Of a stretch of DNA of 64,000 nt, positions 1-64,000 are shown piece by piece. Below the pieces are notes generated by a model, which had not been told where the DNA came from, did not search any database, and was given only the letters and a program-made list of their open reading frames with translations. The stretch comes from Propionispira arboris (GTDB lineage Bacteria; Bacillota; Negativicutes; Selenomonadales; Selenomonadaceae). The stretch's first letter is position 1. Every line of letters starts with the position of its first letter. The stretch spans positions 186,001 through 250,000 of the forward strand of contig NZ_FNZK01000004.1 in NCBI RefSeq assembly GCF_900109225.1. Direction: 5' to 3'. The position numbers and the translations under genes were made by a program.

Positions 1-73
1 TTATCATATCCGTAAGTTCTTCGTCAATACAATTAAACATATTGCCACTCATACATTTGTCTAACTCACTCAT
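1..73 (-). CDS. Sugar O-acetyltransferase, N-terminal fragment (cut by window edge)
   Basis: Only the first 24 codons are in the window, read leftward from the ATG at 73. A GGAG ribosome binding site lies at 81-84. The protein begins MSELDKCMSGNMFNCIDEEL, which matches the opening of the maltose/galactoside O-acetyltransferase N-terminal domain (pattern M-x-E-x-x-K-M-x-x-G-x-x-Y-x-x-x-D-x-E-L). Members of that family are hexapeptide-repeat enzymes that move acetyl groups from acetyl-CoA to sugars. The gene is divergent from the AraC-type regulator that follows, so the regulator may control it. The assignment rests on a short stretch and the catalytic part is outside the window. Confidence 0.55.
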   Translation of the reverse strand, partial: MSELDKCMSGNMFNCIDEELTDMI

Positions 74-187
74 AATTTTTCTCCTTACTATTTTCAATTA
101 TTATAATTTTAATTATAATGTTATAGACAATTGAAATCTACGATAATATCGTTATATTTTATAACAATATTATCATTTGGAGGATTT
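74..187. promoter_or_regulatory. Divergent intergenic promoter region with short palindrome
   Basis: This AT-rich spacer separates the acetyltransferase start from the AraC gene. A possible rightward promoter is TTGAAA at 131-136 and TATATT at 153-158, with a 16-nt spacer. The spacer contains the palindrome ACGATA-A-TATCGT at 140-152, a possible regulator site. Several TATAAT-like boxes on the opposite strand could serve the leftward gene. No binding protein can be assigned. Confidence 0.35.
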
Positions 188-1108
188 ATGGAAAATAAAG
201 TACTAAATATCGGAGAAAATCAATTGGAGAATAGAGATTATGCTAGAAATGATAGTTTTCCTTTTCGAATCGGTTATGAAGAAATCACAAATTATAGGGG
301 TTCTACTTTTGGGTGCCACTGGCATCCAGAAATTGAATTTACTTATATTCTTAGCGGTTCTATGATATATCAAGTAAATAATAATCAATATCTGCTCAAA
401 GAAGGTGATGCTATATGTGCAAATCAGAACTGTCTTCATTCAGGAACAGCATCTCCTGGTTTAAATTGCCAATATTTTGCAATTACTTTTCATCCAACTT
501 TAATTTCAGGATATAGAAATAGTATTTTCGAAAACAAATATCTATTTGAACTAGTTACAAATGAACAACTGGCGTTTGCCTATTTTAATTCGAATGACCA
601 TGATAGTAATAATATTATTTCAGTATTATTGGAACTAGAAAAGATTTATAAAGAAAAAATCATTGGCTATGAATTGTTAATTGTGAGTAAATTGTTTGAA
701 TTATGCTTCTATTTATATCAAGATGTTTATCGTAAACTTCCAAATAAACCTAAAAATCCACACAAAAACATTATGCAAATAAAATCAGCACTGAATTATA
801 TCCATGTCCACTACAAAGAAGCGATAAGATTAAAAGATATCTCCAACTCTTGCAATCTCAGTAATAGTTCTTGTTGTCGCTTATTTAAAAAAATTGTACA
901 TCATACACCGTTGGATTATCTTCTAAGTTATCGCATTCAAAAGAGTATTCCTTATTTATTAAATGAAGGATTAAACATTACAGAAGTAGCTATTTCTGTT
1001 GGTTTTTCTAGTAGTAGTTATTATTCTGAAATATTTAAAAAATATATGAATTGTTCTCCTACTATATATAAATATAAGATAAAAAACTATAAAGGTAACA
1101 TAAATTAA
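188..1108 (+). CDS. AraC-family transcriptional regulator with N-terminal cupin domain
   Basis: The protein has 306 residues. The N-terminal third looks like a cupin sensor domain, with a CHWHPEIEF motif near residues 42-50 followed by ILSGSMIYQVN and the turn LLKEGDAI. The C-terminal 100 residues are a double helix-turn-helix AraC domain (LKDISNSCNLSNSSCCRLFKK, then ITEVAISVGFSSSSYYSEIFKK). The ATG at 188 is chosen because TGGAGGA lies just upstream; an in-frame start at 131 would add 19 residues with no ribosome site. It probably senses a sugar or related metabolite and may control the divergent acetyltransferase gene. The effector is unknown. Confidence 0.85.
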   Translation: MENKVLNIGENQLENRDYARNDSFPFRIGYEEITNYRGSTFGCHWHPEIEFTYILSGSMIYQVNNNQYLLKEGDAICANQNCLHSGTASPGLNCQYFAITFHPTLISGYRNSIFENKYLFELVTNEQLAFAYFNSNDHDSNNIISVLLELEKIYKEKIIGYELLIVSKLFELCFYLYQDVYRKLPNKPKNPHKNIMQIKSALNYIHVHYKEAIRLKDISNSCNLSNSSCCRLFKKIVHHTPLDYLLSYRIQKSIPYLLNEGLNITEVAISVGFSSSSYYSEIFKKYMNCSPTIYKYKIKNYKGNIN

Positions 1109-1120
1109 GAGATCTTTTAA

Positions 1121-1305
1121 TTGAAATACCTGCTTGAAACGCTTCCAAATATCTCGTTTTTAAGAGAACCACAATTTTTAGAAGGCTACCTTCCGTGGAA
1201 TGAGACAATATAGAAATAAGTATAGCAGTCAGTCGATCCATATTCATATTCTGAGTATACAACGATGGCTGCTATTTTTATATACACTGTTTAGTTGACG
1301 CTTAC
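1121..1305 (+). mobile_element. 3' relic of an IS66-family insertion sequence
   Basis: An open stretch at 1121-1213 reads LKYLLETLPNISFLREPQFL then EGYLPWNETI and a stop. This resembles the extreme C-terminus of IS66-family transposases (pattern L-x-x-L-P-N-I-x-x...L-x-x-L-L-P-W-N). About 90 nt further on, GTTGACGCTTAC ends at 1305; its reverse complement GTAAGCGTCAAC has the GTAAGCG start typical of IS66 terminal repeats. The rest of the element is missing, so this is a decayed right end. The stretch 1109-1342 holds nothing else that I recognise. The motif match is from memory and needs a protein search. Confidence 0.6.
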
Positions 1306-1342
1306 TTTTAAACGCTGTCAATAGATTTTTTTTTATGATTTT

Positions 1343-2101
1343 TTAATAGATTAGTTTGATTTCACGTTTGTCAAAAAAATTAATCCAATCTTGTGATGGC
1401 ATTTGGTTGGTGACGATATAGTCAATGCACGTGAAATCGCCTGTCCTGGTAAAAGCAGTTTTATCAAACTTTGAATGATCAATGAGCAAAATGCATTTTT
1501 TTGCCTGTTTCATCATTTGCTGCTTAATAATACTTTCCTGTTCATTGGATTCCATAATACCTTTGTCGCGATCAATTCCTTTACAACTGATGATTGCCAG
1601 ATCTACATAGTAATTTTGCAAAGAATTGCAGGCAGAAGGACCAACCAAGGCATAAGAATGAGCCCGCAAAGTGCCGCCGCTTGAGATGATCGTGAAGGGC
1701 GAACTAACAAAATCATTTACCAATTTGATGGAATTTGTAATAACAGTCAATTCTTTTTTTATTTTTAACTGATGAAGTAAGGTTAGACAGGTTGTGCTGG
1801 AATCAACCATCAGCGTGTCGTTATCATTGACGAGAAATTCGGCTTTTTTTGCAATGGCTTGTTTATCCGTATTATTGATGGAATTTCGTTTTAAAAAAGA
1901 GAGATCTTCACTGGTATGTTCATTGAGAACAGCACCACCGTAACTGCGTCTGAGTAAATCCTGGGTTTCGAGTTTTTCAAGATCACGGCGTACGGTTTCT
2001 TCGGTTACTTTTAATATTTTGCTTAGATCAGCCACATAAACTTTTCGGTCACTGGTCAGATACTCCATGATTTTTTGGCGGCGTTCTATTCCTAACATCA
2101 T
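1343..2101 (-). CDS. DeoR-family transcriptional regulator, probable rhamnose operon regulator
   Basis: The 252-residue protein has a DeoR-type N-terminal helix-turn-helix (GIERRQKIMEYL, then LSKILKVTEETVRRDLEKLE and LLRRSYGGAVL). It is followed by a DeoRC effector domain containing the usual DSSTTCLTLLHQL and ITNSIKLVNDF sugar-phosphate-binding segments. AGGAGTG precedes two adjacent ATG codons at 2101 and 2098, and either could be used. The gene is divergent from rhaB across a 314-bp spacer. DeoR-type regulators are known for rhamnose operons in Firmicutes, so it most likely responds to a rhamnose pathway intermediate such as rhamnulose 1-phosphate. The effector and the target are inferred from position only. 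Confidence 0.85.
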   Translation of the reverse strand: MMLGIERRQKIMEYLTSDRKVYVADLSKILKVTEETVRRDLEKLETQDLLRRSYGGAVLNEHTSEDLSFLKRNSINNTDKQAIAKKAEFLVNDNDTLMVDSSTTCLTLLHQLKIKKELTVITNSIKLVNDFVSSPFTIISSGGTLRAHSYALVGPSACNSLQNYYVDLAIISCKGIDRDKGIMESNEQESIIKQQMMKQAKKCILLIDHSKFDKTAFTRTGDFTCIDYIVTNQMPSQDWINFFDKREIKLIY

Positions 2102-2415
2102 ATATCACTCCTATTGTGTATCGAAAATTTTAAAAAGACAATCGCGTGTTTTTCTTTAGTATACCTATAGATATTCCTTTAAGTCAAACATAAATCAAAG
2201 CAAACAAAGAAATTCAGGATAAATTACACAGAAGACCCAATCATAAAAATAATTCAATAAAAAAGATAATACCAAATAAAAAAAGAAAAACACAGAAATA
2301 AATCTTGATTTATTTGTTTTTGAGTGGTAATATAAATTAAAACAAAGACAAAACAAGATAAAAAAAGATAAATGACGTATTTATAGAGTTAAACATTTAT
2401 TTGGAGGATGAGGTA
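2102..2415 (+). promoter_or_regulatory. rhaB upstream region: promoter and direct repeats
   Basis: This is the control region between the DeoR gene and rhaB. The best rightward promoter is TTGATT at 2305-2310, a 17-nt spacer and TAATAT at 2328-2333. Downstream of it, between about 2338 and 2375, are three roughly 10-nt direct repeats of the form AACAAAGACA, AAACAAGATA, AAAAAAGATA. Similar CAAAG blocks occur near 2195-2212. DeoR-family proteins often bind short direct repeats, so these are candidate operators. The ribosome site GGAGGATGAGG at 2403-2413 sets the rhaB start at 2416. Confidence 0.5.
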
Positions 2416-3819
2416 ATGGGGTCGTATTATTTGGCGATTGATATAGGCGCATCGAGTGGGCGCCATATCTTGGGCTGGCTGGAAAATGGTAAAGTACGCA
2501 TTGAAGAAATTTATCGTTTTGAAAATCACTTGATTGAAAAAAATCAGCATCTTTGTTGGGATTTAGACCAGCTGTTTCAAGAGGTTTTAGCAGGACTTAA
2601 GATGTGCAAACAATATAATCGTATTCCACAGAGCGTTGGAATTGATACGTGGGGTGTCGATTTTGTTTTGCTTGATGATAAAGAAAATATGCTGGGCGAT
2701 ACAATTGCTTACCGTGACAGCCGTACGCAAGGCATCGATGAAGAGGTATATAAGATTATCAGTGAAGCGGATTTATATCATCGCAATGGTATTCAAAAAC
2801 AAATTTTTAATTCCATTTACCAACTGTATGCGATTAAACTTAAGCAGCCGGAACTACTACAAAAAGCACATTCATTCCTGATGATTCCAGAATATTTAAA
2901 CTTTTTACTTACTGGAAGTATAAAGAATGAATACACCAATGCAACAACAACACAGTTGGTTCATTCAACAACACAAGATTGGGATTTTGATCTGATCGAT
3001 AAATTAGGATTGCCAAAACAGATTTTTGGTACATTATATCAACCAAAATCCAGCGTTGGACAGTTTAGACAAAACATTCAGGACGAAGTTGGCTTTTCAG
3101 CTGAAGTGGTCTTACCAGCAACACATGATACCGGTTCGGCAGTACTCGCGGCACCTTTGGTGGATGGAGATTCTATTTATTTAAGTTCAGGAACATGGTC
3201 GTTGATGGGTGTTGAACGAATGATACCGGATTGTACCGAAAAAAGCCGCCAGCGAAATTTTACGAATGAGGGTGGATATCATTATCGCTATCGTTATTTA
3301 AAAAACATTATGGGATTATGGATGATGCAGTCATTGCGCATGGAATTTAAACACCAATATAAATTTTCCGAATTATATGAACTTGCTAAAATCGGAGATT
3401 ATTTTCCTTCCTATGTTGATGTAAATGATGTTTCGTTTTTAGCCCCCAAAAGCATGAGACAAGCACTGCAAGCGTATTGTGAAAAAACAAAGCAGGAAAA
3501 ACCGGAAACGGAATGTGAGTTTTTGTCTTGTGTTTATAAGAGCCTAGCAAAATCCTATGCTGAAACAGTACGAGAAATTGAAGCTGTAACTGGTAAAACC
3601 TATACTTGTATTCATATTGTTGGCGGAGGCTGTCAAGATGAGTATCTCAACCTATTAACCGCAAAATATACAGGCAAAGATCTCTATACTGGTCCGATTG
3701 AAGCCACTGCTTTAGGGAACATACTCGCGCAAATGTTAAAAACCAATGAACTTAAAGATTTAATTGAAGCGCGTGAATGCATAAAAAAATCATTTGATAT
3801 TAAAAAAGTTGGAGCGTGA
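2416..3819 (+). CDS. rhaB: Rhamnulokinase
   Basis: The enzyme phosphorylates L-rhamnulose at the expense of ATP, the second step of L-rhamnose catabolism in the cytoplasm. The 467-residue product is an FGGY-family sugar kinase. It has the phosphate-binding opening LAIDIGASSGRH, the substrate segment GIDTWGVDFVLLDDK near residue 75, PATHDTGSAV with the catalytic Asp near residue 240, and HIVGGGCQDEYLNLLTA near residue 400. The ATG at 2416 is preferred over a TTG 15 nt upstream, which lies within the ribosome site. It is the first gene of the rhamnose operon, 6 nt before rhaA. Length matches the family (about 470-490 residues). Confidence 0.96.
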   Translation: MGSYYLAIDIGASSGRHILGWLENGKVRIEEIYRFENHLIEKNQHLCWDLDQLFQEVLAGLKMCKQYNRIPQSVGIDTWGVDFVLLDDKENMLGDTIAYRDSRTQGIDEEVYKIISEADLYHRNGIQKQIFNSIYQLYAIKLKQPELLQKAHSFLMIPEYLNFLLTGSIKNEYTNATTTQLVHSTTQDWDFDLIDKLGLPKQIFGTLYQPKSSVGQFRQNIQDEVGFSAEVVLPATHDTGSAVLAAPLVDGDSIYLSSGTWSLMGVERMIPDCTEKSRQRNFTNEGGYHYRYRYLKNIMGLWMMQSLRMEFKHQYKFSELYELAKIGDYFPSYVDVNDVSFLAPKSMRQALQAYCEKTKQEKPETECEFLSCVYKSLAKSYAETVREIEAVTGKTYTCIHIVGGGCQDEYLNLLTAKYTGKDLYTGPIEATALGNILAQMLKTNELKDLIEARECIKKSFDIKKVGA

Positions 3820-3825
3820 TCGTTT

Positions 3826-5079
3826 ATGACAAGATTTGAGTCCGCGAAAGAAATGTATCAAAATATTGGCGTGGATGTCGATGCAGCCTTAAAAAAACTG
3901 AACAATGTAAAAATTTCAATGCATTGCTGGCAAGGAGATGATGTAGCAGGATTTGAAAATGGGTCAAGCCTTGACGGCGGTATTGCAGCAACGGGGAATT
4001 ATCTTGGAAAAGCAAGAAATTCAGCAGAATTAATGGCTGATTTAGATAAAGCATTTAGTCTGATACCCGGCAAGCATAAAGTCAACCTGCATGCTTCGTA
4101 TGCAATTACAGATGAAAAAGTCGACCGAGATAAATTAGAGCCAAAACATTTTAAGGCTTGGGTTGATTATGCGAAAGATCGCGGTCTGGGACTTGATTTT
4201 AATCCAACGTTATTTTCCCATCCAAAAGCTGCTAATGGATTAACTTTATCGAGTCCCGATAAAAAAATTCGTCAATTTTGGATTGACCACTGTAAAGCAT
4301 CACGGAAAATTGCCGAATATTTTGGCAAAGAACTAAGAACAACGACTCTCAATAATATTTGGATTCCCGATGGTTATAAAAATGCGCCAGCGGATCGTCT
4401 GTCACCGAGAAAACGTTTAAAGGAGTCATTAGATGAAATTTTCACCCAAAAAGTAGATGCAAAATATATTGCGGATTGTGTTGAATCAAAAGTATTTGGT
4501 ATCGGTTTTGAATCTTACACAGTAGGGTCATCTGAATTTTATATGAATTATGCAGCGAAAAACAATATTATGTGTCTTATGGATACGGGTCATTATCATC
4601 CAACCGAAGTTGTTTCTGATAAGATTTCAGCACTGTTATTATTTTCGGAAAAATTAGCCTTACATATATCCCATCCAGTTCGCTGGGATAGTGATCATGT
4701 TCTTGTTTTAAATGATGAGTTAAAAGAAATTGGTAAAGAAATTGTTCGCAGTGATGCGCTTGACCGCGTCTTTATCGGACTTGATTTTTTTGATGCCAGC
4801 ATCAATCGTATTGCAGCCTGGGTAGTTGGTATGCGTAATATGCAAAAAGCATTACTGGAGGCATTGTTAGCGCCAAATGCTAAATTAGCACAACTTCAGG
4901 AAACGGAGAACTTCACAGAACTTATGGCACTGCAGGAAGAGCTTAAAACCTATCCAATGGGGGATATTTGGGATTATTTCTGCAAGATGAACAATGTTCC
5001 TGAAAAACAAAATTGGCTTATTGATGTAAAAAATTACGAGAAAAATGTTTTGTCAAAACGAACTGAACAAACTATATAG
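3826..5079 (+). CDS. rhaA: L-rhamnose isomerase
   Basis: This metal-dependent enzyme converts L-rhamnose to L-rhamnulose, the first committed step. The 417 residues match the family length (about 419 in E. coli). Recognisable segments are [16 protein letters not shown] near residue 28, NLHASYA, a barrel of alternating strands and helices, and [16 protein letters not shown] and [15 protein letters not shown], which carry likely metal-binding His and Asp residues. The gene follows rhaB by 6 nt. The stop codon TAG lies inside the left terminal repeat of a palindromic element (5072-5222), so the last residues EQTI may come partly from that insertion. Confidence 0.97.
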
Positions 5080-5222
5080 AACGCATTAAAGAATTTACGT
5101 CCAGTCTATTAGTCTGTCAGGAATGGGGTATAGGGCATCGTTTGCTTCCTACGTAACGCCACTCAACCCTATACCTCATTCTTGACGATTGCCATACAAA
5201 ATGTTTAATGCGTTCTATATAG
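5072..5222. repeat. MITE-like palindromic repeat, copy A (full length, 151 bp)
   Basis: The element is bounded by a perfect 19-bp inverted repeat: CTATATAGAACGCATTAAA at 5072-5090 and its complement at 5204-5222. Inside, GTCAGGAATGGGGTATAGGG pairs imperfectly with CCCTATACCTCATTCTTGAC, so the whole unit can fold into a long hairpin. It carries no coding frame. It lies between rhaA and rhaD, on the same transcript, and overlaps the last codons of rhaA. Related copies are at 16934-16992, 23098-23190, 27053-27118 and 37738-37886. The terminal TATA bases would fit insertion at a TA target. The function is unknown. Confidence 0.85.
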
Positions 5223-5260
5223 AGAGAAAATATCTTAACAATAAAAGGGGATCAAATGAT

Positions 5261-6079
5261 ATGAAAGTTACGGAAACAAATTTTGTGAAAGGTTTTATTC
5301 GTGTTACGAATGATGCTTTTCAAAAAGGCTGGCATGAAAGAAATGGCGGAAATTTGAGCTATAGAGTGAAGGATAGTGAAATTGCAGAAATTAAAGCTGC
5401 TTTAAAAACTCCAACGCAATATATTCCAATTGGTGTGAGTGTGCCAAATTTAGCCGGTGAATATTTTCTTGTAACGGGCAGTGGAAAATATATGCGTAAT
5501 ATCATTTTGTGTCCAGAAGACAATATTGCGATTGCCCATATTGATGAAAAAGGCGAAAACTATGCCATTGTGTGGGGTTTGGAACATGGCGGCACTCCAA
5601 CCAGCGAATTTCCAACACATTTAATGAATCATAGTATAAAAAAGGAAATAACAAAAGGAAAATATCGGGTTATTTATCATGCCCATCCAGCAAACATTAT
5701 TGCTTTAACCTTTGTTTTGCCGCTAAATGCCAAAGCTTTTACACGTGAGATATGGGAAATGGCAACGGAATGCCCCGTTGTGTTTCCACAAGGGGTTGGT
5801 GTCGTTGACTGGATGGTCCCAGGGGGAAAAGATATTGCAGTGGCAACAAGTAAGCTGATGCGACAATATGATATTGTCATTTGGGCGCATCATGGGATTT
5901 TTTGCGCCGGTGAAGATTTTGATTTAACGTTTGGACTAATGGACACGGTAGAAAAATCGGCGGAAATTTGTGTTAAAGTTCTTTCGATGGGCGGGAAAAA
6001 ACAAACGATAAGCAGTCAGAATTTCAGGGATTTGGCAAAAGAATTTAAAGTGAACCTGCAAACAGATTTTCTCGATTAA
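5261..6079 (+). CDS. rhaD: Rhamnulose-1-phosphate aldolase
   Basis: This class II, zinc-dependent aldolase splits L-rhamnulose 1-phosphate into dihydroxyacetone phosphate and L-lactaldehyde. The 272 residues match E. coli RhaD (274). The zinc and catalytic segments are visible: HGGTPTSEFPTH near residue 115, VIYHAHPANIIALTF near residue 140 with the His pair, and IWAHHGIFCAGEDF near residue 210. The ATG at 5261 follows AAGGGGATC. A longer in-frame start at 5189 lies inside the palindromic repeat and would add residues unlike the family, so I reject it. It is the third gene of the rhamnose operon, separated from rhaA by the repeat. Confidence 0.96.
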   Translation: MKVTETNFVKGFIRVTNDAFQKGWHERNGGNLSYRVKDSEIAEIKAALKTPTQYIPIGVSVPNLAGEYFLVTGSGKYMRNIILCPEDNIAIAHIDEKGENYAIVWGLEHGGTPTSEFPTHLMNHSIKKEITKGKYRVIYHAHPANIIALTFVLPLNAKAFTREIWEMATECPVVFPQGVGVVDWMVPGGKDIAVATSKLMRQYDIVIWAHHGIFCAGEDFDLTFGLMDTVEKSAEICVKVLSMGGKKQTISSQNFRDLAKEFKVNLQTDFLD

Positions 6080-6207
6080 AGAAAATATAGGAGATCGCGG
6101 TTTGCCTTATGACATTATTTGAACGGAGGGGTGTACAACAATAGTGCCTAGCAAATTTATTATTATAATTTTACAGAAACAACACAAGAGAAGGGAAGAA
6201 TAAAGAA

Positions 6208-7533
6208 ATGACACTTGCAAAACTGGATTATAATATGTCGCCATGGAAAAAAACGATTACTGCCGGACTGATTAGTTATATTGATGCTGGCTCTATTGTT
6301 GCTGGTGCAGCAGGCCTCAGCATGTGGCAGGCGTATTTTGGAATGGATAGTATGCAAATGGGGATTCTGGCAGCTCTATCATCGAATACAGGCGGTGCGG
6401 CAATCGGCGCACTGATTGGTGGTAAAATCTGTGACAAGTATGGTCGTAAATTTGTTTATAACTATGCACTTCTTATCTATATGATTGGTGTGGCACTTAT
6501 TGTATGTGCTACGAATTATCCAATGTTTTTGTTAGGATACGTTATTGTTGGTCTCACGGTAGGAGCGGATGTTGTTGCATCATGGACGTTTATTGCAGAA
6601 GAGGCGCCATCAGAGAATCGAGCAAAACACTGCGGGTCAGCTCAAATTGCCTGGATGCTTGGTCCTGTTGTGGTATTTGCTGCTTCTATACCGCTGAATT
6701 CGATGTTCGGACTATTGGGTAACCGTATTATGTTTGCTCATTTGATTGTCGTAGCAGCATTTATTTGGTATCAGCGTCTTAAAATGCCAGAATCTACGGA
6801 GTGGACGGAATCCAAGGTCAAGGAAAAACAACTTATTGCTGAAGGTAAGTTCAAGAAAGTTACGTATGCCATGATTCTTAAAGGTACAAGTCTTAAAACT
6901 GTTTTTTTATGCTGTGGGGTTTATACACTTTGGAATATATCAGCCAGTACGGCTGGGTTCTTTATGCCATATATTTATGAGCATGTCGGCAATCTTAGTA
7001 ACACTATGTCACTTGTTATGCAGTGTGCGAATTTCGCGGTTTGTATTTTGGCCACGGTAGTTTTTATGTACTTTGGTGATAAGGTAAACCGCAGGGGGCT
7101 TTATACTATTTTTGGCGCAACGCCAATGATTGCCTGGGTCGTATGGACCCTGCCAGCAGAAATGCTGCAAACTTGGATGCTGTGGGCTTTTACGATTGTT
7201 AATGGTTTTGCAATGCAGCAACAATTCTATCAGCTATGGAGTTCCGAGCTCTTTCCAGTACGTTATCGTGCAACAGCACAGGGCTTTACCTTTTTTGTTA
7301 CACGTTTTGCGGCGGCTATTTGGGCTTTTGTTGTCCCAATTCTCATGGAAACTGTTGGTTTCCGTGTAGCAGCTATTATACTGGTGGCGCTTAGTGCTAT
7401 CAGCTGGCTCGTCGGTGCAATTTTGGCACCGGATGATAGAGGCAAGACACTCGAAGAGATTACAACGGAAAGATATGGTCATGAGTTGGATGACGATGAC
7501 TGCCTGGTTAATTGTGAAGGCAAACATTCTTAA
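6208..7533 (+). CDS. MFS sugar permease of the rhamnose operon
   Basis: This 441-residue integral membrane protein of the major facilitator superfamily has about twelve hydrophobic segments. The family motif A appears as GGKICDKYGRKFVYNY near residue 72, and a central cytoplasmic loop lies around residues 190-225. Its place between rhaD and rhaM implies proton-coupled uptake of L-rhamnose or of rhamnose-containing oligosaccharides, since the operon also encodes a cytoplasmic rhamnosidase. It is not the E. coli RhaT type. The ribosome site AGAAGGGAAG precedes the ATG. The 128-nt spacer upstream of this gene holds no second gene. Confidence 0.85.
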   Translation: MTLAKLDYNMSPWKKTITAGLISYIDAGSIVAGAAGLSMWQAYFGMDSMQMGILAALSSNTGGAAIGALIGGKICDKYGRKFVYNYALLIYMIGVALIVCATNYPMFLLGYVIVGLTVGADVVASWTFIAEEAPSENRAKHCGSAQIAWMLGPVVVFAASIPLNSMFGLLGNRIMFAHLIVVAAFIWYQRLKMPESTEWTESKVKEKQLIAEGKFKKVTYAMILKGTSLKTVFLCCGVYTLWNISASTAGFFMPYIYEHVGNLSNTMSLVMQCANFAVCILATVVFMYFGDKVNRRGLYTIFGATPMIAWVVWTLPAEMLQTWMLWAFTIVNGFAMQQQFYQLWSSELFPVRYRATAQGFTFFVTRFAAAIWAFVVPILMETVGFRVAAIILVALSAISWLVGAILAPDDRGKTLEEITTERYGHELDDDDCLVNCEGKHS

Positions 7534-7593
7534 GTAAAAATGTGGGGCGGCGCAAGCTGTCCCTTTATTCAATATATAGAAAGGTGTGGCGAT

Positions 7594-7911
7594 ATGGAAC
7601 GTTTTGCCTGGAAAGCAATTATTCATGAAGGTAAGTTGGAGGAATATAAAAAACGGCATGATACTATATGGCCGGAAATGAAAACCGTGTTAAAGAATGC
7701 TGGAATTTCAAATTATTCGATTTGGAATCTTGGCAATGAGGTTTTTGGCTATTTTGAATGTGAAAAAGGCGTAGATTTTGCAGAAAAATATCAGACGGAT
7801 AGTCCAATTGTCGATAAATGGAATGCGTACATGAAGGATGTTATGACGATGGTGCTGGATCCCGCTACCGGAGCACAACCAAAAATGCAACAGGTATTTT
7901 ATCTGGAATAA
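7594..7911 (+). CDS. rhaM: L-rhamnose mutarotase
   Basis: The enzyme interconverts the alpha and beta anomers of L-rhamnose and so feeds the right anomer to the isomerase. The 105-residue protein matches the family (104 in E. coli) and has its typical start, MERFAWKAIIHEGKLEEY. It also has the KRHDTIWPEM segment carrying the catalytic His near residue 22, GISNYSIWN, and the tail MQQVFYLE. The ATG at 7594 is preceded by AAGGTG; an in-frame start at 7540 would add 18 residues not found in the family. It lies between the permease and the rhamnosidase in the operon. Confidence 0.95.
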   Translation: MERFAWKAIIHEGKLEEYKKRHDTIWPEMKTVLKNAGISNYSIWNLGNEVFGYFECEKGVDFAEKYQTDSPIVDKWNAYMKDVMTMVLDPATGAQPKMQQVFYLE

Positions 7912-7944
7912 CGAATTCGACACTATAGGGGGATGAGAAAAGCT

Positions 7945-10587
7945 ATGTTCAATGTAATAAAAGTGAAATTGAATTATATGGATGAAGCGACAGGCGTTGT
8001 CGAAGTGCCCCGTATTTCTTGGCAGATGGTAAGCGATGAGAGGAACTGCTATCAGAAAGCTTATCAAATTCAAATAGCAGAGAATGAACGATTTAATGTT
8101 ATTTTATGTGATAGTGGTGTGATTGAATCTCATGTATCGGCAGGTATTTCACTAACGTTAAAACTTCAGACAGCACAGCGTTATTTTGTTCGTGTAAAAG
8201 CACAGAATAATTTGAGTATTTGGAGCGAGTGGTCTCCCTATGTATGTTTTTTTAGTGGAATTATTAATAATGAATGGCAGGCAAAATTTATTTCTGTGGA
8301 GACGGAAAAAGATGCGGATAATTCAAAAGGCACGTATCTTCGGCAGGAGGTTTTTCTGGAAAAACGAATTGAATCCGTTTTTGCTTACGTGACAGCTCTT
8401 GGCTTGTATCATTTTTATATTAATGGGCAGCGCGTTGGTATAGATGAAATGACGCCTGGCTGGACATCGTACCACAAACATCTTATGTATCAAGCTTATA
8501 ATGTGACAGAACTATTAAAAACAGGAGTAAATGTGCTTGGTGCGCATATTGGTGCTGGTTGGTATAAGGGACTGATGAGCTTCAATCACATTCGAAATAT
8601 TTATGGTAAAAAGACCGCTTTTTTGGCTGAGGTCCATGTGAACTATGCGGATGGCAGCAAGGCTATTTTCGCTACAGACGAAAATTGGCAGGGTGATAAT
8701 AGTCCGGTTGTTTTTTCGGAAATTTACGATGGGGAAATATATGATGCACGCTTAGAGCAGGTGGGGTGGAATTCTCCCGGGTTTAAGGAAAGTAAATGGC
8801 AGAACGTACAGGTTGAGAATTGTGATAAGAGTATTTTATCACCACAGTATGCTTCAAAGCCTGGTATTAATGACTATCTGAAGCCAAAACAAATTTTCCA
8901 GACGCCTAAGGGCGAAACGGTTCTTGATTTTGGACAGAATATGACGGGGTGGATCGAATTCTTTGTCCAAGGTAAAGAGGGTGATAAGGTTATTATCAAA
9001 TGTTTTGAAGTACTGGATGGTGAAGGTAATGCATATTTTGCGAACTTGCGGGCGGCGAAAGAAACAATTGAATACACTTGCCGTGGCAGCGGTATGGAAA
9101 CATATCATCCGAATTTCACCTATCAAGGATTTCAATATGCGCAAATTGTATCTTGGCCGGGAACGCCTTTACTGGAAAATTTTAAGGCTTGTACGGTGCA
9201 TTCGGTTATGGAACAAACCGGAACTTTTGAGTGTTCGAATTCAGATCTCAATCAGTTACAACATAATATTCTTTGGGGGCTCAAAGGGAATTTCCTCGAT
9301 ATACCGATGGATTGCCCGCAACGTGATGAACGTTTGGGGTGGACCGGCGATGCAGAGATTTTCAGCCGTACAGCTTGTTACCTCATGAATACGTATGCAT
9401 TTTATGAAAAATGGCTTTGGGATGTTGCGGTTGATCAAACAGTAGAAGGTGGTGTGCCGCATGTAGTACCGGATGTTTTGACGGGGTATTCGGACAATGA
9501 TGTTTTGTTGAGTCAGGGAACGCATTCTGCAGCGGCTTGGGCTGATGCTGCGGTCATTTTGCCGTGGTCAATGTATCTGACCTTTGGGGATACGGGGATT
9601 ATTCGTCGGCAATATAGTTCCATGAAAAAGTGGGTAGATTTCATGCATTTTCATGTGGATGATAAGGGCATCTGGTCTTACAAGCTGCAGTTTGGTGATT
9701 GGGTTGCGTTAGATGCAAAACCGGGAGACTATTTTGGCGCGACGCCAAATGAACTTGTATGCTCAGCTTACTATGCCTATTCAACGTTGCTCTTTGCCAA
9801 AATGGCCAGAGCTATTGGCAAAGACTCTGATTATGAAACATATTTTATCCTCTATAATGAAATCGTGAAAAATTATCGAAAAAACTTTTTTGATGCAGAG
9901 GGAAACTTGCTGGTGCAGACACAAACAGCGCATGTTATTTCATTGTATTTCAATTTAATTGACGAACAGTATAGAACAAAAATTGCGGCAAATCTTGTTG
10001 CATTAATCCAAAAAGAAAATGGGCATCTTGTGACTGGTTTTGTAGGGACACCCTATATTTGCCATGCGTTAAGTCAAAATGGGTATGCGAAAGAAGCATA
10101 TGATCTTCTATTAAAAGATGATTTTCCATCCTGGCTCTATCAAGTCAAATGTGGTGCGACAACGGTCTGGGAACATTGGGATGGCTTAAAGCCGGATGGA
10201 ACGATGTGGAGCGCGGACATGAATTCTTTTAATCATTATGCCTATGGTGCTATAGGTGAATGGCTTTATCGGGCGATTGCAGGGATTGAAATTGATGAAC
10301 AAGTGCCTGGCTATAAACATATAATTTTTAAACCGCTGTTTGGCGGGGCTATATCCTATGTAAAGGCTGCCTACAAAAGTATGTATGGCGATGTGAGTAT
10401 TTATTGGCATATAAAAAAAATGGAGGGCTTGGTGACAATTCATGTTCCGGTCAATACGACAGCAACCTTATATTTAGATGCTATTCAGGCAATTAGCGAA
10501 GCCGATAGCCTTATATTTACAAACGATGATAAATCGTATAAGGCAGAAGTAGGGTCTGGAGAATATACAGTTACCTTTACGTTATAA
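7945..10587 (+). CDS. Alpha-L-rhamnosidase, glycoside hydrolase family 78
   Basis: The enzyme releases terminal L-rhamnose from rhamnosides. The 880-residue product starts with beta-sandwich domains (fibronectin-like and Bac_rhamnosid_N, about residues 1-340), including YFVRVKAQN and LRQEVFLEK. An (alpha/alpha)6 catalytic barrel follows, with the GH78 signature DCPQRDERLGWTGDAE near residue 455 and CGATTVWEHWDG near residue 735, which supply the catalytic acidic residues. A C-terminal sandwich follows. There is no signal peptide, so it should act in the cytoplasm on imported oligosaccharides. The ATG at 7945 follows AGGGGGATGAG; a nearer ATG at 7933 is inside the ribosome site. It is the last gene of the rhamnose operon. 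Confidence 0.93.
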   Translation: MFNVIKVKLNYMDEATGVVEVPRISWQMVSDERNCYQKAYQIQIAENERFNVILCDSGVIESHVSAGISLTLKLQTAQRYFVRVKAQNNLSIWSEWSPYVCFFSGIINNEWQAKFISVETEKDADNSKGTYLRQEVFLEKRIESVFAYVTALGLYHFYINGQRVGIDEMTPGWTSYHKHLMYQAYNVTELLKTGVNVLGAHIGAGWYKGLMSFNHIRNIYGKKTAFLAEVHVNYADGSKAIFATDENWQGDNSPVVFSEIYDGEIYDARLEQVGWNSPGFKESKWQNVQVENCDKSILSPQYASKPGINDYLKPKQIFQTPKGETVLDFGQNMTGWIEFFVQGKEGDKVIIKCFEVLDGEGNAYFANLRAAKETIEYTCRGSGMETYHPNFTYQGFQYAQIVSWPGTPLLENFKACTVHSVMEQTGTFECSNSDLNQLQHNILWGLKGNFLDIPMDCPQRDERLGWTGDAEIFSRTACYLMNTYAFYEKWLWDVAVDQTVEGGVPHVVPDVLTGYSDNDVLLSQGTHSAAAWADAAVILPWSMYLTFGDTGIIRRQYSSMKKWVDFMHFHVDDKGIWSYKLQFGDWVALDAKPGDYFGATPNELVCSAYYAYSTLLFAKMARAIGKDSDYETYFILYNEIVKNYRKNFFDAEGNLLVQTQTAHVISLYFNLIDEQYRTKIAANLVALIQKENGHLVTGFVGTPYICHALSQNGYAKEAYDLLLKDDFPSWLYQVKCGATTVWEHWDGLKPDGTMWSADMNSFNHYAYGAIGEWLYRAIAGIEIDEQVPGYKHIIFKPLFGGAISYVKAAYKSMYGDVSIYWHIKKMEGLVTIHVPVNTTATLYLDAIQAISEADSLIFTNDDKSYKAEVGSGEYTVTFTL

Positions 10588-10624
10588 AATAGGCAAAAAT
10601 GGAAGACCTCAGGTTAAAAAATCG

Positions 10625-10675
10625 AAAAACACCCAATCTAAATGGTAGAATAAACCATTTTAGATTGGGTGTTTT
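10625..10675 (+). terminator. Terminator of the rhamnose operon
   Basis: A long stem formed by AAACACCCAATCTAAA and TTTAGATTGGGTGTTT closes over a short AT-rich loop and is followed by T residues. It lies 38 nt after the rhamnosidase stop and ends the operon. Confidence 0.8.
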
Positions 10676-10695
10676 AGATCTGTCGATCAGGTGAG

Positions 10696-10780
10696 TTGAC
10701 TTTGTTGTTTGTTCCTATTATAATAATTTCATATTTAGTAATAGTGAACTTTAGGCTATAACAACCTAAAAGATACTATT
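10696..10780 (+). promoter_or_regulatory. Promoter and dyad operator of the HxlR gene
   Basis: The promoter is TTGACT at 10696-10701, a 17-nt spacer and TATAAT at 10719-10724. Just downstream is TTTAGG-N9-CCTAAA at 10750-10770, flanked by AATAGT near 10740 and ACTATT near 10775, so a larger dyad is centred on about 10760. HxlR proteins bind inverted repeats and often repress their own genes, so this is a candidate autoregulatory operator. Confidence 0.55.
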
Positions 10781-10801
10781 GTGATTTTCAGGAGGTACAG
10801 A

Positions 10802-11125
10802 ATGATAGATAAAAAATCATTGCCGCCATGTCCGGTTGAAACAATGCTGGTACTGATGGGCGATAAATGGAAAGTCTTGATTGTTCGTGATTTGCTTGAG
10901 GGAACGAAACGGTTTGGTGAGCTGAAAAAATCAGTTGGGACAATTACCCAAAAGGTACTTACGCAAAATTTACGAGCTATGGAAGAAAATGGACTATTAA
11001 CGCGTAAGGTATATGCAGAAGTTCCACCGCGGGTGGAGTATACTTTGACCGAGGTTGGAAAAAGCTTAAAGCCGGTGCTGGATACCATGTATGCCTGGGG
11101 TGAGCGGTATCAGGAATCGATATAA
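10802..11125 (+). CDS. HxlR-family transcriptional regulator
   Basis: This 107-residue winged-helix protein shows the full HxlR pattern: CPVETMLVLMGDKWKVLIVRD at the start with the conserved Cys near residue 10, then GTKRFGELKKS, ITQKVLTQNLRAMEENGLL and PPRVEYTLTEVGKSL. Such regulators sense reactive electrophiles or oxidants through the N-terminal Cys. The ATG at 10802 has AGGAGGT at 10790-10796. It lies 30 nt upstream of the rarD-like gene on the same strand and probably forms an operon with it. Confidence 0.93.
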   Translation: MIDKKSLPPCPVETMLVLMGDKWKVLIVRDLLEGTKRFGELKKSVGTITQKVLTQNLRAMEENGLLTRKVYAEVPPRVEYTLTEVGKSLKPVLDTMYAWGERYQESI

Positions 11126-11155
11126 AAGATAACGAATTAGAATGAGGGATGCTTT

Positions 11156-12079
11156 ATGAATACGATGCAAGATAAAAATATCCGTTCCGGTGCGGCAGCT
11201 GCGATTGGATCCTATGTTTTATGGGGAATATTACCGCTTTATTGGAAGTTTTTACAGGAAGCATCCGCTTATGAAATTTTAGCTCATCGGATTTGCTGGT
11301 CGTTTGTATTTATGCTGGGGTTATTGTTTTTTATGAAAAAAATAGCAAATTTTAAACAAACAACAAAAATACTTTGGCAAGATAAAAAAAGGACTTTTTT
11401 GCTGTTTTTGGCGGCTCTTTTAATCAGTGTAAATTGGTTTGTATATATTTGGGCAGTTAATCATGCTCGTATTCTTGAAACCAGTATTGGTTATTATATG
11501 AATCCATTGGTTAGTGTCTTCTTGGGAATGATCATTTTTAAAGAAAAATTAAATTTTTGGAAAAAAGTGAGTTTGTTTTTAGCTGGTATCGGGATTTTAA
11601 ATATGACGATTCAGTTTGGTACAGTCCCTTGGATTTCTTTACTTTTGGCAAGCAGTTTTGCCTTTTATGGCGCTTTGAAAAAAATGATTCAGCTCGATCC
11701 AATTGTAAGTATTACGTTGGAAACATTTATGGTTTTGCCACTGGCAATGGTATATTTATTATATTTGGTCGGGATTGGTGAAAGCCATTTTGGCTTTGCT
11801 TATCCGCATGTGACTTTATTATTGCTTAGTACAGGTGTTGTTACAGCGATTCCTTTACTTTTGTTTTCCAAGGGAGCCAATATTTTGCCACTCAATGTTA
11901 TGGGTTTTTTTCAATATTTGTCACCCTCAATCAGTTTATGTATTGGTGTGACGGTATTTCATGAAACATTTAGTTTCATACATTTATTTTCGTTTGGCTT
12001 CATTTGGCTCGGCTTACTGATCTTTTCATTTTCGGAACGAGCAGCTTTTCAAAAGCCATCGTCGTGTAAAGCTTCATAG
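11156..12079 (+). CDS. rarD: RarD-type EamA-family permease
   Basis: This 307-residue membrane protein has about ten hydrophobic segments and the RarD signature: GAAAAIGSYVLWGILPLYWK at the start, LAHRICWSFVFM, and LISVNWFVYIWAVNHARILE followed by SIGYYMNPLVSVFLG. RarD was named for chloramphenicol sensitivity, but its true substrate is uncertain in most bacteria. GAGGGATG precedes the ATG. It is downstream of an HxlR regulator, which may control it, and is followed by a strong terminator. Confidence 0.9.
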   Translation: MNTMQDKNIRSGAAAAIGSYVLWGILPLYWKFLQEASAYEILAHRICWSFVFMLGLLFFMKKIANFKQTTKILWQDKKRTFLLFLAALLISVNWFVYIWAVNHARILETSIGYYMNPLVSVFLGMIIFKEKLNFWKKVSLFLAGIGILNMTIQFGTVPWISLLLASSFAFYGALKKMIQLDPIVSITLETFMVLPLAMVYLLYLVGIGESHFGFAYPHVTLLLLSTGVVTAIPLLLFSKGANILPLNVMGFFQYLSPSISLCIGVTVFHETFSFIHLFSFGFIWLGLLIFSFSERAAFQKPSSCKAS

Positions 12080-12084
12080 TTTAT

Positions 12085-12128
12085 AAAAAGACAAAGGCAG
12101 GTTCGCCAGAACCTGCCTTTGTCTTTTT
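12085..12128 (+). terminator. Terminator after rarD
   Basis: A perfect hairpin with arms AAAGACAAAGGCAGGTTC and GAACCTGCCTTTGTCTTT and a GCCA loop, followed by T residues. It may also serve the convergent MetE-like gene. Confidence 0.9.
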
Positions 12129-12179
12129 ACTCGAAATGAAACGAGGATCTATAGTCTATTTTTGCCACACGAATTGGCT

Positions 12180-13307
12180 TTATTCGTGCCATACTTCTTC
12201 GGCGATTTCCTTAACGAGTTTCATTTTATTCCATTGCTGTTCTTCGGTTAAGAGATTACCTTCTTCGGTAGAGGCGAAACCGCATTGTGGACTTAGGCAA
12301 AGCTGATTCAGTGGAACATATTTTGTTGCTTCAAAAATTCGCTCTTTGAGGCTGTCTTTATTTTCAAGTTTGCTGGTTTTACTGGTAATTAAACCTAAAA
12401 CAACTTTTTGCGTGGTGATAAAACGAAGCGGTGCAAAGTCACCAGCACGATCACTGTCATATTCCAGATAAAAAGCATCGACATTTTCTTTGAATAAGAT
12501 ATTGGCGACAGGCTCATAGCCTCCTGCTGCTGCCCATGAGGAATGGTAATTACCACGGCAGACGTGAGTCGTAATTATCAAATCGTCAGGTCGATCTGAT
12601 ATTGCAAGGTTGTTGACTTTTGCATAAAGTACAGCAAGTTCGGTTAATGAAATTTGACTTTCTTGGCGGGCTTCCCAGTATTTTTTATCACAGAACATAC
12701 CCCACGTGCAATCATCAAGTTGAATATTGCGGCAGCCAGCATTATATAAATCCTTTAGCACGGTTTTATAAGCAGCGGCAATATCTGTGATTAAGTCGTC
12801 GTTGTTTGGATAAATTTCTTGTGTGATGGTGCGATTTTCCTTGCGCTGCAGTTCGGCTAAAAATTGAGCGGGTGCAGGGATCGTTTGACGGGCGAGAATT
12901 GTTTCTTCGGCATATTGATTGACAAATTTAAAATGTTCAACAAAAGGATGATTGGCGCCATTTAACTTTCCTGTAAGGCAAGCTGTTTCAGCGCGTGTTT
13001 CGATACCGTGAAACTGATACCCAGCGTCAAGATCAACTTTTTTGACACCACCTAGTCCCCACATGAAATCAAGATGCCACCAGGAACGACGAAATTCACC
13101 GTCCGTAATCGATTTGAGACCGATTTCTTTTTGTTTTTGAATAAGGCCGATAATGGACTTATCTTCTATGATTTTCAGCTCAGCTGCGGAAATTTCGGAT
13201 TTACTGAATTTATGGCGGGCTATTTTTAAAGCAGCTGGCCTTAAAAAAGATCCTACAAAGTCGTAATGATTTGGCACATGAAGGTTTTTTGATTTCGTTG
13301 TAGTCAT
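12180..13307 (-). CDS. MetE-like methyltransferase (YxjG/YxjH type)
   Basis: The 375-residue protein corresponds to the catalytic C-terminal half of cobalamin-independent methionine synthase, as in the B. subtilis YxjG/YxjH proteins (about 377 residues). It has VGSFLRP near the start, SITDGEFRRSWWHLDFMWGL, IQLDDCTWGMF near residue 190, and the zinc-site segments TTHVCRGNYHSSW and CLSPQCGFAST. It probably transfers a methyl group to homocysteine or a related thiol; the methyl donor of this family is not firmly known. The ATG at 13307 is preferred to a GTG four codons upstream that overlaps the AGGAG ribosome site. A LysR gene lies just upstream on the same strand. Confidence 0.85.
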   Translation of the reverse strand: MTTTKSKNLHVPNHYDFVGSFLRPAALKIARHKFSKSEISAAELKIIEDKSIIGLIQKQKEIGLKSITDGEFRRSWWHLDFMWGLGGVKKVDLDAGYQFHGIETRAETACLTGKLNGANHPFVEHFKFVNQYAEETILARQTIPAPAQFLAELQRKENRTITQEIYPNNDDLITDIAAAYKTVLKDLYNAGCRNIQLDDCTWGMFCDKKYWEARQESQISLTELAVLYAKVNNLAISDRPDDLIITTHVCRGNYHSSWAAAGGYEPVANILFKENVDAFYLEYDSDRAGDFAPLRFITTQKVVLGLITSKTSKLENKDSLKERIFEATKYVPLNQLCLSPQCGFASTEEGNLLTEEQQWNKMKLVKEIAEEVWHE

Positions 13308-13400
13308 ATATGTATTCACTCCTATCTGTTTCGGTGAATTTAGTATACCATAGGAGTTTCTTTATAGGGTAAGTTGATATTTCTTTTAACAGATATAGTT

Positions 13401-14336
13401 TTAATCTATAAGTAAACGGATATTTTGTGAGGCATAGCAGGACACGATTTCTTTTAAAGCTTGGATGTAAATTTGACCAAGTTTACCAGGTAATCCTTTG
13501 GTATTTGTAATCCAGCCGACACAAATTGTTTCATCGACATCCAGGGGAATTGGCACGATATTATCCCCATTAAGATCTGCACTGACGATACCGGTCGAGA
13601 TGGTGTACCCGTTCAATCCGATGAGTAGATTAAATAGTGTTGCCCGATCACTGACTTCAATGTTTTTTTTGTGAGAGAGGGTACTTAAGATTTCCTCAGA
13701 AAAATAGAAAGAATTGTAGTCACCTTGCTCAAAGGTCAGGCAGGGATACTCATCAAGATCATGGAGCGAAGCTTTTTTTTTCTTAGTCAGCGGATGTGTA
13801 CTGCTGACAAAAATATGCGGAGATGCTTCAAACAAAGGGTGAAACGAAAGGTCATTTTCTTTTAAAAGTTTTTCAATGATTTTTTTATTGAAGTCATTGA
13901 GATAGAGGACACCTAGTTCACTTTTTAGATTGTGAACGTCTTCAATGATTTCATAGGTTCTGGTTTCACGAAGTTTAAACCGATATTCATCATGCCCATA
14001 TTGACGAATCAATTGAACAAATGCATTCACTGCAAAGGCATAATGCTGTGTTGAAACCGAAAAAATTTGTGGGGATGGTTTTGCATTCAGGTAACGCTGC
14101 TCTAAAAGCTGGGTTTGTTCAATGATTTGTCTGGCATAGCTTAAAAATTCAGCGCCTTCAGAGGTAAGGTGTATTCCTCGAGTCGTGCGTGTGAAGATCA
14201 TAATATTGAGTTCGGTTTCAAGTTCTTTAATTGCCGAAGACAAACTGGGTTGTGTGATGAAAAGTTGTTTACTGGCTTCGTTTATAGAACCGCTGTTGAC
14301 GACTTCGATGATGTATCGTAATTGTTGTAAAGTCAT
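13401..14336 (-). CDS. LysR-family transcriptional regulator
   Basis: The 311-residue protein has the LysR helix-turn-helix (LQQLRYIIEVVNSGSINEAS, then LFITQPSLSSAIKELETELN) and a substrate-binding domain with VSTQHYAFAVNAF near residue 96. AAGGAGCAATC precedes the ATG. It lies upstream of the MetE-like gene on the same strand, with a 93-nt spacer, so it may regulate that gene or sulfur-amino-acid metabolism. This is inferred from position; LysR genes are often divergent from their targets, but this one is not. Confidence 0.9.
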   Translation of the reverse strand: MTLQQLRYIIEVVNSGSINEASKQLFITQPSLSSAIKELETELNIMIFTRTTRGIHLTSEGAEFLSYARQIIEQTQLLEQRYLNAKPSPQIFSVSTQHYAFAVNAFVQLIRQYGHDEYRFKLRETRTYEIIEDVHNLKSELGVLYLNDFNKKIIEKLLKENDLSFHPLFEASPHIFVSSTHPLTKKKKASLHDLDEYPCLTFEQGDYNSFYFSEEILSTLSHKKNIEVSDRATLFNLLIGLNGYTISTGIVSADLNGDNIVPIPLDVDETICVGWITNTKGLPGKLGQIYIQALKEIVSCYASQNIRLLID

Positions 14337-14372
14337 GATTGCTCCTTTGGTTTCATGTTCTTGCTTTATTTT

Positions 14373-14401
14373 ATTATACTGCAGAACAATTTATCTGCGA
14401 A
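14373..14401 (-). promoter_or_regulatory. Promoter of the LysR gene
   Basis: On the minus strand, TTCGCA (14396-14401), a 17-nt spacer and TATAAT (14373-14378) lie 37 nt upstream of the LysR ATG. Confidence 0.55.
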
Positions 14402-14435
14402 GGGGTGGCAGACATTTTATAAAAGAGTATAATAA

Positions 14436-14468
14436 AAAAACGGGACCTTGCGGTTCCGCTTTTTTTAT
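14436..14468 (-). terminator. Terminator of the DUF134-NifX gene
   Basis: CGGAACC and GGTCCCG form a short stem flanked by A and T runs on both sides. On the minus strand it follows the DUF134-NifX stop and ends in a run of T. It also separates that gene from the LysR promoter. Confidence 0.7.
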
Positions 14469-14480
14469 GAGAAAGATAAA

Positions 14481-15257
14481 TTAATGGCAGTGATTTTCGC
14501 CAGCGCCGCATTGATGGTCTGCGCCTTCGTGATGATGGTTGCACATACCTTCTGGTTTATCTTTTAGTGTACCAGCAAGGTATGCTGTAACTGCTGCGTC
14601 GATATCGCCTTTGCTGCCGGAAATAAGTGCGATGTTAGCTTCCGCAAGAGCATTGCGAGCTCCGGCACCAATTCCTCCACAGATTAAAAGATCGATTTCA
14701 TTGCTTTGTAAAAATCCAGCTAAAGCCGAATGACCACTGCCCGATGCATCAATGAGTTTGCGGTTTATTATTTTATTGTTTTCGATTTCAATGAGCGTAA
14801 AGAAGGGACAAGAGCCAAAATGTTGAAAAATTTGATTTCCTTCAGTTGTAATAGCAATTTTCATAATTGTATCCTCCAAGTTTGATTTTATTTTTGTAAT
14901 AAGCTGTTTATTCTTTTTGTCATCGGCAAAATTGCAGCGATGACATCGGCTTGTATTTTTGCAGGCATATTCATTTACGCTGTAGTTGCCACCGGTGAGG
15001 TGAATACCTTTACCAGCAATCAATGCTTCAGCTGTTGCCCGGTGAGCCCGGTAAAGGATGCGCTGCAGCGTTCCTCGTGAAACCCCCATCATACCGGCGG
15101 CTTGTTCTTGATCCAACTCTTCCAAATCGCAAAGACGCAACGCTTCGACAGCATCAATAGTCAAGGTTACATAGCCATCCGCATTCTTATCCGGGGTGAA
15201 TATTTTATTTTCTGGCAGCATACAAACGCGCCGACAGATACTGTTGCGGGCTATAAT
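14481..15257 (-). CDS. DUF134 DNA-binding domain fused to a NifX/NifB-type cofactor domain; apparent ATT start
   Basis: Residues 1-90 are a DUF134 domain with a sigma-like helix-turn-helix (VTLTIDAVEALRLCDLEELD, then QEQAAGMMGVSRGTLQRILY). A Cys-rich linker CKNTSRCHRC follows. The last 127 residues are a dinitrogenase iron-molybdenum cofactor domain (MKIAITTEG, FGSCPFF, ICGGIGAGA) with a His/Cys-rich tail. The family normally opens M-A/P-R-P-R-K-x-R-R-V-C-x-L-P-E; here the matching run is I-I-A-R-N-S-I-C-R-R-V-C-M-L-P-E. AGGAGG at 15263-15268 is placed for ATT at 15257 or ATA at 15254. There is no ATG, GTG or TTG in the right place, and the upstream ATG codons lie in or next to the promoter. 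It probably acts as a metal- or redox-sensing regulator; the role is inferred. Confidence 0.75.
   Translation of the reverse strand: MIARNSICRRVCMLPENKIFTPDKNADGYVTLTIDAVEALRLCDLEELDQEQAAGMMGVSRGTLQRILYRAHRATAEALIAGKGIHLTGGNYSVNEYACKNTSRCHRCNFADDKKNKQLITKIKSNLEDTIMKIAITTEGNQIFQHFGSCPFFTLIEIENNKIINRKLIDASGSGHSALAGFLQSNEIDLLICGGIGAGARNALAEANIALISGSKGDIDAAVTAYLAGTLKDKPEGMCNHHHEGADHQCGAGENHCH
14872..14877 (-). promoter_or_regulatory. Internal ribosome binding site giving a free NifX-like domain
   Basis: Inside the DUF134-NifX frame, GGAGGA lies 7 nt before the in-frame ATG at 14864, exactly where the cofactor domain begins (MKIAITTEG). Translation from here would give a separate 127-residue NifX-like protein (14481-14864) as well as the fusion. 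The site is seen directly; its use is inferred. Confidence 0.55.
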
Positions 15258-15295
15258 GAATCGCCTCCTGCTTATGTAATTTAAAAACTTTATAA

Positions 15296-15344
15296 TGTGC
15301 ATATGCTCTATTGCTAGTATAGTGAGCATATGCACATTTGTCAA
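15296..15344 (-). promoter_or_regulatory. Promoter with palindromic operator for DUF134-NifX gene
   Basis: On the minus strand, TTGACA (15339-15344), a 17-nt spacer and TATACT (15316-15321) form a near-consensus promoter. A perfect 13-bp inverted repeat, TGTGCATATGCTC (15296-15308) and GAGCATATGCACA (15324-15336), has one arm in the -35/-10 spacer and the other over the expected start of transcription. Each arm contains the self-complementary core GCATATGC. The layout is typical of a repressor operator. The DUF134 protein itself is one candidate ligand. Confidence 0.75.
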
Positions 15345-15356
15345 ATAAAACTTGTC

Positions 15357-15391
15357 TGAAAAAAACGCCCTGCCTGGGCAGAGCGTTTAAC
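15357..15391 (-). terminator. Terminator after the TcyP-like gene
   Basis: AAACGCTCTGCC and GGCAGGGCGTTT form an imperfect hairpin followed on the minus strand by a T run, directly after the symporter stop at 15406. Confidence 0.7.
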
Positions 15392-15405
15392 GTGTTAGTT
15401 TTGTT

Positions 15406-16749
15406 TTAATTTTCTGGTGCAGTGGATATTTTATCCGCTATAATCGCTGTAGCCATTGCATCACTGACATTGAGAGCCGTGCGTCCCATATCAATCAAAG
15501 GTTCAATGGCAATCAATAATCCGACAAGTCCGACAGGCAGACCCATTGTGGATAGAACAACGAGTGATGCAAAAGTTGCACCACCGCCAACTCCGGCAAT
15601 CCCAAAGGAGGCGAAGGTAACGACAAGGATTAACTTGATTAAAAAGAGAGGTGCTAATGGGTCAATACCAACCGTTGGTGCGATCATAACGGCTAACATT
15701 GCCGGATAAATGCCGGCGCAGCCATTTTGGCCGATACTTACTCCGAAAGAGGCGGCTAGATTTGCAATACCCTTTGAAACGCCAAGTTTATTGGTCAAAG
15801 CCTCAACGGTGAGGGGGAGTGTACCAGCACTTGTCCGTGAAGTAAAAGCAAAGGCTAAAACCGGTGCTGCTTTTTGGATATAAATGAGTGGGTTAAAGCC
15901 ACTTAGACTGAGCAGAATGAAATGTACGATGAACATGATAAAGATGGCTGTATAGGAAGCTATAACAAACTGGACAAGCTTTAAAATGTCTTCCAAGTTA
16001 CTAGTGGATATGAATTTGGTTATTAAAACTAAAACACCGTACGGGGTGATTTTGAGGACAAATTCGACGACTTCCATTACGATATCTTGTAAAGATTCAA
16101 TGGCATTGGTTAAAAATTCTGCAGATTGCGGTTTGTACTGTCGGATTTTTAAAATACTGATACCGAGTAGAATAGAAAGGAAGACGACCGATAAGGTAGC
16201 AGAACTACTTTGACCAGTTAACGCATAGAAGACGTTTGTGGGAATGATTTCGATCAATTGCTGCTGAATTGGTTTTGCTTGAAAATCAGTCAGCTTGGTT
16301 TCAATTTTTTGTGAGGCACCGATTTCAGCATTACCAGCTTCCATTCCATTTGCGGATAAATTAAAACCGATTGCCGAGCCAGCTCCGACGGCAGCCGCAA
16401 TGGCGGTCGTAAATAAAAGAATTCCGATAATCAATAGGCCGGTTTTGCGAAAGGTCTTTAAATCTTTGGTTTGAATAATCGACGATGTAATGGAAACTAA
16501 AACGAGTGGAGTAACAATTAAGGTAAGCAAACGGATATAACCAGAGCCGACTATGTTGAGCCAGTTGTTTGTTTCCTTAATGATAGCAGAATTTGCACCA
16601 AAGATAAGATGAAATATGGTTCCAAGTATAATACCGGCGAATAAACCGCTTAAGACACGTTTTCCAAAACTGATTTCTTTTTTTTGCATTGTGTATAAAC
16701 CAATAAAAACAAGCAATACGATAAAAATATTAAATAGAACACTCATCAT
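15406..16749 (-). CDS. tcyP: Sodium/dicarboxylate-family symporter, TcyP-like (probable L-cystine uptake)
   Basis: The 447-residue membrane protein belongs to the dicarboxylate/amino acid:cation symporter family. It has FGKRVLSGLFAGIILGTIFH near the start, RLLTLIVTPLVLVSITSSII near residue 72, the re-entrant loop TSRTSAGTLPLTVEALTNK near residue 310 and GQNGCAGIYPAMLAVM near residue 350. The N-terminal pattern and the length are closest to B. subtilis TcyP, an L-cystine transporter, rather than to glutamate or C4-dicarboxylate carriers. GGAGGT precedes two adjacent ATG codons (16749, 16746). The substrate is a family-level inference. Confidence 0.8.
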   Translation of the reverse strand: MMSVLFNIFIVLLVFIGLYTMQKKEISFGKRVLSGLFAGIILGTIFHLIFGANSAIIKETNNWLNIVGSGYIRLLTLIVTPLVLVSITSSIIQTKDLKTFRKTGLLIIGILLFTTAIAAAVGAGSAIGFNLSANGMEAGNAEIGASQKIETKLTDFQAKPIQQQLIEIIPTNVFYALTGQSSSATLSVVFLSILLGISILKIRQYKPQSAEFLTNAIESLQDIVMEVVEFVLKITPYGVLVLITKFISTSNLEDILKLVQFVIASYTAIFIMFIVHFILLSLSGFNPLIYIQKAAPVLAFAFTSRTSAGTLPLTVEALTNKLGVSKGIANLAASFGVSIGQNGCAGIYPAMLAVMIAPTVGIDPLAPLFLIKLILVVTFASFGIAGVGGGATFASLVVLSTMGLPVGLVGLLIAIEPLIDMGRTALNVSDAMATAIIADKISTAPEN

Positions 16750-16796
16750 GATATACCTCCAAGGGTAAATAAAGTACCCGTAAATTGATAGTTCAT

Positions 16797-16825
16797 ACTA
16801 TAACATAATATCTTGGAAAAATCAA
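16797..16825 (-). promoter_or_regulatory. Promoter of the TcyP-like gene
   Basis: On the minus strand, TTGATT (16820-16825), a 17-nt spacer and TATAGT (16797-16802) lie about 48 nt upstream of the start codon. No cysteine-responsive element is recognisable. Confidence 0.55.
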
Positions 16826-16933
16826 CAAAACATATATGATAACAATACATTATAAATTTATAGTATTATTACATTTGATTTCGTAGTATGATAGTATAAT
16901 TAATGAGTCTGTGTTTTAGTTTGTGAAATGTCT

Positions 16934-16992
16934 TCTATATCATCCCATGCCTGACGATTGCCATATAGAATATTTAATGCAACTTAATATAG
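16934..16992. repeat. MITE-like palindromic repeat, copy B (right half only)
   Basis: The stretch CTGACGATTGCCATATAGAA continues into TTTAATGCAACTTAATATAG at 16973-16992. That end is the exact complement of the left end of copy E at 37738-37757, and the rest matches the right half of copy A. The left half is missing. It lies 58 nt upstream of the amidase gene. Confidence 0.75.
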
Positions 16993-17050
16993 CAATAGAT
17001 AATAGTGTAGAGCTTTTAGTGATTCGATTTTAGCTTTAGGAGGTGTTCTT

Positions 17051-17710
17051 TTGAGTAAAAAGATTTTTTTGATTTTTTTTACATTGTGTTTACTATGTGT
17101 GCCAACTGCATCTGCTCAGTCGCAAAACTCATTGTCAGCACTTAATGGAAAAACGATTGTTATTGATCCGGGACATGGCGGCAGCGATTCTGGTGCCATT
17201 GGCCCCTCAGGAATTTTAGAGAAAAATGTTACGCTGGCGGTGGCATTGAAAGTTAAAGCTATCTTAAATGATGCCGGTGCTGTTGTGATACTTACAAGAA
17301 GCAGCGACCGCGATGTAAGCAATATAAAAAATGCCGCGGATGCACAAGAACTGCAAGCCAGAGTAGATGTGGGCAATCAAAATCAAGCCGATGTATTTTT
17401 AAGCATTCATGCCAATGCGTTTTCAAGTCAAGCAGCACATGGCACAGCAACTTATTATTATAGTGGTTCATCAATGGGGTCCGTTTTGGCAGCGGATTTG
17501 CAGGCTGAACTCGTGCGTGCCGGGGGGCTGGCAGATCGTGGCAAAGCCACGGCAAATTTTTATGTATTAAAGCGTACCAATATGCCTGCTTCTTTAATAG
17601 AAATGGCATTTATTTCGAATCCGCAGGAAGAACAACTGTTAAATTCTGCTGGATTTCAGCAGAAGATAGCTGAAGCTATTTGTCGAGCTCTCAATAGCTT
17701 TTTTTCCTAA
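17051..17710 (+). CDS. N-acetylmuramoyl-L-alanine amidase (Amidase_3), secreted
   Basis: The 219-residue protein starts with a signal peptide (KKIFLIFFTLCLLCVPTASA, cleavage near residue 22). A zinc-dependent Amidase_3 domain follows: TIVIDPGHGGSDSGAIG with the first zinc His, KNVTLAVALKVKAIL with the zinc Glu region, VFLSIHANAF with a second zinc His, and PASLIEMAFISNPQEE with the catalytic Glu. It cleaves the bond between MurNAc and the stem peptide in the periplasm or wall. The start is TTG, placed 5 nt after AGGAGGTG. The gene stands alone, with a palindromic repeat fragment upstream. Confidence 0.93.
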   Translation: MSKKIFLIFFTLCLLCVPTASAQSQNSLSALNGKTIVIDPGHGGSDSGAIGPSGILEKNVTLAVALKVKAILNDAGAVVILTRSSDRDVSNIKNAADAQELQARVDVGNQNQADVFLSIHANAFSSQAAHGTATYYYSGSSMGSVLAADLQAELVRAGGLADRGKATANFYVLKRTNMPASLIEMAFISNPQEEQLLNSAGFQQKIAEAICRALNSFFS

Positions 17711-17731
17711 GCATTATAAACAGATTGTTCA

Positions 17732-18130
17732 TTATCGCTTAAAGGCGAAAATCTTTACAATAAGAAAAGTCACGGGAACACCGATAATAGCTGCTAGCAG
17801 ATAAGAAAAAACAGGTGGAAAGTTCATATAATTATAAAAGAAAAGTACGACGATATTTTGAATTATGAAATTTGGAATATACGACAAGCAGAACCGTATG
17901 TACTTATCTTTTTTCCAGGACTCTTTAAACACAAATTTGCAGTTTAAATAGTAAGCAATAGATAAGCTGGTAAGATAACCTAAGATAAATGATGTATTTG
18001 CATCAATTTTATATAAAGAAAAAAGGTAGGCAAAAAAAGTTCCATTGAATGTATTGATGCAGCCGACAATTAGAAATAAAAGAAATTGTCGTGACAGGAA
18101 GTGCTGTTTTAATTTTCGAATCGTAAGCAT
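17732..18130 (-). CDS. GtrA-family membrane protein
   Basis: The 132-residue protein has four hydrophobic segments and the GtrA pattern: FLLFLIVGCINTFNGTFFAY, then LGYLTSLSIAYYLNCKFVFK with the conserved N-x-x-F/W-V-F box, and a final FLIVKIFAF. GtrA proteins are thought to flip lipid-linked sugars across the inner membrane. The ATG at 18130 follows AAGGATG; an in-frame ATG 27 codons upstream lies at the promoter. It is divergent from the GT39 and GT2 genes and probably serves the same pathway. Confidence 0.88.
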   Translation of the reverse strand: MLTIRKLKQHFLSRQFLLFLIVGCINTFNGTFFAYLFSLYKIDANTSFILGYLTSLSIAYYLNCKFVFKESWKKDKYIRFCLSYIPNFIIQNIVVLFFYNYMNFPPVFSYLLAAIIGVPVTFLIVKIFAFKR

Positions 18131-18164
18131 AATGAGTTCATCCTTATAAGTTTTATCTCTCTGC

Positions 18165-18193
18165 ATTATCATAGTTTTGCATAGTTTTGTCAA
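18165..18193 (-). promoter_or_regulatory. Promoter of the GtrA-like gene
   Basis: On the minus strand, TTGACA (18188-18193), a 17-nt spacer and GATAAT (18165-18170) lie about 35 nt upstream of the start codon. Confidence 0.65.
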
Positions 18194-18220
18194 TTTTGTT
18201 TGAACAAACATGGTGATAGG

Positions 18221-18249
18221 TTGATGATATGAGTGGAGTGCGTTATAAT
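18221..18249 (+). promoter_or_regulatory. Promoter of the GT39 gene
   Basis: TTGATG (18221-18226), a 17-nt spacer and TATAAT (18244-18249) face right. The promoter is back to back with the GtrA promoter and leaves a roughly 145-nt leader before the GT39 start. Confidence 0.6.
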
Positions 18250-18399
18250 TTAAAATAGATAAGATTTAGAATAATAAACAAGCTGTTGATGATAGAATAT
18301 AGTTTCTCCAGTTCTTTTCAGAAATCTTTTTTATACTTTTAGCAAGGAAAGATTTAGAGTTTGAGATTAGACTCAGATCAAGCAGGAGGTACGGAGAAT

Positions 18400-19830
18400 T
18401 TGTCTACAAAGAAACATCTTAGCATTATTCTAGTATTGGGAATTTATTTGTTTTTTCTTGGGAATCAGGGGATTTTTATTACAGATCCAGTGGAGTCCAA
18501 TTATGCTTTAACTGCAAGTGAAATGGTACAGTCGGGAAATTATATTTCTCCACAGATTTATGGTACGTACTGGTATGATAAACCAATATTTTTTTATTGG
18601 CAGCTGGCTTCTGCTTTTCAAATATTTGGTACTAATGAATTTGCTGCCAGATTTTGGCCAGCGGTAATGGGGATTTTGGGACTTTTAATGACCTATGTAT
18701 TTACCAGAAAATTATATGATGCAAAAATTGGACTTTTTGCGGCTTTGATTTTAGGTACATCTTTTGAATATTGGTTGATCTCAAAAACAGTTATTACGGA
18801 CATGTCATTATTCGTATTTTTTAATGCTGCATTGGTTTGCTTTTATTTGGGGTATGGTAGTGAAAAAAAACAATACTATTATGGAGCTTATTTGTTTGCA
18901 GGGTTAGCTACGTTGACGAAAGGACCCATTGGTTTTTTGCTGCCCGGGCTTATTATTGTATTCTTTATGCTGTGGCGCCGTAATTTTGCGGAATTGAAAC
19001 ACATGAAATTACTTAGCGGAAGTTTGATTTTGGTTTTGGTCGGTGGCAGCTGGTACTATATTATGTATACAATCCATGGTACGATATTTCTGGAAACTTT
19101 TTTGGGTATACATAATTTTCTTCGAGCTACTGTATCAGAACACCCCAAAGATAATGTTTGGTATTTTTATATTGTCATGTTTTTTATTGGGTTTTTCCCA
19201 TGGGCCTTTATAATGCCTATGGCTTTAAAAAAAATCTGGACACAAAAAAAATGGCCGGAGCTTGATGAAAAAACAGGCTTTTTGCTTATTTGGCTTTTCG
19301 TTGTGTTTGCTTTTTATCAAATTGTGGCAACGAAATATACAACGTATACGTTTCCTTATCTTTTGCCAATTGCTATTTTGGCAGCACGCTTTTTAGCAGA
19401 GCGTTGTAAATTTATTATGAAGATAGTGGCCTTTAATGTTGTATTTTATACCGTTTTGACTTTTTGGGTAGCTATACCCTATTGTCAGCAATTTTCAGCG
19501 AAGACGGCAGCTGTAATCGTGGCTTCAGCGAAAGAGCCGGATATGATTGTCGGCAGTTATGGCGATTATCACACGTCAGCCGTCTTTTATGGACAGACAC
19601 AGATTTATCGTATGGAAAAAGCGAAAAATATTAATACGATGCTTCCGAAGGCTATGAGCTGGAGCAGTAAAAACGTTATGCCGTTTTTGGCAGAAGAAAA
19701 TCTTGCTGATAAAAAAAATGTTCTAATGCTGGTTGATGATGACAGTGTGGACCGCTTTAAAAAGGATATGGCAGGAAATTGGCTATTGATAGGACAAGCA
19801 AATCAGGAGTTTTTATTTCGGAAACAATAA
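18400..19830 (+). CDS. GT39-family membrane glycosyltransferase, ArnT/PMT-like
   Basis: The 476-residue protein has about ten to twelve hydrophobic segments. Near the N-terminus it carries FITDPVESNYALTASEMVQS (residues about 27-46), the D/E-containing first loop of ArnT and PMT enzymes, then YDKPIFFYWQLASAFQIFG and TDMSLFVFFNAALV. Such enzymes transfer a sugar from a polyprenyl carrier to lipid A or another acceptor on the outer face of the inner membrane. The start is taken as TTG at 18400, 9 nt after AGGAGGT. The GT2 gene downstream can make the lipid-linked donor and GtrA can flip it. The sugar is unknown. Confidence 0.82.
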   Translation: MSTKKHLSIILVLGIYLFFLGNQGIFITDPVESNYALTASEMVQSGNYISPQIYGTYWYDKPIFFYWQLASAFQIFGTNEFAARFWPAVMGILGLLMTYVFTRKLYDAKIGLFAALILGTSFEYWLISKTVITDMSLFVFFNAALVCFYLGYGSEKKQYYYGAYLFAGLATLTKGPIGFLLPGLIIVFFMLWRRNFAELKHMKLLSGSLILVLVGGSWYYIMYTIHGTIFLETFLGIHNFLRATVSEHPKDNVWYFYIVMFFIGFFPWAFIMPMALKKIWTQKKWPELDEKTGFLLIWLFVVFAFYQIVATKYTTYTFPYLLPIAILAARFLAERCKFIMKIVAFNVVFYTVLTFWVAIPYCQQFSAKTAAVIVASAKEPDMIVGSYGDYHTSAVFYGQTQIYRMEKAKNINTMLPKAMSWSSKNVMPFLAEENLADKKNVLMLVDDDSVDRFKKDMAGNWLLIGQANQEFLFRKQ

Positions 19831-19942
19831 TAATTAAGAATTATATAAGTTGAATTAGATAATTTTAATACAGGTGCAGCAGTCTGTAACAGGCAATTTT
19901 TAGTTTAACTTCTTTTATAGAAATAAAATGGTGGCGAGAGTA

Positions 19943-20881
19943 ATGAAAATAATATCGATTGTTGTGCCTGTCTATAATGAACAGGAAAATATAATACATT
20001 TTTATCGTGAAATATGTAATGTCATGAAAACGACAAATTATGATTTTCAATTGTTTTTTGTAAATGATGGATCGAGTGATGCCAGTGCAGAGCTGATACG
20101 TGAATTGGAAGAAAAGGATACACATGTTAAAGGCTTGTTCCTGGCACGCAACTTTGGACATCAAGTTGCTTTGACGTGTGGTTTGGATCATGCAAATGGG
20201 GATGCAGTGATTACGATGGATGGTGATATGCAGCATCCACCTGAACTGATACCGCTTTTGCTGGAAAAATGGGAAGCTGGATATGAGGTTGTTCAAACGA
20301 TTCGTGAGACAACAGAAGGTGTTTCCTGGCTCAAAAAAATGACATCAAGTTGTTATTATAAAGTTTTGAATAATATGGCAAATATACATATTCAAGAAGG
20401 CGGCTCTGATTTTCGTTTAATGGATCAAGTTGTAGTACGTAGTTTTCGTCGGTATAAAGAACAGGCACGATTTATTCGTGGCATGATCGGTGCAATGGGC
20501 TATAAACAGACACAAATTGAATTTGTTGCACCAAAACGATTTGCTGGAACATCCAAATTTTCGCCACGTAAGATGCTGCATTTTGCCTTGGATGGAATTA
20601 CTGCTTATTCAAATTTACCATTACGCTTATCACTTTATGGTGGACTTTTATCGGGGTTGATTAGTTTTTTATTGGTGCTGCATGTGTTGTTTATCAAGAT
20701 TTTCACCTATGATGCGGTGCCTGGCTGGGCCACGATTGCTGCAAGTATTTTGTTTTTAGGCGGTATACAATTGACGGTATTAGGCATCATCGGGGAATAT
20801 ATTGGTCGGATTTTTGCGGAAGTCAAGCAAAGACCCCTTTATTTATTAGAACGTGAACCAGAAAATGAAATAGAAAAATAA
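19943..20881 (+). CDS. GT2-family polyprenyl-phosphate glycosyltransferase, ArnC/GtrB-like
   Basis: The 312-residue protein has a DPM1-type GT2 domain (IISIVVPVYNEQENI, then FVNDGSSDASAELI, FLARNFGHQVALTCGLDHAN and ITMDGDMQHPPELIPLL with the metal-binding Asp residues). Two C-terminal membrane helices follow, around residues 225-290. It is expected to load a sugar onto undecaprenyl phosphate at the cytoplasmic face. The ATG at 19943 starts the protein at the usual place for the family; an ATG five codons upstream has no better ribosome site. It lies downstream of the GT39 gene and is followed by a terminator, then a two-component system. Confidence 0.9.
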   Translation: MKIISIVVPVYNEQENIIHFYREICNVMKTTNYDFQLFFVNDGSSDASAELIRELEEKDTHVKGLFLARNFGHQVALTCGLDHANGDAVITMDGDMQHPPELIPLLLEKWEAGYEVVQTIRETTEGVSWLKKMTSSCYYKVLNNMANIHIQEGGSDFRLMDQVVVRSFRRYKEQARFIRGMIGAMGYKQTQIEFVAPKRFAGTSKFSPRKMLHFALDGITAYSNLPLRLSLYGGLLSGLISFLLVLHVLFIKIFTYDAVPGWATIAASILFLGGIQLTVLGIIGEYIGRIFAEVKQRPLYLLEREPENEIEK

Positions 20882-20901
20882 AGTTTGTAGGTAATTCGTA
20901 T

Positions 20902-20942
20902 AAAATGAAGATAGCAGATTCAAGCTGTCTTCATTTTATTTT
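20902..20942 (+). terminator. Terminator after the GT2 gene
   Basis: AAAATGAAGA and TCTTCATTTT form a stem with an inner GC/GC pair, followed by a T-rich tail. It separates the glycosyltransferases from the response regulator gene, though read-through is possible. Confidence 0.75.
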
Positions 20943-20963
20943 TATAATTATGGAGGTGAAACT

Positions 20964-21635
20964 ATGAGGGTTTTGTTGGCAGAAGATGATCTGGTTTTAG
21001 GTAAGTTAATTCAATATATGCTCAGAAAACAAGGAATTTTAACGGATTGGGTGCAACGTGGTGATGCAGCTTATCAGCAAGCGCTGGAAAATGAGTATGA
21101 TATTGTTATTTTGGATTGGATGATGCCTGTTGAAACGGGTATAAGTGTCTGTCGCCGCTTGCGGATGGTCGGTTATCAACCTGCTATTTTACTCCTTACG
21201 GCACGTGATGCGGTCGAAGACAGAGTTACGGGCCTCGATGTTGGGGCGGATGACTATCTGGTTAAACCGTTTGAAAAAATGGAACTTTTAGCTCGCTTGC
21301 GGGCTTTGATGCGCCGTACACAAAACAAATTACAGCAAGATATTATACAGCTGGGACAATTTACCTTAAATCGGACATTAGAAATGTTATTAGAAGATGC
21401 TGTTGAGATTAATCTCTCACCGCGTGAGTTTCAACTTTTGGATTTATTGGTACAAAACAAGGGCAGTGTTGTACCACGTGAAGTTATTTTTGACCGGGTC
21501 TGGGGCCGTGAAAGTGAAGTTGGGCTCAATTGTATTGATTTTTACATAAAATCATTACGGAAAAAAATGAATTTGAGCAAAGAAAAGCCATTGATTCATA
21601 CTGTACGCGGGGTTGGGTATAAATTGGAGGAATGA
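20964..21635 (+). CDS. OmpR/PhoB-family response regulator
   Basis: The 223-residue protein has a receiver domain with the acidic pair in LLAEDDLVLG, the phosphoacceptor Asp in VILDWMMPVETG near residue 51, the conserved Lys in DDYLVKPFEKMEL, and a C-terminal winged-helix DNA-binding domain (LSPREFQLLDLLVQNKGSVV, IHTVRGVGYKL). TGGAGGTG precedes the ATG. It forms an operon with the kinase 4 nt downstream. Its position after the lipid-sugar genes resembles PmrAB-like systems that control envelope modification; this link is an inference. Confidence 0.93.
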   Translation: MRVLLAEDDLVLGKLIQYMLRKQGILTDWVQRGDAAYQQALENEYDIVILDWMMPVETGISVCRRLRMVGYQPAILLLTARDAVEDRVTGLDVGADDYLVKPFEKMELLARLRALMRRTQNKLQQDIIQLGQFTLNRTLEMLLEDAVEINLSPREFQLLDLLVQNKGSVVPREVIFDRVWGRESEVGLNCIDFYIKSLRKKMNLSKEKPLIHTVRGVGYKLEE

Positions 21636-21639
21636 TTGT

Positions 21640-22923
21640 ATGTTTAAAAAAATGCGCCGCAAACTGACCGTTTTTTATGCGTTGATTATGGCAGTTTTTT
21701 TTATCGGTTTGGTTTTTGGTATGTACAAAACCATGCAATGGTCGATTACCTCTGAACAGGAACGAGAAGTCTTACTGTTTGCGGAAGAAGAGGCAAATGA
21801 ACATGTTTTTTTATTTAACCATATGACAAGTTTTGAAGCTGAGCAACAAAACTATCAAGAAGGCAGCGGCAGAATGTATGTTTATGCCTTTGATATGGAG
21901 GGGAATTTAAGAAATGCTTCAAGACCTTCGCCACAATTAGAAGCAATTGTTCTCGATAAAATTGCTCAATGGGATACACCAGATGGGCAAGTTATCGGGA
22001 TTTCCGAAGCGACTCATTTTAAATGGACTTATAATGTGATGATGACAGCAAAACCAATCATGGAAGATGGTAAACAAATTGGGACCGTTTATGTTGGCCG
22101 GGATGTTACCGCCGTGTATAACGGCTTACATAAAGCTACACTGGTTTTAGTTCTTATTGCAGTTTGTGCACTTTTGGCAGCAGTGTTGGTTGGCTATTTG
22201 ATGGCAGGGAAGGCGATTGTCCCGCTCAAAAATGCGTATGAACAGCAACGCCAATTTGCTGCGGATGCATCGCATGAATTACGCACACCACTTAGTATTG
22301 TCTTATCCGCTATTGAAATTTTAGAAGAGGAACCTGAAATTAAAACACCATTTGTTTTTGAGATTTTGAATGATATGAAAGATGAAGTCTTGAAGATGAC
22401 AAATTTAGTTGGTGGCTTGCTGGTACTGGTTCGTAGTGAACAGCCTGGACAGAAAATCATCAAGGAAACCTTTAATTTGACTTTGGCCGTGGAACAAATC
22501 CTCCGAAAAATACAGCCGCTGGCTAAGAAAAAAGAAATTCATATAGATTTTATCAATAAACCAATCGTTGAAGTGCATGCCGAATCAGGGAAAATCAAGC
22601 AGCTTCTTTTGATCTTACTTGATAATGCAATAAAATATACACCCGATCAAGGGCGCGTTGAGGTTAAACTGCAAAAAAACTTGGAGACGAATACAGTTAA
22701 GATATTTGTTGCGGATACAGGTGTTGGGATTGATGCAGCGAACCTGCAACAGATTTTTGAACGTTTTTATCGTGTCGATAAAGTAAGATCAAGAGTTTGT
22801 GGTGGTAGTGGTCTGGGGTTGTCGATTGCCAGAGAAATTGTCAACATACATAATGGTACGATTCATGTCGATAGTACTATTGGCAAAGGGTCAACTTTTA
22901 TTGTCGAACTACCAGAATTTTAA
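21640..22923 (+). CDS. Sensor histidine kinase
   Basis: The 427-residue protein has two membrane helices (about residues 7-29 and 168-190) that bracket a periplasmic sensor of about 140 residues. They are followed by the phosphoacceptor box ASHELRTPLSIVLSAIEIL near residue 215 and an ATPase domain with LLDNAIKYTPDQGRVEV, IFVADTGVGI, FYRVDKVRS and GSGLGLSIAREIV. The sensor has many acidic residues (EEEANEH, EGSGRMYVYAFDMEG). The ATG at 21640 follows TTGGAGGAATG; an earlier in-frame start lies inside the response regulator gene. The partner is the preceding response regulator. The signal is unknown. Confidence 0.92.
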   Translation: MFKKMRRKLTVFYALIMAVFFIGLVFGMYKTMQWSITSEQEREVLLFAEEEANEHVFLFNHMTSFEAEQQNYQEGSGRMYVYAFDMEGNLRNASRPSPQLEAIVLDKIAQWDTPDGQVIGISEATHFKWTYNVMMTAKPIMEDGKQIGTVYVGRDVTAVYNGLHKATLVLVLIAVCALLAAVLVGYLMAGKAIVPLKNAYEQQRQFAADASHELRTPLSIVLSAIEILEEEPEIKTPFVFEILNDMKDEVLKMTNLVGGLLVLVRSEQPGQKIIKETFNLTLAVEQILRKIQPLAKKKEIHIDFINKPIVEVHAESGKIKQLLLILLDNAIKYTPDQGRVEVKLQKNLETNTVKIFVADTGVGIDAANLQQIFERFYRVDKVRSRVCGGSGLGLSIAREIVNIHNGTIHVDSTIGKGSTFIVELPEF

Positions 22924-22949
22924 AATCTATAAATAAAAAATTTACACAA

Positions 22950-22987
22950 CAAAAAACTGCTCGCCTGAGCATCGCGAGCAGTTTTTT
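22950..22987 (+). terminator. Terminator of the first two-component operon
   Basis: AAAAAACTGCTCGC and GCGAGCAGTTTTTT form a perfect 14-bp stem with a 9-nt loop and a T tail. Confidence 0.9.
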
Positions 22988-22990
22988 GCT

Positions 22991-23064
22991 GTGTATTTTA
23001 TATTTGGAGAGCTTAATGAAAAGCTATAAATATAATATAACATAAATGAAAATGATTTTCAATA
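22991..23064. repeat. Fur-box module, copy 1 (AT-rich inverted repeat plus Fur-like palindrome)
   Basis: This 74-nt stretch closely matches 39406-39480. The first two thirds form an imperfect inverted repeat (GTGTATTTTATATTT...AGCTT against AAGCT...AAATATAATATAACA). The end holds TGAAAAT-G-ATTTTCA at 23047-23061, a perfect 7-1-7 dyad of the Fur-box type. It also contains TATAAT-like -10 boxes. It lies in the 354-bp spacer before the UbiB-like gene, upstream of a palindromic repeat. Regulation by a Fur-family protein is inferred from the dyad. Confidence 0.65.
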
Positions 23065-23097
23065 TCAAAATTTAAAATATTTTATATTTTTTTGATT

Positions 23098-23190
23098 CTA
23101 TATATAATGCATTAAAGAAATCACATCCTATCAGTCTGCCAGGAATGGGATATAGGGCATTGCCATATAAAATTAATGCACATAATATAG
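23098..23190. repeat. MITE-like palindromic repeat, copy C (internally deleted, 93 bp)
   Basis: The left end CTATATATAATGCATTAAAG and the inner CAGGAATGGGATATAGGGCA match copy A. Directly after that the sequence jumps to the right end TTAATGCACATAATATAG (23173-23190). About 58 bp of the centre, including the loop and most of the right inner arm, is absent. It lies 87 nt upstream of the UbiB-like gene. Confidence 0.8.
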
Positions 23191-23277
23191 CGAAAAGTAA
23201 AGGGAGAAAACGTTTTTTGGCGAATTTTACTTTAAATTAGAAATATTTCATTCTGTATATATAGAAACGGGGCTAAT

Positions 23278-24906
23278 GTGGTGAAATTATTACAAAATTT
23301 TTATTTGTTTAAACGCTTTTTTACGGGAGCTCTTTTAGTTTGGCAAATTATTTTAGGTCGTGCCTGGATTTATTTACAGGGGTTTGGTCATGATAAAACA
23401 TGGATGAATCAAAAATTATTGCAATTTTATGGTGAGATGGCTCATAAATTTCGGCTGACAGCTGTTTCACTTGGTGGACTCTTGATTAAAGTTGGACAGT
23501 TGCTGAGTACAAGGGTGGATATATTCCCGCAAAATGTCTTAGATGAATTATCTTTATTGCAAGATGAAGTACAGTCCGTTCCCTTTGATAATTTGCGAAT
23601 GGTGCTTGAAGATGATTTAAAGGTCAGTGTCAATGATATCTTTGCATCGCTGGAACAAATTCCTTTGGCATCGGCTTCTTTGGGGCAAGTCCATGTCGGA
23701 AAACTCCATACGGGGGAAAAGGTGGCAGTCAAGATTATGCGGCCGGGGATTGAAGCGATTATTCATGTTGATTTTCGTTTAGTTTATCTTATGATGCAGC
23801 TTTGTCGGTTTTTGACAAATTGGTATGATTTGATGGATGTGAATAAGGTATATAGAGAGATCCATGACACAATAGAACGAGAACTGGATTATGTGCAAGA
23901 GGGTGAAAGTGCCGAGCAGATGGCCGCTAGTTTTTCAAAAATACGGCAGATTCGGTTCCCGAAAATTTATTGGCAATATACGGCTAAACATGTACTGATT
24001 ATGGAATTTATGGATGGTATCAAAATTAATGATTATTCGCAAATTGAAGCAGCTGGTTTGGTTCGCACGAAAGTTGCGCAAAAAGTATGGGATGCTTATG
24101 CGAAACAGGTTATTGAAGATGGATTTTTTCATGCAGATCCTCATCCTGGTAATTTAATGGTTGATATAAAAGGAAATATTATCTTTTTGGATTTTGGTAT
24201 GATGGGGCGCGTGAGTGCTAAAAATCGCCGTTTGTTTATTGAGTTTGCCAGTGCCGTAATGCAGGCGGATTATTCTCAGATTGTTCATTGTTTAAAAAAG
24301 ATTGGCTTTTTACTAGCTTGGGCTGATACGGAAATAGTAGCACAAGCGCTTGAAAATTTTTGGGAGGCAATGCTGGCAGATCGTAAACAAGCATCGGATC
24401 GTGAAATGCGGGCTGCTGCCGAACAGCTTCGAAAACTCTTATATGAACAGCCTTTTCAAATTCCTTCAGAGTATACTTTTTTAGGGCGTGCGTTTGGCAT
24501 TTTATATGGTATTTGCCGTGGGTTAGATTCTGATTGGAATCTTTTGGAACAGTTCAAAAAATCTATGCTGAATTTGTCGGAACATGAAGATACAAAGGCT
24601 GAAATTAAAGAACAGGCAATTCGTATCGTTACATCAACAGCCGAAATTCCTACATTGGCAGCGCGGTCACTGCGGCGATGGGAAGAAGATGGGATGCTGG
24701 TTCGTTTTCCCGCACAGCAGATTCGGGAAAACAGTAAAACGGTTGCAAAAGCATTACATATCTTGAGCTGGAGTATTGTTTCAGCAGCATTGTTTGTTGC
24801 TGGTTCATACTTATATGTACAAGGTTTCTTAGGACCAGTGGAAGGTGCATTGGGACTTAGTGTCTTGGCTTTCGGCTATGCTGTGATTTTATTAAAAAAA
24901 GGATAG
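23278..24906 (+). CDS. AarF/ABC1/UbiB-family atypical kinase
   Basis: The 542-residue protein has the UbiB family markers: the KxGQ motif as KVGQLLSTRVDIFP near residue 78, the A-rich loop ASLGQVHVGK near residue 138, the Lys of VAVKIMRPG, DGFFHADPHPGNLMV near residue 280 and IIFLDFGMMGRV near residue 302. Two C-terminal membrane helices occupy about residues 495-540. UbiB-type proteins support biosynthesis or handling of isoprenoid quinones or lipids; here the pathway is unknown. The start is GTG at 23278, weakly supported by ACGGGG; a second GTG follows at once. The spacer upstream carries a Fur-like dyad and a repeat copy. Confidence 0.88.
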   Translation: MVKLLQNFYLFKRFFTGALLVWQIILGRAWIYLQGFGHDKTWMNQKLLQFYGEMAHKFRLTAVSLGGLLIKVGQLLSTRVDIFPQNVLDELSLLQDEVQSVPFDNLRMVLEDDLKVSVNDIFASLEQIPLASASLGQVHVGKLHTGEKVAVKIMRPGIEAIIHVDFRLVYLMMQLCRFLTNWYDLMDVNKVYREIHDTIERELDYVQEGESAEQMAASFSKIRQIRFPKIYWQYTAKHVLIMEFMDGIKINDYSQIEAAGLVRTKVAQKVWDAYAKQVIEDGFFHADPHPGNLMVDIKGNIIFLDFGMMGRVSAKNRRLFIEFASAVMQADYSQIVHCLKKIGFLLAWADTEIVAQALENFWEAMLADRKQASDREMRAAAEQLRKLLYEQPFQIPSEYTFLGRAFGILYGICRGLDSDWNLLEQFKKSMLNLSEHEDTKAEIKEQAIRIVTSTAEIPTLAARSLRRWEEDGMLVRFPAQQIRENSKTVAKALHILSWSIVSAALFVAGSYLYVQGFLGPVEGALGLSVLAFGYAVILLKKG

Positions 24907-25177
24907 GAATAGTTCGCTAGGGGAGGGTCATCGTAGCTTTTTTATGATGATTCGTTTTTATTGTAAAATTTATGCATATATTGAATTTTCATAAAATACC
25001 ATCAATAACGATATCTTTTTTTTATCGAAGTATAGATAACAAGTATTTTCATCTTTATTTTATATGTGTTATCATTTAGAAATAAATTTTATACATGAAA
25101 ATATGATTTGAAAATTGAACAATTTATTGTTCTCGTTCGATTTGAATTATATGGGTTTGTATTGGGGTGTTGAGTTC

Positions 25178-25549
25178 ATGAAGTTGTTTAAGATTGTTTG
25201 GCAAGTGGTGATTTTATGTGCAATTAGTTTCGGAAGTAATCTTTTTGTAGCATATACTGGCATAGATTTTCCCGGGAGTATTTTAGGAATTTTATTATTA
25301 TTCGTTTTATTGTATTTTAAATGGCTGCCATTGGCTTGGATTGAAAGTGGTGCAAATTTTTTGATTGCAGAATTATTACTGTTTTTTATTCCGGCAGCTG
25401 TAGGAATTATCCAATTTCAGGATATTTTAGAATCGGGATGGTCCGAGTTATTGACTTCAATTGAAGGCAGTATTGTTTTTGTCCTTATTTTTGTGGGTGT
25501 GGCGACAGAGTGGATTGTACGTCGCAAAGAACGGAGTAGTGAAATATGA
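25178..25549 (+). CDS. lrgA: LrgA/CidA-family holin-like membrane protein
   Basis: The 123-residue protein has four hydrophobic helices and the family markers PGSILGILLLFVLL near residue 38 and ELLLFFIPAAVGI near residue 68, ending in a basic tail (VRRKERSSEI). LrgA/CidA proteins work with LrgB/CidB partners and have been linked to autolysis control and to pyruvate or glycolate export. The ATG at 25178 is the usual family start; longer frames add a non-conserved stretch. It overlaps lrgB by 4 nt. The spacer 24907-25177 upstream is AT-rich and I see no gene or clear element in it. Confidence 0.88.
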   Translation: MKLFKIVWQVVILCAISFGSNLFVAYTGIDFPGSILGILLLFVLLYFKWLPLAWIESGANFLIAELLLFFIPAAVGIIQFQDILESGWSELLTSIEGSIVFVLIFVGVATEWIVRRKERSSEI

Positions 25550-26244
25550 GTTTAATGATTCTTTATTTATCTTTAACATTAGTTGTTTATATTCTTTCGA
25601 AAAAACTTTATCGACGGACACAGCATATGCTGTGTTCACCGCTGATTATTTGCCCGATTATTCTTTTAGGAATTTTAGTTATGTTTCAGATTCCTTATGA
25701 CAATTACGCAAAGGGCGGCAAGTGGTTATCTCTGATGCTTCAACCGGCAACCGTTGCTTTGGCTGTACCGCTCTATAAATACAGAGCAACCGTCAAAAAG
25801 CATTTGACTGAAATTTTAGTTGGTGTAACGGGAGGTGCGGCTGTAGCGATTGTGACATCTCTTTTGATTGGTCGTTATATGGGGGCAGATTTACAACTGA
25901 TGGCTAGTATGGCACCACGCTCCGTTACCGTGCCGATGGCGATGAGTATTTCGGAAATCATCGGGGGAAATCCTTCGCTTACAGCCGTTTTCGTTATTTT
26001 GACAGGTATAACTGGTACGCTTTTTGTAACTTTTATGTTAAAATATGGTACGGTTTTTAAAAGTCCAATTACAAAAGGTATGCTTTATGGTATTACGGCA
26101 CATGGTACGGGTACGGCTAAGGCTTTTGAAGCCGGTGAAATGGAAGGCGCGATCTCCAGTTTGGCGATGATTTTCATGGGGATTATTACCACGTTAATTG
26201 CTCCAGAAATTGTTAATATCTGTTTTTCACTATTAGATGTTTAA
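25546..26244 (+). CDS. lrgB: LrgB/CidB-family membrane protein
   Basis: The 232-residue protein has the LrgB pattern: several hydrophobic helices, LLQPATVALAVPLYKYR near residue 65, MASMAPRSVTVPMAMSISE near residue 125 and GITAHGTGTAKAFE near residue 184. It is the expected partner of the preceding LrgA/CidA-type protein and is translationally coupled to it through ATGA. The pair may export pyruvate or a related acid, or modulate murein hydrolase activity. No LytSR-type regulator is adjacent. Confidence 0.92.
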   Translation: MSLMILYLSLTLVVYILSKKLYRRTQHMLCSPLIICPIILLGILVMFQIPYDNYAKGGKWLSLMLQPATVALAVPLYKYRATVKKHLTEILVGVTGGAAVAIVTSLLIGRYMGADLQLMASMAPRSVTVPMAMSISEIIGGNPSLTAVFVILTGITGTLFVTFMLKYGTVFKSPITKGMLYGITAHGTGTAKAFEAGEMEGAISSLAMIFMGIITTLIAPEIVNICFSLLDV

Positions 26245-26256
26245 ATAAAAGAACAT

Positions 26257-26306
26257 AGCTGCATTGATTTATGTATTTAAGAAACATAAATCAATGTAGC
26301 TTTTTA
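26257..26306 (+). terminator. Terminator after lrgAB
   Basis: AGCTGCATTGATTTATGT and ACATAAATCAATGTAGCT form an 18-bp stem with one G-T pair around a short AT loop, followed by TTTTTATTT. Confidence 0.85.
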
Positions 26307-26317
26307 TTTACAAAAAT

Positions 26318-26379
26318 TTGTAATCTTCATAAGTTCTTAACAATTCCTGCATGTAGAATGCATATTTGCTCGATATAAT
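26318..26379 (+). promoter_or_regulatory. Possible promoter of the Met/His-tailed membrane protein
   Basis: TATAAT lies at 26374-26379. Upstream, CTTCATAAG and TTCTTAAC (26326-26341) look like a degenerate direct repeat spaced about 10 nt, as used by OmpR-type regulators. There is no good -35 box, which would fit an activator-dependent promoter. The evidence is weak. Confidence 0.3.
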
Positions 26380-26411
26380 TAAACCAACAAGAGCAAAAGG
26401 AGTGTTGGAAA

Positions 26412-26936
26412 ATGGTTATGACACATTATATGGAATTACTGGCAAGTAATCAGCCGTGGAATTTGATTTTGTTTATGGTAATTCCGGTAGGCTTGGCAGA
26501 AGCATTGGTCGCAACAGAATTTTTTACCGTTTATCTGAAAGACCAAAAAGAAAGTGCCTGGCGCAGCTGGAATAAATATCTTGGTATAGTAGTGGGATTT
26601 TATTTTACCGGAGTTTTTCTATATTTGATGGTCAATGTAGTGCCAACAATTGAATGGCGTGGCTTTGCCGATGTTTTAGCGGTAGGTGCTTATTTAAGCG
26701 GAGTGATACCGCTTTTGAGTATAGCTTTGCTCGAACTTGGTGTGATTGGCAAAGGTAAATCAGAGCGTGAACATATGAAGCTACATTTTATTTTGTTGAT
26801 TGGTTTTTTAGTTGTAAGTCATGTGGCAATGATATTTGGCATGGTCGATCCAACCATTACGGGATGGAATCAGTCTCAGAATTCAGGTCAAATGATGAAT
26901 CATGGGAATATGGACTCTATGCATATGAATAAATAA
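26412..26936 (+). CDS. Membrane protein of unknown function with Met/His-rich tail (DUF6803-like)
   Basis: The 174-residue protein has about four hydrophobic helices (near residues 15-33, 53-75, 88-108 and 122-145). It contains NLILFMVIPVGLAEALVATEF and a hydrophilic C-terminus rich in Met and His (GQMMNHGNMDSMHMNK). It recalls the small family DUF6803, though I am not certain. Met/His tails of this kind often bind copper or other soft metals. AAGGAG lies 9 nt before the ATG. A terminator follows, then an OmpR-type two-component system that could be functionally linked. No function is established. Confidence 0.6.
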   Translation: MVMTHYMELLASNQPWNLILFMVIPVGLAEALVATEFFTVYLKDQKESAWRSWNKYLGIVVGFYFTGVFLYLMVNVVPTIEWRGFADVLAVGAYLSGVIPLLSIALLELGVIGKGKSEREHMKLHFILLIGFLVVSHVAMIFGMVDPTITGWNQSQNSGQMMNHGNMDSMHMNK

Positions 26937-26948
26937 ATATAATAAGAA

Positions 26949-26986
26949 AATAAGGTGAAATCTTTCAATAGAGATTTCACCTTATT
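26949..26986 (+). terminator. Terminator after the Met/His-tailed protein
   Basis: AATAAGGTGAAATCT and AGATTTCACCTTATT form a perfect 15-bp stem with an 8-nt loop. The tail is only weakly T-rich. Confidence 0.8.
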
Positions 26987-27052
26987 TGGATTTCAGGAGT
27001 CATACATAGGATTTCTTTTAGTTGATGGTGAATTTATGGTAAAGAGAGAACT

Positions 27053-27118
27053 AAAAAAATTACATCCAGTCTATCAGTTCTGCCGATTGCCATATAAAAT
27101 GTTTAATGCCATATAGAT
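27053..27118. repeat. MITE-like palindromic repeat, copy D (degenerate, internally deleted)
   Basis: ATTACATCCAGTCTATCAG matches the left inner part of copy A. It is followed almost at once by CGATTGCCATATAAAATG and TTTAATGCCATATAG, the right end. The left terminal repeat is lost and the centre is deleted. It lies about 30 nt upstream of the second two-component operon. Confidence 0.7.
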
Positions 27119-27148
27119 ATGAAATAAAAATATGGGAGGAAATGATTT

Positions 27149-27847
27149 ATGCTTCAACATTCTGTACTTATCGTTGATGATGATGTCAAATTAGTTGAAC
27201 TTTTACAGACGTATTTTGAGCAGGAACAGTTTCTTGTTTATACAGCTTATGATGGTCTGGAAGCTATTGAACTTGTCAATAAAAGAAAGCCAGATATCAT
27301 GATTTTAGATATTATGCTGCCAGGGATGGACGGACGTGAAGTTTGCCGAAAAATCAGGCAGCATAATGATGTGCCAATTATTATGTTAACAGCTAAAGAT
27401 GATGAGTCGGATCGGTTGGTTGGCCTTGGTATCGGCGCGGATGACTATGTTACAAAACCGTTTAGCATGAAAGAGGTGGTCGCCAGAGCTAAGGTGATTT
27501 TACGCCGGATACATGGTGAAGTAGTAGAGAAAAAAACAGTATTACAGTTTCGAGAGATTATGATTGATTTGGACCGTCACCAGGTGAAGCGTTCAGGTGA
27601 AGTAGTGGATTTGACGCCAACCGAATTTAAGCTGCTGGAGGTTTTGGCTAGAGCACCAGAACGCGTCTATAGTCGATTTCAATTAATGGAGAATACGCAA
27701 GGGTATGCGTTTGATGGTTATGAACGGACGATTGATGCACACATCCGAAATTTGCGACGAAAGTTAGAGCCGGATTCACGAAATCCTCAATATGTCTTAA
27801 CCGTGTATGGAGTTGGTTATAAATTTGCGGGGGAATCACATGTTTAA
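27149..27847 (+). CDS. OmpR/PhoB-family response regulator
   Basis: The 232-residue protein has the acidic cluster VLIVDDDVKLVELL, the phosphoacceptor Asp in DIMILDIMLPGMDGREV near residue 55, DDYVTKPFSMKEVVAR, and a winged-helix output domain (LTPTEFKLLEVLARAPERVY, DAHIRNLRRKLEPD, YVLTVYGVGYKF). GGGAGGA precedes the ATG. The downstream kinase gene overlaps it by 8 nt. A role in metal or envelope stress is possible, given the Met/His-tailed membrane protein upstream, but it is not shown by the sequence. Confidence 0.93.
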   Translation: MLQHSVLIVDDDVKLVELLQTYFEQEQFLVYTAYDGLEAIELVNKRKPDIMILDIMLPGMDGREVCRKIRQHNDVPIIMLTAKDDESDRLVGLGIGADDYVTKPFSMKEVVARAKVILRRIHGEVVEKKTVLQFREIMIDLDRHQVKRSGEVVDLTPTEFKLLEVLARAPERVYSRFQLMENTQGYAFDGYERTIDAHIRNLRRKLEPDSRNPQYVLTVYGVGYKFAGESHV

Positions 27848-28949
27848 AATGAATAGTATTATATATCGGATTACAGGGCTGACTTTTTTGTTGATTATGA
27901 TAACTGTGGTTGTTTTAATTTATCTGGCGAATGTACAGATGACCCAATTATTTCAAGAATATCTTGTTTTACAGCATAATGGGCAGCCTGCCATGTCAAT
28001 GGGGTTATCGGAAAATCATTTTTTAACATCCGTGCATGAATCGCTTTTATGGGTTGGTCTGGTAATTGTATTGATTGGATTGCTGGCAAGTTATGTGTTA
28101 GCTAGAAGCATAACGATTCCGCTGCGGAAGTTAAGTAGTGCCGCTGGCAAAATAGAAAAAGGTGAATTAGAACAGACAGTTTTGGTCAAAGGAAAAGATG
28201 AAATTGGAAATTTGGCGAAAATATTTAATCGAATGTCACAGGTGTTGGCTACAAATGAAAAAATGAGAAAGGAATTGTTGGCTAATATTGCCCATGAGCT
28301 TCGTACACCTTTATCGATTATTCAAGGTAATTTAGAAGGACTGATTGATGGAGTGATTTCACCAACTGCAAATCGATTTTTTTCGATGCAAGAAGAAATG
28401 ATGCGATTAAATCGTCTCGTGACCGATTTACGAGATTTATCGTTGGCCGAAGTACATCAGTTGGAGCTGAAAAAGACACCAACCGATATGAATAAAATCA
28501 TCAGTCGGGCCGGAGCTATGATGCAGCCACTTGCTGATGAAAAAGAGCTGAAGCTATGTTATGATTTGGCTGAAAAATTACCGGTTCTTATGATTGATGG
28601 AGATCGTATTAATCAGGTGATTTATAATATTTTAGGCAATGCTATACGTTATACGCTGACGGGGGGAGAAATCCATTTGAAAAGCAACATAAGGAAAGAC
28701 CAAAACGGGACGGTTTGGGTTCAGGTCGTTGTACAGGATAATGGGCCAGGTATTGAAAAAGACGATTTACCTTATGTTTTTAATCATTTTTATCGAGGCG
28801 AAAAATCGCGCAATCGGCAAAGTGGTGGATCTGGTATTGGTTTGGCGATTGCCAAACAATTTGTTGAAAATCATAATGGAGAAATTTCAGTGAGCAGTGA
28901 CATTGGAAAAGGAACTCTGTTTTCAATTTCACTGCCAGTTGAAGGCTGA
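27840..28949 (+). CDS. Sensor histidine kinase with HAMP domain
   Basis: The 369-residue protein has a first membrane helix at about residues 10-30, a short periplasmic loop of about 45 residues, a second helix near residues 68-90, and a HAMP domain (LARSITIPLRKLSSAAGKIE). The phosphoacceptor box ANIAHELRTPLSIIQGN lies near residue 155, and the ATPase domain has NILGNAIRYTL, VVQDNGPGIEKDD, FYRGEKSR and GSGIGLAIAKQFVE. The ATG at 27840 lies in the end of the response regulator gene and is translationally coupled to it. The very short loop implies sensing in or near the membrane. Confidence 0.92.
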   Translation: MFKMNSIIYRITGLTFLLIMITVVVLIYLANVQMTQLFQEYLVLQHNGQPAMSMGLSENHFLTSVHESLLWVGLVIVLIGLLASYVLARSITIPLRKLSSAAGKIEKGELEQTVLVKGKDEIGNLAKIFNRMSQVLATNEKMRKELLANIAHELRTPLSIIQGNLEGLIDGVISPTANRFFSMQEEMMRLNRLVTDLRDLSLAEVHQLELKKTPTDMNKIISRAGAMMQPLADEKELKLCYDLAEKLPVLMIDGDRINQVIYNILGNAIRYTLTGGEIHLKSNIRKDQNGTVWVQVVVQDNGPGIEKDDLPYVFNHFYRGEKSRNRQSGGSGIGLAIAKQFVENHNGEISVSSDIGKGTLFSISLPVEG

Positions 28950-28964
28950 AGTTAGCAGTGAAAC

Positions 28965-29009
28965 GAAAAAATCCCGCCGACAATAATTTGTCGACGGGAT
29001 TTTTTTATA
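28965..29009. terminator. Bidirectional terminator between convergent genes
   Basis: AAAAAATCCCGCCGACAA and TTGTCGACGGGATTTTTT pair around an AATAA loop with A and T runs on both sides. It can serve both the kinase gene and the convergent nitroreductase gene. Confidence 0.85.
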
Positions 29010-29019
29010 AAATGATGTT

Positions 29020-29808
29020 TTACAGCCAATCGATAATGGCTTTTTTACGGGCCACGGTACGTGGATATTTTACGGATGGATAACCGAAATAGATACAGGC
29101 GGCTACTTGTTCATCATCTTTCATTTGGAGAAAGGAGCGGGCATTCTCGTTTTCATTGAGACCGCGTTCGCTGTAGCCGCTATAACAAGCACCAAGATCC
29201 AAACTATGAATCATGAGTTCCATGCTTTCAGCTGCCAGCGTTCCATTTATAGGATTGCATATGCTGCTGCCACAGATAATGATCACGGCGTGTGGTGCAT
29301 TAAATGTTAAAGTACTGTACTGTGTTTCATTTTTATATTTTTCGGCTGTCTGAATAAGAGCTTCCGAGTTATATTTATGTCCACCGGCAGCTAATCCCTC
29401 AACAACCAAGTCACGCAATTTGTCCATTTGATTGGTAATAATGACGTATCTTGTTGCTTGGATATTGCAACCGGTTGGCGTGAAACGACCAGCTTCGATG
29501 ATTTTTTCTATTTTTTCTTTTTCGACCTTTTGTTCTTTATAATAACGAATCGAGCGGCGCGATTGGATCAATTTCAGTAAATCATCACTGGTGATTTTTT
29601 TTATTGCTTTTGTATCCAAGATTTCTTTTTCATCTAAGGATGGAATTGAGATTGCGCCTACCGGGCAAATTGCTGCGCAGTGTCCGCAGACCAGACAGGC
29701 TTCTTTGATCATTTTTGCTTTACCATCTACGAGATCAATGGATCTTACTACACAGTCTTTTTTACATAGACCGCAGCCAATGCAAAGTTCTTCATTAATT
29801 ATAATCAT
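29020..29808 (-). CDS. Ferredoxin-nitroreductase fusion protein
   Basis: The 262-residue protein begins with two 4Fe-4S motifs (CIGCGLCKKDC near residue 9 and CLVCGHCAAICP near residue 38). A nitroreductase FMN domain follows (LIQSRRSIRYYKEQKVEKEK from about residue 80, AGRFTPTGCNIQATRYVIIT, AESMELMIHSLDLGACYSGY). Such fusions are common in anaerobes and pass electrons from the iron-sulfur clusters to FMN for reduction of nitro compounds, quinones or other substrates. GGAGGTG lies upstream of the ATG. It stands alone, convergent with the second two-component operon. Confidence 0.9.
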   Translation of the reverse strand: MIIINEELCIGCGLCKKDCVVRSIDLVDGKAKMIKEACLVCGHCAAICPVGAISIPSLDEKEILDTKAIKKITSDDLLKLIQSRRSIRYYKEQKVEKEKIEKIIEAGRFTPTGCNIQATRYVIITNQMDKLRDLVVEGLAAGGHKYNSEALIQTAEKYKNETQYSTLTFNAPHAVIIICGSSICNPINGTLAAESMELMIHSLDLGACYSGYSERGLNENENARSFLQMKDDEQVAACIYFGYPSVKYPRTVARKKAIIDWL

Positions 29809-29891
29809 AAACTACACCTCCGAACAGATAGACGCAGATAATGTTTATTTATTGCATACTTTATAAAAATAAGACAATTCTAGATGGAATC

Positions 29892-29924
29892 TTTAATCTT
29901 ATTTTAATCTTTTTCCTTTATGAT
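29892..29924 (+). promoter_or_regulatory. Promoter with OmpR-type direct repeats
   Basis: TTTAATC occurs at 29892-29898 and again at 29903-29909, exactly 11 nt apart. TATGAT at 29919-29924 is placed as a -10 box and there is no usual -35. Tandem heptamers at 11-nt spacing in place of a -35 are typical sites for OmpR/PhoB-family activators. The third two-component system, just downstream, is the likely regulator (autoregulation). Confidence 0.6.
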
Positions 29925-29976
29925 GAAATAGTAGATAAACATGATATTGGATTTTAAAGAATGGAGGGGATTATTG

Positions 29977-30210
29977 ATGAAAAAAGTAGATAAAAATAAC
30001 ATGATCAATATGATTTTATTAATTGCAGGGGTAATCTGTATTATAACGGGGATTATTATCGATTTTAGGCTCATGCGTATACGAGGGTTAAAAGATATTC
30101 ATATTTGGGCAGGTTATATTATGGCAATGGGAATGATCATTCATGTTGTATATCACAAAATGTGGATTACCAACATGCTGTCTCGTGTGGGTATTTCTAA
30201 AAAAGAATAG
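29977..30210 (+). CDS. Small DUF4405-like membrane protein
   Basis: The 77-residue protein has two hydrophobic helices (residues about 9-27 and 42-62). The second half, IHIWAGYIMAMGMIIHVVYH followed by KMWI, resembles the DUF4405 pattern with spaced His residues. That family is thought to be cytochrome b-like, so heme binding is possible but unproven. GGAGGGGA lies before the ATG at 29977; an earlier in-frame ATG has no ribosome site. It precedes the third two-component system by 65 nt and may be its first operon gene. Confidence 0.65.
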   Translation: MKKVDKNNMINMILLIAGVICIITGIIIDFRLMRIRGLKDIHIWAGYIMAMGMIIHVVYHKMWITNMLSRVGISKKE

Positions 30211-30275
30211 CAATAACAAGGATTTTACACCTGTAACAGAGTATTAAGTAAAACAGATGAAATGGGGTGAACTTA

Positions 30276-30953
30276 ATGCGGCTTTTACTTGTTGAAGATG
30301 AACCTGCACTGCAGAGTATATTATTGGCTCGTTTAAAAGAAGAAGGTTACGGAACGGATGCCTGCAGTGACGGGCTGGAGGCGTGGGACTTTTTAAAACT
30401 TACGGAATATGATGCTGTGATTTTGGATATTATGTTGCCAGGAATGGACGGGTTGACGATTTTAAAAAATTTGCGCCAAGCTAAACAAACCATACCGGTG
30501 TTGCTGCTTACGGCAAAAGACAGTATTGAAGATCGGGTGGCGGGGCTTGATCTGGGGGCAGATGATTATCTCGTAAAGCCATTTGCCTTTGCCGAACTTT
30601 TAGCACGGCTGCGAGTTCTTTTGCGAAAAAGCAATGCCATAGCAACCAATCTTATGGAATGTGAGGCTTTGGTGATGGATATGGGTTCTCATACTGTCAA
30701 ACGTGAGGAGCAATTCATCGTTTTGTCGAGTAAAGAATTTGCCATTTTAGAATATTTGCTACGTAATCAGGGTAATGTTTTATCACGGGAACAGATAGAA
30801 TCGCATGTTTGGGATTATGGCTTTGACGGCGGGTCAAATGTGATTGATGTGTATATACGGTACCTTCGCAAAAAAATAGATGATCCATTTGAAAGAAAGT
30901 TGATTCATACGGTGCGCGGAGCAGGGTATGTGCTGCGAGAAGAAGTCAGATGA
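30276..30953 (+). CDS. OmpR/PhoB-family response regulator
   Basis: The 225-residue protein has MRLLLVEDEPALQSI at the start, the phosphoacceptor Asp in AVILDIMLPGMDGLTIL near residue 51, DDYLVKPFAFAELLAR, and a winged-helix domain (LSSKEFAILEYLLRNQGNVLS, VYIRYLRKKID, IHTVRGAGYVL). The ATG at 30276 follows GGGGTGA; a GTG three codons earlier is part of that ribosome site. It overlaps the kinase gene by 4 nt. It is similar to CopR/CusR-type regulators in general layout, but this does not fix the signal. Confidence 0.93.
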   Translation: MRLLLVEDEPALQSILLARLKEEGYGTDACSDGLEAWDFLKLTEYDAVILDIMLPGMDGLTILKNLRQAKQTIPVLLLTAKDSIEDRVAGLDLGADDYLVKPFAFAELLARLRVLLRKSNAIATNLMECEALVMDMGSHTVKREEQFIVLSSKEFAILEYLLRNQGNVLSREQIESHVWDYGFDGGSNVIDVYIRYLRKKIDDPFERKLIHTVRGAGYVLREEVR

Positions 30954-32332
30954 AAACAGTATCGATAAAAATGAAAGTAACACTTTGGTATACTGGTCTG
31001 TTTATTATTTTGCTAGTTGTTTTATTTGCTGTAGTGTATATAACCACAGGGAAGGTCGTGCGAATTAATTTAGAAAAGCATCTGGAAGCGGAAGTTTATG
31101 AAAGTGCCAGAGATGTTGGTTTTCAACGGGGCAGTTTTGATTTGGAAAATGTAAATCCGTTTGATCATGGCGTTCGTATTTCTGTGTATAACGATAATGG
31201 CGTTTTAGTGGGGGGGACTGTTCCCAAAAATTTTCCCCATTTGAATTTTCGGGATCAGGTTATCCAGTCTGTAAAAACAGAGCAGCAGGATTGGGCCGTT
31301 TTTGATTTTCATTTTCTACCGCAAGGATCAAATCATCAATATTATTGGGTTCGGGGTGTTATTTCACGCAGTGATTCGGGCGAGATTGGTCGGCAGGTTC
31401 TCGTGTCTTGTGCGTTGTTTTTCCCTGTATTGGCATTGGTGGCTGGTTTCGGTGGTTATTGGATTACCAAAAAATCATTTCAGCCAGTTGTCAAGATCAA
31501 TGAAGCTGCTGCTAAGATCAGCAATGGCGGTGATTTATCGAGACGAATCGAACTGAAAGGTGACGTGAAAGATGAAATTTACGAATTAGCGCAGACGTTT
31601 GATAATATGTTTAAGCGGTTAGAATCGTCGTTTGACAAAGAACGGCAATTTACATCGGATGCATCACATGAACTTAGGACACCAATTTCCGTGATCATTG
31701 CTGAGGCAGAATATGGACTTTCGCAGCAAAAAAAACCTGCGAAGCTGGTCAGTTCTATGCAAAATATATTACAACAGGGTAAAAAGATGTCTCAGCTTAT
31801 AGCTAATTTATTACTCTTGTCCAGAGTTGACAATGCCAAAGAACGAATGTTATTCGAAAAAGTTGATTTCAGTGAACTGACAAAATTTGTTCAGGAAGAA
31901 ATGCGGTTGGAAGCAGAAAAAAAGAGTATAGAGATAGAGACTTTTATCGAACCGGATCTTTTTATAAAAGCAGATCAAACCTCGCTCATGCGGATTTTGA
32001 TTAATCTAATTTCGAATGCCATTAAATATGGAAAAGTGAATGGCTGGATAAAAATTTCTGTATATAAACAGGAACGTTATGTTGTTGGCAGTATTGAAGA
32101 CAATGGGATCGGTATAGCAATGGAAAATCTGCCGAAAATTTGGAATCGTTTTTATCAGGTAAATACGGCTCGCAGTGCGGGCGATGAGCATGGAACTGGC
32201 TTGGGACTCGCCATGGTGAAATGGATGATTGAATATCATGGTGGCACGATTGCGGTTGACAGTAACCTAGGCCGGGGAAGTACCTTTGTTTTTAGACTTC
32301 CTATTGAACCGGAACCTTGTGTCAAACAGTAA
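30950..32332 (+). CDS. Sensor histidine kinase with HAMP domain
   Basis: The 460-residue protein has membrane helices near residues 11-32 and 153-177 that enclose a periplasmic domain of about 120 residues. A HAMP region (KINEAAAKISNGGDLSRRIE), the box ASHELRTPISVIIAEAEYGL near residue 240, and an ATPase domain with LINLISNAIKYGK, IEDNGIGIAMENL, FYQVNTARS and GTGLGLAMVKWMIEYHGG follow. The layout is like CusS-type kinases. It overlaps the response regulator gene by ATGA, so the two are translated together. Confidence 0.92.
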   Translation: MKTVSIKMKVTLWYTGLFIILLVVLFAVVYITTGKVVRINLEKHLEAEVYESARDVGFQRGSFDLENVNPFDHGVRISVYNDNGVLVGGTVPKNFPHLNFRDQVIQSVKTEQQDWAVFDFHFLPQGSNHQYYWVRGVISRSDSGEIGRQVLVSCALFFPVLALVAGFGGYWITKKSFQPVVKINEAAAKISNGGDLSRRIELKGDVKDEIYELAQTFDNMFKRLESSFDKERQFTSDASHELRTPISVIIAEAEYGLSQQKKPAKLVSSMQNILQQGKKMSQLIANLLLLSRVDNAKERMLFEKVDFSELTKFVQEEMRLEAEKKSIEIETFIEPDLFIKADQTSLMRILINLISNAIKYGKVNGWIKISVYKQERYVVGSIEDNGIGIAMENLPKIWNRFYQVNTARSAGDEHGTGLGLAMVKWMIEYHGGTIAVDSNLGRGSTFVFRLPIEPEPCVKQ

Positions 32333-32375
32333 AAAATCACCAACACATCAGTTGTGATGTGTTGGTGATTTTTTA
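32331..32375. terminator. Bidirectional terminator between kinase gene and arsA
   Basis: AAAAAATCACCAACACATCA and TGATGTGTTGGTGATTTTTT form a perfect 20-bp stem with a GTTG loop. It serves both convergent operons. Confidence 0.92.
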
Positions 32376-32388
32376 TGTTTATAGAATT

Positions 32389-34122
32389 TTACAGTTTTAG
32401 TAAAGCTTTCCCCTGTATTTCTTCTGGATGCCAGGCAATAAGAATGAACTTCCCGTTCGTATGGGTATTGACTTTATTGATCCATTCGATTTCATTACTT
32501 GCTTTGGCTGCGAGTAAGGCATTTGTAGTTTTTGTTTGATAGAGAGAATTATTGATAATCCACCAGCCAATTTTGATTTTAGCCCGTATTAAATCTTCTT
32601 CTAAACGTAGTGCTTCAAAAACAGGTGTTGCTTCAGCAAGTGTTGTGATCAGTACTTCCGTTTCGTTGCTGCGCAGACGCGGTAAAAGGTTTCTTACGGC
32701 TTCCGGGATAATACCATTCGTGCGTTCAATTTCATGGTTATAATTAACGGTAGAATCAAGCAAGAGTAAAGTATGACCTGTTGGAGCGGTATCAATGACC
32801 ACAATTTGCTCATCGGCTTTGTTGATGATTTCTGCAAAAGCACGAAAGACGGCAATTTCCTGCGTGCAGGGTGATCGTAAGTCTTCCTCTATATAGGCCA
32901 TATCTGATTCATTCATCGTTTCCCGGGCTTTTGAGAGCACTTCCTGTTGGTATTTACTTAATTCGGCTTGTTCATCGATTTGACTCATGGTGATACCATA
33001 ACTTTCATCGATAATAAATTTAAGATGAGCAGCGGGATCGGTTGTTGCCAGATGAACTTTTTTATTTTTCTTTGCTAAGCCGACAGCGATGGCAGCTGCC
33101 ATTGTTGTTTTACCAACACCGCCTTTACCCATCGTGAAAATGACTTTTTTATTTGTTTTGATAATATCGTCAATAATATCAGATAAAGCCAAAGGATTGT
33201 CGGTTAGCAGCTGAGTGTTGGCAGGACTGGCATAATCCTCGGTTAAAAGGGCACGAACATTTTTTAGACCAGTGATGTTATAAGCGCGAAGTGGTATGCT
33301 ATAGTGAGGCATTTCCAAAAGGGCTGAGGGCATCTGTTTTAAAGCTGCCTGTTGTTTTTTGTAAAGACCAGTTGAAATACTATCATCATAAACCATGAGC
33401 AGACCATTGATAATGAGCTTTTGGTTTTGAATTCCCAGCTCAGAAAGTTCTCTCGCTGCTCGAGCCGCTTCTTTTAGTGGTGATGTTTCTGGTCTGGTGA
33501 TGAGAAGCAAAGAGGTTTTGTTTTCATTCGCTAGAGCATCTACTGCTTTTTTATACACTGCTTTTTTGCTTTCAAGACCTGAAAGCTGACCAAGACAGGA
33601 AGCACCATGTGTACTTTCACTAATGAAGCTATTCCACGCAGAAGGTAATTGCAGCATCCGCAGAGTATGTCCGGTTGGTGCTGTATCAAAAATAATATGA
33701 TCATAGGAATTTTCTAAGGTTTCATCGGTAATGAACTTAGAAAATTCATTAAAGGCTGCGATTTCCACGGTACAGGAACCAGATAATTGTTCGGACATAT
33801 TTTGAATGACCGGCTCAGGCAACTTGCCGCGATATGGTGCGAGAACGGCTTCGCGGTATTCTGCTGCTGCTTGTATGGGATCTAAATTGATTACAGTAAG
33901 ATTTGGAACATCTGGTATCATCGTACCTTTGTTGTTTAGTGTAATCGAAAATACGTCTTGCAGGTTCGAAGCTGGATCTGTGCTGATCAAGAGGACCTTT
34001 TCCCCTTTGTCGGCCAGTGTCACGGCGGTGGCACAAGCTGTTGAGGTCTTCCCGACACCACCCTTTCCCGTGAAAAAAAGATATTTTGTAAGATTTATTT
34101 TATTGATTTGGAACAGTTCCAT
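32389..34122 (-). CDS. arsA: ArsA arsenite/antimonite-translocating ATPase
   Basis: The 577-residue protein has the duplicated ArsA fold. Each half has a P-loop (FTGKGGVGKTSTA near residue 16; TMGKGGVGKTTMAAA near residue 330) and a DTAPTGHTL switch box. The three metalloid-binding Cys residues of ArsA are visible in SGSCTVEIAAF, GASCLGQL and LRSPCTQEIAVF. ArsA normally energises the ArsB pump, but no pump gene is in view. The ATG at 34122 follows AAGGAGAA; a longer frame overlaps arsD. It is the last gene of arsR-arsD-arsA, 4 nt after arsD. Confidence 0.95.
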   Translation of the reverse strand: MELFQINKINLTKYLFFTGKGGVGKTSTACATAVTLADKGEKVLLISTDPASNLQDVFSITLNNKGTMIPDVPNLTVINLDPIQAAAEYREAVLAPYRGKLPEPVIQNMSEQLSGSCTVEIAAFNEFSKFITDETLENSYDHIIFDTAPTGHTLRMLQLPSAWNSFISESTHGASCLGQLSGLESKKAVYKKAVDALANENKTSLLLITRPETSPLKEAARAARELSELGIQNQKLIINGLLMVYDDSISTGLYKKQQAALKQMPSALLEMPHYSIPLRAYNITGLKNVRALLTEDYASPANTQLLTDNPLALSDIIDDIIKTNKKVIFTMGKGGVGKTTMAAAIAVGLAKKNKKVHLATTDPAAHLKFIIDESYGITMSQIDEQAELSKYQQEVLSKARETMNESDMAYIEEDLRSPCTQEIAVFRAFAEIINKADEQIVVIDTAPTGHTLLLLDSTVNYNHEIERTNGIIPEAVRNLLPRLRSNETEVLITTLAEATPVFEALRLEEDLIRAKIKIGWWIINNSLYQTKTTNALLAAKASNEIEWINKVNTHTNGKFILIAWHPEEIQGKALLKL

Positions 34123-34126
34123 TACA

Positions 34127-34525
34127 TTATTCTCCTTTTGCTTTCGAGTCTTGAGCACTGAGTTTTTTTAGTTTTTGTCTAGGCTTTTTGGCGGGTTTTG
34201 CCAATTGGCTGGCAATTGTTTCTGGAAGTGAAAGCAGTTTTATTAAATCTTCATTTGTGGGATAATGCCCGGTAATTACGATTCGATCATGGAGTAGTGT
34301 AATAGGAAGCTCCTTTAAATCATGGCTGTTGATGAATTCATTGACGATTTTATTGTCGATAAAAGCTTGCGGCGCACTGTTTAAATTAAATCGACCAATC
34401 TGAATTCCATTTTCATTTAAAGTATTTAATGCTGTAGAAATCCTGAGCAATTCGGCATCGATAGAAACACCACAAAGGCCAGTTGAGCAGCACATAGCTG
34501 GTTCGAAAATTTGTAATTTGTCCAT
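34127..34525 (-). CDS. arsD: ArsD arsenic metallochaperone
   Basis: The 132-residue protein carries the exact chaperone cysteines Cys12, Cys13 and Cys18 in MCCSTGLCG, on a thioredoxin-like fold (QIGRFNLNSAPQAFIDNKIV). ArsD delivers As(III) to ArsA and also binds the ars operator weakly in some species. The C-terminus has a basic Lys-rich tail and lacks the additional vicinal Cys pairs found in E. coli R773 ArsD. It sits between arsR (15 nt upstream) and arsA (4 nt downstream). Confidence 0.95.
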   Translation of the reverse strand: MDKLQIFEPAMCCSTGLCGVSIDAELLRISTALNTLNENGIQIGRFNLNSAPQAFIDNKIVNEFINSHDLKELPITLLHDRIVITGHYPTNEDLIKLLSLPETIASQLAKPAKKPRQKLKKLSAQDSKAKGE

Positions 34526-34540
34526 AAAAAATCTCTCCTT

Positions 34541-34855
34541 TTATTTGTTTGGTACGATTTTGCAAATGCAATCTTTTGTATTTGTTGCTAAGTTATGCAG
34601 GTCGAATTCTAAATATTGGATACCTGTTTCGTGGAGTGAATAATAACTCCATTTGCCATCGCGGCGTATATCAATCAATCCACAATCAAATAATTGTTTC
34701 ATGTGATGCGATAATGTTGATTGTGAAATCTGAAGCTTTTCTAAAATATCACAGGCGCACATTTCTGAGCAGGAAATCATATCAAGAATCATCAAACGGT
34801 TGGGATCACTAAGTACTTTGAATTTTTTCGCTGTTTCGCTGTAAGATTTTATCAT
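34541..34855 (-). CDS. arsR: ArsR-family arsenic-responsive repressor
   Basis: The 104-residue protein is a winged-helix repressor: FKVLSDPNRLMILDMIS near the start, then the As(III)-binding Cys33-x-Cys35 in SEMCACDILEKL, and the recognition helix ISQSTLSHHMKQLFDCGLID. Binding of arsenite releases the operator. The ATG at 34855 matches the usual family start; an ATG seven codons upstream is possible, and both have weak ribosome sites. It heads the arsRDA operon behind a promoter with two operators. Confidence 0.94.
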   Translation of the reverse strand: MIKSYSETAKKFKVLSDPNRLMILDMISCSEMCACDILEKLQISQSTLSHHMKQLFDCGLIDIRRDGKWSYYSLHETGIQYLEFDLHNLATNTKDCICKIVPNK

Positions 34856-34897
34856 GGTGTGCTCTCTCTCTTTCATAGGATGAATTTATTAATAAAT

Positions 34898-34955
34898 ACA
34901 TCGATGTGTATCAATGTGTTTACTATAACAAACATATCGATGTATGTCAATGTAT
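34898..34955 (-). promoter_or_regulatory. ars promoter with two ArsR-type operators
   Basis: On the minus strand, TTGACA (34945-34950), a 17-nt spacer and TATAGT (34922-34927) form the promoter. Two related sites flank it: CATCGATGTGTATCAATGTG near 34899-34918 and ATATCGATGTATGTCAATGT near 34934-34953. The upstream site covers the -35 box and the other covers the expected transcription start. ArsR repressors bind such ATCGATGT-type repeats. Confidence 0.75.
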
Positions 34956-35080
34956 ACTGCTGTTAAGATTCGTATTTTTTATATTTCCGTTATATAATAG
35001 ACCATATTGCTATATCTTTTTTATTATAGCTTGATGGTAGATTTTTAACCGCATTATTATAGAGACTGAGGTGTTCTTTT

Positions 35081-36517
35081 ATGGATAAAAAGAAACAAAA
35101 GATAACATTGGCACTTTTAACGGCTATGTTTTTAGCTGCGTTTGACAGTACGGTTATTGCAGCAGCAGCACCTGTGATTGTTAAAGATTTGCAAGGGTTT
35201 GAATTAATTAGCTGGATTTTTTCCCTCTATCTTTTAACATCGGCTATTTCAACGCCAATTTATGGAAAATTAGCCGATTTATATGGTCGCAAAAAAATCC
35301 TCTCCTTGGGGATTTTGATTTTTTTAGTGGGAAGTTTATGCTGCGGTTTTGCGCAGACGATGTATCAGTTAGCCGCCTATCGAGGCTTGCAGGGACTGGG
35401 CGCCGGAGCAATTTTTACAGTAACATTTACGATTATCGGGGATATTTTCACATTAAAAGAACGGTCCGTCGTACAAGGTGCGATCAGTACTGTTTGGGGT
35501 GTAGCCGGACTTTTAGGTCCAGTTTTAGGGGGATTCTTAATTGATGCATTATCCTGGCGCTGGATATTTTTTATCAACATTCCGTTTGCTTTGTTTTGTG
35601 TAGTTTGTTTGAATTTGTATCTGCATGATTCGGTGGAACATAAAAATCCGTCCATTGATTATATCGGAACAATCTTGCTGTCGGGGGCAATTGGTGTATT
35701 TTTATATGGTGTTATGGTTGAACAGCAAGCCGTGTATCAAGTGATCGATAGTATTGGCTCATTGCTTATTTTTGTTATTTTTTATTTTGTCGAAAAAAAT
35801 GCAGTTGAGCCGATTGTGCCGGTGTGGATTCTGACAAAGTCAACGATTCTAATCAATATTGTTACTTTTTTAGTATCAATGCTTCTCATTGCGATCAATG
35901 TATATATGCCTTTTTATATTCAGCTGATTTTAGGCTATTCAGCGACGATTGCAGGAATAACATTGGTATCTATGTCAATTTCCTGGTTTTATTGTTCGAC
36001 GATGCTGGCGGCTGGAATGGAACGTTATGGAGCAAGGCGTGTAGTTTTAGTTGCTAGTATTTTACTTATCGTAAGTATGGCTTTACTTTGTACGGTAAGT
36101 CCGGAAACTTCTTTGTGGATGCTTTCTTGTTATGGTTTTATTTTTGGTATGGGTTTTAGTGGAACATTGAATACGTTGATGTTTACGATTCAAGATTCAG
36201 TAGGATATGCCAATCGCGGGGCGGCAATTGGGTTTAATACATTAATTAAAACTTTGGCGCAGACGATTGGAATTAGTTTATTTGGAGCCTGTATCAATAT
36301 GAGATTAGATGCTTATTTTAGAGGCCAAGCACAATTTTCTATTGATATAAATCATCTTGCATCGCCAGAAAATGGACTTTCTTTAGAACAAATCCAAACA
36401 GCACTTTTTTCGGCAGTTCATTATGTTTTTTTATTGCTGCTGGTGATTAGTCTGCTGAACTTTGTTTTTGCTTATTTTTTGCCAAAGAAAACAGAAATTG
36501 AATCTCAGAATATATAA
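35081..36517 (+). CDS. MFS drug exporter, DHA2/EmrB-QacA type
   Basis: The 478-residue protein has about fourteen hydrophobic helices. It has the DHA2 start MFLAAFDSTVIAAAAPVIVK, motif A as GKLADLYGRKKIL near residue 66, and motif C-like GVAGLLGPVLGGFLIDALSW followed by RWIFFINIPF near residue 150. It should export hydrophobic or cationic drugs in exchange for protons. GAGGTG precedes the ATG. It is divergent from arsR, with about 225 nt between them, so regulation from the ars operators cannot be excluded, but nothing else links it to arsenic. Confidence 0.9.
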   Translation: MDKKKQKITLALLTAMFLAAFDSTVIAAAAPVIVKDLQGFELISWIFSLYLLTSAISTPIYGKLADLYGRKKILSLGILIFLVGSLCCGFAQTMYQLAAYRGLQGLGAGAIFTVTFTIIGDIFTLKERSVVQGAISTVWGVAGLLGPVLGGFLIDALSWRWIFFINIPFALFCVVCLNLYLHDSVEHKNPSIDYIGTILLSGAIGVFLYGVMVEQQAVYQVIDSIGSLLIFVIFYFVEKNAVEPIVPVWILTKSTILINIVTFLVSMLLIAINVYMPFYIQLILGYSATIAGITLVSMSISWFYCSTMLAAGMERYGARRVVLVASILLIVSMALLCTVSPETSLWMLSCYGFIFGMGFSGTLNTLMFTIQDSVGYANRGAAIGFNTLIKTLAQTIGISLFGACINMRLDAYFRGQAQFSIDINHLASPENGLSLEQIQTALFSAVHYVFLLLLVISLLNFVFAYFLPKKTEIESQNI

Positions 36518-36774
36518 AATGCACTTGTGGCAATAAAAATAAGCGTAGTGCGTCTTACTAGATATCAACTACTTTTGACAATGCATAGTAAATCGACAAA
36601 AGATGATTTATAATGAAGGGAGATAGAGGCAAGACGGCTAAGTAGAGGCAAGGAGACGTGTGCCAAGATCTGCTTAGTAAAATCTAAAAAAGCAAATGCT
36701 AAAATGGCTGTCGAGTGCTTGCTGGAAAGCAGGACTGACCTTATATGAGCAGATTGCGGTGAGGAATGTTGTTT
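36518..36774 (+). promoter_or_regulatory. Untranslated leader of the ECF sigma gene; content unclear
   Basis: This 257-nt spacer has no terminator for the MFS gene and no coding frame. It contains TTGACA near 36577, TATAAT near 36610, a short repeat TAGAGGCAAG (two copies, near 36625 and 36643), and the hairpin CTTGCTGGAAAGCAGG near 36719. The sigma gene is preceded by GTGAGGA. The leader may hold an RNA structure, but it matches no riboswitch class that I know. Confidence 0.3.
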
Positions 36775-37305
36775 GTGCAGGAACAAAAAAATGAATTTAC
36801 GGACGTTTTTCGACAAGAACAACACAAACTCATTCGTTATGTTCAATCCCGGGTAAGCAATATTTCGGAGATGGATGCAGAAGATATTGTGGCGGATGTG
36901 GTATTTAATGTGTATAACCGTGTGTTGGCAGATCAACCAGTGGAGAATTTAATAGCCTATTTATATCAGGCTGTCAAAAACAAAATAAAAGATTATTTTC
37001 GCAGACCAAAACCTGTATTATCATTAGATGAAGTAGATAAGACGACTGGTATTTCTAAAGCAGAACGGCTTCTCGATGAGAATGGCAATGTGGAAGCGGA
37101 ATTAGAACAAAAAGAATTTATTCTTAAATTTAAGGCAGCGTTATTACAGTTAGAACCTAAACAGCGTGCTGTCTGGGTGGCTACGGAATTGGATGATTAT
37201 ACATTTAAAGAATTAGCAGAAAAATGGAATGAACCAATCGGGACTTTGTTGTCGCGCAAAAGCCGCGCCGCAAAGGTACTTCGTAAGGCGCTTTCAGATA
37301 AATGA
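36775..37305 (+). CDS. ECF-type RNA polymerase sigma factor
   Basis: The protein has about 176 residues. It has a sigma region 2 (FRQEQHKLIRYVQSRV, then DAEDIVADVVFNVYNRVL and LIAYLYQAVKNKIKDYFR) and a region 4 helix-turn-helix (LLQLEPKQRAVWVATELDDY, TFKELAEKWNEPIGTLLSRK). The start is uncertain: an ATG at 36766 abuts the GAGGA ribosome site, so GTG at 36775, 9 nt after it, is preferred. The membrane protein gene 18 nt downstream is its likely partner. No classical zinc-finger anti-sigma is present. Confidence 0.85.
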   Translation: MQEQKNEFTDVFRQEQHKLIRYVQSRVSNISEMDAEDIVADVVFNVYNRVLADQPVENLIAYLYQAVKNKIKDYFRRPKPVLSLDEVDKTTGISKAERLLDENGNVEAELEQKEFILKFKAALLQLEPKQRAVWVATELDDYTFKELAEKWNEPIGTLLSRKSRAAKVLRKALSDK

Positions 37306-37323
37306 TTGGTAGGAGGCTTTTTT

Positions 37324-37725
37324 ATGCAATGGAATTGTCATTTTTGTACGACGAAAACAAGACATATCCTCGTGCAAATTTTATTGGGTTTAATTTTAAC
37401 CCTTACTCTAGGTTTGATTTTTGGTTTTTTTGTCATGCTTTTATGGAATCCGATTGTACCCGTTTTATTTGGATTTCATACAATTACGTATTGGCAATCC
37501 GTTGGGCTTGTAATTATGCTGCGTTTACTTTTTGGCGGACATCATAATTATCATAAACAACCAGATCAAGAAGCAGCTCGCTGTAAAACACATTTTAGTA
37601 AATTGATGGAGTCATGCCGCAATACAAATGTGGGTGCATCTCATGTAGATTATGAAACATGGTGGGAAGACGAAGGGAAAATTTCCTTAGAAAAGTATAT
37701 AAAAGATGTTGAAACCAAAAAATGA
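37324..37725 (+). CDS. Membrane protein paired with the ECF sigma factor
   Basis: The 133-residue protein has two hydrophobic helices. It carries the motif LLWNPIVPVLFGFHTITYWQ followed by SVGLVIMLRLLFGGHHNYH, which recalls a widespread family of small membrane proteins found next to ECF sigma factors (pattern LWN-x3-P-x2-FG...WQ-x2-GL...LFGG). The N-terminus has a C-x-x-C pair (CHFC). AGGAGGC precedes the ATG at 37324. It may act as an anti-sigma or a sensor, but no function is proven, and the sequence does not show the usual anti-sigma domains. Confidence 0.6.
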   Translation: MQWNCHFCTTKTRHILVQILLGLILTLTLGLIFGFFVMLLWNPIVPVLFGFHTITYWQSVGLVIMLRLLFGGHHNYHKQPDQEAARCKTHFSKLMESCRNTNVGASHVDYETWWEDEGKISLEKYIKDVETKK

Positions 37726-37737
37726 AAAAAATCAATG

Positions 37738-37886
37738 CTATATTAAGTTGCATTAAATATTCTATATGGAAATTGTCAGAAAGCGGGTTATTAGGTTGAG
37801 TCGCATTACGGAGGAAGTAAACGATGTCCTATACCCAATTCCTGACAGCCTAATAGGTTAACTTTCTTTAATGCACATTATATATA
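37738..37886. repeat. MITE-like palindromic repeat, copy E (full length, inverted relative to copy A)
   Basis: The left end CTATATTAAGTTGCATTAAA (37738-37757) and the right end TTTAATGCACATTATATATA (37867-37886) are imperfect inverted repeats. The reverse complement of the centre (TGTCAGGAATTGGGTATAGG, ACATCGTTTACTTCCTCCGT) aligns with copy A along its length. The unit is 149 bp with no coding frame and lies between the ECF pair and the aldehyde dehydrogenase gene. Confidence 0.85.
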
Positions 37887-37950
37887 AATATCATTGAGTG
37901 AATATTTTGGACAATGAAAAATTATAAAATAACAGTGAGGTGGAAACGTA

Positions 37951-39351
37951 ATGGAATATAAAGAAATGACAGCAAGTGAGGCTGAACAAATTTTGGCAAA
38001 ACAACAGGCTTTTTTTGACAGCCAGGCGACCAAAGATATCGATTTTCGAATCCAACAGCTACAGATATTGCGTAATGGCATTTCGCAATATGAAAGTAAG
38101 CTTGAAGAAGCTTTACAGCTTGATTTAGGAAAACATCCATTTGAATCATATTTAACGGAAATTGGTTTTGTGCTTGGCAGTATTGATGAAATGATGGAAA
38201 ATGTAAAAGAATGGGCTAAGCCTGAAAAAGTTAATACACCATTGATAATGTATCCGGCAAAAGGTTATATTATAAGCGAACCCTATGGATCGGTTCTTAT
38301 TATTGGACCCTATAATTATCCATTTCAACTATTAATTGAGCCACTGATTGGCGCAATGACGGCTGGAAATTGTGCAGTAGTGAAGCCATCGGAATTGGCA
38401 CCACATACAGCTGCTGTTGTAACAGCCATGATTACGGAATTTTTTGATCCCAATTACATTTGTGCGGTTGAAGGTTCAGTCGATACGAATACAGCTTTGT
38501 TAGCTCTGCCGTTTGATTATATTTTTTTTACAGGCAGTGTGCCAGTGGGGAAAATTGTTATGAGAGCTGCCGCAGAGCATTTAGTGCCGGTTACCTTAGA
38601 ACTGGGAGGAAAATCACCAGTGATTGTTGACGAGAGTGCTAATTTGAAGGTAGCGGCTAAACGTATTATATGGGGTAAAACCATGAATGCAGGGCAAACT
38701 TGTGTAGCACCGGATTATCTTATGGTGCATGCTGCCGTTAAAGATGACTTGCTTGTAGAAATGATTGCTGCGATTAAAGAATATTTTGGTGCGGATAGTA
38801 AGATAAGTCAATCCTTTGGACGAATCATTAATGCCCGCCATTTTGCGCGGATCAAAGGGATGATTGATCATGACAGAGAACATATTTTGTATGGCGGTGA
38901 TACGGATGAAATAGAAAGGTACATTGAACCAACGCTGATTGATGCAGACTTTGAGCATCCGGCGACTATGACCGAAGAAATTTTTGGTCCGGTGTTACCA
39001 GTTTTAACATATCGTGACTTAAATCAGGCTATTAAAGAAATCAAACGACGCCCGAAACCGCTTGCGCTCTATTTATTTACTGAAAATGAGAAAAATAAAG
39101 AGAAAGTATTACAGGAAACATCATCTGGTGGAGCTTGTATCAATGATGTAATTATGCATTTGGCAAATCCCAATCTTCCTTTTGGCGGTGTTGGGAGTTC
39201 GGGACTAGGTGCTTATCATGGAAAAACTAGTTTTGTTACGTTCTCGCATAAAAAATCAATTTTGACTAAAACAACAAAAATAAATTTACCACTTACGGTG
39301 CCACCTTATAGTGATCAAATGTTAAAAAATCTTAAATTTGTTATGAAATAA
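37951..39351 (+). CDS. NAD(P)-dependent aldehyde dehydrogenase, class 3 type
   Basis: The 466-residue protein is an ALDH3-like enzyme (similar in layout to B. subtilis YwdH). It has the cofactor-binding segment IIGPYNYPFQLLIEPLIGAM near residue 112, FTGSVPVGKIVMRAAAEHL, LELGGKSPVIVD with the general base Glu near residue 217, and NAGQTCVAPDY with the catalytic Cys near residue 250. It oxidises aldehydes to acids. GAGGTGG precedes the ATG. Lactaldehyde from rhamnose breakdown is one possible substrate, but the gene is far from the rhamnose operon and has its own terminator. Confidence 0.92.
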   Translation: MEYKEMTASEAEQILAKQQAFFDSQATKDIDFRIQQLQILRNGISQYESKLEEALQLDLGKHPFESYLTEIGFVLGSIDEMMENVKEWAKPEKVNTPLIMYPAKGYIISEPYGSVLIIGPYNYPFQLLIEPLIGAMTAGNCAVVKPSELAPHTAAVVTAMITEFFDPNYICAVEGSVDTNTALLALPFDYIFFTGSVPVGKIVMRAAAEHLVPVTLELGGKSPVIVDESANLKVAAKRIIWGKTMNAGQTCVAPDYLMVHAAVKDDLLVEMIAAIKEYFGADSKISQSFGRIINARHFARIKGMIDHDREHILYGGDTDEIERYIEPTLIDADFEHPATMTEEIFGPVLPVLTYRDLNQAIKEIKRRPKPLALYLFTENEKNKEKVLQETSSGGACINDVIMHLANPNLPFGGVGSSGLGAYHGKTSFVTFSHKKSILTKTTKINLPLTVPPYSDQMLKNLKFVMK

Positions 39352-39352
39352 A

Positions 39353-39406
39353 ACAAAGCAAAGCGTCCTATATTCTTTTATGTAAAGATACAGGACGCTT
39401 TGTTTG
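39353..39406 (+). terminator. Terminator after the aldehyde dehydrogenase gene
   Basis: ACAAAGCAAAGCGTCCTAT and ATACAGGACGCTTTGTTTGT form a long stem with a small mismatch around an AT-rich loop, followed by a T-containing tail. Confidence 0.8.
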
Positions 39407-39480
39407 TGTATATTATATTTTAGAGAGGTCGATAAGAAGGTGTAAATATAATATAACACAGATGATAATGATTTTCAATA
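39406..39480. repeat. Fur-box module, copy 2
   Basis: This stretch aligns with 22991-23064 over its whole length. It has an AT-rich inverted repeat (GTGTATATTATATTTTAGAG against GTGTAAATATAATATAACAC) and the Fur-like dyad TGATAAT-G-ATTTTCA at 39463-39477, closer to the Fur consensus than copy 1. TATAAT-like boxes lie just upstream of the dyad. It precedes the glycyl radical enzyme gene by about 120 nt, so iron-dependent control of that gene is plausible. Confidence 0.7.
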
Positions 39481-39600
39481 GTGAACTGAGTATTATTTTA
39501 ACCGATTTTTTTCTTGCAAATAACGAAAGAAAGACTTAAAATAAGATAAAACAATAAACAGTGATAAACAATAATAGCTAAGCATAGTTGGAGGGATAAA

Positions 39601-41955
39601 ATGGAAGCATATGCTGCAAGTGAAAGAGTACTGCGTCTGAAAAATAAAATGCTTGCTGAGCCTCGTTATGCATCGATCGAGCAGGCCCTTATTATCACGC
39701 AGACTTATCAAGAAAACGAACAGGAACCAGTAATTATTAAGCGGGCACTGGCCTTGAAAAATGCTTTGCTGAAAATGGAAATTGGTGTGGATAAAGAAGA
39801 GCTTATTGTCGGGAATCGTACGAAAGGTGTTCGGGCGGGGGTTGTTTTTCCGGAAAGTGGCAGTTCATGGGTTGATCGCGAATTTGAAACATTACCAGTG
39901 CGTCCACAGGATAAATTTTATGTACATGACGAAGATATTTTGTTGTTTCGCCAGCAGGTTAAGCCATACTGGGAGAATCGTTCTTTAGAAGATGTGATTC
40001 GTAAACGTTATGGATCTGAAATCGATGCAATTGCTTCGGTCGTAAAAATCAATCAGAAAGATCATGCACAAGGGCATATCTGTCCGGACTGTAAGACTTG
40101 GCTGCTTACGGGACCGACTGAACTTAAGCGGCAGGCAGAAGTCGAATATGTAAAGACCACGGGGACAAAACAAAATTTTTATCAAAGTGTTATGTTGGTT
40201 ATGGATGGTGTACATGCTTTTATGATGCGCTATCATGATCTTTTACTAACGACAGCAGCACAAACAACAAACGAAGCAGAGCAAGCGAATCTAATTGATG
40301 TAGCGGGGATTTGCCGGAATTTATCCGTATCACCACCAAAGTCATTTCATGAAGCGGTACAGTCTTTATGGTTCTTATTTGTTGTATTACAGATGGAATC
40401 GAATGCATCCTCTTTTTCGCCAGGGCGGGTGGATCAATACTTATATCCTTTTTATAAAGCTGATCTGGATGCCGGAAAGCTTACTCCGGCAAAAGCATTG
40501 GAAATTATTGAATGTCTCTGGCTTAAATTCAATGAAATCGTTTATATGCGAAATGCCCACAGTGCTAAATATTTTGCCGGATTTCCGATTGGTTTTAATA
40601 TAGCGGTTGGCGGACTTGATGAACAAGGGCAGTCAACTGAAAATGAACTTTCTTATTTATTATTGAAAGCACAAGAATTTATCGGTTTACCACAACCCAA
40701 TCTTTCGGTTCGTCTTAATGAAGGCACTTCAACAGAACTTTTGGAGGCGAGTATTCGAGTTGTAGCGAAAGGCAGTGGGATGCCACAGTTTTTCAATGAT
40801 AAATCTATTGTTCCGGGAATTCTAGAGCTAGGCATTGAGCCCGCAGATGCGCTGAATTATGCAATTGTAGGCTGTGTTGAGATTACAACGCAAGGCAATA
40901 ATCTCGGCTGGAGTGATGCCGCTATGTTTAATTTGAATAAGACTTTAGAACTTACCCTAAACCATGGTGTTTGTCTGCTTACCGAAAAACGATTAGGCAA
41001 AGATTTTGGCGGACTCGATACGTATGAAACCTTCGAGCAATTGGAAAATGCTTTTGCCAAACAAATTGATTTCTTTTTGGCTAAGATGATTCAAGCTTGT
41101 GAACAAGTTGAACAAGCACATATGGATATTTTACCATCGCCGTTCTTATCAGCTGTTATCCAGGATTGTATGGAAAAAGGCTTAGATGTGACCAGCGGTG
41201 GGGCTCATTATAATTTATCAGGTATTCAAATGATCCAAGTCGCCAATCTTGCTGATAGTTTGGCCGCCATCAAAAAATTAGTTTATGATGAACAGAAGAT
41301 TACACGTGAAATCTTGTTAAAAGCACTGCAGAATAATTTTATTGGTTATGATATCGTGCGAGCTATGCTATTAAATAAAGTGGATAAATATGGAAATGAT
41401 GTTGCCTGGGTCGATAAAATTGGTGCAAAATGGGCAAGGTATTTTCGAAATCAATTGCAAGTCTATACGAATTATCGTGGTGGTAAATATCATACCGGTA
41501 TGTATACAGTTTCAGCGCATGTTCCGATGGGAGAAAATGTGGGTGCTTCACCGGATGGACGTTATGCTGGTACACCGCTTGCTGATGGTGGTATGTCACC
41601 GGTTTATGGGCGTGATAGTAAGGGGCCGACGGCAGTACTTAAGTCGGTGGCAGAGTTGGATAATAATCTTACGACGAATGGCGGACTTTTGAATATGAAA
41701 TTTCTGCCGGACTTTTTCGCTACCGAAACTGGAATTCATAAATTTGCAGCGTTTTTACGAGCGTTTGTTGATTTGGAAATTCCGCATATTCAATTCAACG
41801 TTTTAAATCGAGAGGATTTATTAGCCGCACAAGCGAATCCTGAAAACTATCGAAGCTTAACCGTGCGTGTTGCAGGCTATACAGCATATTTCACTGAACT
41901 GGATGGGAAACTGCAGGATGAAATTATTGCGCGTACTTCTTATGATGCGATTTGA
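39601..41955 (+). CDS. Glycyl radical enzyme of the PFL2/dehydratase-like group, substrate unknown
   Basis: The 784-residue protein has both hallmarks of the family: a Cys-x-Glu active site (Cys425 and Glu427 in IVGCVEITTQGN) and the glycyl radical Gly759 in RVAGYTAYF. Asp439 corresponds to a conserved Asp of glycerol dehydratase. True pyruvate formate-lyase has two adjacent Cys instead. The usual ESNGHS-x-SPGR segment reads ESNASSFSPGR (residues 266-276), so the catalytic His of glycerol dehydratase is Ser270. Near residue 158, GHICPDC has an unusual Cys pair. GGAGGG lies before the ATG. No activating radical-SAM enzyme is adjacent. The aldolase-like gene follows, as near E. coli ybiW. Confidence 0.85.
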   Translation: MEAYAASERVLRLKNKMLAEPRYASIEQALIITQTYQENEQEPVIIKRALALKNALLKMEIGVDKEELIVGNRTKGVRAGVVFPESGSSWVDREFETLPVRPQDKFYVHDEDILLFRQQVKPYWENRSLEDVIRKRYGSEIDAIASVVKINQKDHAQGHICPDCKTWLLTGPTELKRQAEVEYVKTTGTKQNFYQSVMLVMDGVHAFMMRYHDLLLTTAAQTTNEAEQANLIDVAGICRNLSVSPPKSFHEAVQSLWFLFVVLQMESNASSFSPGRVDQYLYPFYKADLDAGKLTPAKALEIIECLWLKFNEIVYMRNAHSAKYFAGFPIGFNIAVGGLDEQGQSTENELSYLLLKAQEFIGLPQPNLSVRLNEGTSTELLEASIRVVAKGSGMPQFFNDKSIVPGILELGIEPADALNYAIVGCVEITTQGNNLGWSDAAMFNLNKTLELTLNHGVCLLTEKRLGKDFGGLDTYETFEQLENAFAKQIDFFLAKMIQACEQVEQAHMDILPSPFLSAVIQDCMEKGLDVTSGGAHYNLSGIQMIQVANLADSLAAIKKLVYDEQKITREILLKALQNNFIGYDIVRAMLLNKVDKYGNDVAWVDKIGAKWARYFRNQLQVYTNYRGGKYHTGMYTVSAHVPMGENVGASPDGRYAGTPLADGGMSPVYGRDSKGPTAVLKSVAELDNNLTTNGGLLNMKFLPDFFATETGIHKFAAFLRAFVDLEIPHIQFNVLNREDLLAAQANPENYRSLTVRVAGYTAYFTELDGKLQDEIIARTSYDAI

Positions 41956-42069
41956 CATATTTATGAAAATTTTCTTGCAAACTTTGACTTTTACAGGTAA
42001 TGTAATAATGAGTGATAAAAAACAATAAAAATAACAAAAGTGTTAGAAAACTATAGGAGTGTTGTTTAC

Positions 42070-42750
42070 ATGTTAGTATTAATCGATCACGCAGATGTTG
42101 AGGAAATCAAAGCTTTATATGATGAATATCCATATGATGGAGTAACGACGAATCCCTCTATTTTAAAAAAAGTCGGTAAAAATCCGATGCAGGTTTTAAA
42201 AGAAATTCGCCGGGTAATTCCGCAGCAGGCAGATTTGCATGTACAATTGGTGTCTTTGAAAAAAGAAACTATGTTAAAAGAGGCGCAGCATATTTGGGAT
42301 GAATTAGGCAAAGGCACTTATGTGAAAGTTCCAGTAACAGCAGAGGGATTCAAAGCAATCGCAGCTATGCATGCAAAAGGCATTACAAATATTACTGCGA
42401 CAGCAATTTATACTGCGATGCAGGCGTTTATGGCGGCAAAAGCCGGGGCACGCTATACAGCACCTTATGTAAATCGCATTGATAACCTTGGTGCGAATGG
42501 AATTGAGACCGCTAAAGTAATTCATTCGATGTTTCGTCTGCATAATCTTCAAGCGGATGTTTTAGCCGCCAGTTTCAAAAATTCTCAGCAGGTCTTAGAA
42601 CTTTGCAAAGCAGGGATTGGTTCGATAACAGCGGCTCCTGATGTACTTCGTTCTCTCGTACAGCATGACTCTACAACAAATGCTGTGGGTGTATTTACGA
42701 CTGACTTTTATTCATTATTGGGTGAAGGAAAAACAATGGCGGATTGTTAA
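42070..42750 (+). CDS. Transaldolase-family protein, fructose-6-phosphate aldolase type
   Basis: The 226-residue protein is a short transaldolase-family barrel of the FSA/TalC type. It has YDGVTTNPSILKKVG near residue 24, the Schiff-base Lys in YVKVPVTAEGFKAI near residue 83, ITATAIYTAMQAFMAAKAGA near residue 108 and YVNRIDNLG. Such enzymes cleave or form fructose 6-phosphate from dihydroxyacetone and glyceraldehyde 3-phosphate, or act as small transaldolases. TAGGAGTG precedes the ATG at 42070. It follows the glycyl radical enzyme by 114 nt, an arrangement also seen around E. coli ybiW-ybiY-fsaA, but here the activase gene is missing. Confidence 0.88.
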   Translation: MLVLIDHADVEEIKALYDEYPYDGVTTNPSILKKVGKNPMQVLKEIRRVIPQQADLHVQLVSLKKETMLKEAQHIWDELGKGTYVKVPVTAEGFKAIAAMHAKGITNITATAIYTAMQAFMAAKAGARYTAPYVNRIDNLGANGIETAKVIHSMFRLHNLQADVLAASFKNSQQVLELCKAGIGSITAAPDVLRSLVQHDSTTNAVGVFTTDFYSLLGEGKTMADC

Positions 42751-42799
42751 GTGTCGATCGGCTAGAAAAAAATTTATATAGGCCTTGATTGGTCCATTT

Positions 42800-42842
42800 G
42801 AAGTACTACAAAATCGAAATGATTTTGTAGTACTTCTTTTTG
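42800..42842 (+). terminator. Terminator after the aldolase-type gene
   Basis: GAAGTACTACAAAATC and GATTTTGTAGTACTTC form a perfect 16-bp stem with a GAAAT loop and a T tail. Confidence 0.92.
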
Positions 42843-42921
42843 GGGGACGATTTACGATTTATGGTATAATAATCAGAGGTTTTTCGTATTATTTTTTGTG
42901 GGAATAAAAGAGTTTCGTTGG

Positions 42922-42953
42922 TAAAAGTTTCTCGAAAAGTAGAAAAACTTTTA
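42922..42953 (+). promoter_or_regulatory. Inverted repeat upstream of phosphofructokinase gene
   Basis: TAAAAGTTT (42922-42930) and AAACTTTTA (42945-42953) are perfect inverted arms with a 14-nt spacer. TATAAT boxes lie on either side (42865-42870 and near 42981). It may be an operator for the phosphofructokinase gene or an mRNA hairpin. No regulator can be named. Confidence 0.35.
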
Positions 42954-43024
42954 AGACTGGTAAGTATAAGGAGAAACCGCTATAATATATAAGTAAAGTT
43001 TATCGAAGATTAAGGGGGATCATT

Positions 43025-44245
43025 TTGTCGTTAATAGGTAAGGCGGTTATTGCCCAAGGGGGCGGGCCGACATCAGTAATCAATCAAAGTTTAGTTGGAA
43101 TCATTGAAGAAGCAAAAAAATATCCTGAAATTACACGGATTTATGGTGCACTTCATGGCGTCGAAGGAATTATCCATGAAGATTTTATTGATTTGACACA
43201 GGAGACTCGTCGAAATCTTGATGATGTGGCTCATACACCATCATCGGCATTACTGGCAACACGGGTCAAGCCAGATAAAGACTATTGCTGCGAAATTTTT
43301 AAGGTTTTAAAAGCACATGAAATCCGTTATTTTTTTTATATAGGCGGAAATGATTCATCTGATACGGCACGAATCGTGGATGAATATGCTAAGGCCGAAG
43401 GGTATAGGATGCGAGTCATTCACGTGCCGAAAACGATTGATAATGATTTGTGCACAAATGATCATACACCAGGTTATGGATCAGCAGCCCGCTTTGTGAT
43501 GCAGGCTTTTTCAGGGACAAATCTTGATATGCGAGCTTTGGGCGGAATTTATATTGGAATTATCATGGGGCGTAACGCGGGATTTTTGGCAGCCGCAGCC
43601 AGTGCGGCCAAGCAATATGAAGATGATGGTCCGCATCTTATTTATTTACCGGAAAGACCATTTGAGTTAGATACTTTTTATAAGGATGTACAGGAAGTTT
43701 ATGATCGCTATGGACGCTGCGTCATTGCTGTATCAGAAGGAATCGCTGATGCAAATGGTGTACCAATTGTGACGAAATATTTAGAAGAATTGGAAAAAGA
43801 TGCTCATGGCAATACAAATATTTCGGGTAATGGTGCTCTCGGAAAACTCTTAGCGGATAAACTTAAAAATAAGCTGAAAATCAGACGTGTTCGTGCAGAT
43901 ACATTTGGCTACATTCAACGCTGCTTTTTGGGCTGTTTATCTGATACAGACTGTAAAGAAGCTCGTGAAGTAGGTGAAAAAGCGGTACAGTTTTCGGTAT
44001 TACAAGAAAAAGACGGATCGGTTTCAATCCGCAGGATTGGCAATTATGCAGTACAATATGATTTAGTTCCTTTTGCGGCTGTTGCCGGTTTGACTAAAAA
44101 AATGCCGGATGAGTTTATTAATGATAGCGGTAATAATGTAACGACCGCTTTTCGTGATTATCTCAGACCGCTTTTAGGAAATGGAATACTTAAAGTGGCA
44201 AGGTTTAGAGCCCCGCGGGTAGAAAAAATACTTTATAAAGAGTGA
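43025..44245 (+). CDS. 6-phosphofructokinase, predicted pyrophosphate-dependent
   Basis: The 406-residue protein is a PFKA-family enzyme (AQGGGPTSVINQSLVGIIEE at the start, GYGSAARFVMQAFSGTNLD, ADTFGYIQRC). Two residues separate PPi from ATP users: the position after GGx is Asp110 in GGNDS (Gly in ATP enzymes), and PKTIDND has Lys136 where ATP enzymes have Gly. Both are of the PPi type, so the enzyme should interconvert fructose 6-phosphate and fructose 1,6-bisphosphate with PPi and work in both directions. The start is TTG at 43025, after AAGGGGGA. It is monocistronic and downstream of the aldolase-type gene. Confidence 0.88.
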   Translation: MSLIGKAVIAQGGGPTSVINQSLVGIIEEAKKYPEITRIYGALHGVEGIIHEDFIDLTQETRRNLDDVAHTPSSALLATRVKPDKDYCCEIFKVLKAHEIRYFFYIGGNDSSDTARIVDEYAKAEGYRMRVIHVPKTIDNDLCTNDHTPGYGSAARFVMQAFSGTNLDMRALGGIYIGIIMGRNAGFLAAAASAAKQYEDDGPHLIYLPERPFELDTFYKDVQEVYDRYGRCVIAVSEGIADANGVPIVTKYLEELEKDAHGNTNISGNGALGKLLADKLKNKLKIRRVRADTFGYIQRCFLGCLSDTDCKEAREVGEKAVQFSVLQEKDGSVSIRRIGNYAVQYDLVPFAAVAGLTKKMPDEFINDSGNNVTTAFRDYLRPLLGNGILKVARFRAPRVEKILYKE

Positions 44246-44251
44246 ATTTTT

Positions 44252-44278
44252 GCAGGCAGATAAATCTGTCTGCTTTTT
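44252..44278 (+). terminator. Terminator after the phosphofructokinase gene
   Basis: GCAGGCAGA and CTGTCTGC form a short stem with a TAAAT loop followed by TTTTT. Confidence 0.8.
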
Positions 44279-44416
44279 GTAGATTGGAGACAGTTTTGGC
44301 TTTAGAAAGAGAAATGTTTTTGAATTAAAATGCAATTCCTAGAAAAGAAGATTATACTACTATATAAAGAGCAGAAAGTTGTATTGATACAAATCAAAAT
44401 AAGGGTGGTATGTTCT

Positions 44417-44845
44417 ATGAAATTGCGACGAATTTTAGCTATGGCGGCTATTTTAATGGTTTTGTCTGTTGGTAGTGTTTTTGCCATGCAGGCACAGTGC
44501 GATGGCAAACCTTTTATCAAAATCGAAAATGCGAACGGGGCTATAATGAGTGTTGCACCAAAAGTTAGTTATTCAGAATTAAACGGTCAGAAGACAATTG
44601 AATTTTTAGCTTCAATAGAGGTGGAGAAAGACAATCGATTTATATATTCGCATATCGTAGCGATTCCAGAAGAAATGAAATTTCGCTTTATAGAGGTTAC
44701 GACAATTGACACGAAAAGCAAAAAAGCTATTGCTCAGCAAAAAAATCTAGATTGGGTAGTCTATACTAAAGATACATCGGTTGATAAATGTTTAAGCTAT
44801 ATTAATAAACATCCAGATCAATTTCAAAAAATTGAGAGTAAATAA
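44417..44845 (+). CDS. Secreted protein of unknown function
   Basis: The 142-residue product begins with a signal peptide (KLRRILAMAAILMVLSVGSVFA, probable cleavage after residue 23). A small mostly beta domain follows with two Cys residues (QAQCDGKPF and DKCLSYINK) that could pair. I recognise no family. AAGGGTGG precedes the ATG at 44417; a longer frame from 44330 has no ribosome site and would hide the signal peptide. It is flanked by terminators and is probably transcribed alone. Confidence 0.65.
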   Translation: MKLRRILAMAAILMVLSVGSVFAMQAQCDGKPFIKIENANGAIMSVAPKVSYSELNGQKTIEFLASIEVEKDNRFIYSHIVAIPEEMKFRFIEVTTIDTKSKKAIAQQKNLDWVVYTKDTSVDKCLSYINKHPDQFQKIESK

Positions 44846-44856
44846 GTTTTCGTACT

Positions 44857-44888
44857 AAATCGACAGACTATATCTGCCGATTTTTTTT
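44857..44888 (+). terminator. Terminator after the secreted protein gene
   Basis: AAATCGACAGA and TCTGCCGATTT pair with one mismatch around a short loop, and the 3' arm runs into a run of eight T. Confidence 0.75.
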
Positions 44889-44986
44889 GCCCAAATGAAG
44901 TTTATCGTTCGTTATAAAGGATAAATTGATCTATAACGCGAAATGTTACTATTTACATGGAAAATATAAGAGTGGGAAGTGGCACC

Positions 44987-46237
44987 ATGATTCAACCCAA
45001 ATATAAAGCGGCAGGCGCCTTAGCTTTAAGTATTGTCGGTTTTTTGTTTACGTATCCATATACGGCTGGTTTTGCTGGCGGTCTTTTAAATAATGGTTGT
45101 TTAGCAGCTGTGATCGGTGGGCTGGCAGATTGGTTTGCGGTTACAGCAATTTTTCGTAAGCCTTTGGGAATTTCTTATCGCACAGCAGTATTGCCGCGAA
45201 ATAGGCAGCGTATTATCAATGAGATCATTGAATTTACCGGACGTGATTTGCTAAATACGGAAAACATTATGAAGATCGTCTACCAATATGATATGGCAAA
45301 AATGTTTATTATGTATCTGGAAGAGCATGATGGCAAAGAGAAAGTAAAGCGGGTTATCAATCAATTGGTTTATGCTATTTTTACCGAATTAGATACAGTA
45401 GAGATTGGTCAAACAATAGAAAATGTTGTTAAGAGTGCTTTAAAAGAATTTCATTTGGCACCAGTTCTCATTGCCATCATGCAAGAGTCGCTTCATAATA
45501 AATATGGAAATGAAGCCATGGATTTTTTCTTTGATGAATGTGATGCTCTTTTATTGGACGAGACAACCCATAAGCTTTTGGTAAACAGTATGGCAGCAAT
45601 GAAAGATAATTATGAGAAAAATTCTACCGGACGAAAAATGGTTGGCTTTGTATTGGATTTATCACCGGAACGTTTGGCACAAATTGTTGAGACGGAATTA
45701 GGGGAATATGTAAAAAACCTCAAAAATACACAACATCCACTGCGACTGAAACTACAAACATGGTTGAGTCAACAGATTTGTGATTTAGGTGAAAAGGTGG
45801 AGTATCAGACTAAAATCAGTACGTTGGAAAAACAAATCATTCATGATAAACTGCAAGTTGCACGGAAAATAACGGACTATATTAACGGTAAAATTAAACG
45901 AGAACAGGCTAAAATGTCATCGGTCTTGGAAAGTTCCATAGATCGTTTGATTGATGAACAAATCAATCAATTCAAAGCAAATCAGAATTTGCAAAAGCTT
46001 GTGGACCAAAAGATAAAATTAAATTTAAATTTGTTTATTCGTGAGCAGCATAGTGTTATTACGCAATTGATTCAAGATCGTCTTAATGAACTTTCGGATA
46101 CTGCTTTAGTGGAATTGGTTGAAACGAAAATAGCGGATGATTTGCAAATGATTCGGATTAATGGATCTTTAGTTGGTGCTGTGGTCGGAATGGTTTTGTA
46201 TACGGTTGTGTTTTTAGCGGAAAGGATGTGGGGCTGA
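44987..46237 (+). CDS. DUF445-family membrane protein, first of a pair
   Basis: The 416-residue protein has N-terminal hydrophobic helices, the DUF445 box GGLADWFAVTAIFRKPLGI near residue 45, and ILPRNRQRI-like VLPRNRQRIINEIIEFTGRD. A long, charged helical middle (residues about 90-380) follows, then a C-terminal helix after DLQMIRINGSLVGAVVGMVL. The family is of unknown function and includes proteins similar to YjiN and YheB. The ATG at 44987 matches the family start better than one ten codons upstream. The stop overlaps the start of the second DUF445 gene (TGATG). Confidence 0.85.
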   Translation: MIQPKYKAAGALALSIVGFLFTYPYTAGFAGGLLNNGCLAAVIGGLADWFAVTAIFRKPLGISYRTAVLPRNRQRIINEIIEFTGRDLLNTENIMKIVYQYDMAKMFIMYLEEHDGKEKVKRVINQLVYAIFTELDTVEIGQTIENVVKSALKEFHLAPVLIAIMQESLHNKYGNEAMDFFFDECDALLLDETTHKLLVNSMAAMKDNYEKNSTGRKMVGFVLDLSPERLAQIVETELGEYVKNLKNTQHPLRLKLQTWLSQQICDLGEKVEYQTKISTLEKQIIHDKLQVARKITDYINGKIKREQAKMSSVLESSIDRLIDEQINQFKANQNLQKLVDQKIKLNLNLFIREQHSVITQLIQDRLNELSDTALVELVETKIADDLQMIRINGSLVGAVVGMVLYTVVFLAERMWG

Positions 46238-47523
46238 TGAAGAACTGGAATAAGGCAGATAAACTCCTTGCCGTTGTGACTGCTCTTTTTATTATAGCCT
46301 TGCTGTTAAAACTGCAATATCCTGAGAACTTATATATAAAAGGTTTTTTGTTTTGCACAGAGGCCGCCCTTGTTGGTGGCGTGGCTGATTGGTTTGCCGT
46401 GACAGCACTCTTTCGCAAACCATTAGGATTTCCTTATCATACAGCAATTTTGTCACGAAAACGGCAAGCTTTTACGAATTCATGTGTCAATATGGTTCAG
46501 CAAGAATTCTTTTCAAAAAAAAAGTTATTGTTTCGTATTCGTAAATTGAATCTTTTACAGTTATTCGTGGAGTGGCTGGAAAAAAATCAAATGAAGGAAT
46601 TTTTGTCTGGGATTATTTTGCAGTATCTTGAGAATGCTCTTAAGCAAGTCGACATACAAAAAACAGCTGGTATTGTAGAAGCTGAAATAAAAAAGAAGCT
46701 TTCTATAGTGCCGCAGGAAAAAATTTATGCTGATTTGAAAACATGGTTTGTAGAAAAAGAAAAAAATGAAGAACTGTTTTCGTATCTGATTGAAGAAATA
46801 AGGCGAAAGATTTCACAAGAGGAAACAAAATTAGCCATTCAAGAAAGTATACAAACCTATAGTGAAGAAAAAAATAAAAATATTTTTGTGGCCTTCCTTA
46901 CAACAGCAGCTCAGCTGAGCAATGTTCTTAATTTTGCTGAGGCAGCTTCCGTATTGCAACAGCAAATTCTTAATTTAACAACAGATTTGCTGCAAAAAGA
47001 CCATCCACTTAGACGGCAGTTATTGGATCAAATTTATACTGCTATAAACCGGATTATAAAAGATGAGTCTTGGCAGACCTTAGTCCTGAAATGGCAAGGT
47101 GAAATTGTTGAATCTGTAATGATTAAAGAACAGTTAAGCGAATGTTTAAAACTTGTTTTACAATATTTTAAACGAGAAAATGAAGAGGGAGGACCAAGCA
47201 ATCTATTGGCTTTGCAAACACCGGTAGCACATATTATTTTAGCGGGGATTGATCGTGGGTTAGTTTTACTTAAGACAGATGAAAAAATTCAGCACACAAT
47301 TTATCAATTCTTATATGATATGATGGGACGGAGTGTTTTACAGGCACAGCTTATGATTGGGTCAATTGTCAAAGAGGCTCTTTCGGCGATGAGTGATGCC
47401 CAAATGAATCAGCTGGTATATAGTAAAGTGGAAACAGATTTATTATGGATACGCATGAATGGTTCGATAGTGGGAGCACTGATTGGGCTGATTTTATTTT
47501 CACTTTCACAATTATTGCAATGA
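46237..47523 (+). CDS. DUF445-family membrane protein, second of a pair
   Basis: The 428-residue protein is a paralog of the preceding one, with the same plan: N-terminal helix, GGVADWFAVTALFRKPLGFP near residue 47, ILSRKRQAFTNSCVNMVQQE, a long helical middle, and the C-terminal anchor DLLWIRMNGSIVGALIGLIL. The two ends match position by position, but the middles differ, as expected for an old duplication giving a heteromeric pair. Start and stop codons of the two genes overlap by one base, so they are probably translationally coupled. The function is unknown. Confidence 0.85.
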   Translation: MKNWNKADKLLAVVTALFIIALLLKLQYPENLYIKGFLFCTEAALVGGVADWFAVTALFRKPLGFPYHTAILSRKRQAFTNSCVNMVQQEFFSKKKLLFRIRKLNLLQLFVEWLEKNQMKEFLSGIILQYLENALKQVDIQKTAGIVEAEIKKKLSIVPQEKIYADLKTWFVEKEKNEELFSYLIEEIRRKISQEETKLAIQESIQTYSEEKNKNIFVAFLTTAAQLSNVLNFAEAASVLQQQILNLTTDLLQKDHPLRRQLLDQIYTAINRIIKDESWQTLVLKWQGEIVESVMIKEQLSECLKLVLQYFKRENEEGGPSNLLALQTPVAHIILAGIDRGLVLLKTDEKIQHTIYQFLYDMMGRSVLQAQLMIGSIVKEALSAMSDAQMNQLVYSKVETDLLWIRMNGSIVGALIGLILFSLSQLLQ

Positions 47524-47572
47524 TCCATAAATATTCTTGTCTCAGTTAGGCGGGCATTTATAATTGAATACT

Positions 47573-47622
47573 AAAAAACAGCAATTTGTGCCAGATCATC
47601 TGGTACGAATTGCTGTTTTTCG
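47573..47622. terminator. Bidirectional terminator between DUF445 and mupG
   Basis: AAAAACAGCAATTTGTGCCA and TGGTACGAATTGCTGTTTTT pair with a small internal mismatch, with A and T runs on both sides, between convergent genes. Confidence 0.88.
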
Positions 47623-47630
47623 TATACTGT

Positions 47631-48704
47631 CTATTCAAATATAAAAGAGAATTTTTTCCCCGGTATAATATAGTTCAATAAAAATTCTTCATTATTTAAA
47701 ACTTTACCGACAACATTGACTCGTTTATCAGCTGGCTGCGGCATTTTGATGATTTGAAGTTCTCCCATATAACGTAGATAATCTTCATTATCGAGGGTGA
47801 TACTTCCATAGGAACGTACTTTGGTATTGGCTGATTTTATACAGGTTCCATTTAGTAAACTACGACTTTCTTGAGCGCGAACCGCATCACGGGCTTCATC
47901 TACTCTGGCGGTAAAGGTGTGAGACAATAGGTTGCGTGTGAATTCATCAGAAGATAACAGCTGTGCTTTGACTTCAATTTCGTTTTCTTTAATCTGGCTC
48001 AGCGTTTCAAGCTCTTCTATAGAGGGAAGGGAATCACCAATGAAAATAGAATCTATCCCGATAGCGGCTAAATGCCGTGCGGCAAGACTTACGTCATTAT
48101 GTCGATGCATTTCAAGGGTAGGAAGTCCAGCTTTCAAAGGTGATCGGCGGCGATGCTGGCTGGGAATAAAGGCACCCACTCGAATGCCGGCTTTGTGAAG
48201 CAAAGAGTTCTTTCGTACCAAAGTTTCTTCGCTGATGCCTGTTCCTTCGCGCGGATAGAAATTGTGTAGTGAATCAATATTGGCAAAATTCGCACCCAGT
48301 TTCATTAGTTCCATAAGTAAACGTGCTGTAATCGTGGAGGCATTGAGTTGAATTCGAATTTTTTTCGTATTATGGCTGAATTTTGTGATTTGTTCGGCAT
48401 CATAACCATAATCTAGGCGTAAGGTTTGGATTCCGAGAAATTGAAATGCGGATAAATTAAATTTTTCAATTCCAAGTATTTCTAATGTGGCGGGAGAAAT
48501 ATCACTTATGACTTCCATATTGTTTTTTTTAGCGATATTTAAAACTTCAGAAATTTGCTTTTTTAGACTGCTTTTATCTGTTTCAGGAATGTGCAGGGAG
48601 GTAAAAATTCGCTGCACTCCATATTTAGCAGCTGTTTCGATCAATTGGATATTTTCTTCGAACGTATTATCCAATCCGAGATAGATTGCAATGCCCGTTT
48701 TCAT
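47631..48704 (-). CDS. mupG: 6-phospho-N-acetylmuramidase, MupG family (DUF871)
   Basis: The 357-residue protein is a TIM-barrel enzyme with a C-terminal domain, of the MupG/DUF871 family (about 360 residues). It has the start KTGIAIYLGLDNTFEENIQL, FTSLHIPE near residue 35, ISDISPATLEILGI, NIDSLHNFYPREGTGISEE near residue 145 and PTLEMHRHNDVSLAARHLA. MupG of S. aureus splits MurNAc 6-phosphate-GlcNAc into MurNAc 6-phosphate and GlcNAc. The ATG at 48704 lies 9 nt after AAGGAG; an ATG two codons earlier is too close. It is the third gene after murQ and murP. Confidence 0.9.
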   Translation of the reverse strand: MKTGIAIYLGLDNTFEENIQLIETAAKYGVQRIFTSLHIPETDKSSLKKQISEVLNIAKKNNMEVISDISPATLEILGIEKFNLSAFQFLGIQTLRLDYGYDAEQITKFSHNTKKIRIQLNASTITARLLMELMKLGANFANIDSLHNFYPREGTGISEETLVRKNSLLHKAGIRVGAFIPSQHRRRSPLKAGLPTLEMHRHNDVSLAARHLAAIGIDSIFIGDSLPSIEELETLSQIKENEIEVKAQLLSSDEFTRNLLSHTFTARVDEARDAVRAQESRSLLNGTCIKSANTKVRSYGSITLDNEDYLRYMGELQIIKMPQPADKRVNVVGKVLNNEEFLLNYIIPGKKFSFIFE

Positions 48705-48768
48705 TTGCATTCGCTCCTTTTTTTTATTTAGTTTTTGCATAAATTTAAAGCAAGCGTACATGGTATCT

Positions 48769-50154
48769 TTAAAGTTCAGGATCTTGAAAGCCTATGATCC
48801 AGGTTGCAATAAAACCGACACTGTAGGCTGTTATAAGTCCTACGAGATAAAATAAAATATGGTCTGTACTTGCGGCAAGGGGAAGTCCTGATAGTCCAAT
48901 TGAGGTAGCGCCCACTACATTAAAGGCTTGAATCGCTCCGCCAAACGCTCCACCGAAGCAGGCACCAATAAATGGTTTGCCCAGCGGCAGTGTTACACCG
49001 TAAATCAATGGTTCACCGATACCCATGATTCCAACAGGCAGGGCTGAGACAATCGTTTTTTTTAAGCGAGAATTTTTTGTTTTAGCGTAGACGGCAAGGG
49101 ATGCTCCGACCTGGCCTGCACCAGCCATCGCCAGAACTGGCAGTAAGATGGTTACACCGCTGCGCGCTAAAAGTTCCGCATGGATGGGGGTTAAACCTTG
49201 GTGCAGACCGGTCATAACAAGTGGTAAAAAAGCACCGCCCAGGATGAAGCCGGTAAAAGCACCACCCTGCTCAATGGCATTTGTAGCAGCAAACCCAATG
49301 GCTTCAGAAATGATGCCCCCAAGTGGCTGCAAAAATAAGATAGCCGCAAAGGTTGAAATTAAAATTACGAGCAGCGGCGTTAAAAAAAGTTCTAAGAGTT
49401 CAGGGACGCGGGGGCGTATTTTTTGTTCCAGCCACGAGGAAAAAGCAGTAACCAGCAAGACGGCAATAATACCGCCTCGTCCGGGCAGGAGATCTTGTCC
49501 GAACAGTGTAATTTGGCTGAGACCGGGGTGCGTAATAATAGCTGCCATCGTCCCCCCAATCATAGGTGAGGCACCGAATTCTTTCGCCGCATTGACACCG
49601 ACAAATAAATTTATGCCCCAAAAGACAGCATTGCCAGCAATTTTTAAAATTTGAACGGCAGCGGTCTGCTCTATGCCTGGCATAAGTTTAAGTGCAATAT
49701 TTAAAAGGCCGGTAATCAAGCCGCAAGCAATAAACGCGGGAATTAAAGGAAGAAAGATACTGGAAATTTTTTTTAAGAAAAGTTTAAACGGCGTAGAATT
49801 TTTCTGCCGGATTTTCTGATGCAAAATCTCACCAGCATCCATATTTATACAAGATTGGTCTTGCACGGATGAGACCATATTGTTGTTCACTTGTTTTGGC
49901 GTTGGGGTATGTAGAATCATATCAAAGGCTTCTTTGACTTTTGTAACTTTGCCTGGTCCAAGGATAATTTGCAGTTCCTGACCGGATTCATTGATACCAA
50001 GTACACCAGCAATCTGTTGCAATGAGTTTAGCTCAATTTTAGTGTTGTCTTTCAATATAAGGCGCAGACGCGTCATACAATTTTCGGCAGACAAGATATT
50101 GGCTTTCGGGCCAACGAGCTGATAAATTGCAGCAGCGATTTCTTGATGTGTCAA
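48769..50154 (-). CDS. murP: PTS EIIBC component, MurP-type (N-acetylmuramic acid)
   Basis: The 461-residue protein has an EIIB domain at residues 1-85, with the phosphorylated Cys26 in SAENCMTRLRLIL. A linker follows, then a ten-helix EIIC domain from about residue 130 (FLPLIPAFIACGLITGLLN, GGTMAAIITHPGL, ALPVGIMGIGEPLIYGVTLP). There is no EIIA domain; MurP-type systems borrow the glucose EIIA. It imports and phosphorylates MurNAc, or MurNAc-GlcNAc when paired with MupG. The start is TTG at 50154, 6 nt after AGGAGGT; longer frames would run into murQ. It lies between murQ and mupG. Confidence 0.92.
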   Translation of the reverse strand: MTHQEIAAAIYQLVGPKANILSAENCMTRLRLILKDNTKIELNSLQQIAGVLGINESGQELQIILGPGKVTKVKEAFDMILHTPTPKQVNNNMVSSVQDQSCINMDAGEILHQKIRQKNSTPFKLFLKKISSIFLPLIPAFIACGLITGLLNIALKLMPGIEQTAAVQILKIAGNAVFWGINLFVGVNAAKEFGASPMIGGTMAAIITHPGLSQITLFGQDLLPGRGGIIAVLLVTAFSSWLEQKIRPRVPELLELFLTPLLVILISTFAAILFLQPLGGIISEAIGFAATNAIEQGGAFTGFILGGAFLPLVMTGLHQGLTPIHAELLARSGVTILLPVLAMAGAGQVGASLAVYAKTKNSRLKKTIVSALPVGIMGIGEPLIYGVTLPLGKPFIGACFGGAFGGAIQAFNVVGATSIGLSGLPLAASTDHILFYLVGLITAYSVGFIATWIIGFQDPEL

Positions 50155-50188
50155 AATGAAACCTCCTGTGTAGTAAAAATGAATGAAA

Positions 50189-51091
50189 CTATTGTAAAGA
50201 TTGTAGTGCCTTGTGAATAAAACCTTGATGTTCATCAAGAATTTTTGTGGCTGCGTCTAAATCTAATGAACTTAAAATCATGAAGATGGCAAGTTTAACC
50301 TGACCATTTGTTTGGGCGAGGCAGGCGATGCTTTCTTGTCTGGTTACGCCAGTTGCTTCCATAACAATATGACGGGCGCGTTCTTCAAGTTTTAAGTTGG
50401 ATGATTTTACATCAACCATAAGATTGCCATAAACTTTGCCAAGGCGGATCATACAGCCAGTGGATAACATATTTAAAATGAGTTTTTGTGCTGTACCGGC
50501 TTTCATGCGCGTTGATCCGGTAATGAGTTCTGGCCCGACAACGGCAGTCAAGGCAATATCAGCAATCTCAGCTATGGGCGAATTTTGATTGCAGGTAATA
50601 GCAATGGTAGCAGCTCCAATAGATTTTGCAAAGTTTAGTCCGCCCAGAACATAAGGTGTTCGACCCGATGCGGCAAGACCAACAACCGTATCCAGTGATT
50701 GCAATTTTTTTTCTTTTAAATCGTGTGCGGCAAGTTCCGGCGAATCTTCCGCCCCTTCTTGTGACTTAAAAACCGCGGCAGGCCCCCCAGCGATGATTCC
50801 CTGTATCAGCTCCGGTTCGATGCCATAGGTTGGTGGACATTCCGAGGCATCCAAGATACCAAGACGGCCGGATGTTCCGGCGCCAATATAAAATAGACGA
50901 CCGCCTTTTTGGAGACGATTACTAATGAGATCAATGGAAGCAGCAATTTGCGGCAAAATAGATTCAATTGCCTGCGGGACTTTTTTGTCCTCTTCATTCA
51001 TTAAATGCACAAGTTCAATTGTTGTTGTTTGATCAATAAATGCACTGGCATTATTTCTGCTTTCAGTAGTTAAATTTTCTAGTTGGATCAT
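50189..51091 (-). CDS. murQ: N-acetylmuramic acid 6-phosphate etherase
   Basis: The enzyme cleaves the lactyl ether of MurNAc 6-phosphate to give GlcNAc 6-phosphate and D-lactate. The 300-residue protein matches the family length and has LTTESRNNAS near the start, the SIS-domain segment LFYIGAGTSGRLGILDASEC followed by PPTYG with the catalytic Glu near residue 82, IAGGPAAVF, VGLAASGRTPYVLGGL and ITGSTRMKAGTAQKLILNML near residue 195. The ATG at 51091 follows AGAGG. It is the first gene of the murQ-murP-mupG operon. No MurR repressor is nearby. Confidence 0.95.
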   Translation of the reverse strand: MIQLENLTTESRNNASAFIDQTTTIELVHLMNEEDKKVPQAIESILPQIAASIDLISNRLQKGGRLFYIGAGTSGRLGILDASECPPTYGIEPELIQGIIAGGPAAVFKSQEGAEDSPELAAHDLKEKKLQSLDTVVGLAASGRTPYVLGGLNFAKSIGAATIAITCNQNSPIAEIADIALTAVVGPELITGSTRMKAGTAQKLILNMLSTGCMIRLGKVYGNLMVDVKSSNLKLEERARHIVMEATGVTRQESIACLAQTNGQVKLAIFMILSSLDLDAATKILDEHQGFIHKALQSLQ

Positions 51092-51390
51092 GTCAGCGGC
51101 CTCTTTCTGCAGAGCGTATAGTTTATCCCTTACAACCACTTAATATTAGACATTTCATTCTTTGATTCCTGTATTAAAGTTAAAATAAATAAATATGTTC
51201 GGCAGCGAATGCTTTTGTCTTAGAATATTTTGTTGGCATAATCTATATTTGCAGCAGGAAAAGTGGTATGATATAGAGATATGGACTTAACAAAAGTACA
51301 TATAAATACTTGCGCTAGTGATAGCAGCAATTGAAGCAGAGAAGATGAGGTCTTACCAAAGACTATTTTTTCGTAAGTTAGGTGAAATGA

Positions 51391-52605
51391 ATGAATTGGA
51401 AAAGAAATCTTTTTGTCCTTGGGTTTAGTGTGGCCTGTACATCAGCAAGCTATACGATGCTGATACCGTTTTTACCGATGTATCTATTGGAAATCGGCGT
51501 CGTGGAAAGTGATGTTGCTATGTGGTCGGGGGTTGTATTTTCTGTGACATTTTTGGTCGCAGCAATTATGGCGCCGATTTGGGGGAAAATGGCAGATAAA
51601 AAAGGCAAAAGGCCAATGCTGATTCGGGCTGGATTTTGTTTAGGGTTAGTGTATTTGATGGGTGCTTTTGTTACAAGTCCACAGCAATTATTTGGCATTC
51701 GTGTTTTGCAAGGTTTTGCGAATGGCTTTTTACCAGCAAGTTTGGCAATTGTTTCGATGAGTGTGCCGCAAAATAAACTTGGGTATAGTCTTGGCGTAAT
51801 CCAGACGGGACAGATTATCGGAACGGTTTTAGGTCCGCTTTTGGGTGGGGCCATAGCACATGTAGTAGGCATGCGGTCATCCTTTATTTTAGCCGGGATT
51901 TTGTTGTTTTTAGTTACTTTACTGGTGGCTTTTTTGGTTAAAGAACCTGAACATGTGGAACGTGTGGATACAAAGCAGGCCGATGAAGGAATTTTAGATG
52001 ACTTGAAATATGCATATCACAATCGCAGGTTAGTTGAAATGTTGGCACTTTCCTTTATTATTAGTTTTGCCAATATGGTTATTCAACCTGTTATTAGTTT
52101 ATATATAGCGCAGCTGCAAGGTTCAATGGATGGTGTCATACTGACATCTGGTATTGTTTTTAGTCTTGGCGGGATTGCCGGGGCTTTGTCAACGACGTTT
52201 TGGGGAAGTTTTGGTCAGCGCAAAGGTTATTTTTTTGTGATGGTCTTGGCTTTTTGTGGTGCAGGCGTTTTCAACTTTTTGCAATATTTTCCGGCAACTG
52301 TTGTCGGGTTTGGGGTTTTTCAATTTTTGTTTGGTCTGTTTTTTGTCGGTGCTAATCCAGCGGTCAGCGCGACGCTTGTCAAATCGACAAATGCTGATTT
52401 TCGTGGTCGGGTGTTTGGTTTAGCTACCGCGGCGAATCAATCGGGTGCAATGGTAGGTCCATTAGTGGGAAGTTTCATTAGTGCTGTTATAGGCATACAA
52501 TATGTTTTTCTGTTCACAGGACCCATGTTGTTTTTAATTGGGCTGGTCGTATATTACCACTATATAGGACATCAGCATAAAGTTCATAATCATATACCGA
52601 TTTAA
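51391..52605 (+). CDS. MFS multidrug exporter, MdtG/YxlH-like
   Basis: The 404-residue protein has twelve hydrophobic helices. It has the MdtG-like start NLFVLGFSVACTSASYTMLI followed by PFLPMYLLEIG, motif A as GKMADKKGKRPMLIRAG near residue 66, and GVIQTGQIIGTVLGPLLGG near residue 133. It is probably a proton-driven exporter; the substrates are unknown. TAGGTGA precedes the ATG. It is divergent from murQ. The 299-nt spacer (51092-51390) is AT-rich with several possible -10 boxes, and no regulator site stands out. Confidence 0.88.
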   Translation: MNWKRNLFVLGFSVACTSASYTMLIPFLPMYLLEIGVVESDVAMWSGVVFSVTFLVAAIMAPIWGKMADKKGKRPMLIRAGFCLGLVYLMGAFVTSPQQLFGIRVLQGFANGFLPASLAIVSMSVPQNKLGYSLGVIQTGQIIGTVLGPLLGGAIAHVVGMRSSFILAGILLFLVTLLVAFLVKEPEHVERVDTKQADEGILDDLKYAYHNRRLVEMLALSFIISFANMVIQPVISLYIAQLQGSMDGVILTSGIVFSLGGIAGALSTTFWGSFGQRKGYFFVMVLAFCGAGVFNFLQYFPATVVGFGVFQFLFGLFFVGANPAVSATLVKSTNADFRGRVFGLATAANQSGAMVGPLVGSFISAVIGIQYVFLFTGPMLFLIGLVVYYHYIGHQHKVHNHIPI

Positions 52606-52608
52606 TAT

Positions 52609-52643
52609 AAAACAGGCGAAGCAACATGTTTCGTCTGTTTTTT
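52609..52643 (+). terminator. Terminator after the MdtG-like gene
   Basis: AAACAGGCGAA and TTCGTCTGTTT pair around a GCAACATGT-like loop and are followed by T residues. Confidence 0.78.
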
Positions 52644-52831
52644 ACTGCCGTGATTTGCATTTTTTTTTGCAGTGTGATAAGATTCGGTTTATGGCAAATG
52701 CATAGATAACATCGTATGATCGAGTTATACTTTTACATGCAAAGCAAAAAAGAATAGTAGTTTTATCTGCTTAGATCTAGTGAAGACTGAGACAGAAAGG
52801 TAATGGTCATAAGAATCGTTATGGATAAGTG

Positions 52832-52869
52832 CGCCTTTCAGCTGGATTTGGTTGGAAGGCTTTTATTTT
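52832..52869 (+). promoter_or_regulatory. Possible leader terminator upstream of panB
   Basis: GCCTTTCA and TGGAAGGC (one G-T pair) close over a 12-nt loop and are followed directly by TTTTATTTT, just 12 nt before the panB ribosome site at 52881-52886. A terminator-like hairpin in this position suggests attenuation, but no known aptamer or leader peptide is visible. The rest of 52644-52896 shows no gene. Confidence 0.4.
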
Positions 52870-52896
52870 GCCAAAAATTATTTTTGGAGGTACAAA

Positions 52897-53733
52897 ATGC
52901 AAAACACACGGGTAACAGTAGCGACATTAAGAGAGAGGAAAGAAACAAAAACACCGATTACAATGCTTACAGCCTATGATTATACGATGGCGTCTTTGCT
53001 TGATTGTGCGAAGATCGATATGATCCTGGTGGGAGATTCTCTGGGAAATGTTATTTTAGGATATGATTCGACAATACCGGTTACGGTAGAAGATATGATC
53101 CATCATGGTCGAGCGGTATGCCGTGGTGCCCAATATTCCATGGTGGTCATTGATATGCCATTTATGTCATATCAAATTTCAGCAGAAGATGCCGTAAGCA
53201 ATGCTGGACGCATTATGAAAGAAACTCAGGCACAGGCTGTGAAATTAGAAGGTGGGATTGAAATTTTGGCTGCTGTGAAAAAAATACTAGCAGCCGGTAT
53301 TCCTGTTATTGGTCATTTGGGACTTACGCCGCAATCAGTCAATCAGCTTGGCGGCTACAAAGTTCAGGGGAAAGATCAAATGGCAGCCCAAAAGCTGATG
53401 GATGATGCAAAGGCTTTAGCTCAAGCGGGCGTTTCGGCAATTGTGCTGGAATGTGTGCCAGCGAAGCTTGCTGGTACGATAACAGCTGCGATTTCGGTGC
53501 CGACGATTGGAATCGGTGCGGGCAATGCTTGCGATGGTCAGGTTTTGGTCGTGAATGATATGATCGGCTTATCAAGTGGTTTTTCACCGAAATTCGTTCA
53601 TAAATTTACGGATATGAATACACTAGTGCTGACAGCTGTTGCTGACTATAAACAGCACGTGACAAGCAGACAATTTCCCGCCGAGCAGCATACCTTTAAA
53701 ATTTCAGACGAAATTATTGGAAAATTATATTGA
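52897..53733 (+). CDS. panB: 3-methyl-2-oxobutanoate hydroxymethyltransferase
   Basis: The enzyme adds a hydroxymethyl group from methylene-tetrahydrofolate to alpha-ketoisovalerate, giving ketopantoate for pantothenate and CoA. The 278-residue barrel has ITMLTAYDYTMASLLD near residue 20, ILVGDSLGNVILGYDSTIPV near residue 44 with the metal-binding Asp, QAVKLEGGIE near residue 115, VIGHLGLTPQSVNQLGGYKV, and IGIGAGNACDGQVLVVNDMI near residue 205. The ATG at 52897 follows TGGAGGT; an upstream in-frame start has no ribosome site. It is the first gene of panBCD. Confidence 0.97.
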   Translation: MQNTRVTVATLRERKETKTPITMLTAYDYTMASLLDCAKIDMILVGDSLGNVILGYDSTIPVTVEDMIHHGRAVCRGAQYSMVVIDMPFMSYQISAEDAVSNAGRIMKETQAQAVKLEGGIEILAAVKKILAAGIPVIGHLGLTPQSVNQLGGYKVQGKDQMAAQKLMDDAKALAQAGVSAIVLECVPAKLAGTITAAISVPTIGIGAGNACDGQVLVVNDMIGLSSGFSPKFVHKFTDMNTLVLTAVADYKQHVTSRQFPAEQHTFKISDEIIGKLY

Positions 53734-53766
53734 ATGTTCATTAACTATAAAATAGGGGTGTAATCC

Positions 53767-54621
53767 ATGAATATTAAAATATTGCGTACGATAGCCGATG
53801 TTAAAAACTATATTCAAATAATACGTCGCCAAGGGAAGACAATTGGTTTGGTTCCAACCATGGGAGCTTTGCATGAGGGGCATTTAGCTTTGATGCATGC
53901 GGCTAAACAAAAATGCGATATCGTCATTGCCAGTATTTTTGTGAATCCGATCCAGTTTGGAACGAATGAAGATTTTACGACCTACCCACGTGTCTTTGAA
54001 AGTGATTGTGTAAAACTGGAGAGTGAACGTGTTGATGCTGTATTTCATCCAGAACCGTTAGAAATGTATCCGCAAGGGTTTAATACATATATTATGGTTG
54101 ATGGAAGTAAAACAGATAAACTTTGTGGTGCTTCTAGACCAGGTCACTTTCGCGGCGTGGCAACCGTTGTGACAAAACTCATTCATATAACCGAAGCAGA
54201 TCAGGTCTTTTTTGGTCAAAAAGATGCCCAGCAGGTTGTTGTTATTAAACAATTTGTTCAAGATCTCAATATGAATGTTGTGATTCAAGTGGTGCCGATT
54301 GTTCGCGATAAAGATGGGTTAGCGCTTAGTTCACGGAATACCTATCTGTCAGAAACTGAAAAAAAAGCAGCTTATATCTTATCAGTTAGCCTGAAAAAAG
54401 CGAAAAGAAACTATTTGGCAGGCGAAACCAATGTCGAAGCATTAAAAAAACTTACGGCTGATTCTATCATGAGTGAACCATTAGCTAAGCTTGATTATGT
54501 TGAGCTGTATTCTTTCCCAGCATTAGAAAAAATAGAAATGGTGGATCAAATGGTTTTGTTAGCAGTTGCTGTGAAATTCGGGCAAACAAGATTGATTGAT
54601 AATATTGTTTTTGGAGGTTGA
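53767..54621 (+). CDS. panC: Pantoate-beta-alanine ligase (pantothenate synthetase)
   Basis: The enzyme joins pantoate and beta-alanine with ATP to form pantothenate. The 284-residue protein has the nucleotidyltransferase HIGH-like motif in [16 protein letters not shown] near residue 30, [15 protein letters not shown] near residue 58, [13 protein letters not shown] near residue 122, [13 protein letters not shown] and [12 protein letters not shown] with the KMSKS-like site. The ATG follows AGGGGTG. It lies 33 nt after panB; panD starts 5 nt after its stop. Length matches the family. Confidence 0.97.
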
Positions 54622-54626
54622 ACACG

Positions 54627-55010
54627 ATGCTGTTAAATTTACTGAAATCAAAGATTCATTGCGCGGTTGTAACAGAAGCAAATTTACAATATATGGGGAG
54701 TATTACGATTGACAGCGATCTTATGAAAGCAGCACATATTTTGCCAAATGAAAGAGTGCAGGTTGTCAATAACAATAATGGTACAAGGCTGGAAACGTAT
54801 GTTATACCAGGCAAAGCAGGTTCAGGTGTTATCTGTCTCAATGGTGCGGCGGCTCGCCTGGTTCAACCAAATGATATTGTAATTATCATGGCTTATGTTT
54901 TTATGCATCAAGAAGAAGCAGAGGTATACCAACCACTAGTTGTGATGGTAGATGCAAAGAATAAAATAAAAGAAATTCGTTATATTGAATACGAAAACCA
55001 ATACAATTAA
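54627..55010 (+). CDS. panD: Aspartate 1-decarboxylase, pyruvoyl type
   Basis: The enzyme makes beta-alanine from aspartate for pantothenate. The 127-residue proenzyme has Gly24-Ser25 in the segment [13 protein letters not shown], the self-cleavage site that generates the pyruvoyl group. It has the catalytic Lys9 in LLKSKIHCA, and a C-terminal [18 protein letters not shown] segment. The ATG at 54627, after TTGGAGG, puts Gly24-Ser25 in register; a start three codons earlier would not. It completes panBCD and is followed by a terminator. Confidence 0.97.
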
Positions 55011-55049
55011 AAAACAGGTCCAACTCAACTGAGCTGGACCTGTTTTTTA
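55010..55049. terminator. Bidirectional terminator between panD and the ABC exporter
   Basis: AAAAAACAGGTCCA and TGGACCTGTTTTTT form a perfect stem with an inner CTCA/TGAG extension, with A and T runs on each side, shared by convergent operons. Confidence 0.92.
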
Positions 55050-56948
55050 GGATAATTCAAACATGCCGGTATAGAGCTGATAATATTTGCCCTTTTTTTC
55101 GATAAGTTCATCGTGACTGCCACGTTCAATGATTGTACCTTGTTCTAAAACCATAATCATATCCGCATTTTTAACAGTCGACAAACGATGGGCGATGATA
55201 AAGACGGTTTTCCCCTGCATGAGACTTTTCATACCCTCATCAATCAATGCTTCGGTTCTTGTATCAATTGAGGAGGTTGCTTCATCAAAAATCAATACAG
55301 GTGTATTGGCTACTGCCGCGCGGGCAATTGCAATCAGTTGCCGTTGACCTTGCGAAAGATTGATGCCATCGGCAGTTAAATCAGTTTCATAACCTTGCGG
55401 CAGATGCCTTATAAAGGTGTCTGCATTGGCGAGCTTTGCCGCATGGATAACAGCTTTATCACTTGCCGAGAGGCAGCCGTAACGAATGTTGTCCATAACC
55501 GTTCCTGTAAAAAGGTGGGTATCTTGCAAAACCATCGATAACGATTGCCTAAGAGAAGTCTTACTGATTTTTTTGATGGGAATTCCATCATATAAAATCG
55601 TACCCTCTGCTATATCATAAAAGCGGTTGATTAGATTGGTAATTGTTGTTTTACCAGCTCCAGTTGAACCGACAAAAGCAATTTTTTGTCCACGTACAGC
55701 TTGCAAACTGATTCCTTTTAAAACGGGTTGATTGGTTTTATAGCCAAAAAAAACGTTTTTGAATTCGATGTGACCGGTGAGGGGGTGATAGGTCAAAGTT
55801 CCATCTTTATGAGGGATTTTCCAGCTAAAAAGACTTAAGTCACAAGTCGTATCTCCATTGATTGTATTTCTTTTGTCATCACTCGTTGTCAAGGTAATGG
55901 AGCCTTGATCTTCTTCTGGTGGTTCATCAATTAGACGGAAAATTCTTTCGGCACCAGCCAAAGCACTTAGCATCGTATTGAATTGTTGTGAAATACGTGT
56001 GATTGGCATAGAAAAATTACGGGTGAGCTGTAAGAATGCTATAACCGTACCAACCGACAAAATTCCATAAATCGCTAAGATACTGCCAAGAATGGTCGTA
56101 AGTGCATAGTGGATATTCGCAATATTAGACATGATGGGCATGAGTATATTAGAAAAGATATTTGCATTTGTACTTACGCGACATAGGTCTTCATTTAATT
56201 TGCTAAAATCAGTCAAAGCATGTTCTTCATGACAAAAAACCTTTACAACTTTTTGACCATCGATAATTTCTTCAATGAAACCGTTGAGCTGTCCCAAAGC
56301 ATTCTGCTGCTGTTTAAAATATAAGCGGCTTTTGCCACCTATCTTCTTCATACAATAAAAAATGAGAAAAAGCTGGAGTATAACGAGCACGGTGAGTTGC
56401 CAGCTAAAGACAAGCATTGTGGAAAATACGCCAAGCAGAAGCAATGATGCTGCTACAAAATTTGCAACACTATTGGAAAGCATTTCGCGCAGGGTATCGG
56501 TATCATTGGTGTATAGACTCATCAATTCACCATGTGTATGCTGGTCGAAATAATGTATCGACAATGCCTCCATTTTATGGAATAAGTCCTGGCGTATCTT
56601 ATATAATGTTTTTGTTGATAATAACAGCATCAGCCGCATATAGGTGTAAGATGCGGCTGCACCGAGGCAATAAATGATTCCCATATAGAACAATATTTTA
56701 ATGAAACCTTGTTGTAGATCTTCATTATAATTTTGCGCAAGTGGCAAAATGAAATCATCAATGATATATTGAAGTAAAGCGGCTCCAATGACTTGGGCGG
56801 CGCTGCTGCAAACAATGGCAGCAAATATAAAGCAAAAGAGAAATGTATCTTCCCTCATATAAAAAAAGATACGGCGAATGGTTGGCCAGATGTTTTTCGG
56901 CTTTTCACCAATGGGATGCTGGAAATTCATTGCTTTTGGCTTTGGCAT
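55047..56948 (-). CDS. ABC exporter half-transporter, subunit with consensus ATPase site
   Basis: The 633-residue protein has an N-terminal six-helix exporter domain (about residues 25-320) and a C-terminal ATPase. The ATPase has Walker A GSTGAGKTTITNL, signature LSQGQRQLIAIA, Walker B VLIFDEATSSID with the catalytic Glu, and the switch His in IIAHRLSTV. Compared with its partner, all catalytic residues are present. A stretch of about 50 residues (EEDQGSITLTTSDDKRNTIN and beyond) is inserted between the membrane domain and the ATPase. The ATG at 56948, after AAAGGGGTG, lies 1 nt past the stop of the upstream gene. It probably exports drugs or lipids as a heterodimer. Confidence 0.92.
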   Translation of the reverse strand: MPKPKAMNFQHPIGEKPKNIWPTIRRIFFYMREDTFLFCFIFAAIVCSSAAQVIGAALLQYIIDDFILPLAQNYNEDLQQGFIKILFYMGIIYCLGAAASYTYMRLMLLLSTKTLYKIRQDLFHKMEALSIHYFDQHTHGELMSLYTNDTDTLREMLSNSVANFVAASLLLLGVFSTMLVFSWQLTVLVILQLFLIFYCMKKIGGKSRLYFKQQQNALGQLNGFIEEIIDGQKVVKVFCHEEHALTDFSKLNEDLCRVSTNANIFSNILMPIMSNIANIHYALTTILGSILAIYGILSVGTVIAFLQLTRNFSMPITRISQQFNTMLSALAGAERIFRLIDEPPEEDQGSITLTTSDDKRNTINGDTTCDLSLFSWKIPHKDGTLTYHPLTGHIEFKNVFFGYKTNQPVLKGISLQAVRGQKIAFVGSTGAGKTTITNLINRFYDIAEGTILYDGIPIKKISKTSLRQSLSMVLQDTHLFTGTVMDNIRYGCLSASDKAVIHAAKLANADTFIRHLPQGYETDLTADGINLSQGQRQLIAIARAAVANTPVLIFDEATSSIDTRTEALIDEGMKSLMQGKTVFIIAHRLSTVKNADMIMVLEQGTIIERGSHDELIEKKGKYYQLYTGMFELS

Positions 56949-56949
56949 A

Positions 56950-58677
56950 TCAAGACACCCCTTTCTGCTGAGATTTATACACTTCTTGGTAAATTTTATT
57001 CGTTTGCAGAAGTTCTTGGTGTGAACCAAAGGCATCAATTTTACCATCGTCCATAACAATAATTCGATCTGCATCGCTTAAAGATGATATTCTTTGTGCG
57101 ATGATGATCATTGTTGCATTTTGCACTTGTTCTTTTAACGCTTTACGGAGCTTGTTTTCGGTTGCTGTATCAATGGCACTCGTTGAGTCATCAAAAATAA
57201 TGATTCTTGGTCTTTTCAAAAGTGCTCTGGCAATACAAAGTCTTTGTTTTTGACCACCGGAGACATTTACACCATTTTGACCTAAATTGGTATCATAGCC
57301 TTCAGGCCATTGCATAATAAAGTCATGCGCTTGGGCTGCTTTGCAGGCAGCAATCATTTCGGCTTCGGTAGCATCTTTTTTACCCCAACAAAGATTTTCG
57401 CGAATAGTACCTGAAAACACAAGGTTTTTTTGCAGAACCATCGCCACGGTATCACGCAGTGCTGGCAGACGATATTTTTTTACATCTTTACCATCAACGA
57501 AGACTTGTCCAGTGCTGGTTTCATAAAGACGGGGAATTAGCTGGACCAAGGTGCTTTTGCCTGAGCCTGTGCCGCCAATGATACCAATCGTTTCACCGGC
57601 TTTTATGTTCAGGTTGATATGGGATAATACTAGATTTTGCGAAAGTTCATCATAGGCAAAGGAGACATCACGAAATTCAATTGAACCATTTAGTGGTGCA
57701 GCATAGCCGGCTTTATTGTCATGAAGAGCGGGATGTTCGTCAATGATTTCGGATATGCGCCCCAGGGATGCTCGTGACAGTACAGAAATAATCATAAGCA
57801 TCGAAATCATCATAAGTGAAATTAAAATTTGCATAATATAACTGATAAAACTAGAAAGTTCGCCGATTTCCATAGTAGAATTGATAACGAGACTGCCGCC
57901 GAACCATAAAACGGCAATGATGCAGCAATACATGCAAATTTCCATGAGCGGCATATTTAAAATAACTAGTTTTTCCGCAAAAAATTGAGCGCTTCGTACG
58001 GCTTCAGCGGATTTGGCAAATTTTTGCTTTTCATAGTTTTCTCTTACAAAAGATTTTACAACGCGAATATTTATCAAATTTTCCTGAACAATACTATTCA
58101 TGCTATCATAATTTTTGAGCATAGTTAAAAAGCGTGGATGAGCTTTAACCAAAATGAAATATAAAGCAATTGATAAAAAGGGAATTGCTGCAAAAAAAAT
58201 CAGTGATAAGTGGGGATTCACATAGATGGCCATACACGTTGCACCGATAAGCATAATTGGGGCACGAAAGGCTAGACGCAGCAATAACATAAACGCATTC
58301 TGCGTATTGGTTACATCCGTTGTCAGCCTGGTAACTAAAGATCCTGTAGTGAATTTGTCGACATTGATAAATGAAAATTCTTGTACTTTGGCAAAAAGCA
58401 GAGTTCGTAGATTTTTGCCGAAGCCGATGCCAGCCTGTGCGGCAAATTTACCGGCTAAGGCACCAAAAAATAAAGAGCAGCAGGCCATAATAATCATGAG
58501 TAATCCCATTTTTACAGTATAGTCAATACCGCCGTTTCCCTGGATACCATGATCGACAATGGAAGCCATAATCCAGGGAATCCATACTTCAAGCAAGACT
58601 TCGATTCCAATCATCAGTGGCGTTAAAATGGCATATTTTTTATAAGTCCCTAAACAGGGTAGTAGTTTTCGTATCAT
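56950..58677 (-). CDS. ABC exporter half-transporter, subunit with degenerate ATPase site
   Basis: The 575-residue protein has a six-helix exporter domain (residues about 15-310) and an ATPase with Walker A GGTGSGKSTLVQL, signature VSGGQKQRLCIARAL, and Walker B IIIFDDSTSAID. The catalytic Glu is replaced by Asp and the switch His by Gln (IIIAQRISSL). This asymmetric pattern is known from heterodimeric exporters such as TM287/288 and BmrCD. The downstream partner has the consensus site, so the two should form one exporter. The substrate is unknown. The start codon has an AAGGA-type site at a long spacing. Confidence 0.92.
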   Translation of the reverse strand: MIRKLLPCLGTYKKYAILTPLMIGIEVLLEVWIPWIMASIVDHGIQGNGGIDYTVKMGLLMIIMACCSLFFGALAGKFAAQAGIGFGKNLRTLLFAKVQEFSFINVDKFTTGSLVTRLTTDVTNTQNAFMLLLRLAFRAPIMLIGATCMAIYVNPHLSLIFFAAIPFLSIALYFILVKAHPRFLTMLKNYDSMNSIVQENLINIRVVKSFVRENYEKQKFAKSAEAVRSAQFFAEKLVILNMPLMEICMYCCIIAVLWFGGSLVINSTMEIGELSSFISYIMQILISLMMISMLMIISVLSRASLGRISEIIDEHPALHDNKAGYAAPLNGSIEFRDVSFAYDELSQNLVLSHINLNIKAGETIGIIGGTGSGKSTLVQLIPRLYETSTGQVFVDGKDVKKYRLPALRDTVAMVLQKNLVFSGTIRENLCWGKKDATEAEMIAACKAAQAHDFIMQWPEGYDTNLGQNGVNVSGGQKQRLCIARALLKRPRIIIFDDSTSAIDTATENKLRKALKEQVQNATMIIIAQRISSLSDADRIIVMDDGKIDAFGSHQELLQTNKIYQEVYKSQQKGVS

Positions 58678-58696
58678 AACTTATACACATGTCCTT

Positions 58697-59704
58697 CTAT
58701 TTTGTTATTATATTGTGGCGGTCTTTGCAGATATCTTCTACGACTAGTTTGATGATGACCATGCAGGGAACGGCAAGAAACATTCCAATGGCGCCATGGA
58801 GCTCCCCACCGAAAATAATACTCAAAATAATCGCTACTGGATGAAGATTTAGTGATTTGCCTATTAAATAGGGATAGATGATATTGTGATTTACTTGTGT
58901 AAGGATGATGTAGAAAATCAAAGTCTGTGCACCGTAGACTGGTGATTGTGTAGTTGTAAGGATCGTTCCAAAGGCTGAAGCGAGCGTTGGACCAACGACA
59001 GGGACAAATTCACTGATGCCAGATACAGCAGCAAATACGGAGGCATAGGGAAGATCCCGGATCGTGAAATACAAAAACACGATGATACCCGTGATAAAAC
59101 AAATGGTGATTTGACTGCGGATATAGGTGCGCAGTGCTTCTAATATATCATTGAATAAAGATAAGATTCTTGAATTATCTTTTCTGGGAAAGAGACCGAC
59201 CATGTAATTTTTGATTTCTTCACCATCTTTTAATAAATAAAACGTAACAAACAAGATAATGACGAGGTCAATAAATTTACTAAAAATACTGAAGATAATA
59301 CTTAACGAAGACGTCAAAGCTGATATGCTGAAAGCCGTCATTTCTTTTAGTAAAGATTCAATCTCCTGTGTGATAAAATCGGATATATGAAAGATCGGTA
59401 AATCCTGCAATGTACTCGAAATACGTGGTATATCGGCTATAAAAGCGGCAAAAGTCGGGACAAATGTTTTTGATACCATTCCTAAAAATGTAATCACGGC
59501 AGCAATAAAAGTAAGTAAAATAATTCCCGATGCCAGACTTCGCGGCATTTTTTTTGTCAAACGCTCAACACTGGAACGCAGCAAAAGCGTTAAGAGTAGT
59601 GAAATAAAACTGATAAAAGCTAAAGATTGAAAAAACCAAAGCATGGAGAACAATAAAGAAAAACTGATTCCGACAAAGATGGATGTTCGATATTTAAGCC
59701 ACAT
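58697..59704 (-). CDS. AI-2E family transporter-like membrane protein
   Basis: The 335-residue protein has eight or so hydrophobic helices and the family box SGISEFVPVVGPTLASAFGT near residue 225, followed by NHNIIYPYLIGKSLNLHPVA near residue 270 and GGELHGAIGMFLAVPCMVI. The family was named for AI-2 export, but other members transport sodium/protons or have unknown substrates. AGGAGG precedes the ATG. It lies just upstream of the ABC exporter genes on the same strand, so it may be the first gene of that operon. Confidence 0.9.
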   Translation of the reverse strand: MWLKYRTSIFVGISFSLLFSMLWFFQSLAFISFISLLLTLLLRSSVERLTKKMPRSLASGIILLTFIAAVITFLGMVSKTFVPTFAAFIADIPRISSTLQDLPIFHISDFITQEIESLLKEMTAFSISALTSSLSIIFSIFSKFIDLVIILFVTFYLLKDGEEIKNYMVGLFPRKDNSRILSLFNDILEALRTYIRSQITICFITGIIVFLYFTIRDLPYASVFAAVSGISEFVPVVGPTLASAFGTILTTTQSPVYGAQTLIFYIILTQVNHNIIYPYLIGKSLNLHPVAIILSIIFGGELHGAIGMFLAVPCMVIIKLVVEDICKDRHNIITK

Positions 59705-59796
59705 AGGGACCTCCTGTATATTTTATCGTGCTTTTATTATAACGTGTTTTTCTTTAAATTTCATATAATATAGAGCATTTTTAAAAAATAAAAATA

Positions 59797-59827
59797 TTTT
59801 GGTATTTTTGTATACAAAATACCAAAA
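59797..59827 (+). promoter_or_regulatory. Inverted repeat upstream of the aspA promoter (candidate activator site)
   Basis: TTTTGGTATTTT (59797-59808) and AAAATACCAAAA (59816-59827) are perfect 12-bp arms around TGTATAC. The site ends 5 nt before the -35 box of the aspA promoter, a position typical of activators. The AT-rich flanks upstream (59705-59796) carry no gene. Confidence 0.6.
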
Positions 59828-59832
59828 AGTAC

Positions 59833-59861
59833 TTGATTGCACATTGTATACATGATACAAT
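59833..59861 (+). promoter_or_regulatory. aspA promoter with overlapping dyad
   Basis: TTGATT (59833-59838), a 17-nt spacer and TACAAT (59856-59861) form the promoter. The spacer and -10 box contain the dyad ATTGTAT-N5-ATACAAT (59843-59861). Because it covers the -10 box it is a candidate repressor site. The TTGTAT/ATACAA half-sites are like those of GntR-family regulators. No such regulator gene is in the window. Confidence 0.65.
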
Positions 59862-59967
59862 GCATTTGTAAGGTAATTAAAACATAACTAAAATTAATAG
59901 AAACAAGATTCAAAACCTTATGATAATTTTGAATCTTATAGCGAGAGAGAAAGGCTGGAGATTAAAA

Positions 59968-61371
59968 ATGAGAAAAGAACATGATTTTTTAGGTGAAATG
60001 GAAGTACCGGATGATGTATATTATGGGGTGCAAACATTACGCGCTATGGAAAATTTTAATATTACGGGAGAACGATTGGACCGTGACTTCATTATTGCAA
60101 TGGCCTTTGTAAAAAAAGCAGCAGCAATTGCAAACATGTCCACTGGTCGATTGGAAGCAAAAATAGGGAATGCTTTAGTCGCAGCAGCGGATGAAGTCAT
60201 TGCCGGGAAATTACATGATCAGTTTCCTGTGGACCCGATTCAAGGCGGAGCAGGAACATCTGTTAATATGAACACAAATGAAGTTTTGGTAAACAGGGCT
60301 TTAGAAATTATTGGTGAAGCCAAAGGAAATTATGATATTATTTCTCCGAATAATCATGCAAATATGGCACAGTCAACAAATGATGCTTTTCCAACAGGCA
60401 TCAAAGTATGTATTATACATAAAAGCATTTCACTGATCAAAGCATTGAATCGTTTGGTTGCTGAACTTGAAAAGAAGGCTGTTGAATATAAAGATGTATT
60501 AAAAATGGGTCGTACTCATCTGCAAGATGCTGTGCCAATTACATTGGGTCAGGAAATGGCATCGTATGCATCCGCTATTCGCCGTGGTATCAAACGTATT
60601 GAATATGCAGTAGACGGTGTCCATACTATCAATATGGGGGCTACAGCTGTTGGGACAGGTCTAAATGCAGAACCTGCATACATAAAGGCTGTAGAAAAAG
60701 CTTTATCAGATATTACTGGTGAAAAATTTATTACAGCGACTAATTTAATTGATGCAACGAATAATACAGATGGATTTGCCGATGTTTCAGGGTCACTCAA
60801 AGTAACAGCTTTAGTATTAGTTAAAATGGCAAATGATTTTAGACTTATGGCATCCGGTCCGCGCTGCGGCTTGAATGAAATCAAATTACCAGCCCGTCAA
60901 CCAGGTTCTTCGATTATGCCAGGAAAAGTAAATCCTGTAATTGCTGAAGTACTGGACCAGACCTGCTACCAGGTTATTGCCAATGATATGGCAGTCAGCC
61001 TTGGCGTTGAAAATGGTCAGTTTGAATTAAATGTTATGGAACCAGTCATTGCTTTTAATTTATTTAATTCGATGCGTTATTTAACAAATGCAGTGAATAC
61101 ATTTGTTGATAAATTATTGATTGATTTGCAGCCAAACAGACAGCAGTGTGAAACTTGGCTCGATAAGAGTGTGGGAATTGTAACTGCATTACTGCCGCAT
61201 ATTGGTTATGAAAATTCATCCATGCTGGCAAAAGAAGCTTATAGTACTGGTAAGCCAATTCGCCAAATTATATTAGAAAAAGGTTTGCTCACAAAAGCGG
61301 CAATGGATCATATTTTGTCACCAGCTGAAATGACACAGCCTGGTATTGCTGGCAGTGATCTTTTAAAATAA
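59968..61371 (+). CDS. aspA: Aspartate ammonia-lyase
   Basis: The enzyme deaminates L-aspartate to fumarate and ammonia. The 467-residue protein is of the fumarase/aspartase superfamily. It has HDFLGEMEVPDDVYYGVQTL at the start, AGTSVNMNTNEVL near residue 100, NDAFPTGIKVC near residue 137, and the signature GSSIMPGKVNPVIAEVLDQT near residue 315, with the aspartase-like continuation ELNVMEPVIAFN. The start at 59968 follows GGCTGGAGA; the first in-frame ATG 16 codons upstream has no ribosome site. It stands alone, with its own promoter and terminator. Fumarate from it could serve as an electron acceptor in an anaerobe. Confidence 0.94.
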   Translation: MRKEHDFLGEMEVPDDVYYGVQTLRAMENFNITGERLDRDFIIAMAFVKKAAAIANMSTGRLEAKIGNALVAAADEVIAGKLHDQFPVDPIQGGAGTSVNMNTNEVLVNRALEIIGEAKGNYDIISPNNHANMAQSTNDAFPTGIKVCIIHKSISLIKALNRLVAELEKKAVEYKDVLKMGRTHLQDAVPITLGQEMASYASAIRRGIKRIEYAVDGVHTINMGATAVGTGLNAEPAYIKAVEKALSDITGEKFITATNLIDATNNTDGFADVSGSLKVTALVLVKMANDFRLMASGPRCGLNEIKLPARQPGSSIMPGKVNPVIAEVLDQTCYQVIANDMAVSLGVENGQFELNVMEPVIAFNLFNSMRYLTNAVNTFVDKLLIDLQPNRQQCETWLDKSVGIVTALLPHIGYENSSMLAKEAYSTGKPIRQIILEKGLLTKAAMDHILSPAEMTQPGIAGSDLLK

Positions 61372-61398
61372 AAAATTCATAGTCGATTTAAGATATAA

Positions 61399-61441
61399 AG
61401 AAATGGAGATTCCTGTAAATTACAGGAATCTCCATTTCTTC
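61399..61441. terminator. Bidirectional terminator between aspA and folT
   Basis: AGAAATGGAGATTCCTGTA and TACAGGAATCTCCATTTCT form a perfect 19-bp stem with an AAT loop, between the convergent genes. Confidence 0.9.
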
Positions 61442-61947
61442 TATTTTAGCGGTTTATAATACAGTAATAATGGCTTGTGAACCATATAGAGTAGAAAAAT
61501 ATGAATCGGGAGCATCAGCAGGGACTTGATGGCACGACTTACTATAATCGCGTCAGCTGCTTTATTGTATAGCATGCTAAGCCAAATTGTATTAAGTCCC
61601 AGATCAATGAATAATAAAATCAAGCTGCTGGCGATAAAAAGTGTTTTTATGGTAATTTCTTTCTTATAGAAAAAATAACCATAAATGACACCAGCCAGGA
61701 AAGCACTCAATGTAAATCCTGGGAAAAAAAGACCAGGAGAAAAAATCATACCACCTAATATATCAGCTATGGCAGCCATTAAACCTGTTTTCCAGGGACC
61801 AAATAACATAGCAAACACAGCAATTGGCAAAAAACCAAAGCTGATGCGCAGAAATGGTGTCTGGATGGCAAAAACATGCGTGAGAATTACCGTTAAGGCG
61901 ATAAATACACCGCTAAAGACTACGGTTTTTGTTTTAGAAGAAAACAA
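61441..61947 (-). CDS. folT: ECF transporter S component, FolT-type (folate uptake)
   Basis: The 168-residue protein has about six hydrophobic helices and the folate S-component pattern: VFIALTVILTHVFAIQTPFL near residue 14, RISFGFLPIAVFAMLFGPW, MAAIADILGGMIF and PGFTLSAFLAGVIYGYFFY. It should bind folates in the membrane and work with a shared ECF module encoded elsewhere. The start is TTG at 61947, 7 nt after AGGAGG. A THF riboswitch lies directly upstream, which supports folate as the substrate. It is monocistronic. Confidence 0.92.
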   Translation of the reverse strand: MFSSKTKTVVFSGVFIALTVILTHVFAIQTPFLRISFGFLPIAVFAMLFGPWKTGLMAAIADILGGMIFSPGLFFPGFTLSAFLAGVIYGYFFYKKEITIKTLFIASSLILLFIDLGLNTIWLSMLYNKAADAIIVSRAIKSLLMLPIHIFLLYMVHKPLLLYYKPLK

Positions 61948-61954
61948 AAAAACA

Positions 61955-62014
61955 CCTCCTTATGTAATTTTAATAGCGACGTTGCTACATAAGAGAGATG
62001 TTCTCTATAATGTA
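61955..62014 (-). promoter_or_regulatory. Expression platform: mutually exclusive hairpins over the folT ribosome site
   Basis: On the minus strand the segment CTTATGTA (61986-61993) can pair with TACATAAG of the ribosome-site region (61955-61966, including AAGGAGG), hiding the ribosome site. Alternatively, TCTCTTATGTA pairs with TACATTATAGAGA (62002-62014), leaving it free. The outer end of the second hairpin overlaps the 3' strand of riboswitch stem P1, so ligand-stabilised P1 should favour the hidden state. This predicts an OFF switch at translation. The pairings are seen directly; the mechanism is inferred. Confidence 0.7.
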
Positions 62015-62114
62015 ACAGCGGGATGCAGTGGCTGTACCGCAAGCTTTTAGCTTTTCGTTCAGATGTCAACTCCCCGTTCATCTGACACTTGACGCACAAC
62101 GACTTACTCTGCTA
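62013..62114 (-). ncRNA. Tetrahydrofolate (THF) riboswitch
   Basis: The minus-strand RNA contains the conserved THF aptamer blocks in order: GCGTCAAGTGT, GAACGGGGAGTTG, GAACGAAAAGC, GCTTGCGGT and TGCATCCCGCT. P1 is TAGCAG paired with CTGTTA (one G-T pair). CAGATG and CATCTG form the P3 arm, and AAGC and GCTT close the last stem. The match is by eye to the known class; a covariance search would settle it. It lies directly upstream of folT, a usual target. Confidence 0.85.
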
Positions 62115-62143
62115 GTGATATAATTAAGAATTATAGATAAAAG

Positions 62144-62174
62144 AAAAAAATCCTGCTTTTTAAATGAAGCAGGA
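62144..62174 (-). terminator. Minus-strand terminator upstream of the THF riboswitch
   Basis: TCCTGCTT and AAGCAGGA pair around an AT loop. On the minus strand the hairpin is followed by seven T. There is no minus-strand gene just upstream in the window, so it may only block antisense transcription into the riboswitch. The remaining part of 62175-62315 holds the leader of the CBS gene. Confidence 0.55.
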
Positions 62175-62315
62175 TAATAAAAAATATAATTATAAATAAA
62201 TTTAAAACGGTTGCTTCTAGCAGGAGATTGGTTAAAAAAATAGAATTAGTATATTAACAAAATAATCAAAAAACTTTAAAGGTTGATACGAGCCTGGTAA
62301 AATGGGGTGTTTTTT

Positions 62316-62762
62316 ATGAAAGCAAGAGATATTATGGCAGATAATTTGATAACAGTAGGTCCAAAGACGACAATTCAGGAGATTGCTAAGATACTTGTTG
62401 AAAATAGGATCTCTGGTGTGCCGGTCGTGGGGACTGATGGAAAGCTGTTAGGAATTGTCAGCGAAGGTGATCTTCTGCACAAAGAAGTTGTGCCAAGAAT
62501 TCCTGATGCACTCAATATTTTAGGGGCAATTGTGTATTATAATGGTTTAAAACAATATAATGAAGATTTTAGAAAAATGATTGCTTTTTCGGCAGAGGAA
62601 ATCATGACGGAAAAAGTCATTGTTGTCGATGAAGATGTTGATATTAGTGAAGTGGGAAAATTGATGATTGAACATCATATTAAGCGCATACCGGTAATCA
62701 AAGCGGGCAATCTGGTCGGTATGATTAGCCGTACGGATATGATTCGAACTCTGATTGAATGA
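62316..62762 (+). CDS. CBS-domain protein
   Basis: The 148-residue protein consists of two CBS motifs forming one Bateman module: KARDIMADNLITVGPKTTIQ then GVPVVGTDGKLLGIVSEGDL in the first, and AEEIMTEKVIVVDEDVDISE then KRIPVIKAGNLVGMISRTDM in the second. Such modules bind adenine nucleotides and regulate partner proteins. There is no attached enzyme or channel domain, so the target is unknown. GGGGTG lies before the ATG at 62316; a GTG three codons upstream is part of that site. Confidence 0.9.
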   Translation: MKARDIMADNLITVGPKTTIQEIAKILVENRISGVPVVGTDGKLLGIVSEGDLLHKEVVPRIPDALNILGAIVYYNGLKQYNEDFRKMIAFSAEEIMTEKVIVVDEDVDISEVGKLMIEHHIKRIPVIKAGNLVGMISRTDMIRTLIE

Positions 62763-62881
62763 AATCATTGACTTTCAAATTTTTCATTGAAAGGGGGAAT
62801 GGCTAAAATCGTTAGGGTAAACCAGAAAAACAAGTATGATAAAAATCTCTTAGTTATAGGAGATGATCGGAAAAGTTATAT

Positions 62882-62922
62882 AAAAAAAGGGTTGACCGGA
62901 TTTTCCGGCCAACCCTTTTTTT
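62882..62922. terminator. Bidirectional terminator between CBS and M20 genes
   Basis: AAAAAAAGGGTTGACCGGA and TCCGGCCAACCCTTTTTTT pair around a TTT loop with one G/C mismatch, with A and T runs on both sides. Confidence 0.88.
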
Positions 62923-64000
62923 AGGATTTTGCTAATAAAATGGCGGCACGAGCCATGACTTCCATACCATAAAGGATACATTCCTCATCAATATCGAATT
63001 TTGGATGGTGGTGCGGATAGGTGCTTTTAGCGGAGCCGGTACCGATAAAGAAAAATGCACCAGGTACTTGCTGTAGATAATAGGAAAAATCTTCACCTGA
63101 CATAACGGGTGCAATTTCTTTCGCTTTTATGTTACTTTCGCAAAGATCAACAGCATCTTTTATCGCTTTTGTATAAGCAGGGTGGTTGATGACGGCAGGC
63201 CTTTCCATGACGGTATCAATGGTGTAAGTGGCTCCGTTGCCAGCACATATTCCCTGTGTAATCGTTTCGATGCGGTTGAAAATTAACTTTTGGATTTTTT
63301 CGGAAAACGAACGAACTGTACCTTCAATGACTGCTGTTTCGGGAATAATGTTGAATGCCTGTCCAGCATGAATGGAACCTACCGAGACAACACCCAAATC
63401 AAGTGGGTCAATGTTGCGGCTGACAATGGTGTTCAGACCTAAGATGATTTGGGCTGCCGTCAATATAGGATCAATGGTTTGCTCGGGCATCGAACCATGC
63501 CCGCCTTTACCTGTGATTTTTATCTGGAATTTATCCGGTGCAGCCATTAGATTTCCGTAAGAAATACCAATCGTGCCTAATGGAACTGGCTGCCAAATAT
63601 GTGCCCCGATAATGGCATCAATACCATCTAATGCACCAGCTGCGATTAACTCTTTAGCACCACTGGGAAATTCTTCTTCGCTGGGCTGAAAGAGAAAGCG
63701 AAACGTTCCAGCCAAATCTGCTTTTACGTCGTTTAAAATGCGGATTGTACCAAAAAGAATAGCCATATGTCCATCATGTCCGCAGGCGTGACAGGCTCCC
63801 TTGTTTTCTGACTGATAATCTTGACCACAGGCATCTTGTAGTGGCAGTGCGTCAATATCAGTGCGGATTGCGATGGTTTTACCCGGATTGCCTCCTTTGA
63901 TTTCAGCGATAACTCCTGTTTTAGCTGCTTTATAAAAAGAAACCCCAAGCAATTGTAATTCCTGACATATTTTTTCTTGTGTTTTATATTCTTGACCACT
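62921..64000 (-). CDS. M20-family amidohydrolase (peptidase), 3' part only
   Basis: The frame runs open to the window edge; 359 codons are visible and about 30 N-terminal residues are missing. It has SGQEYKTQEKICQELQLLG at the visible start, AIRTDIDALPLQD near residue 50, CHACGHDGHMAILFG with the metal-binding Cys and His residues near residue 80, FQPSEEEFPSGAKELI with the catalytic Glu, a dimerisation domain with ITGKGGHGSMPEQTIDP, and MSGEDFSYYLQQVPG near the end. It resembles N-acyl amino acid amidohydrolases such as hippurate hydrolase. The substrate is not determined. Confidence 0.9.
   Translation of the reverse strand, partial: SGQEYKTQEKICQELQLLGVSFYKAAKTGVIAEIKGGNPGKTIAIRTDIDALPLQDACGQDYQSENKGACHACGHDGHMAILFGTIRILNDVKADLAGTFRFLFQPSEEEFPSGAKELIAAGALDGIDAIIGAHIWQPVPLGTIGISYGNLMAAPDKFQIKITGKGGHGSMPEQTIDPILTAAQIILGLNTIVSRNIDPLDLGVVSVGSIHAGQAFNIIPETAVIEGTVRSFSEKIQKLIFNRIETITQGICAGNGATYTIDTVMERPAVINHPAYTKAIKDAVDLCESNIKAKEIAPVMSGEDFSYYLQQVPGAFFFIGTGSAKSTYPHHHPKFDIDEECILYGMEVMARAAILLAKS

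Follow-up and report, generated by a model that had tools for sequence, protein, structure and literature searches.

The glycyl radical enzyme (GRE) encoded in the window, the stretch of 64,000 nucleotides of the Propionispira arboris genome that was analyzed, is probably an oxygen-sensitive, PflD-like lyase that opens the ring of an anhydrohexitol-6-phosphate, and its operon has been split in Propionispira. Sequence comparison suggests that the enzyme would work like PflD, but it may not be a PflD itself. By analogy, 1,5-anhydromannitol-6-phosphate (AM6P) is the most likely substrate.

The glycyl radical enzyme and its aldolase neighbor

The GRE gene is followed by an aldolase gene and a potential terminator:

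39601-41955, plus strand: GRE of a PflD-like clade, 784 amino acids (intact open reading frame, Pfam, alignment, tree, structure model)
42070-42750, plus strand: fructose-6-phosphate-aldolase-like (FSA-type) gene, 226 amino acids (Pfam TAL_FSA, 166 bits; start at ATG 42070)
42800-42836, plus strand: strong terminator-like hairpin of 17 pairs with a T tail, 3' of the aldolase gene

The protein is identified as a GRE by both Pfam domains (PFL-like, 662.7 bits; Gly_radical, 103.4 bits), the Cys of the active-site loop, and the RVxGY glycyl radical loop. The alignment places the characteristic residues at Cys425, Glu427, Asp439, Gly759, and Ser270, the latter within an ESNASS segment, and a GHICPDC segment at 158-164, exactly as the first-pass annotation had read them. 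Its assignment to the dehydratase-type GREs is likewise supported; the score of 785.1 bits against TIGR01774 (PFL2/glycerol-dehydratase subfamily) exceeds the curated cut-off of 678.2. The protein is 98% identical to the GRE of P. raffinosivorans DSM 20765.

The next gene had rightly been recognized as FSA-type, and only its start had to be moved, from GTG 42040 of the open reading frame list to ATG 42070. The latter is preferred because an AGGAG is located about 12 bases upstream and the N-terminus then matches that of FsaA. The active-site segments TTNPS, KVPVT, APYVNRID, and LAASFK are conserved with FsaA and FsaB. Two additional open reading frames near the GRE locus, at 37306-37725 (139 amino acids) and 44330-44845 (171 amino acids), have no Pfam match.

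A sister clade of PflD

In Escherichia coli, PflD, the FrwBC phosphotransferase system (PTS), the activase PflC, and FsaB constitute an AM6P lyase system, and the same logic of GRE, activase, and FSA is found in YbiW/YbiY/FsaA, the lyase system for 1,5-anhydroglucitol-6-phosphate (AG6P). According to a review (PMC12441222) that refers to Ma et al. (JACS 2024), PflD and YbiW cleave AM6P and AG6P to 1-deoxyfructose-6-phosphate after PTS uptake.

Among solved proteins, 8YJO, which is E. coli PflD, and 8ID0 come nearest to the window GRE in sequence, and these are again the top two in a fold search with its AlphaFold model (pLDDT 81; below 50 at the glycyl radical loop, 757-760, and at 325-329 and 636-665). 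8ID0 is described as a Streptococcus PflD with bound AM6P, and 8ID7 as YbiW with AG6P. The window GRE is 44% identical to E. coli PflD, 42% to 8ID0, 37% to glycerol dehydratase, and 34% to YbiW. The E. coli system it resembles most is pflD/fsaB instead of ybiW/fsaA, to which it had been likened before. YbiW carries ESNGHS, lacks an Asp at position 439, and falls into a different clade; in the alignment and the tree, the window GRE has no ESNGHS pocket and is not a member of the YbiW clade.

In the tree, the two solved PflD proteins form a clade from which the window GRE is separate; it belongs to a sister group (support 100/100 for the PflD pair, 100/99 for the window clade). The members of this clade are from Firmicutes and spirochaetes and are about 60-70% identical. 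In contrast, the Streptococcus dysgalactiae protein (8ID0), which shares ESNASS, GCVE, and the overall fold with the window GRE, sits in the E. coli PflD clade and has the PflD pocket segments. Against PRK09983, the NCBI equivalog model for PflD, the window GRE scores 785.8 bits, below the curated cut-off of 1109, while E. coli PflD scores 1724.8 bits.

The active-site neighbors had been regarded as atypical. Both solved PflD proteins and the aligned clade members have exactly the same ESNASS segment, so that the exchange at Ser270 is a PflD-type signature. It was therefore rejected as a mark of a novel substrate. The segments GCVE, SA-[KR]-x-FAGFP, YTVSAH, and RVAGY, as well as the FSA-type aldolase partner, are also shared with E. 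coli PflD. However, neither PflD protein has the segments GHI-C-P-[DN]-[CV], FPIGFN, QGNNLGWSD, and NLSGIQMIQ, which hardly vary among 58 clade members; E. coli PflD has GHIIIDY in place of GHICPDC, PGRTYGLHD in place of QGNNLGWSD, and NFSGVQGIG in place of NLSGIQMIQ. According to the glycerol dehydratase alignment these segments would line the pocket, and thus the exact substrate may differ from that of PflD.

Gene neighborhoods and the choice of substrate

The common neighborhood in public relatives comprises a DeoR gene, a Frw-type PTS, the GRE, an activase, and an FSA gene, and it resembles the E. coli PflD system in the Frw-type PTS and the adjacent activase. A DeoR regulator in the operon distinguishes the clade from E. 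coli PflD. The IIC proteins of these operons are 47-53% identical to E. coli FrwC, as close as they are to each other, whereas other fructose-type PTS reach 32-45%. In P. arboris, an FSA-type gene adjoins the GRE, but the activase is not adjacent, and the Frw-type PTS of many relatives was not found in searches with FrwC and the PTS_EIIC family; the best IIC, at 38-45%, is of the general fructose type only.

In five of the examined genomes, a YbiW-type GRE and the clade GRE are no more than 20 kb apart. Housekeeping genes lie between the two in three Anaerostipes genomes. In the other two genomes, both GREs are part of a compact cluster (L201 and L203), in which either GRE has an activase of its own and a DeoR gene is present. 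Instead of a PTS, L201 includes genes for an ABC-type sugar transporter and a ROK-like kinase; the neighboring genes at these loci were named by reading the sequences rather than by a family search. Among 35 genomes with a clade GRE, none carried another GRE that is closer to PflD, which would be consistent with replacement. The P. arboris genome itself contains a YbiW-type GRE with an adjoining DeoR gene and activase (contig C14, L020:7058-9469), a candidate AG6P lyase.

Taken together, the Frw-type PTS in relatives, the clustering with YbiW-type GREs, and the lack of a close PflD favor AM6P or a near relative. Counting against AM6P are the identity of 44% to PflD, the score below the equivalog cut-off, the sister clade, the pocket differences, and the Frw-type PTS that was not found. 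It is conceivable, but rather unlikely, that the same operon logic and radical chemistry serve another phosphorylated substrate, e.g., an anhydroalditol, a deoxy-sugar, or a polyol phosphate, which is read by the clade-specific pocket. The near invariance of the pocket segments and the PRK09983 score would fit such a substrate, but ESNASS, the FSA neighbor, and the Frw-type PTS are all common to PflD, and clade GREs cluster with YbiW-type GREs. Another possibility that we regard as rather improbable is that this clade of Firmicutes and spirochaetes makes up an isofunctional family of its own, whose sugar-phosphate glycyl radical lyases act on neither AM6P nor AG6P, and that its system is encoded in Propionispira at two unlinked loci under one DeoR repressor. 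Ring opening of an anhydrohexitol-6-phosphate is thus the preferred reading.

The activase gene is located elsewhere in the genome

It had been noted that no activase gene adjoins the GRE, and a loss had been suggested. The absence was confirmed by a scan of the genome, which revealed three GREs, on contigs C14, C21, and C23 (the contig of the window), as well as three good GRE activases; these are on C14, C21, and C28, and C23 has none. The C14 activase is YbiY-like and adjoins the C14 GRE, the C21 activase adjoins a pyruvate formate-lyase, and the C28 activase is solitary. Loss can therefore be rejected, because the solitary gene (C28:75265-76173), which is followed by a DeoR gene, encodes the activase typical of the clade. 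It scores 293 bits against TIGR02494 (cut-off 174.35), its CxxxCxxC radical-SAM motif is intact, and it is 100% identical in the second Propionispira genome, that of P. raffinosivorans.

An orthologue of this activase lies directly 3' of the GRE in 55 of 57 public clade loci, in agreement with the earlier statement that such genes are nearly always adjacent. The two exceptions are P. raffinosivorans and a divergent Chloroflexi locus (L078), which has a YbiY-like activase upstream. Examination of 121 genomes of the family revealed that clade GRE and clade activase co-occur in 15 of 15 genomes; they adjoin each other in all 13 that are not from Propionispira and are separated in the two Propionispira genomes. 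The trees of the two proteins match: the window GRE is the sister of the GREs of genomes G053 and G066 (98/96), and the C28 activase is the sister of the activases of G053, G066, G034, and G075 (100/99), the same sister lineage. In many clade operons, a relative of the DeoR gene behind the C28 activase is located next to the GRE; the DeoR tree does not place the C28 gene itself.

Propionispira therefore has a split operon rather than a lost activase, and the C28 enzyme would be the partner of the window GRE. An assembly error is unlikely to account for the missing neighbor, because the second Propionispira genome shows the same split. It is very improbable that the GRE is a true orphan, which is either inactive or activated by the YbiY-like C14 or the PFL-type C21 enzyme. 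While neither Propionispira genome has an adjoining activase, the intact and fully conserved activase at C28 speaks against this view, as do the catalytic residues of the GRE, all of which are intact, and its conservation between the two genomes.

Two additional loci were observed in the family. Beyond the 15 genomes, G026 has no more than a degenerate relative, a divergent clade GRE (L094, C1:219452-221641; 49%). It lacks Glu427, Asp439, and the glycyl radical loop, and its C-terminus reads like a piece of an activase, so that it is apparently a decaying relic of a GRE-activase fusion. P. raffinosivorans has an extra GRE with activase (G024:C3:208619-212854), which was not found in the genome of the window.

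Putative regulatory elements

Several candidate elements precede the two genes of the window:

39464-39482, no strand assigned: Fur-like dyad, 15/19 matches to the Fur consensus, candidate
39514-39542, plus strand: promoter-like TTGCAA-17-TAAAAT before the GRE gene (consensus scan, not above shuffle background)
39549-39574, plus strand: two AAACAATAA repeats (copies at 39549 and 39566), proposed DeoR-type operator, immediately 3' of the putative -10 box of the GRE gene
42020-42028, plus strand: AAACAATAA repeat, proposed DeoR-type operator, upstream of the aldolase gene

A variant AAACAAT-type repeat is found at C28 75218-75242, about 23 bases before the activase gene. Among 7-mers, AAACAAT and AACAATA show the strongest enrichment upstream of the GRE genes of relatives, with occurrences in 26 of 48 (5.1 expected) and 25 of 48 (4.5 expected) cases, respectively. 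A genome-wide search with the operator pattern returned eight places, including those at the GRE gene and at the C28 activase gene, compared to three for the reversed control pattern. We propose that DeoR binds to these repeats at the GRE, aldolase, and activase genes.

The Fur-like dyad that had been proposed upstream of the GRE is indeed present, but its score barely exceeds chance: a shuffled sequence of 64 kb would be expected to contain about one site that scores at least as well. The case for Fur control of the GRE gene is thus marginal. The best match to the Fur box in the whole stretch is at 23048-23066 (16/19), upstream of a gene for an ABC1-type atypical kinase (23278-24906).

Proposed function

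Alongside the observed family, clade, synteny, co-occurrence, matching trees, and shared motif, we infer substrate, chemistry, regulation, and the partnership of the two loci as follows. A dedicated radical-SAM activase would install a radical at Gly759, which would be relayed to Cys425. Cys425 would then abstract a hydrogen from the substrate, and Glu427 would assist in cleavage of the C-O bond. In this way, a phosphorylated 1,5-anhydrohexitol would undergo ring opening, most likely with conversion of AM6P to 1-deoxyfructose-6-phosphate. The neighboring FSA-type aldolase would split this product into glyceraldehyde-3-phosphate and hydroxyacetone, as FsaA or FsaB reportedly does. The ancestral operon would have been divided into GRE and aldolase on C23 and activase and DeoR regulator from C28:75265 onward, both halves having the proposed DeoR operator in common.

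That the protein is a glycerol or 1,2-propanediol dehydratase whose pocket has changed can practically be dismissed: 1R8W and 5I2G have the same fold (TM about 0.87) and share Cys-x-Glu, Asp, and the Gly radical loop, but the pocket residue His281 in the ESNGHS segment of glycerol dehydratase (1R8W) corresponds to Ser270, the tree places that enzyme (37% identity) outside of the PflD and window clades, and the gene context, with sugar PTS and FSA, is one of sugar phosphates.

Biological meaning

The finding is ordinary in kind, and what is worth keeping is a large sister clade of PflD with a pocket of its own and a genus-specific operon split, which explains the apparent orphan GRE. The absence of a neighboring activase need not mean its loss, since the parts of a split GRE operon can retain the proposed operator in common. 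What looked like an orphan radical enzyme has thereby become a testable enzyme-activase pair, and it points to a large, conserved clade of Firmicutes and spirochaetes next to PflD, the substrate of which is directly assayable.
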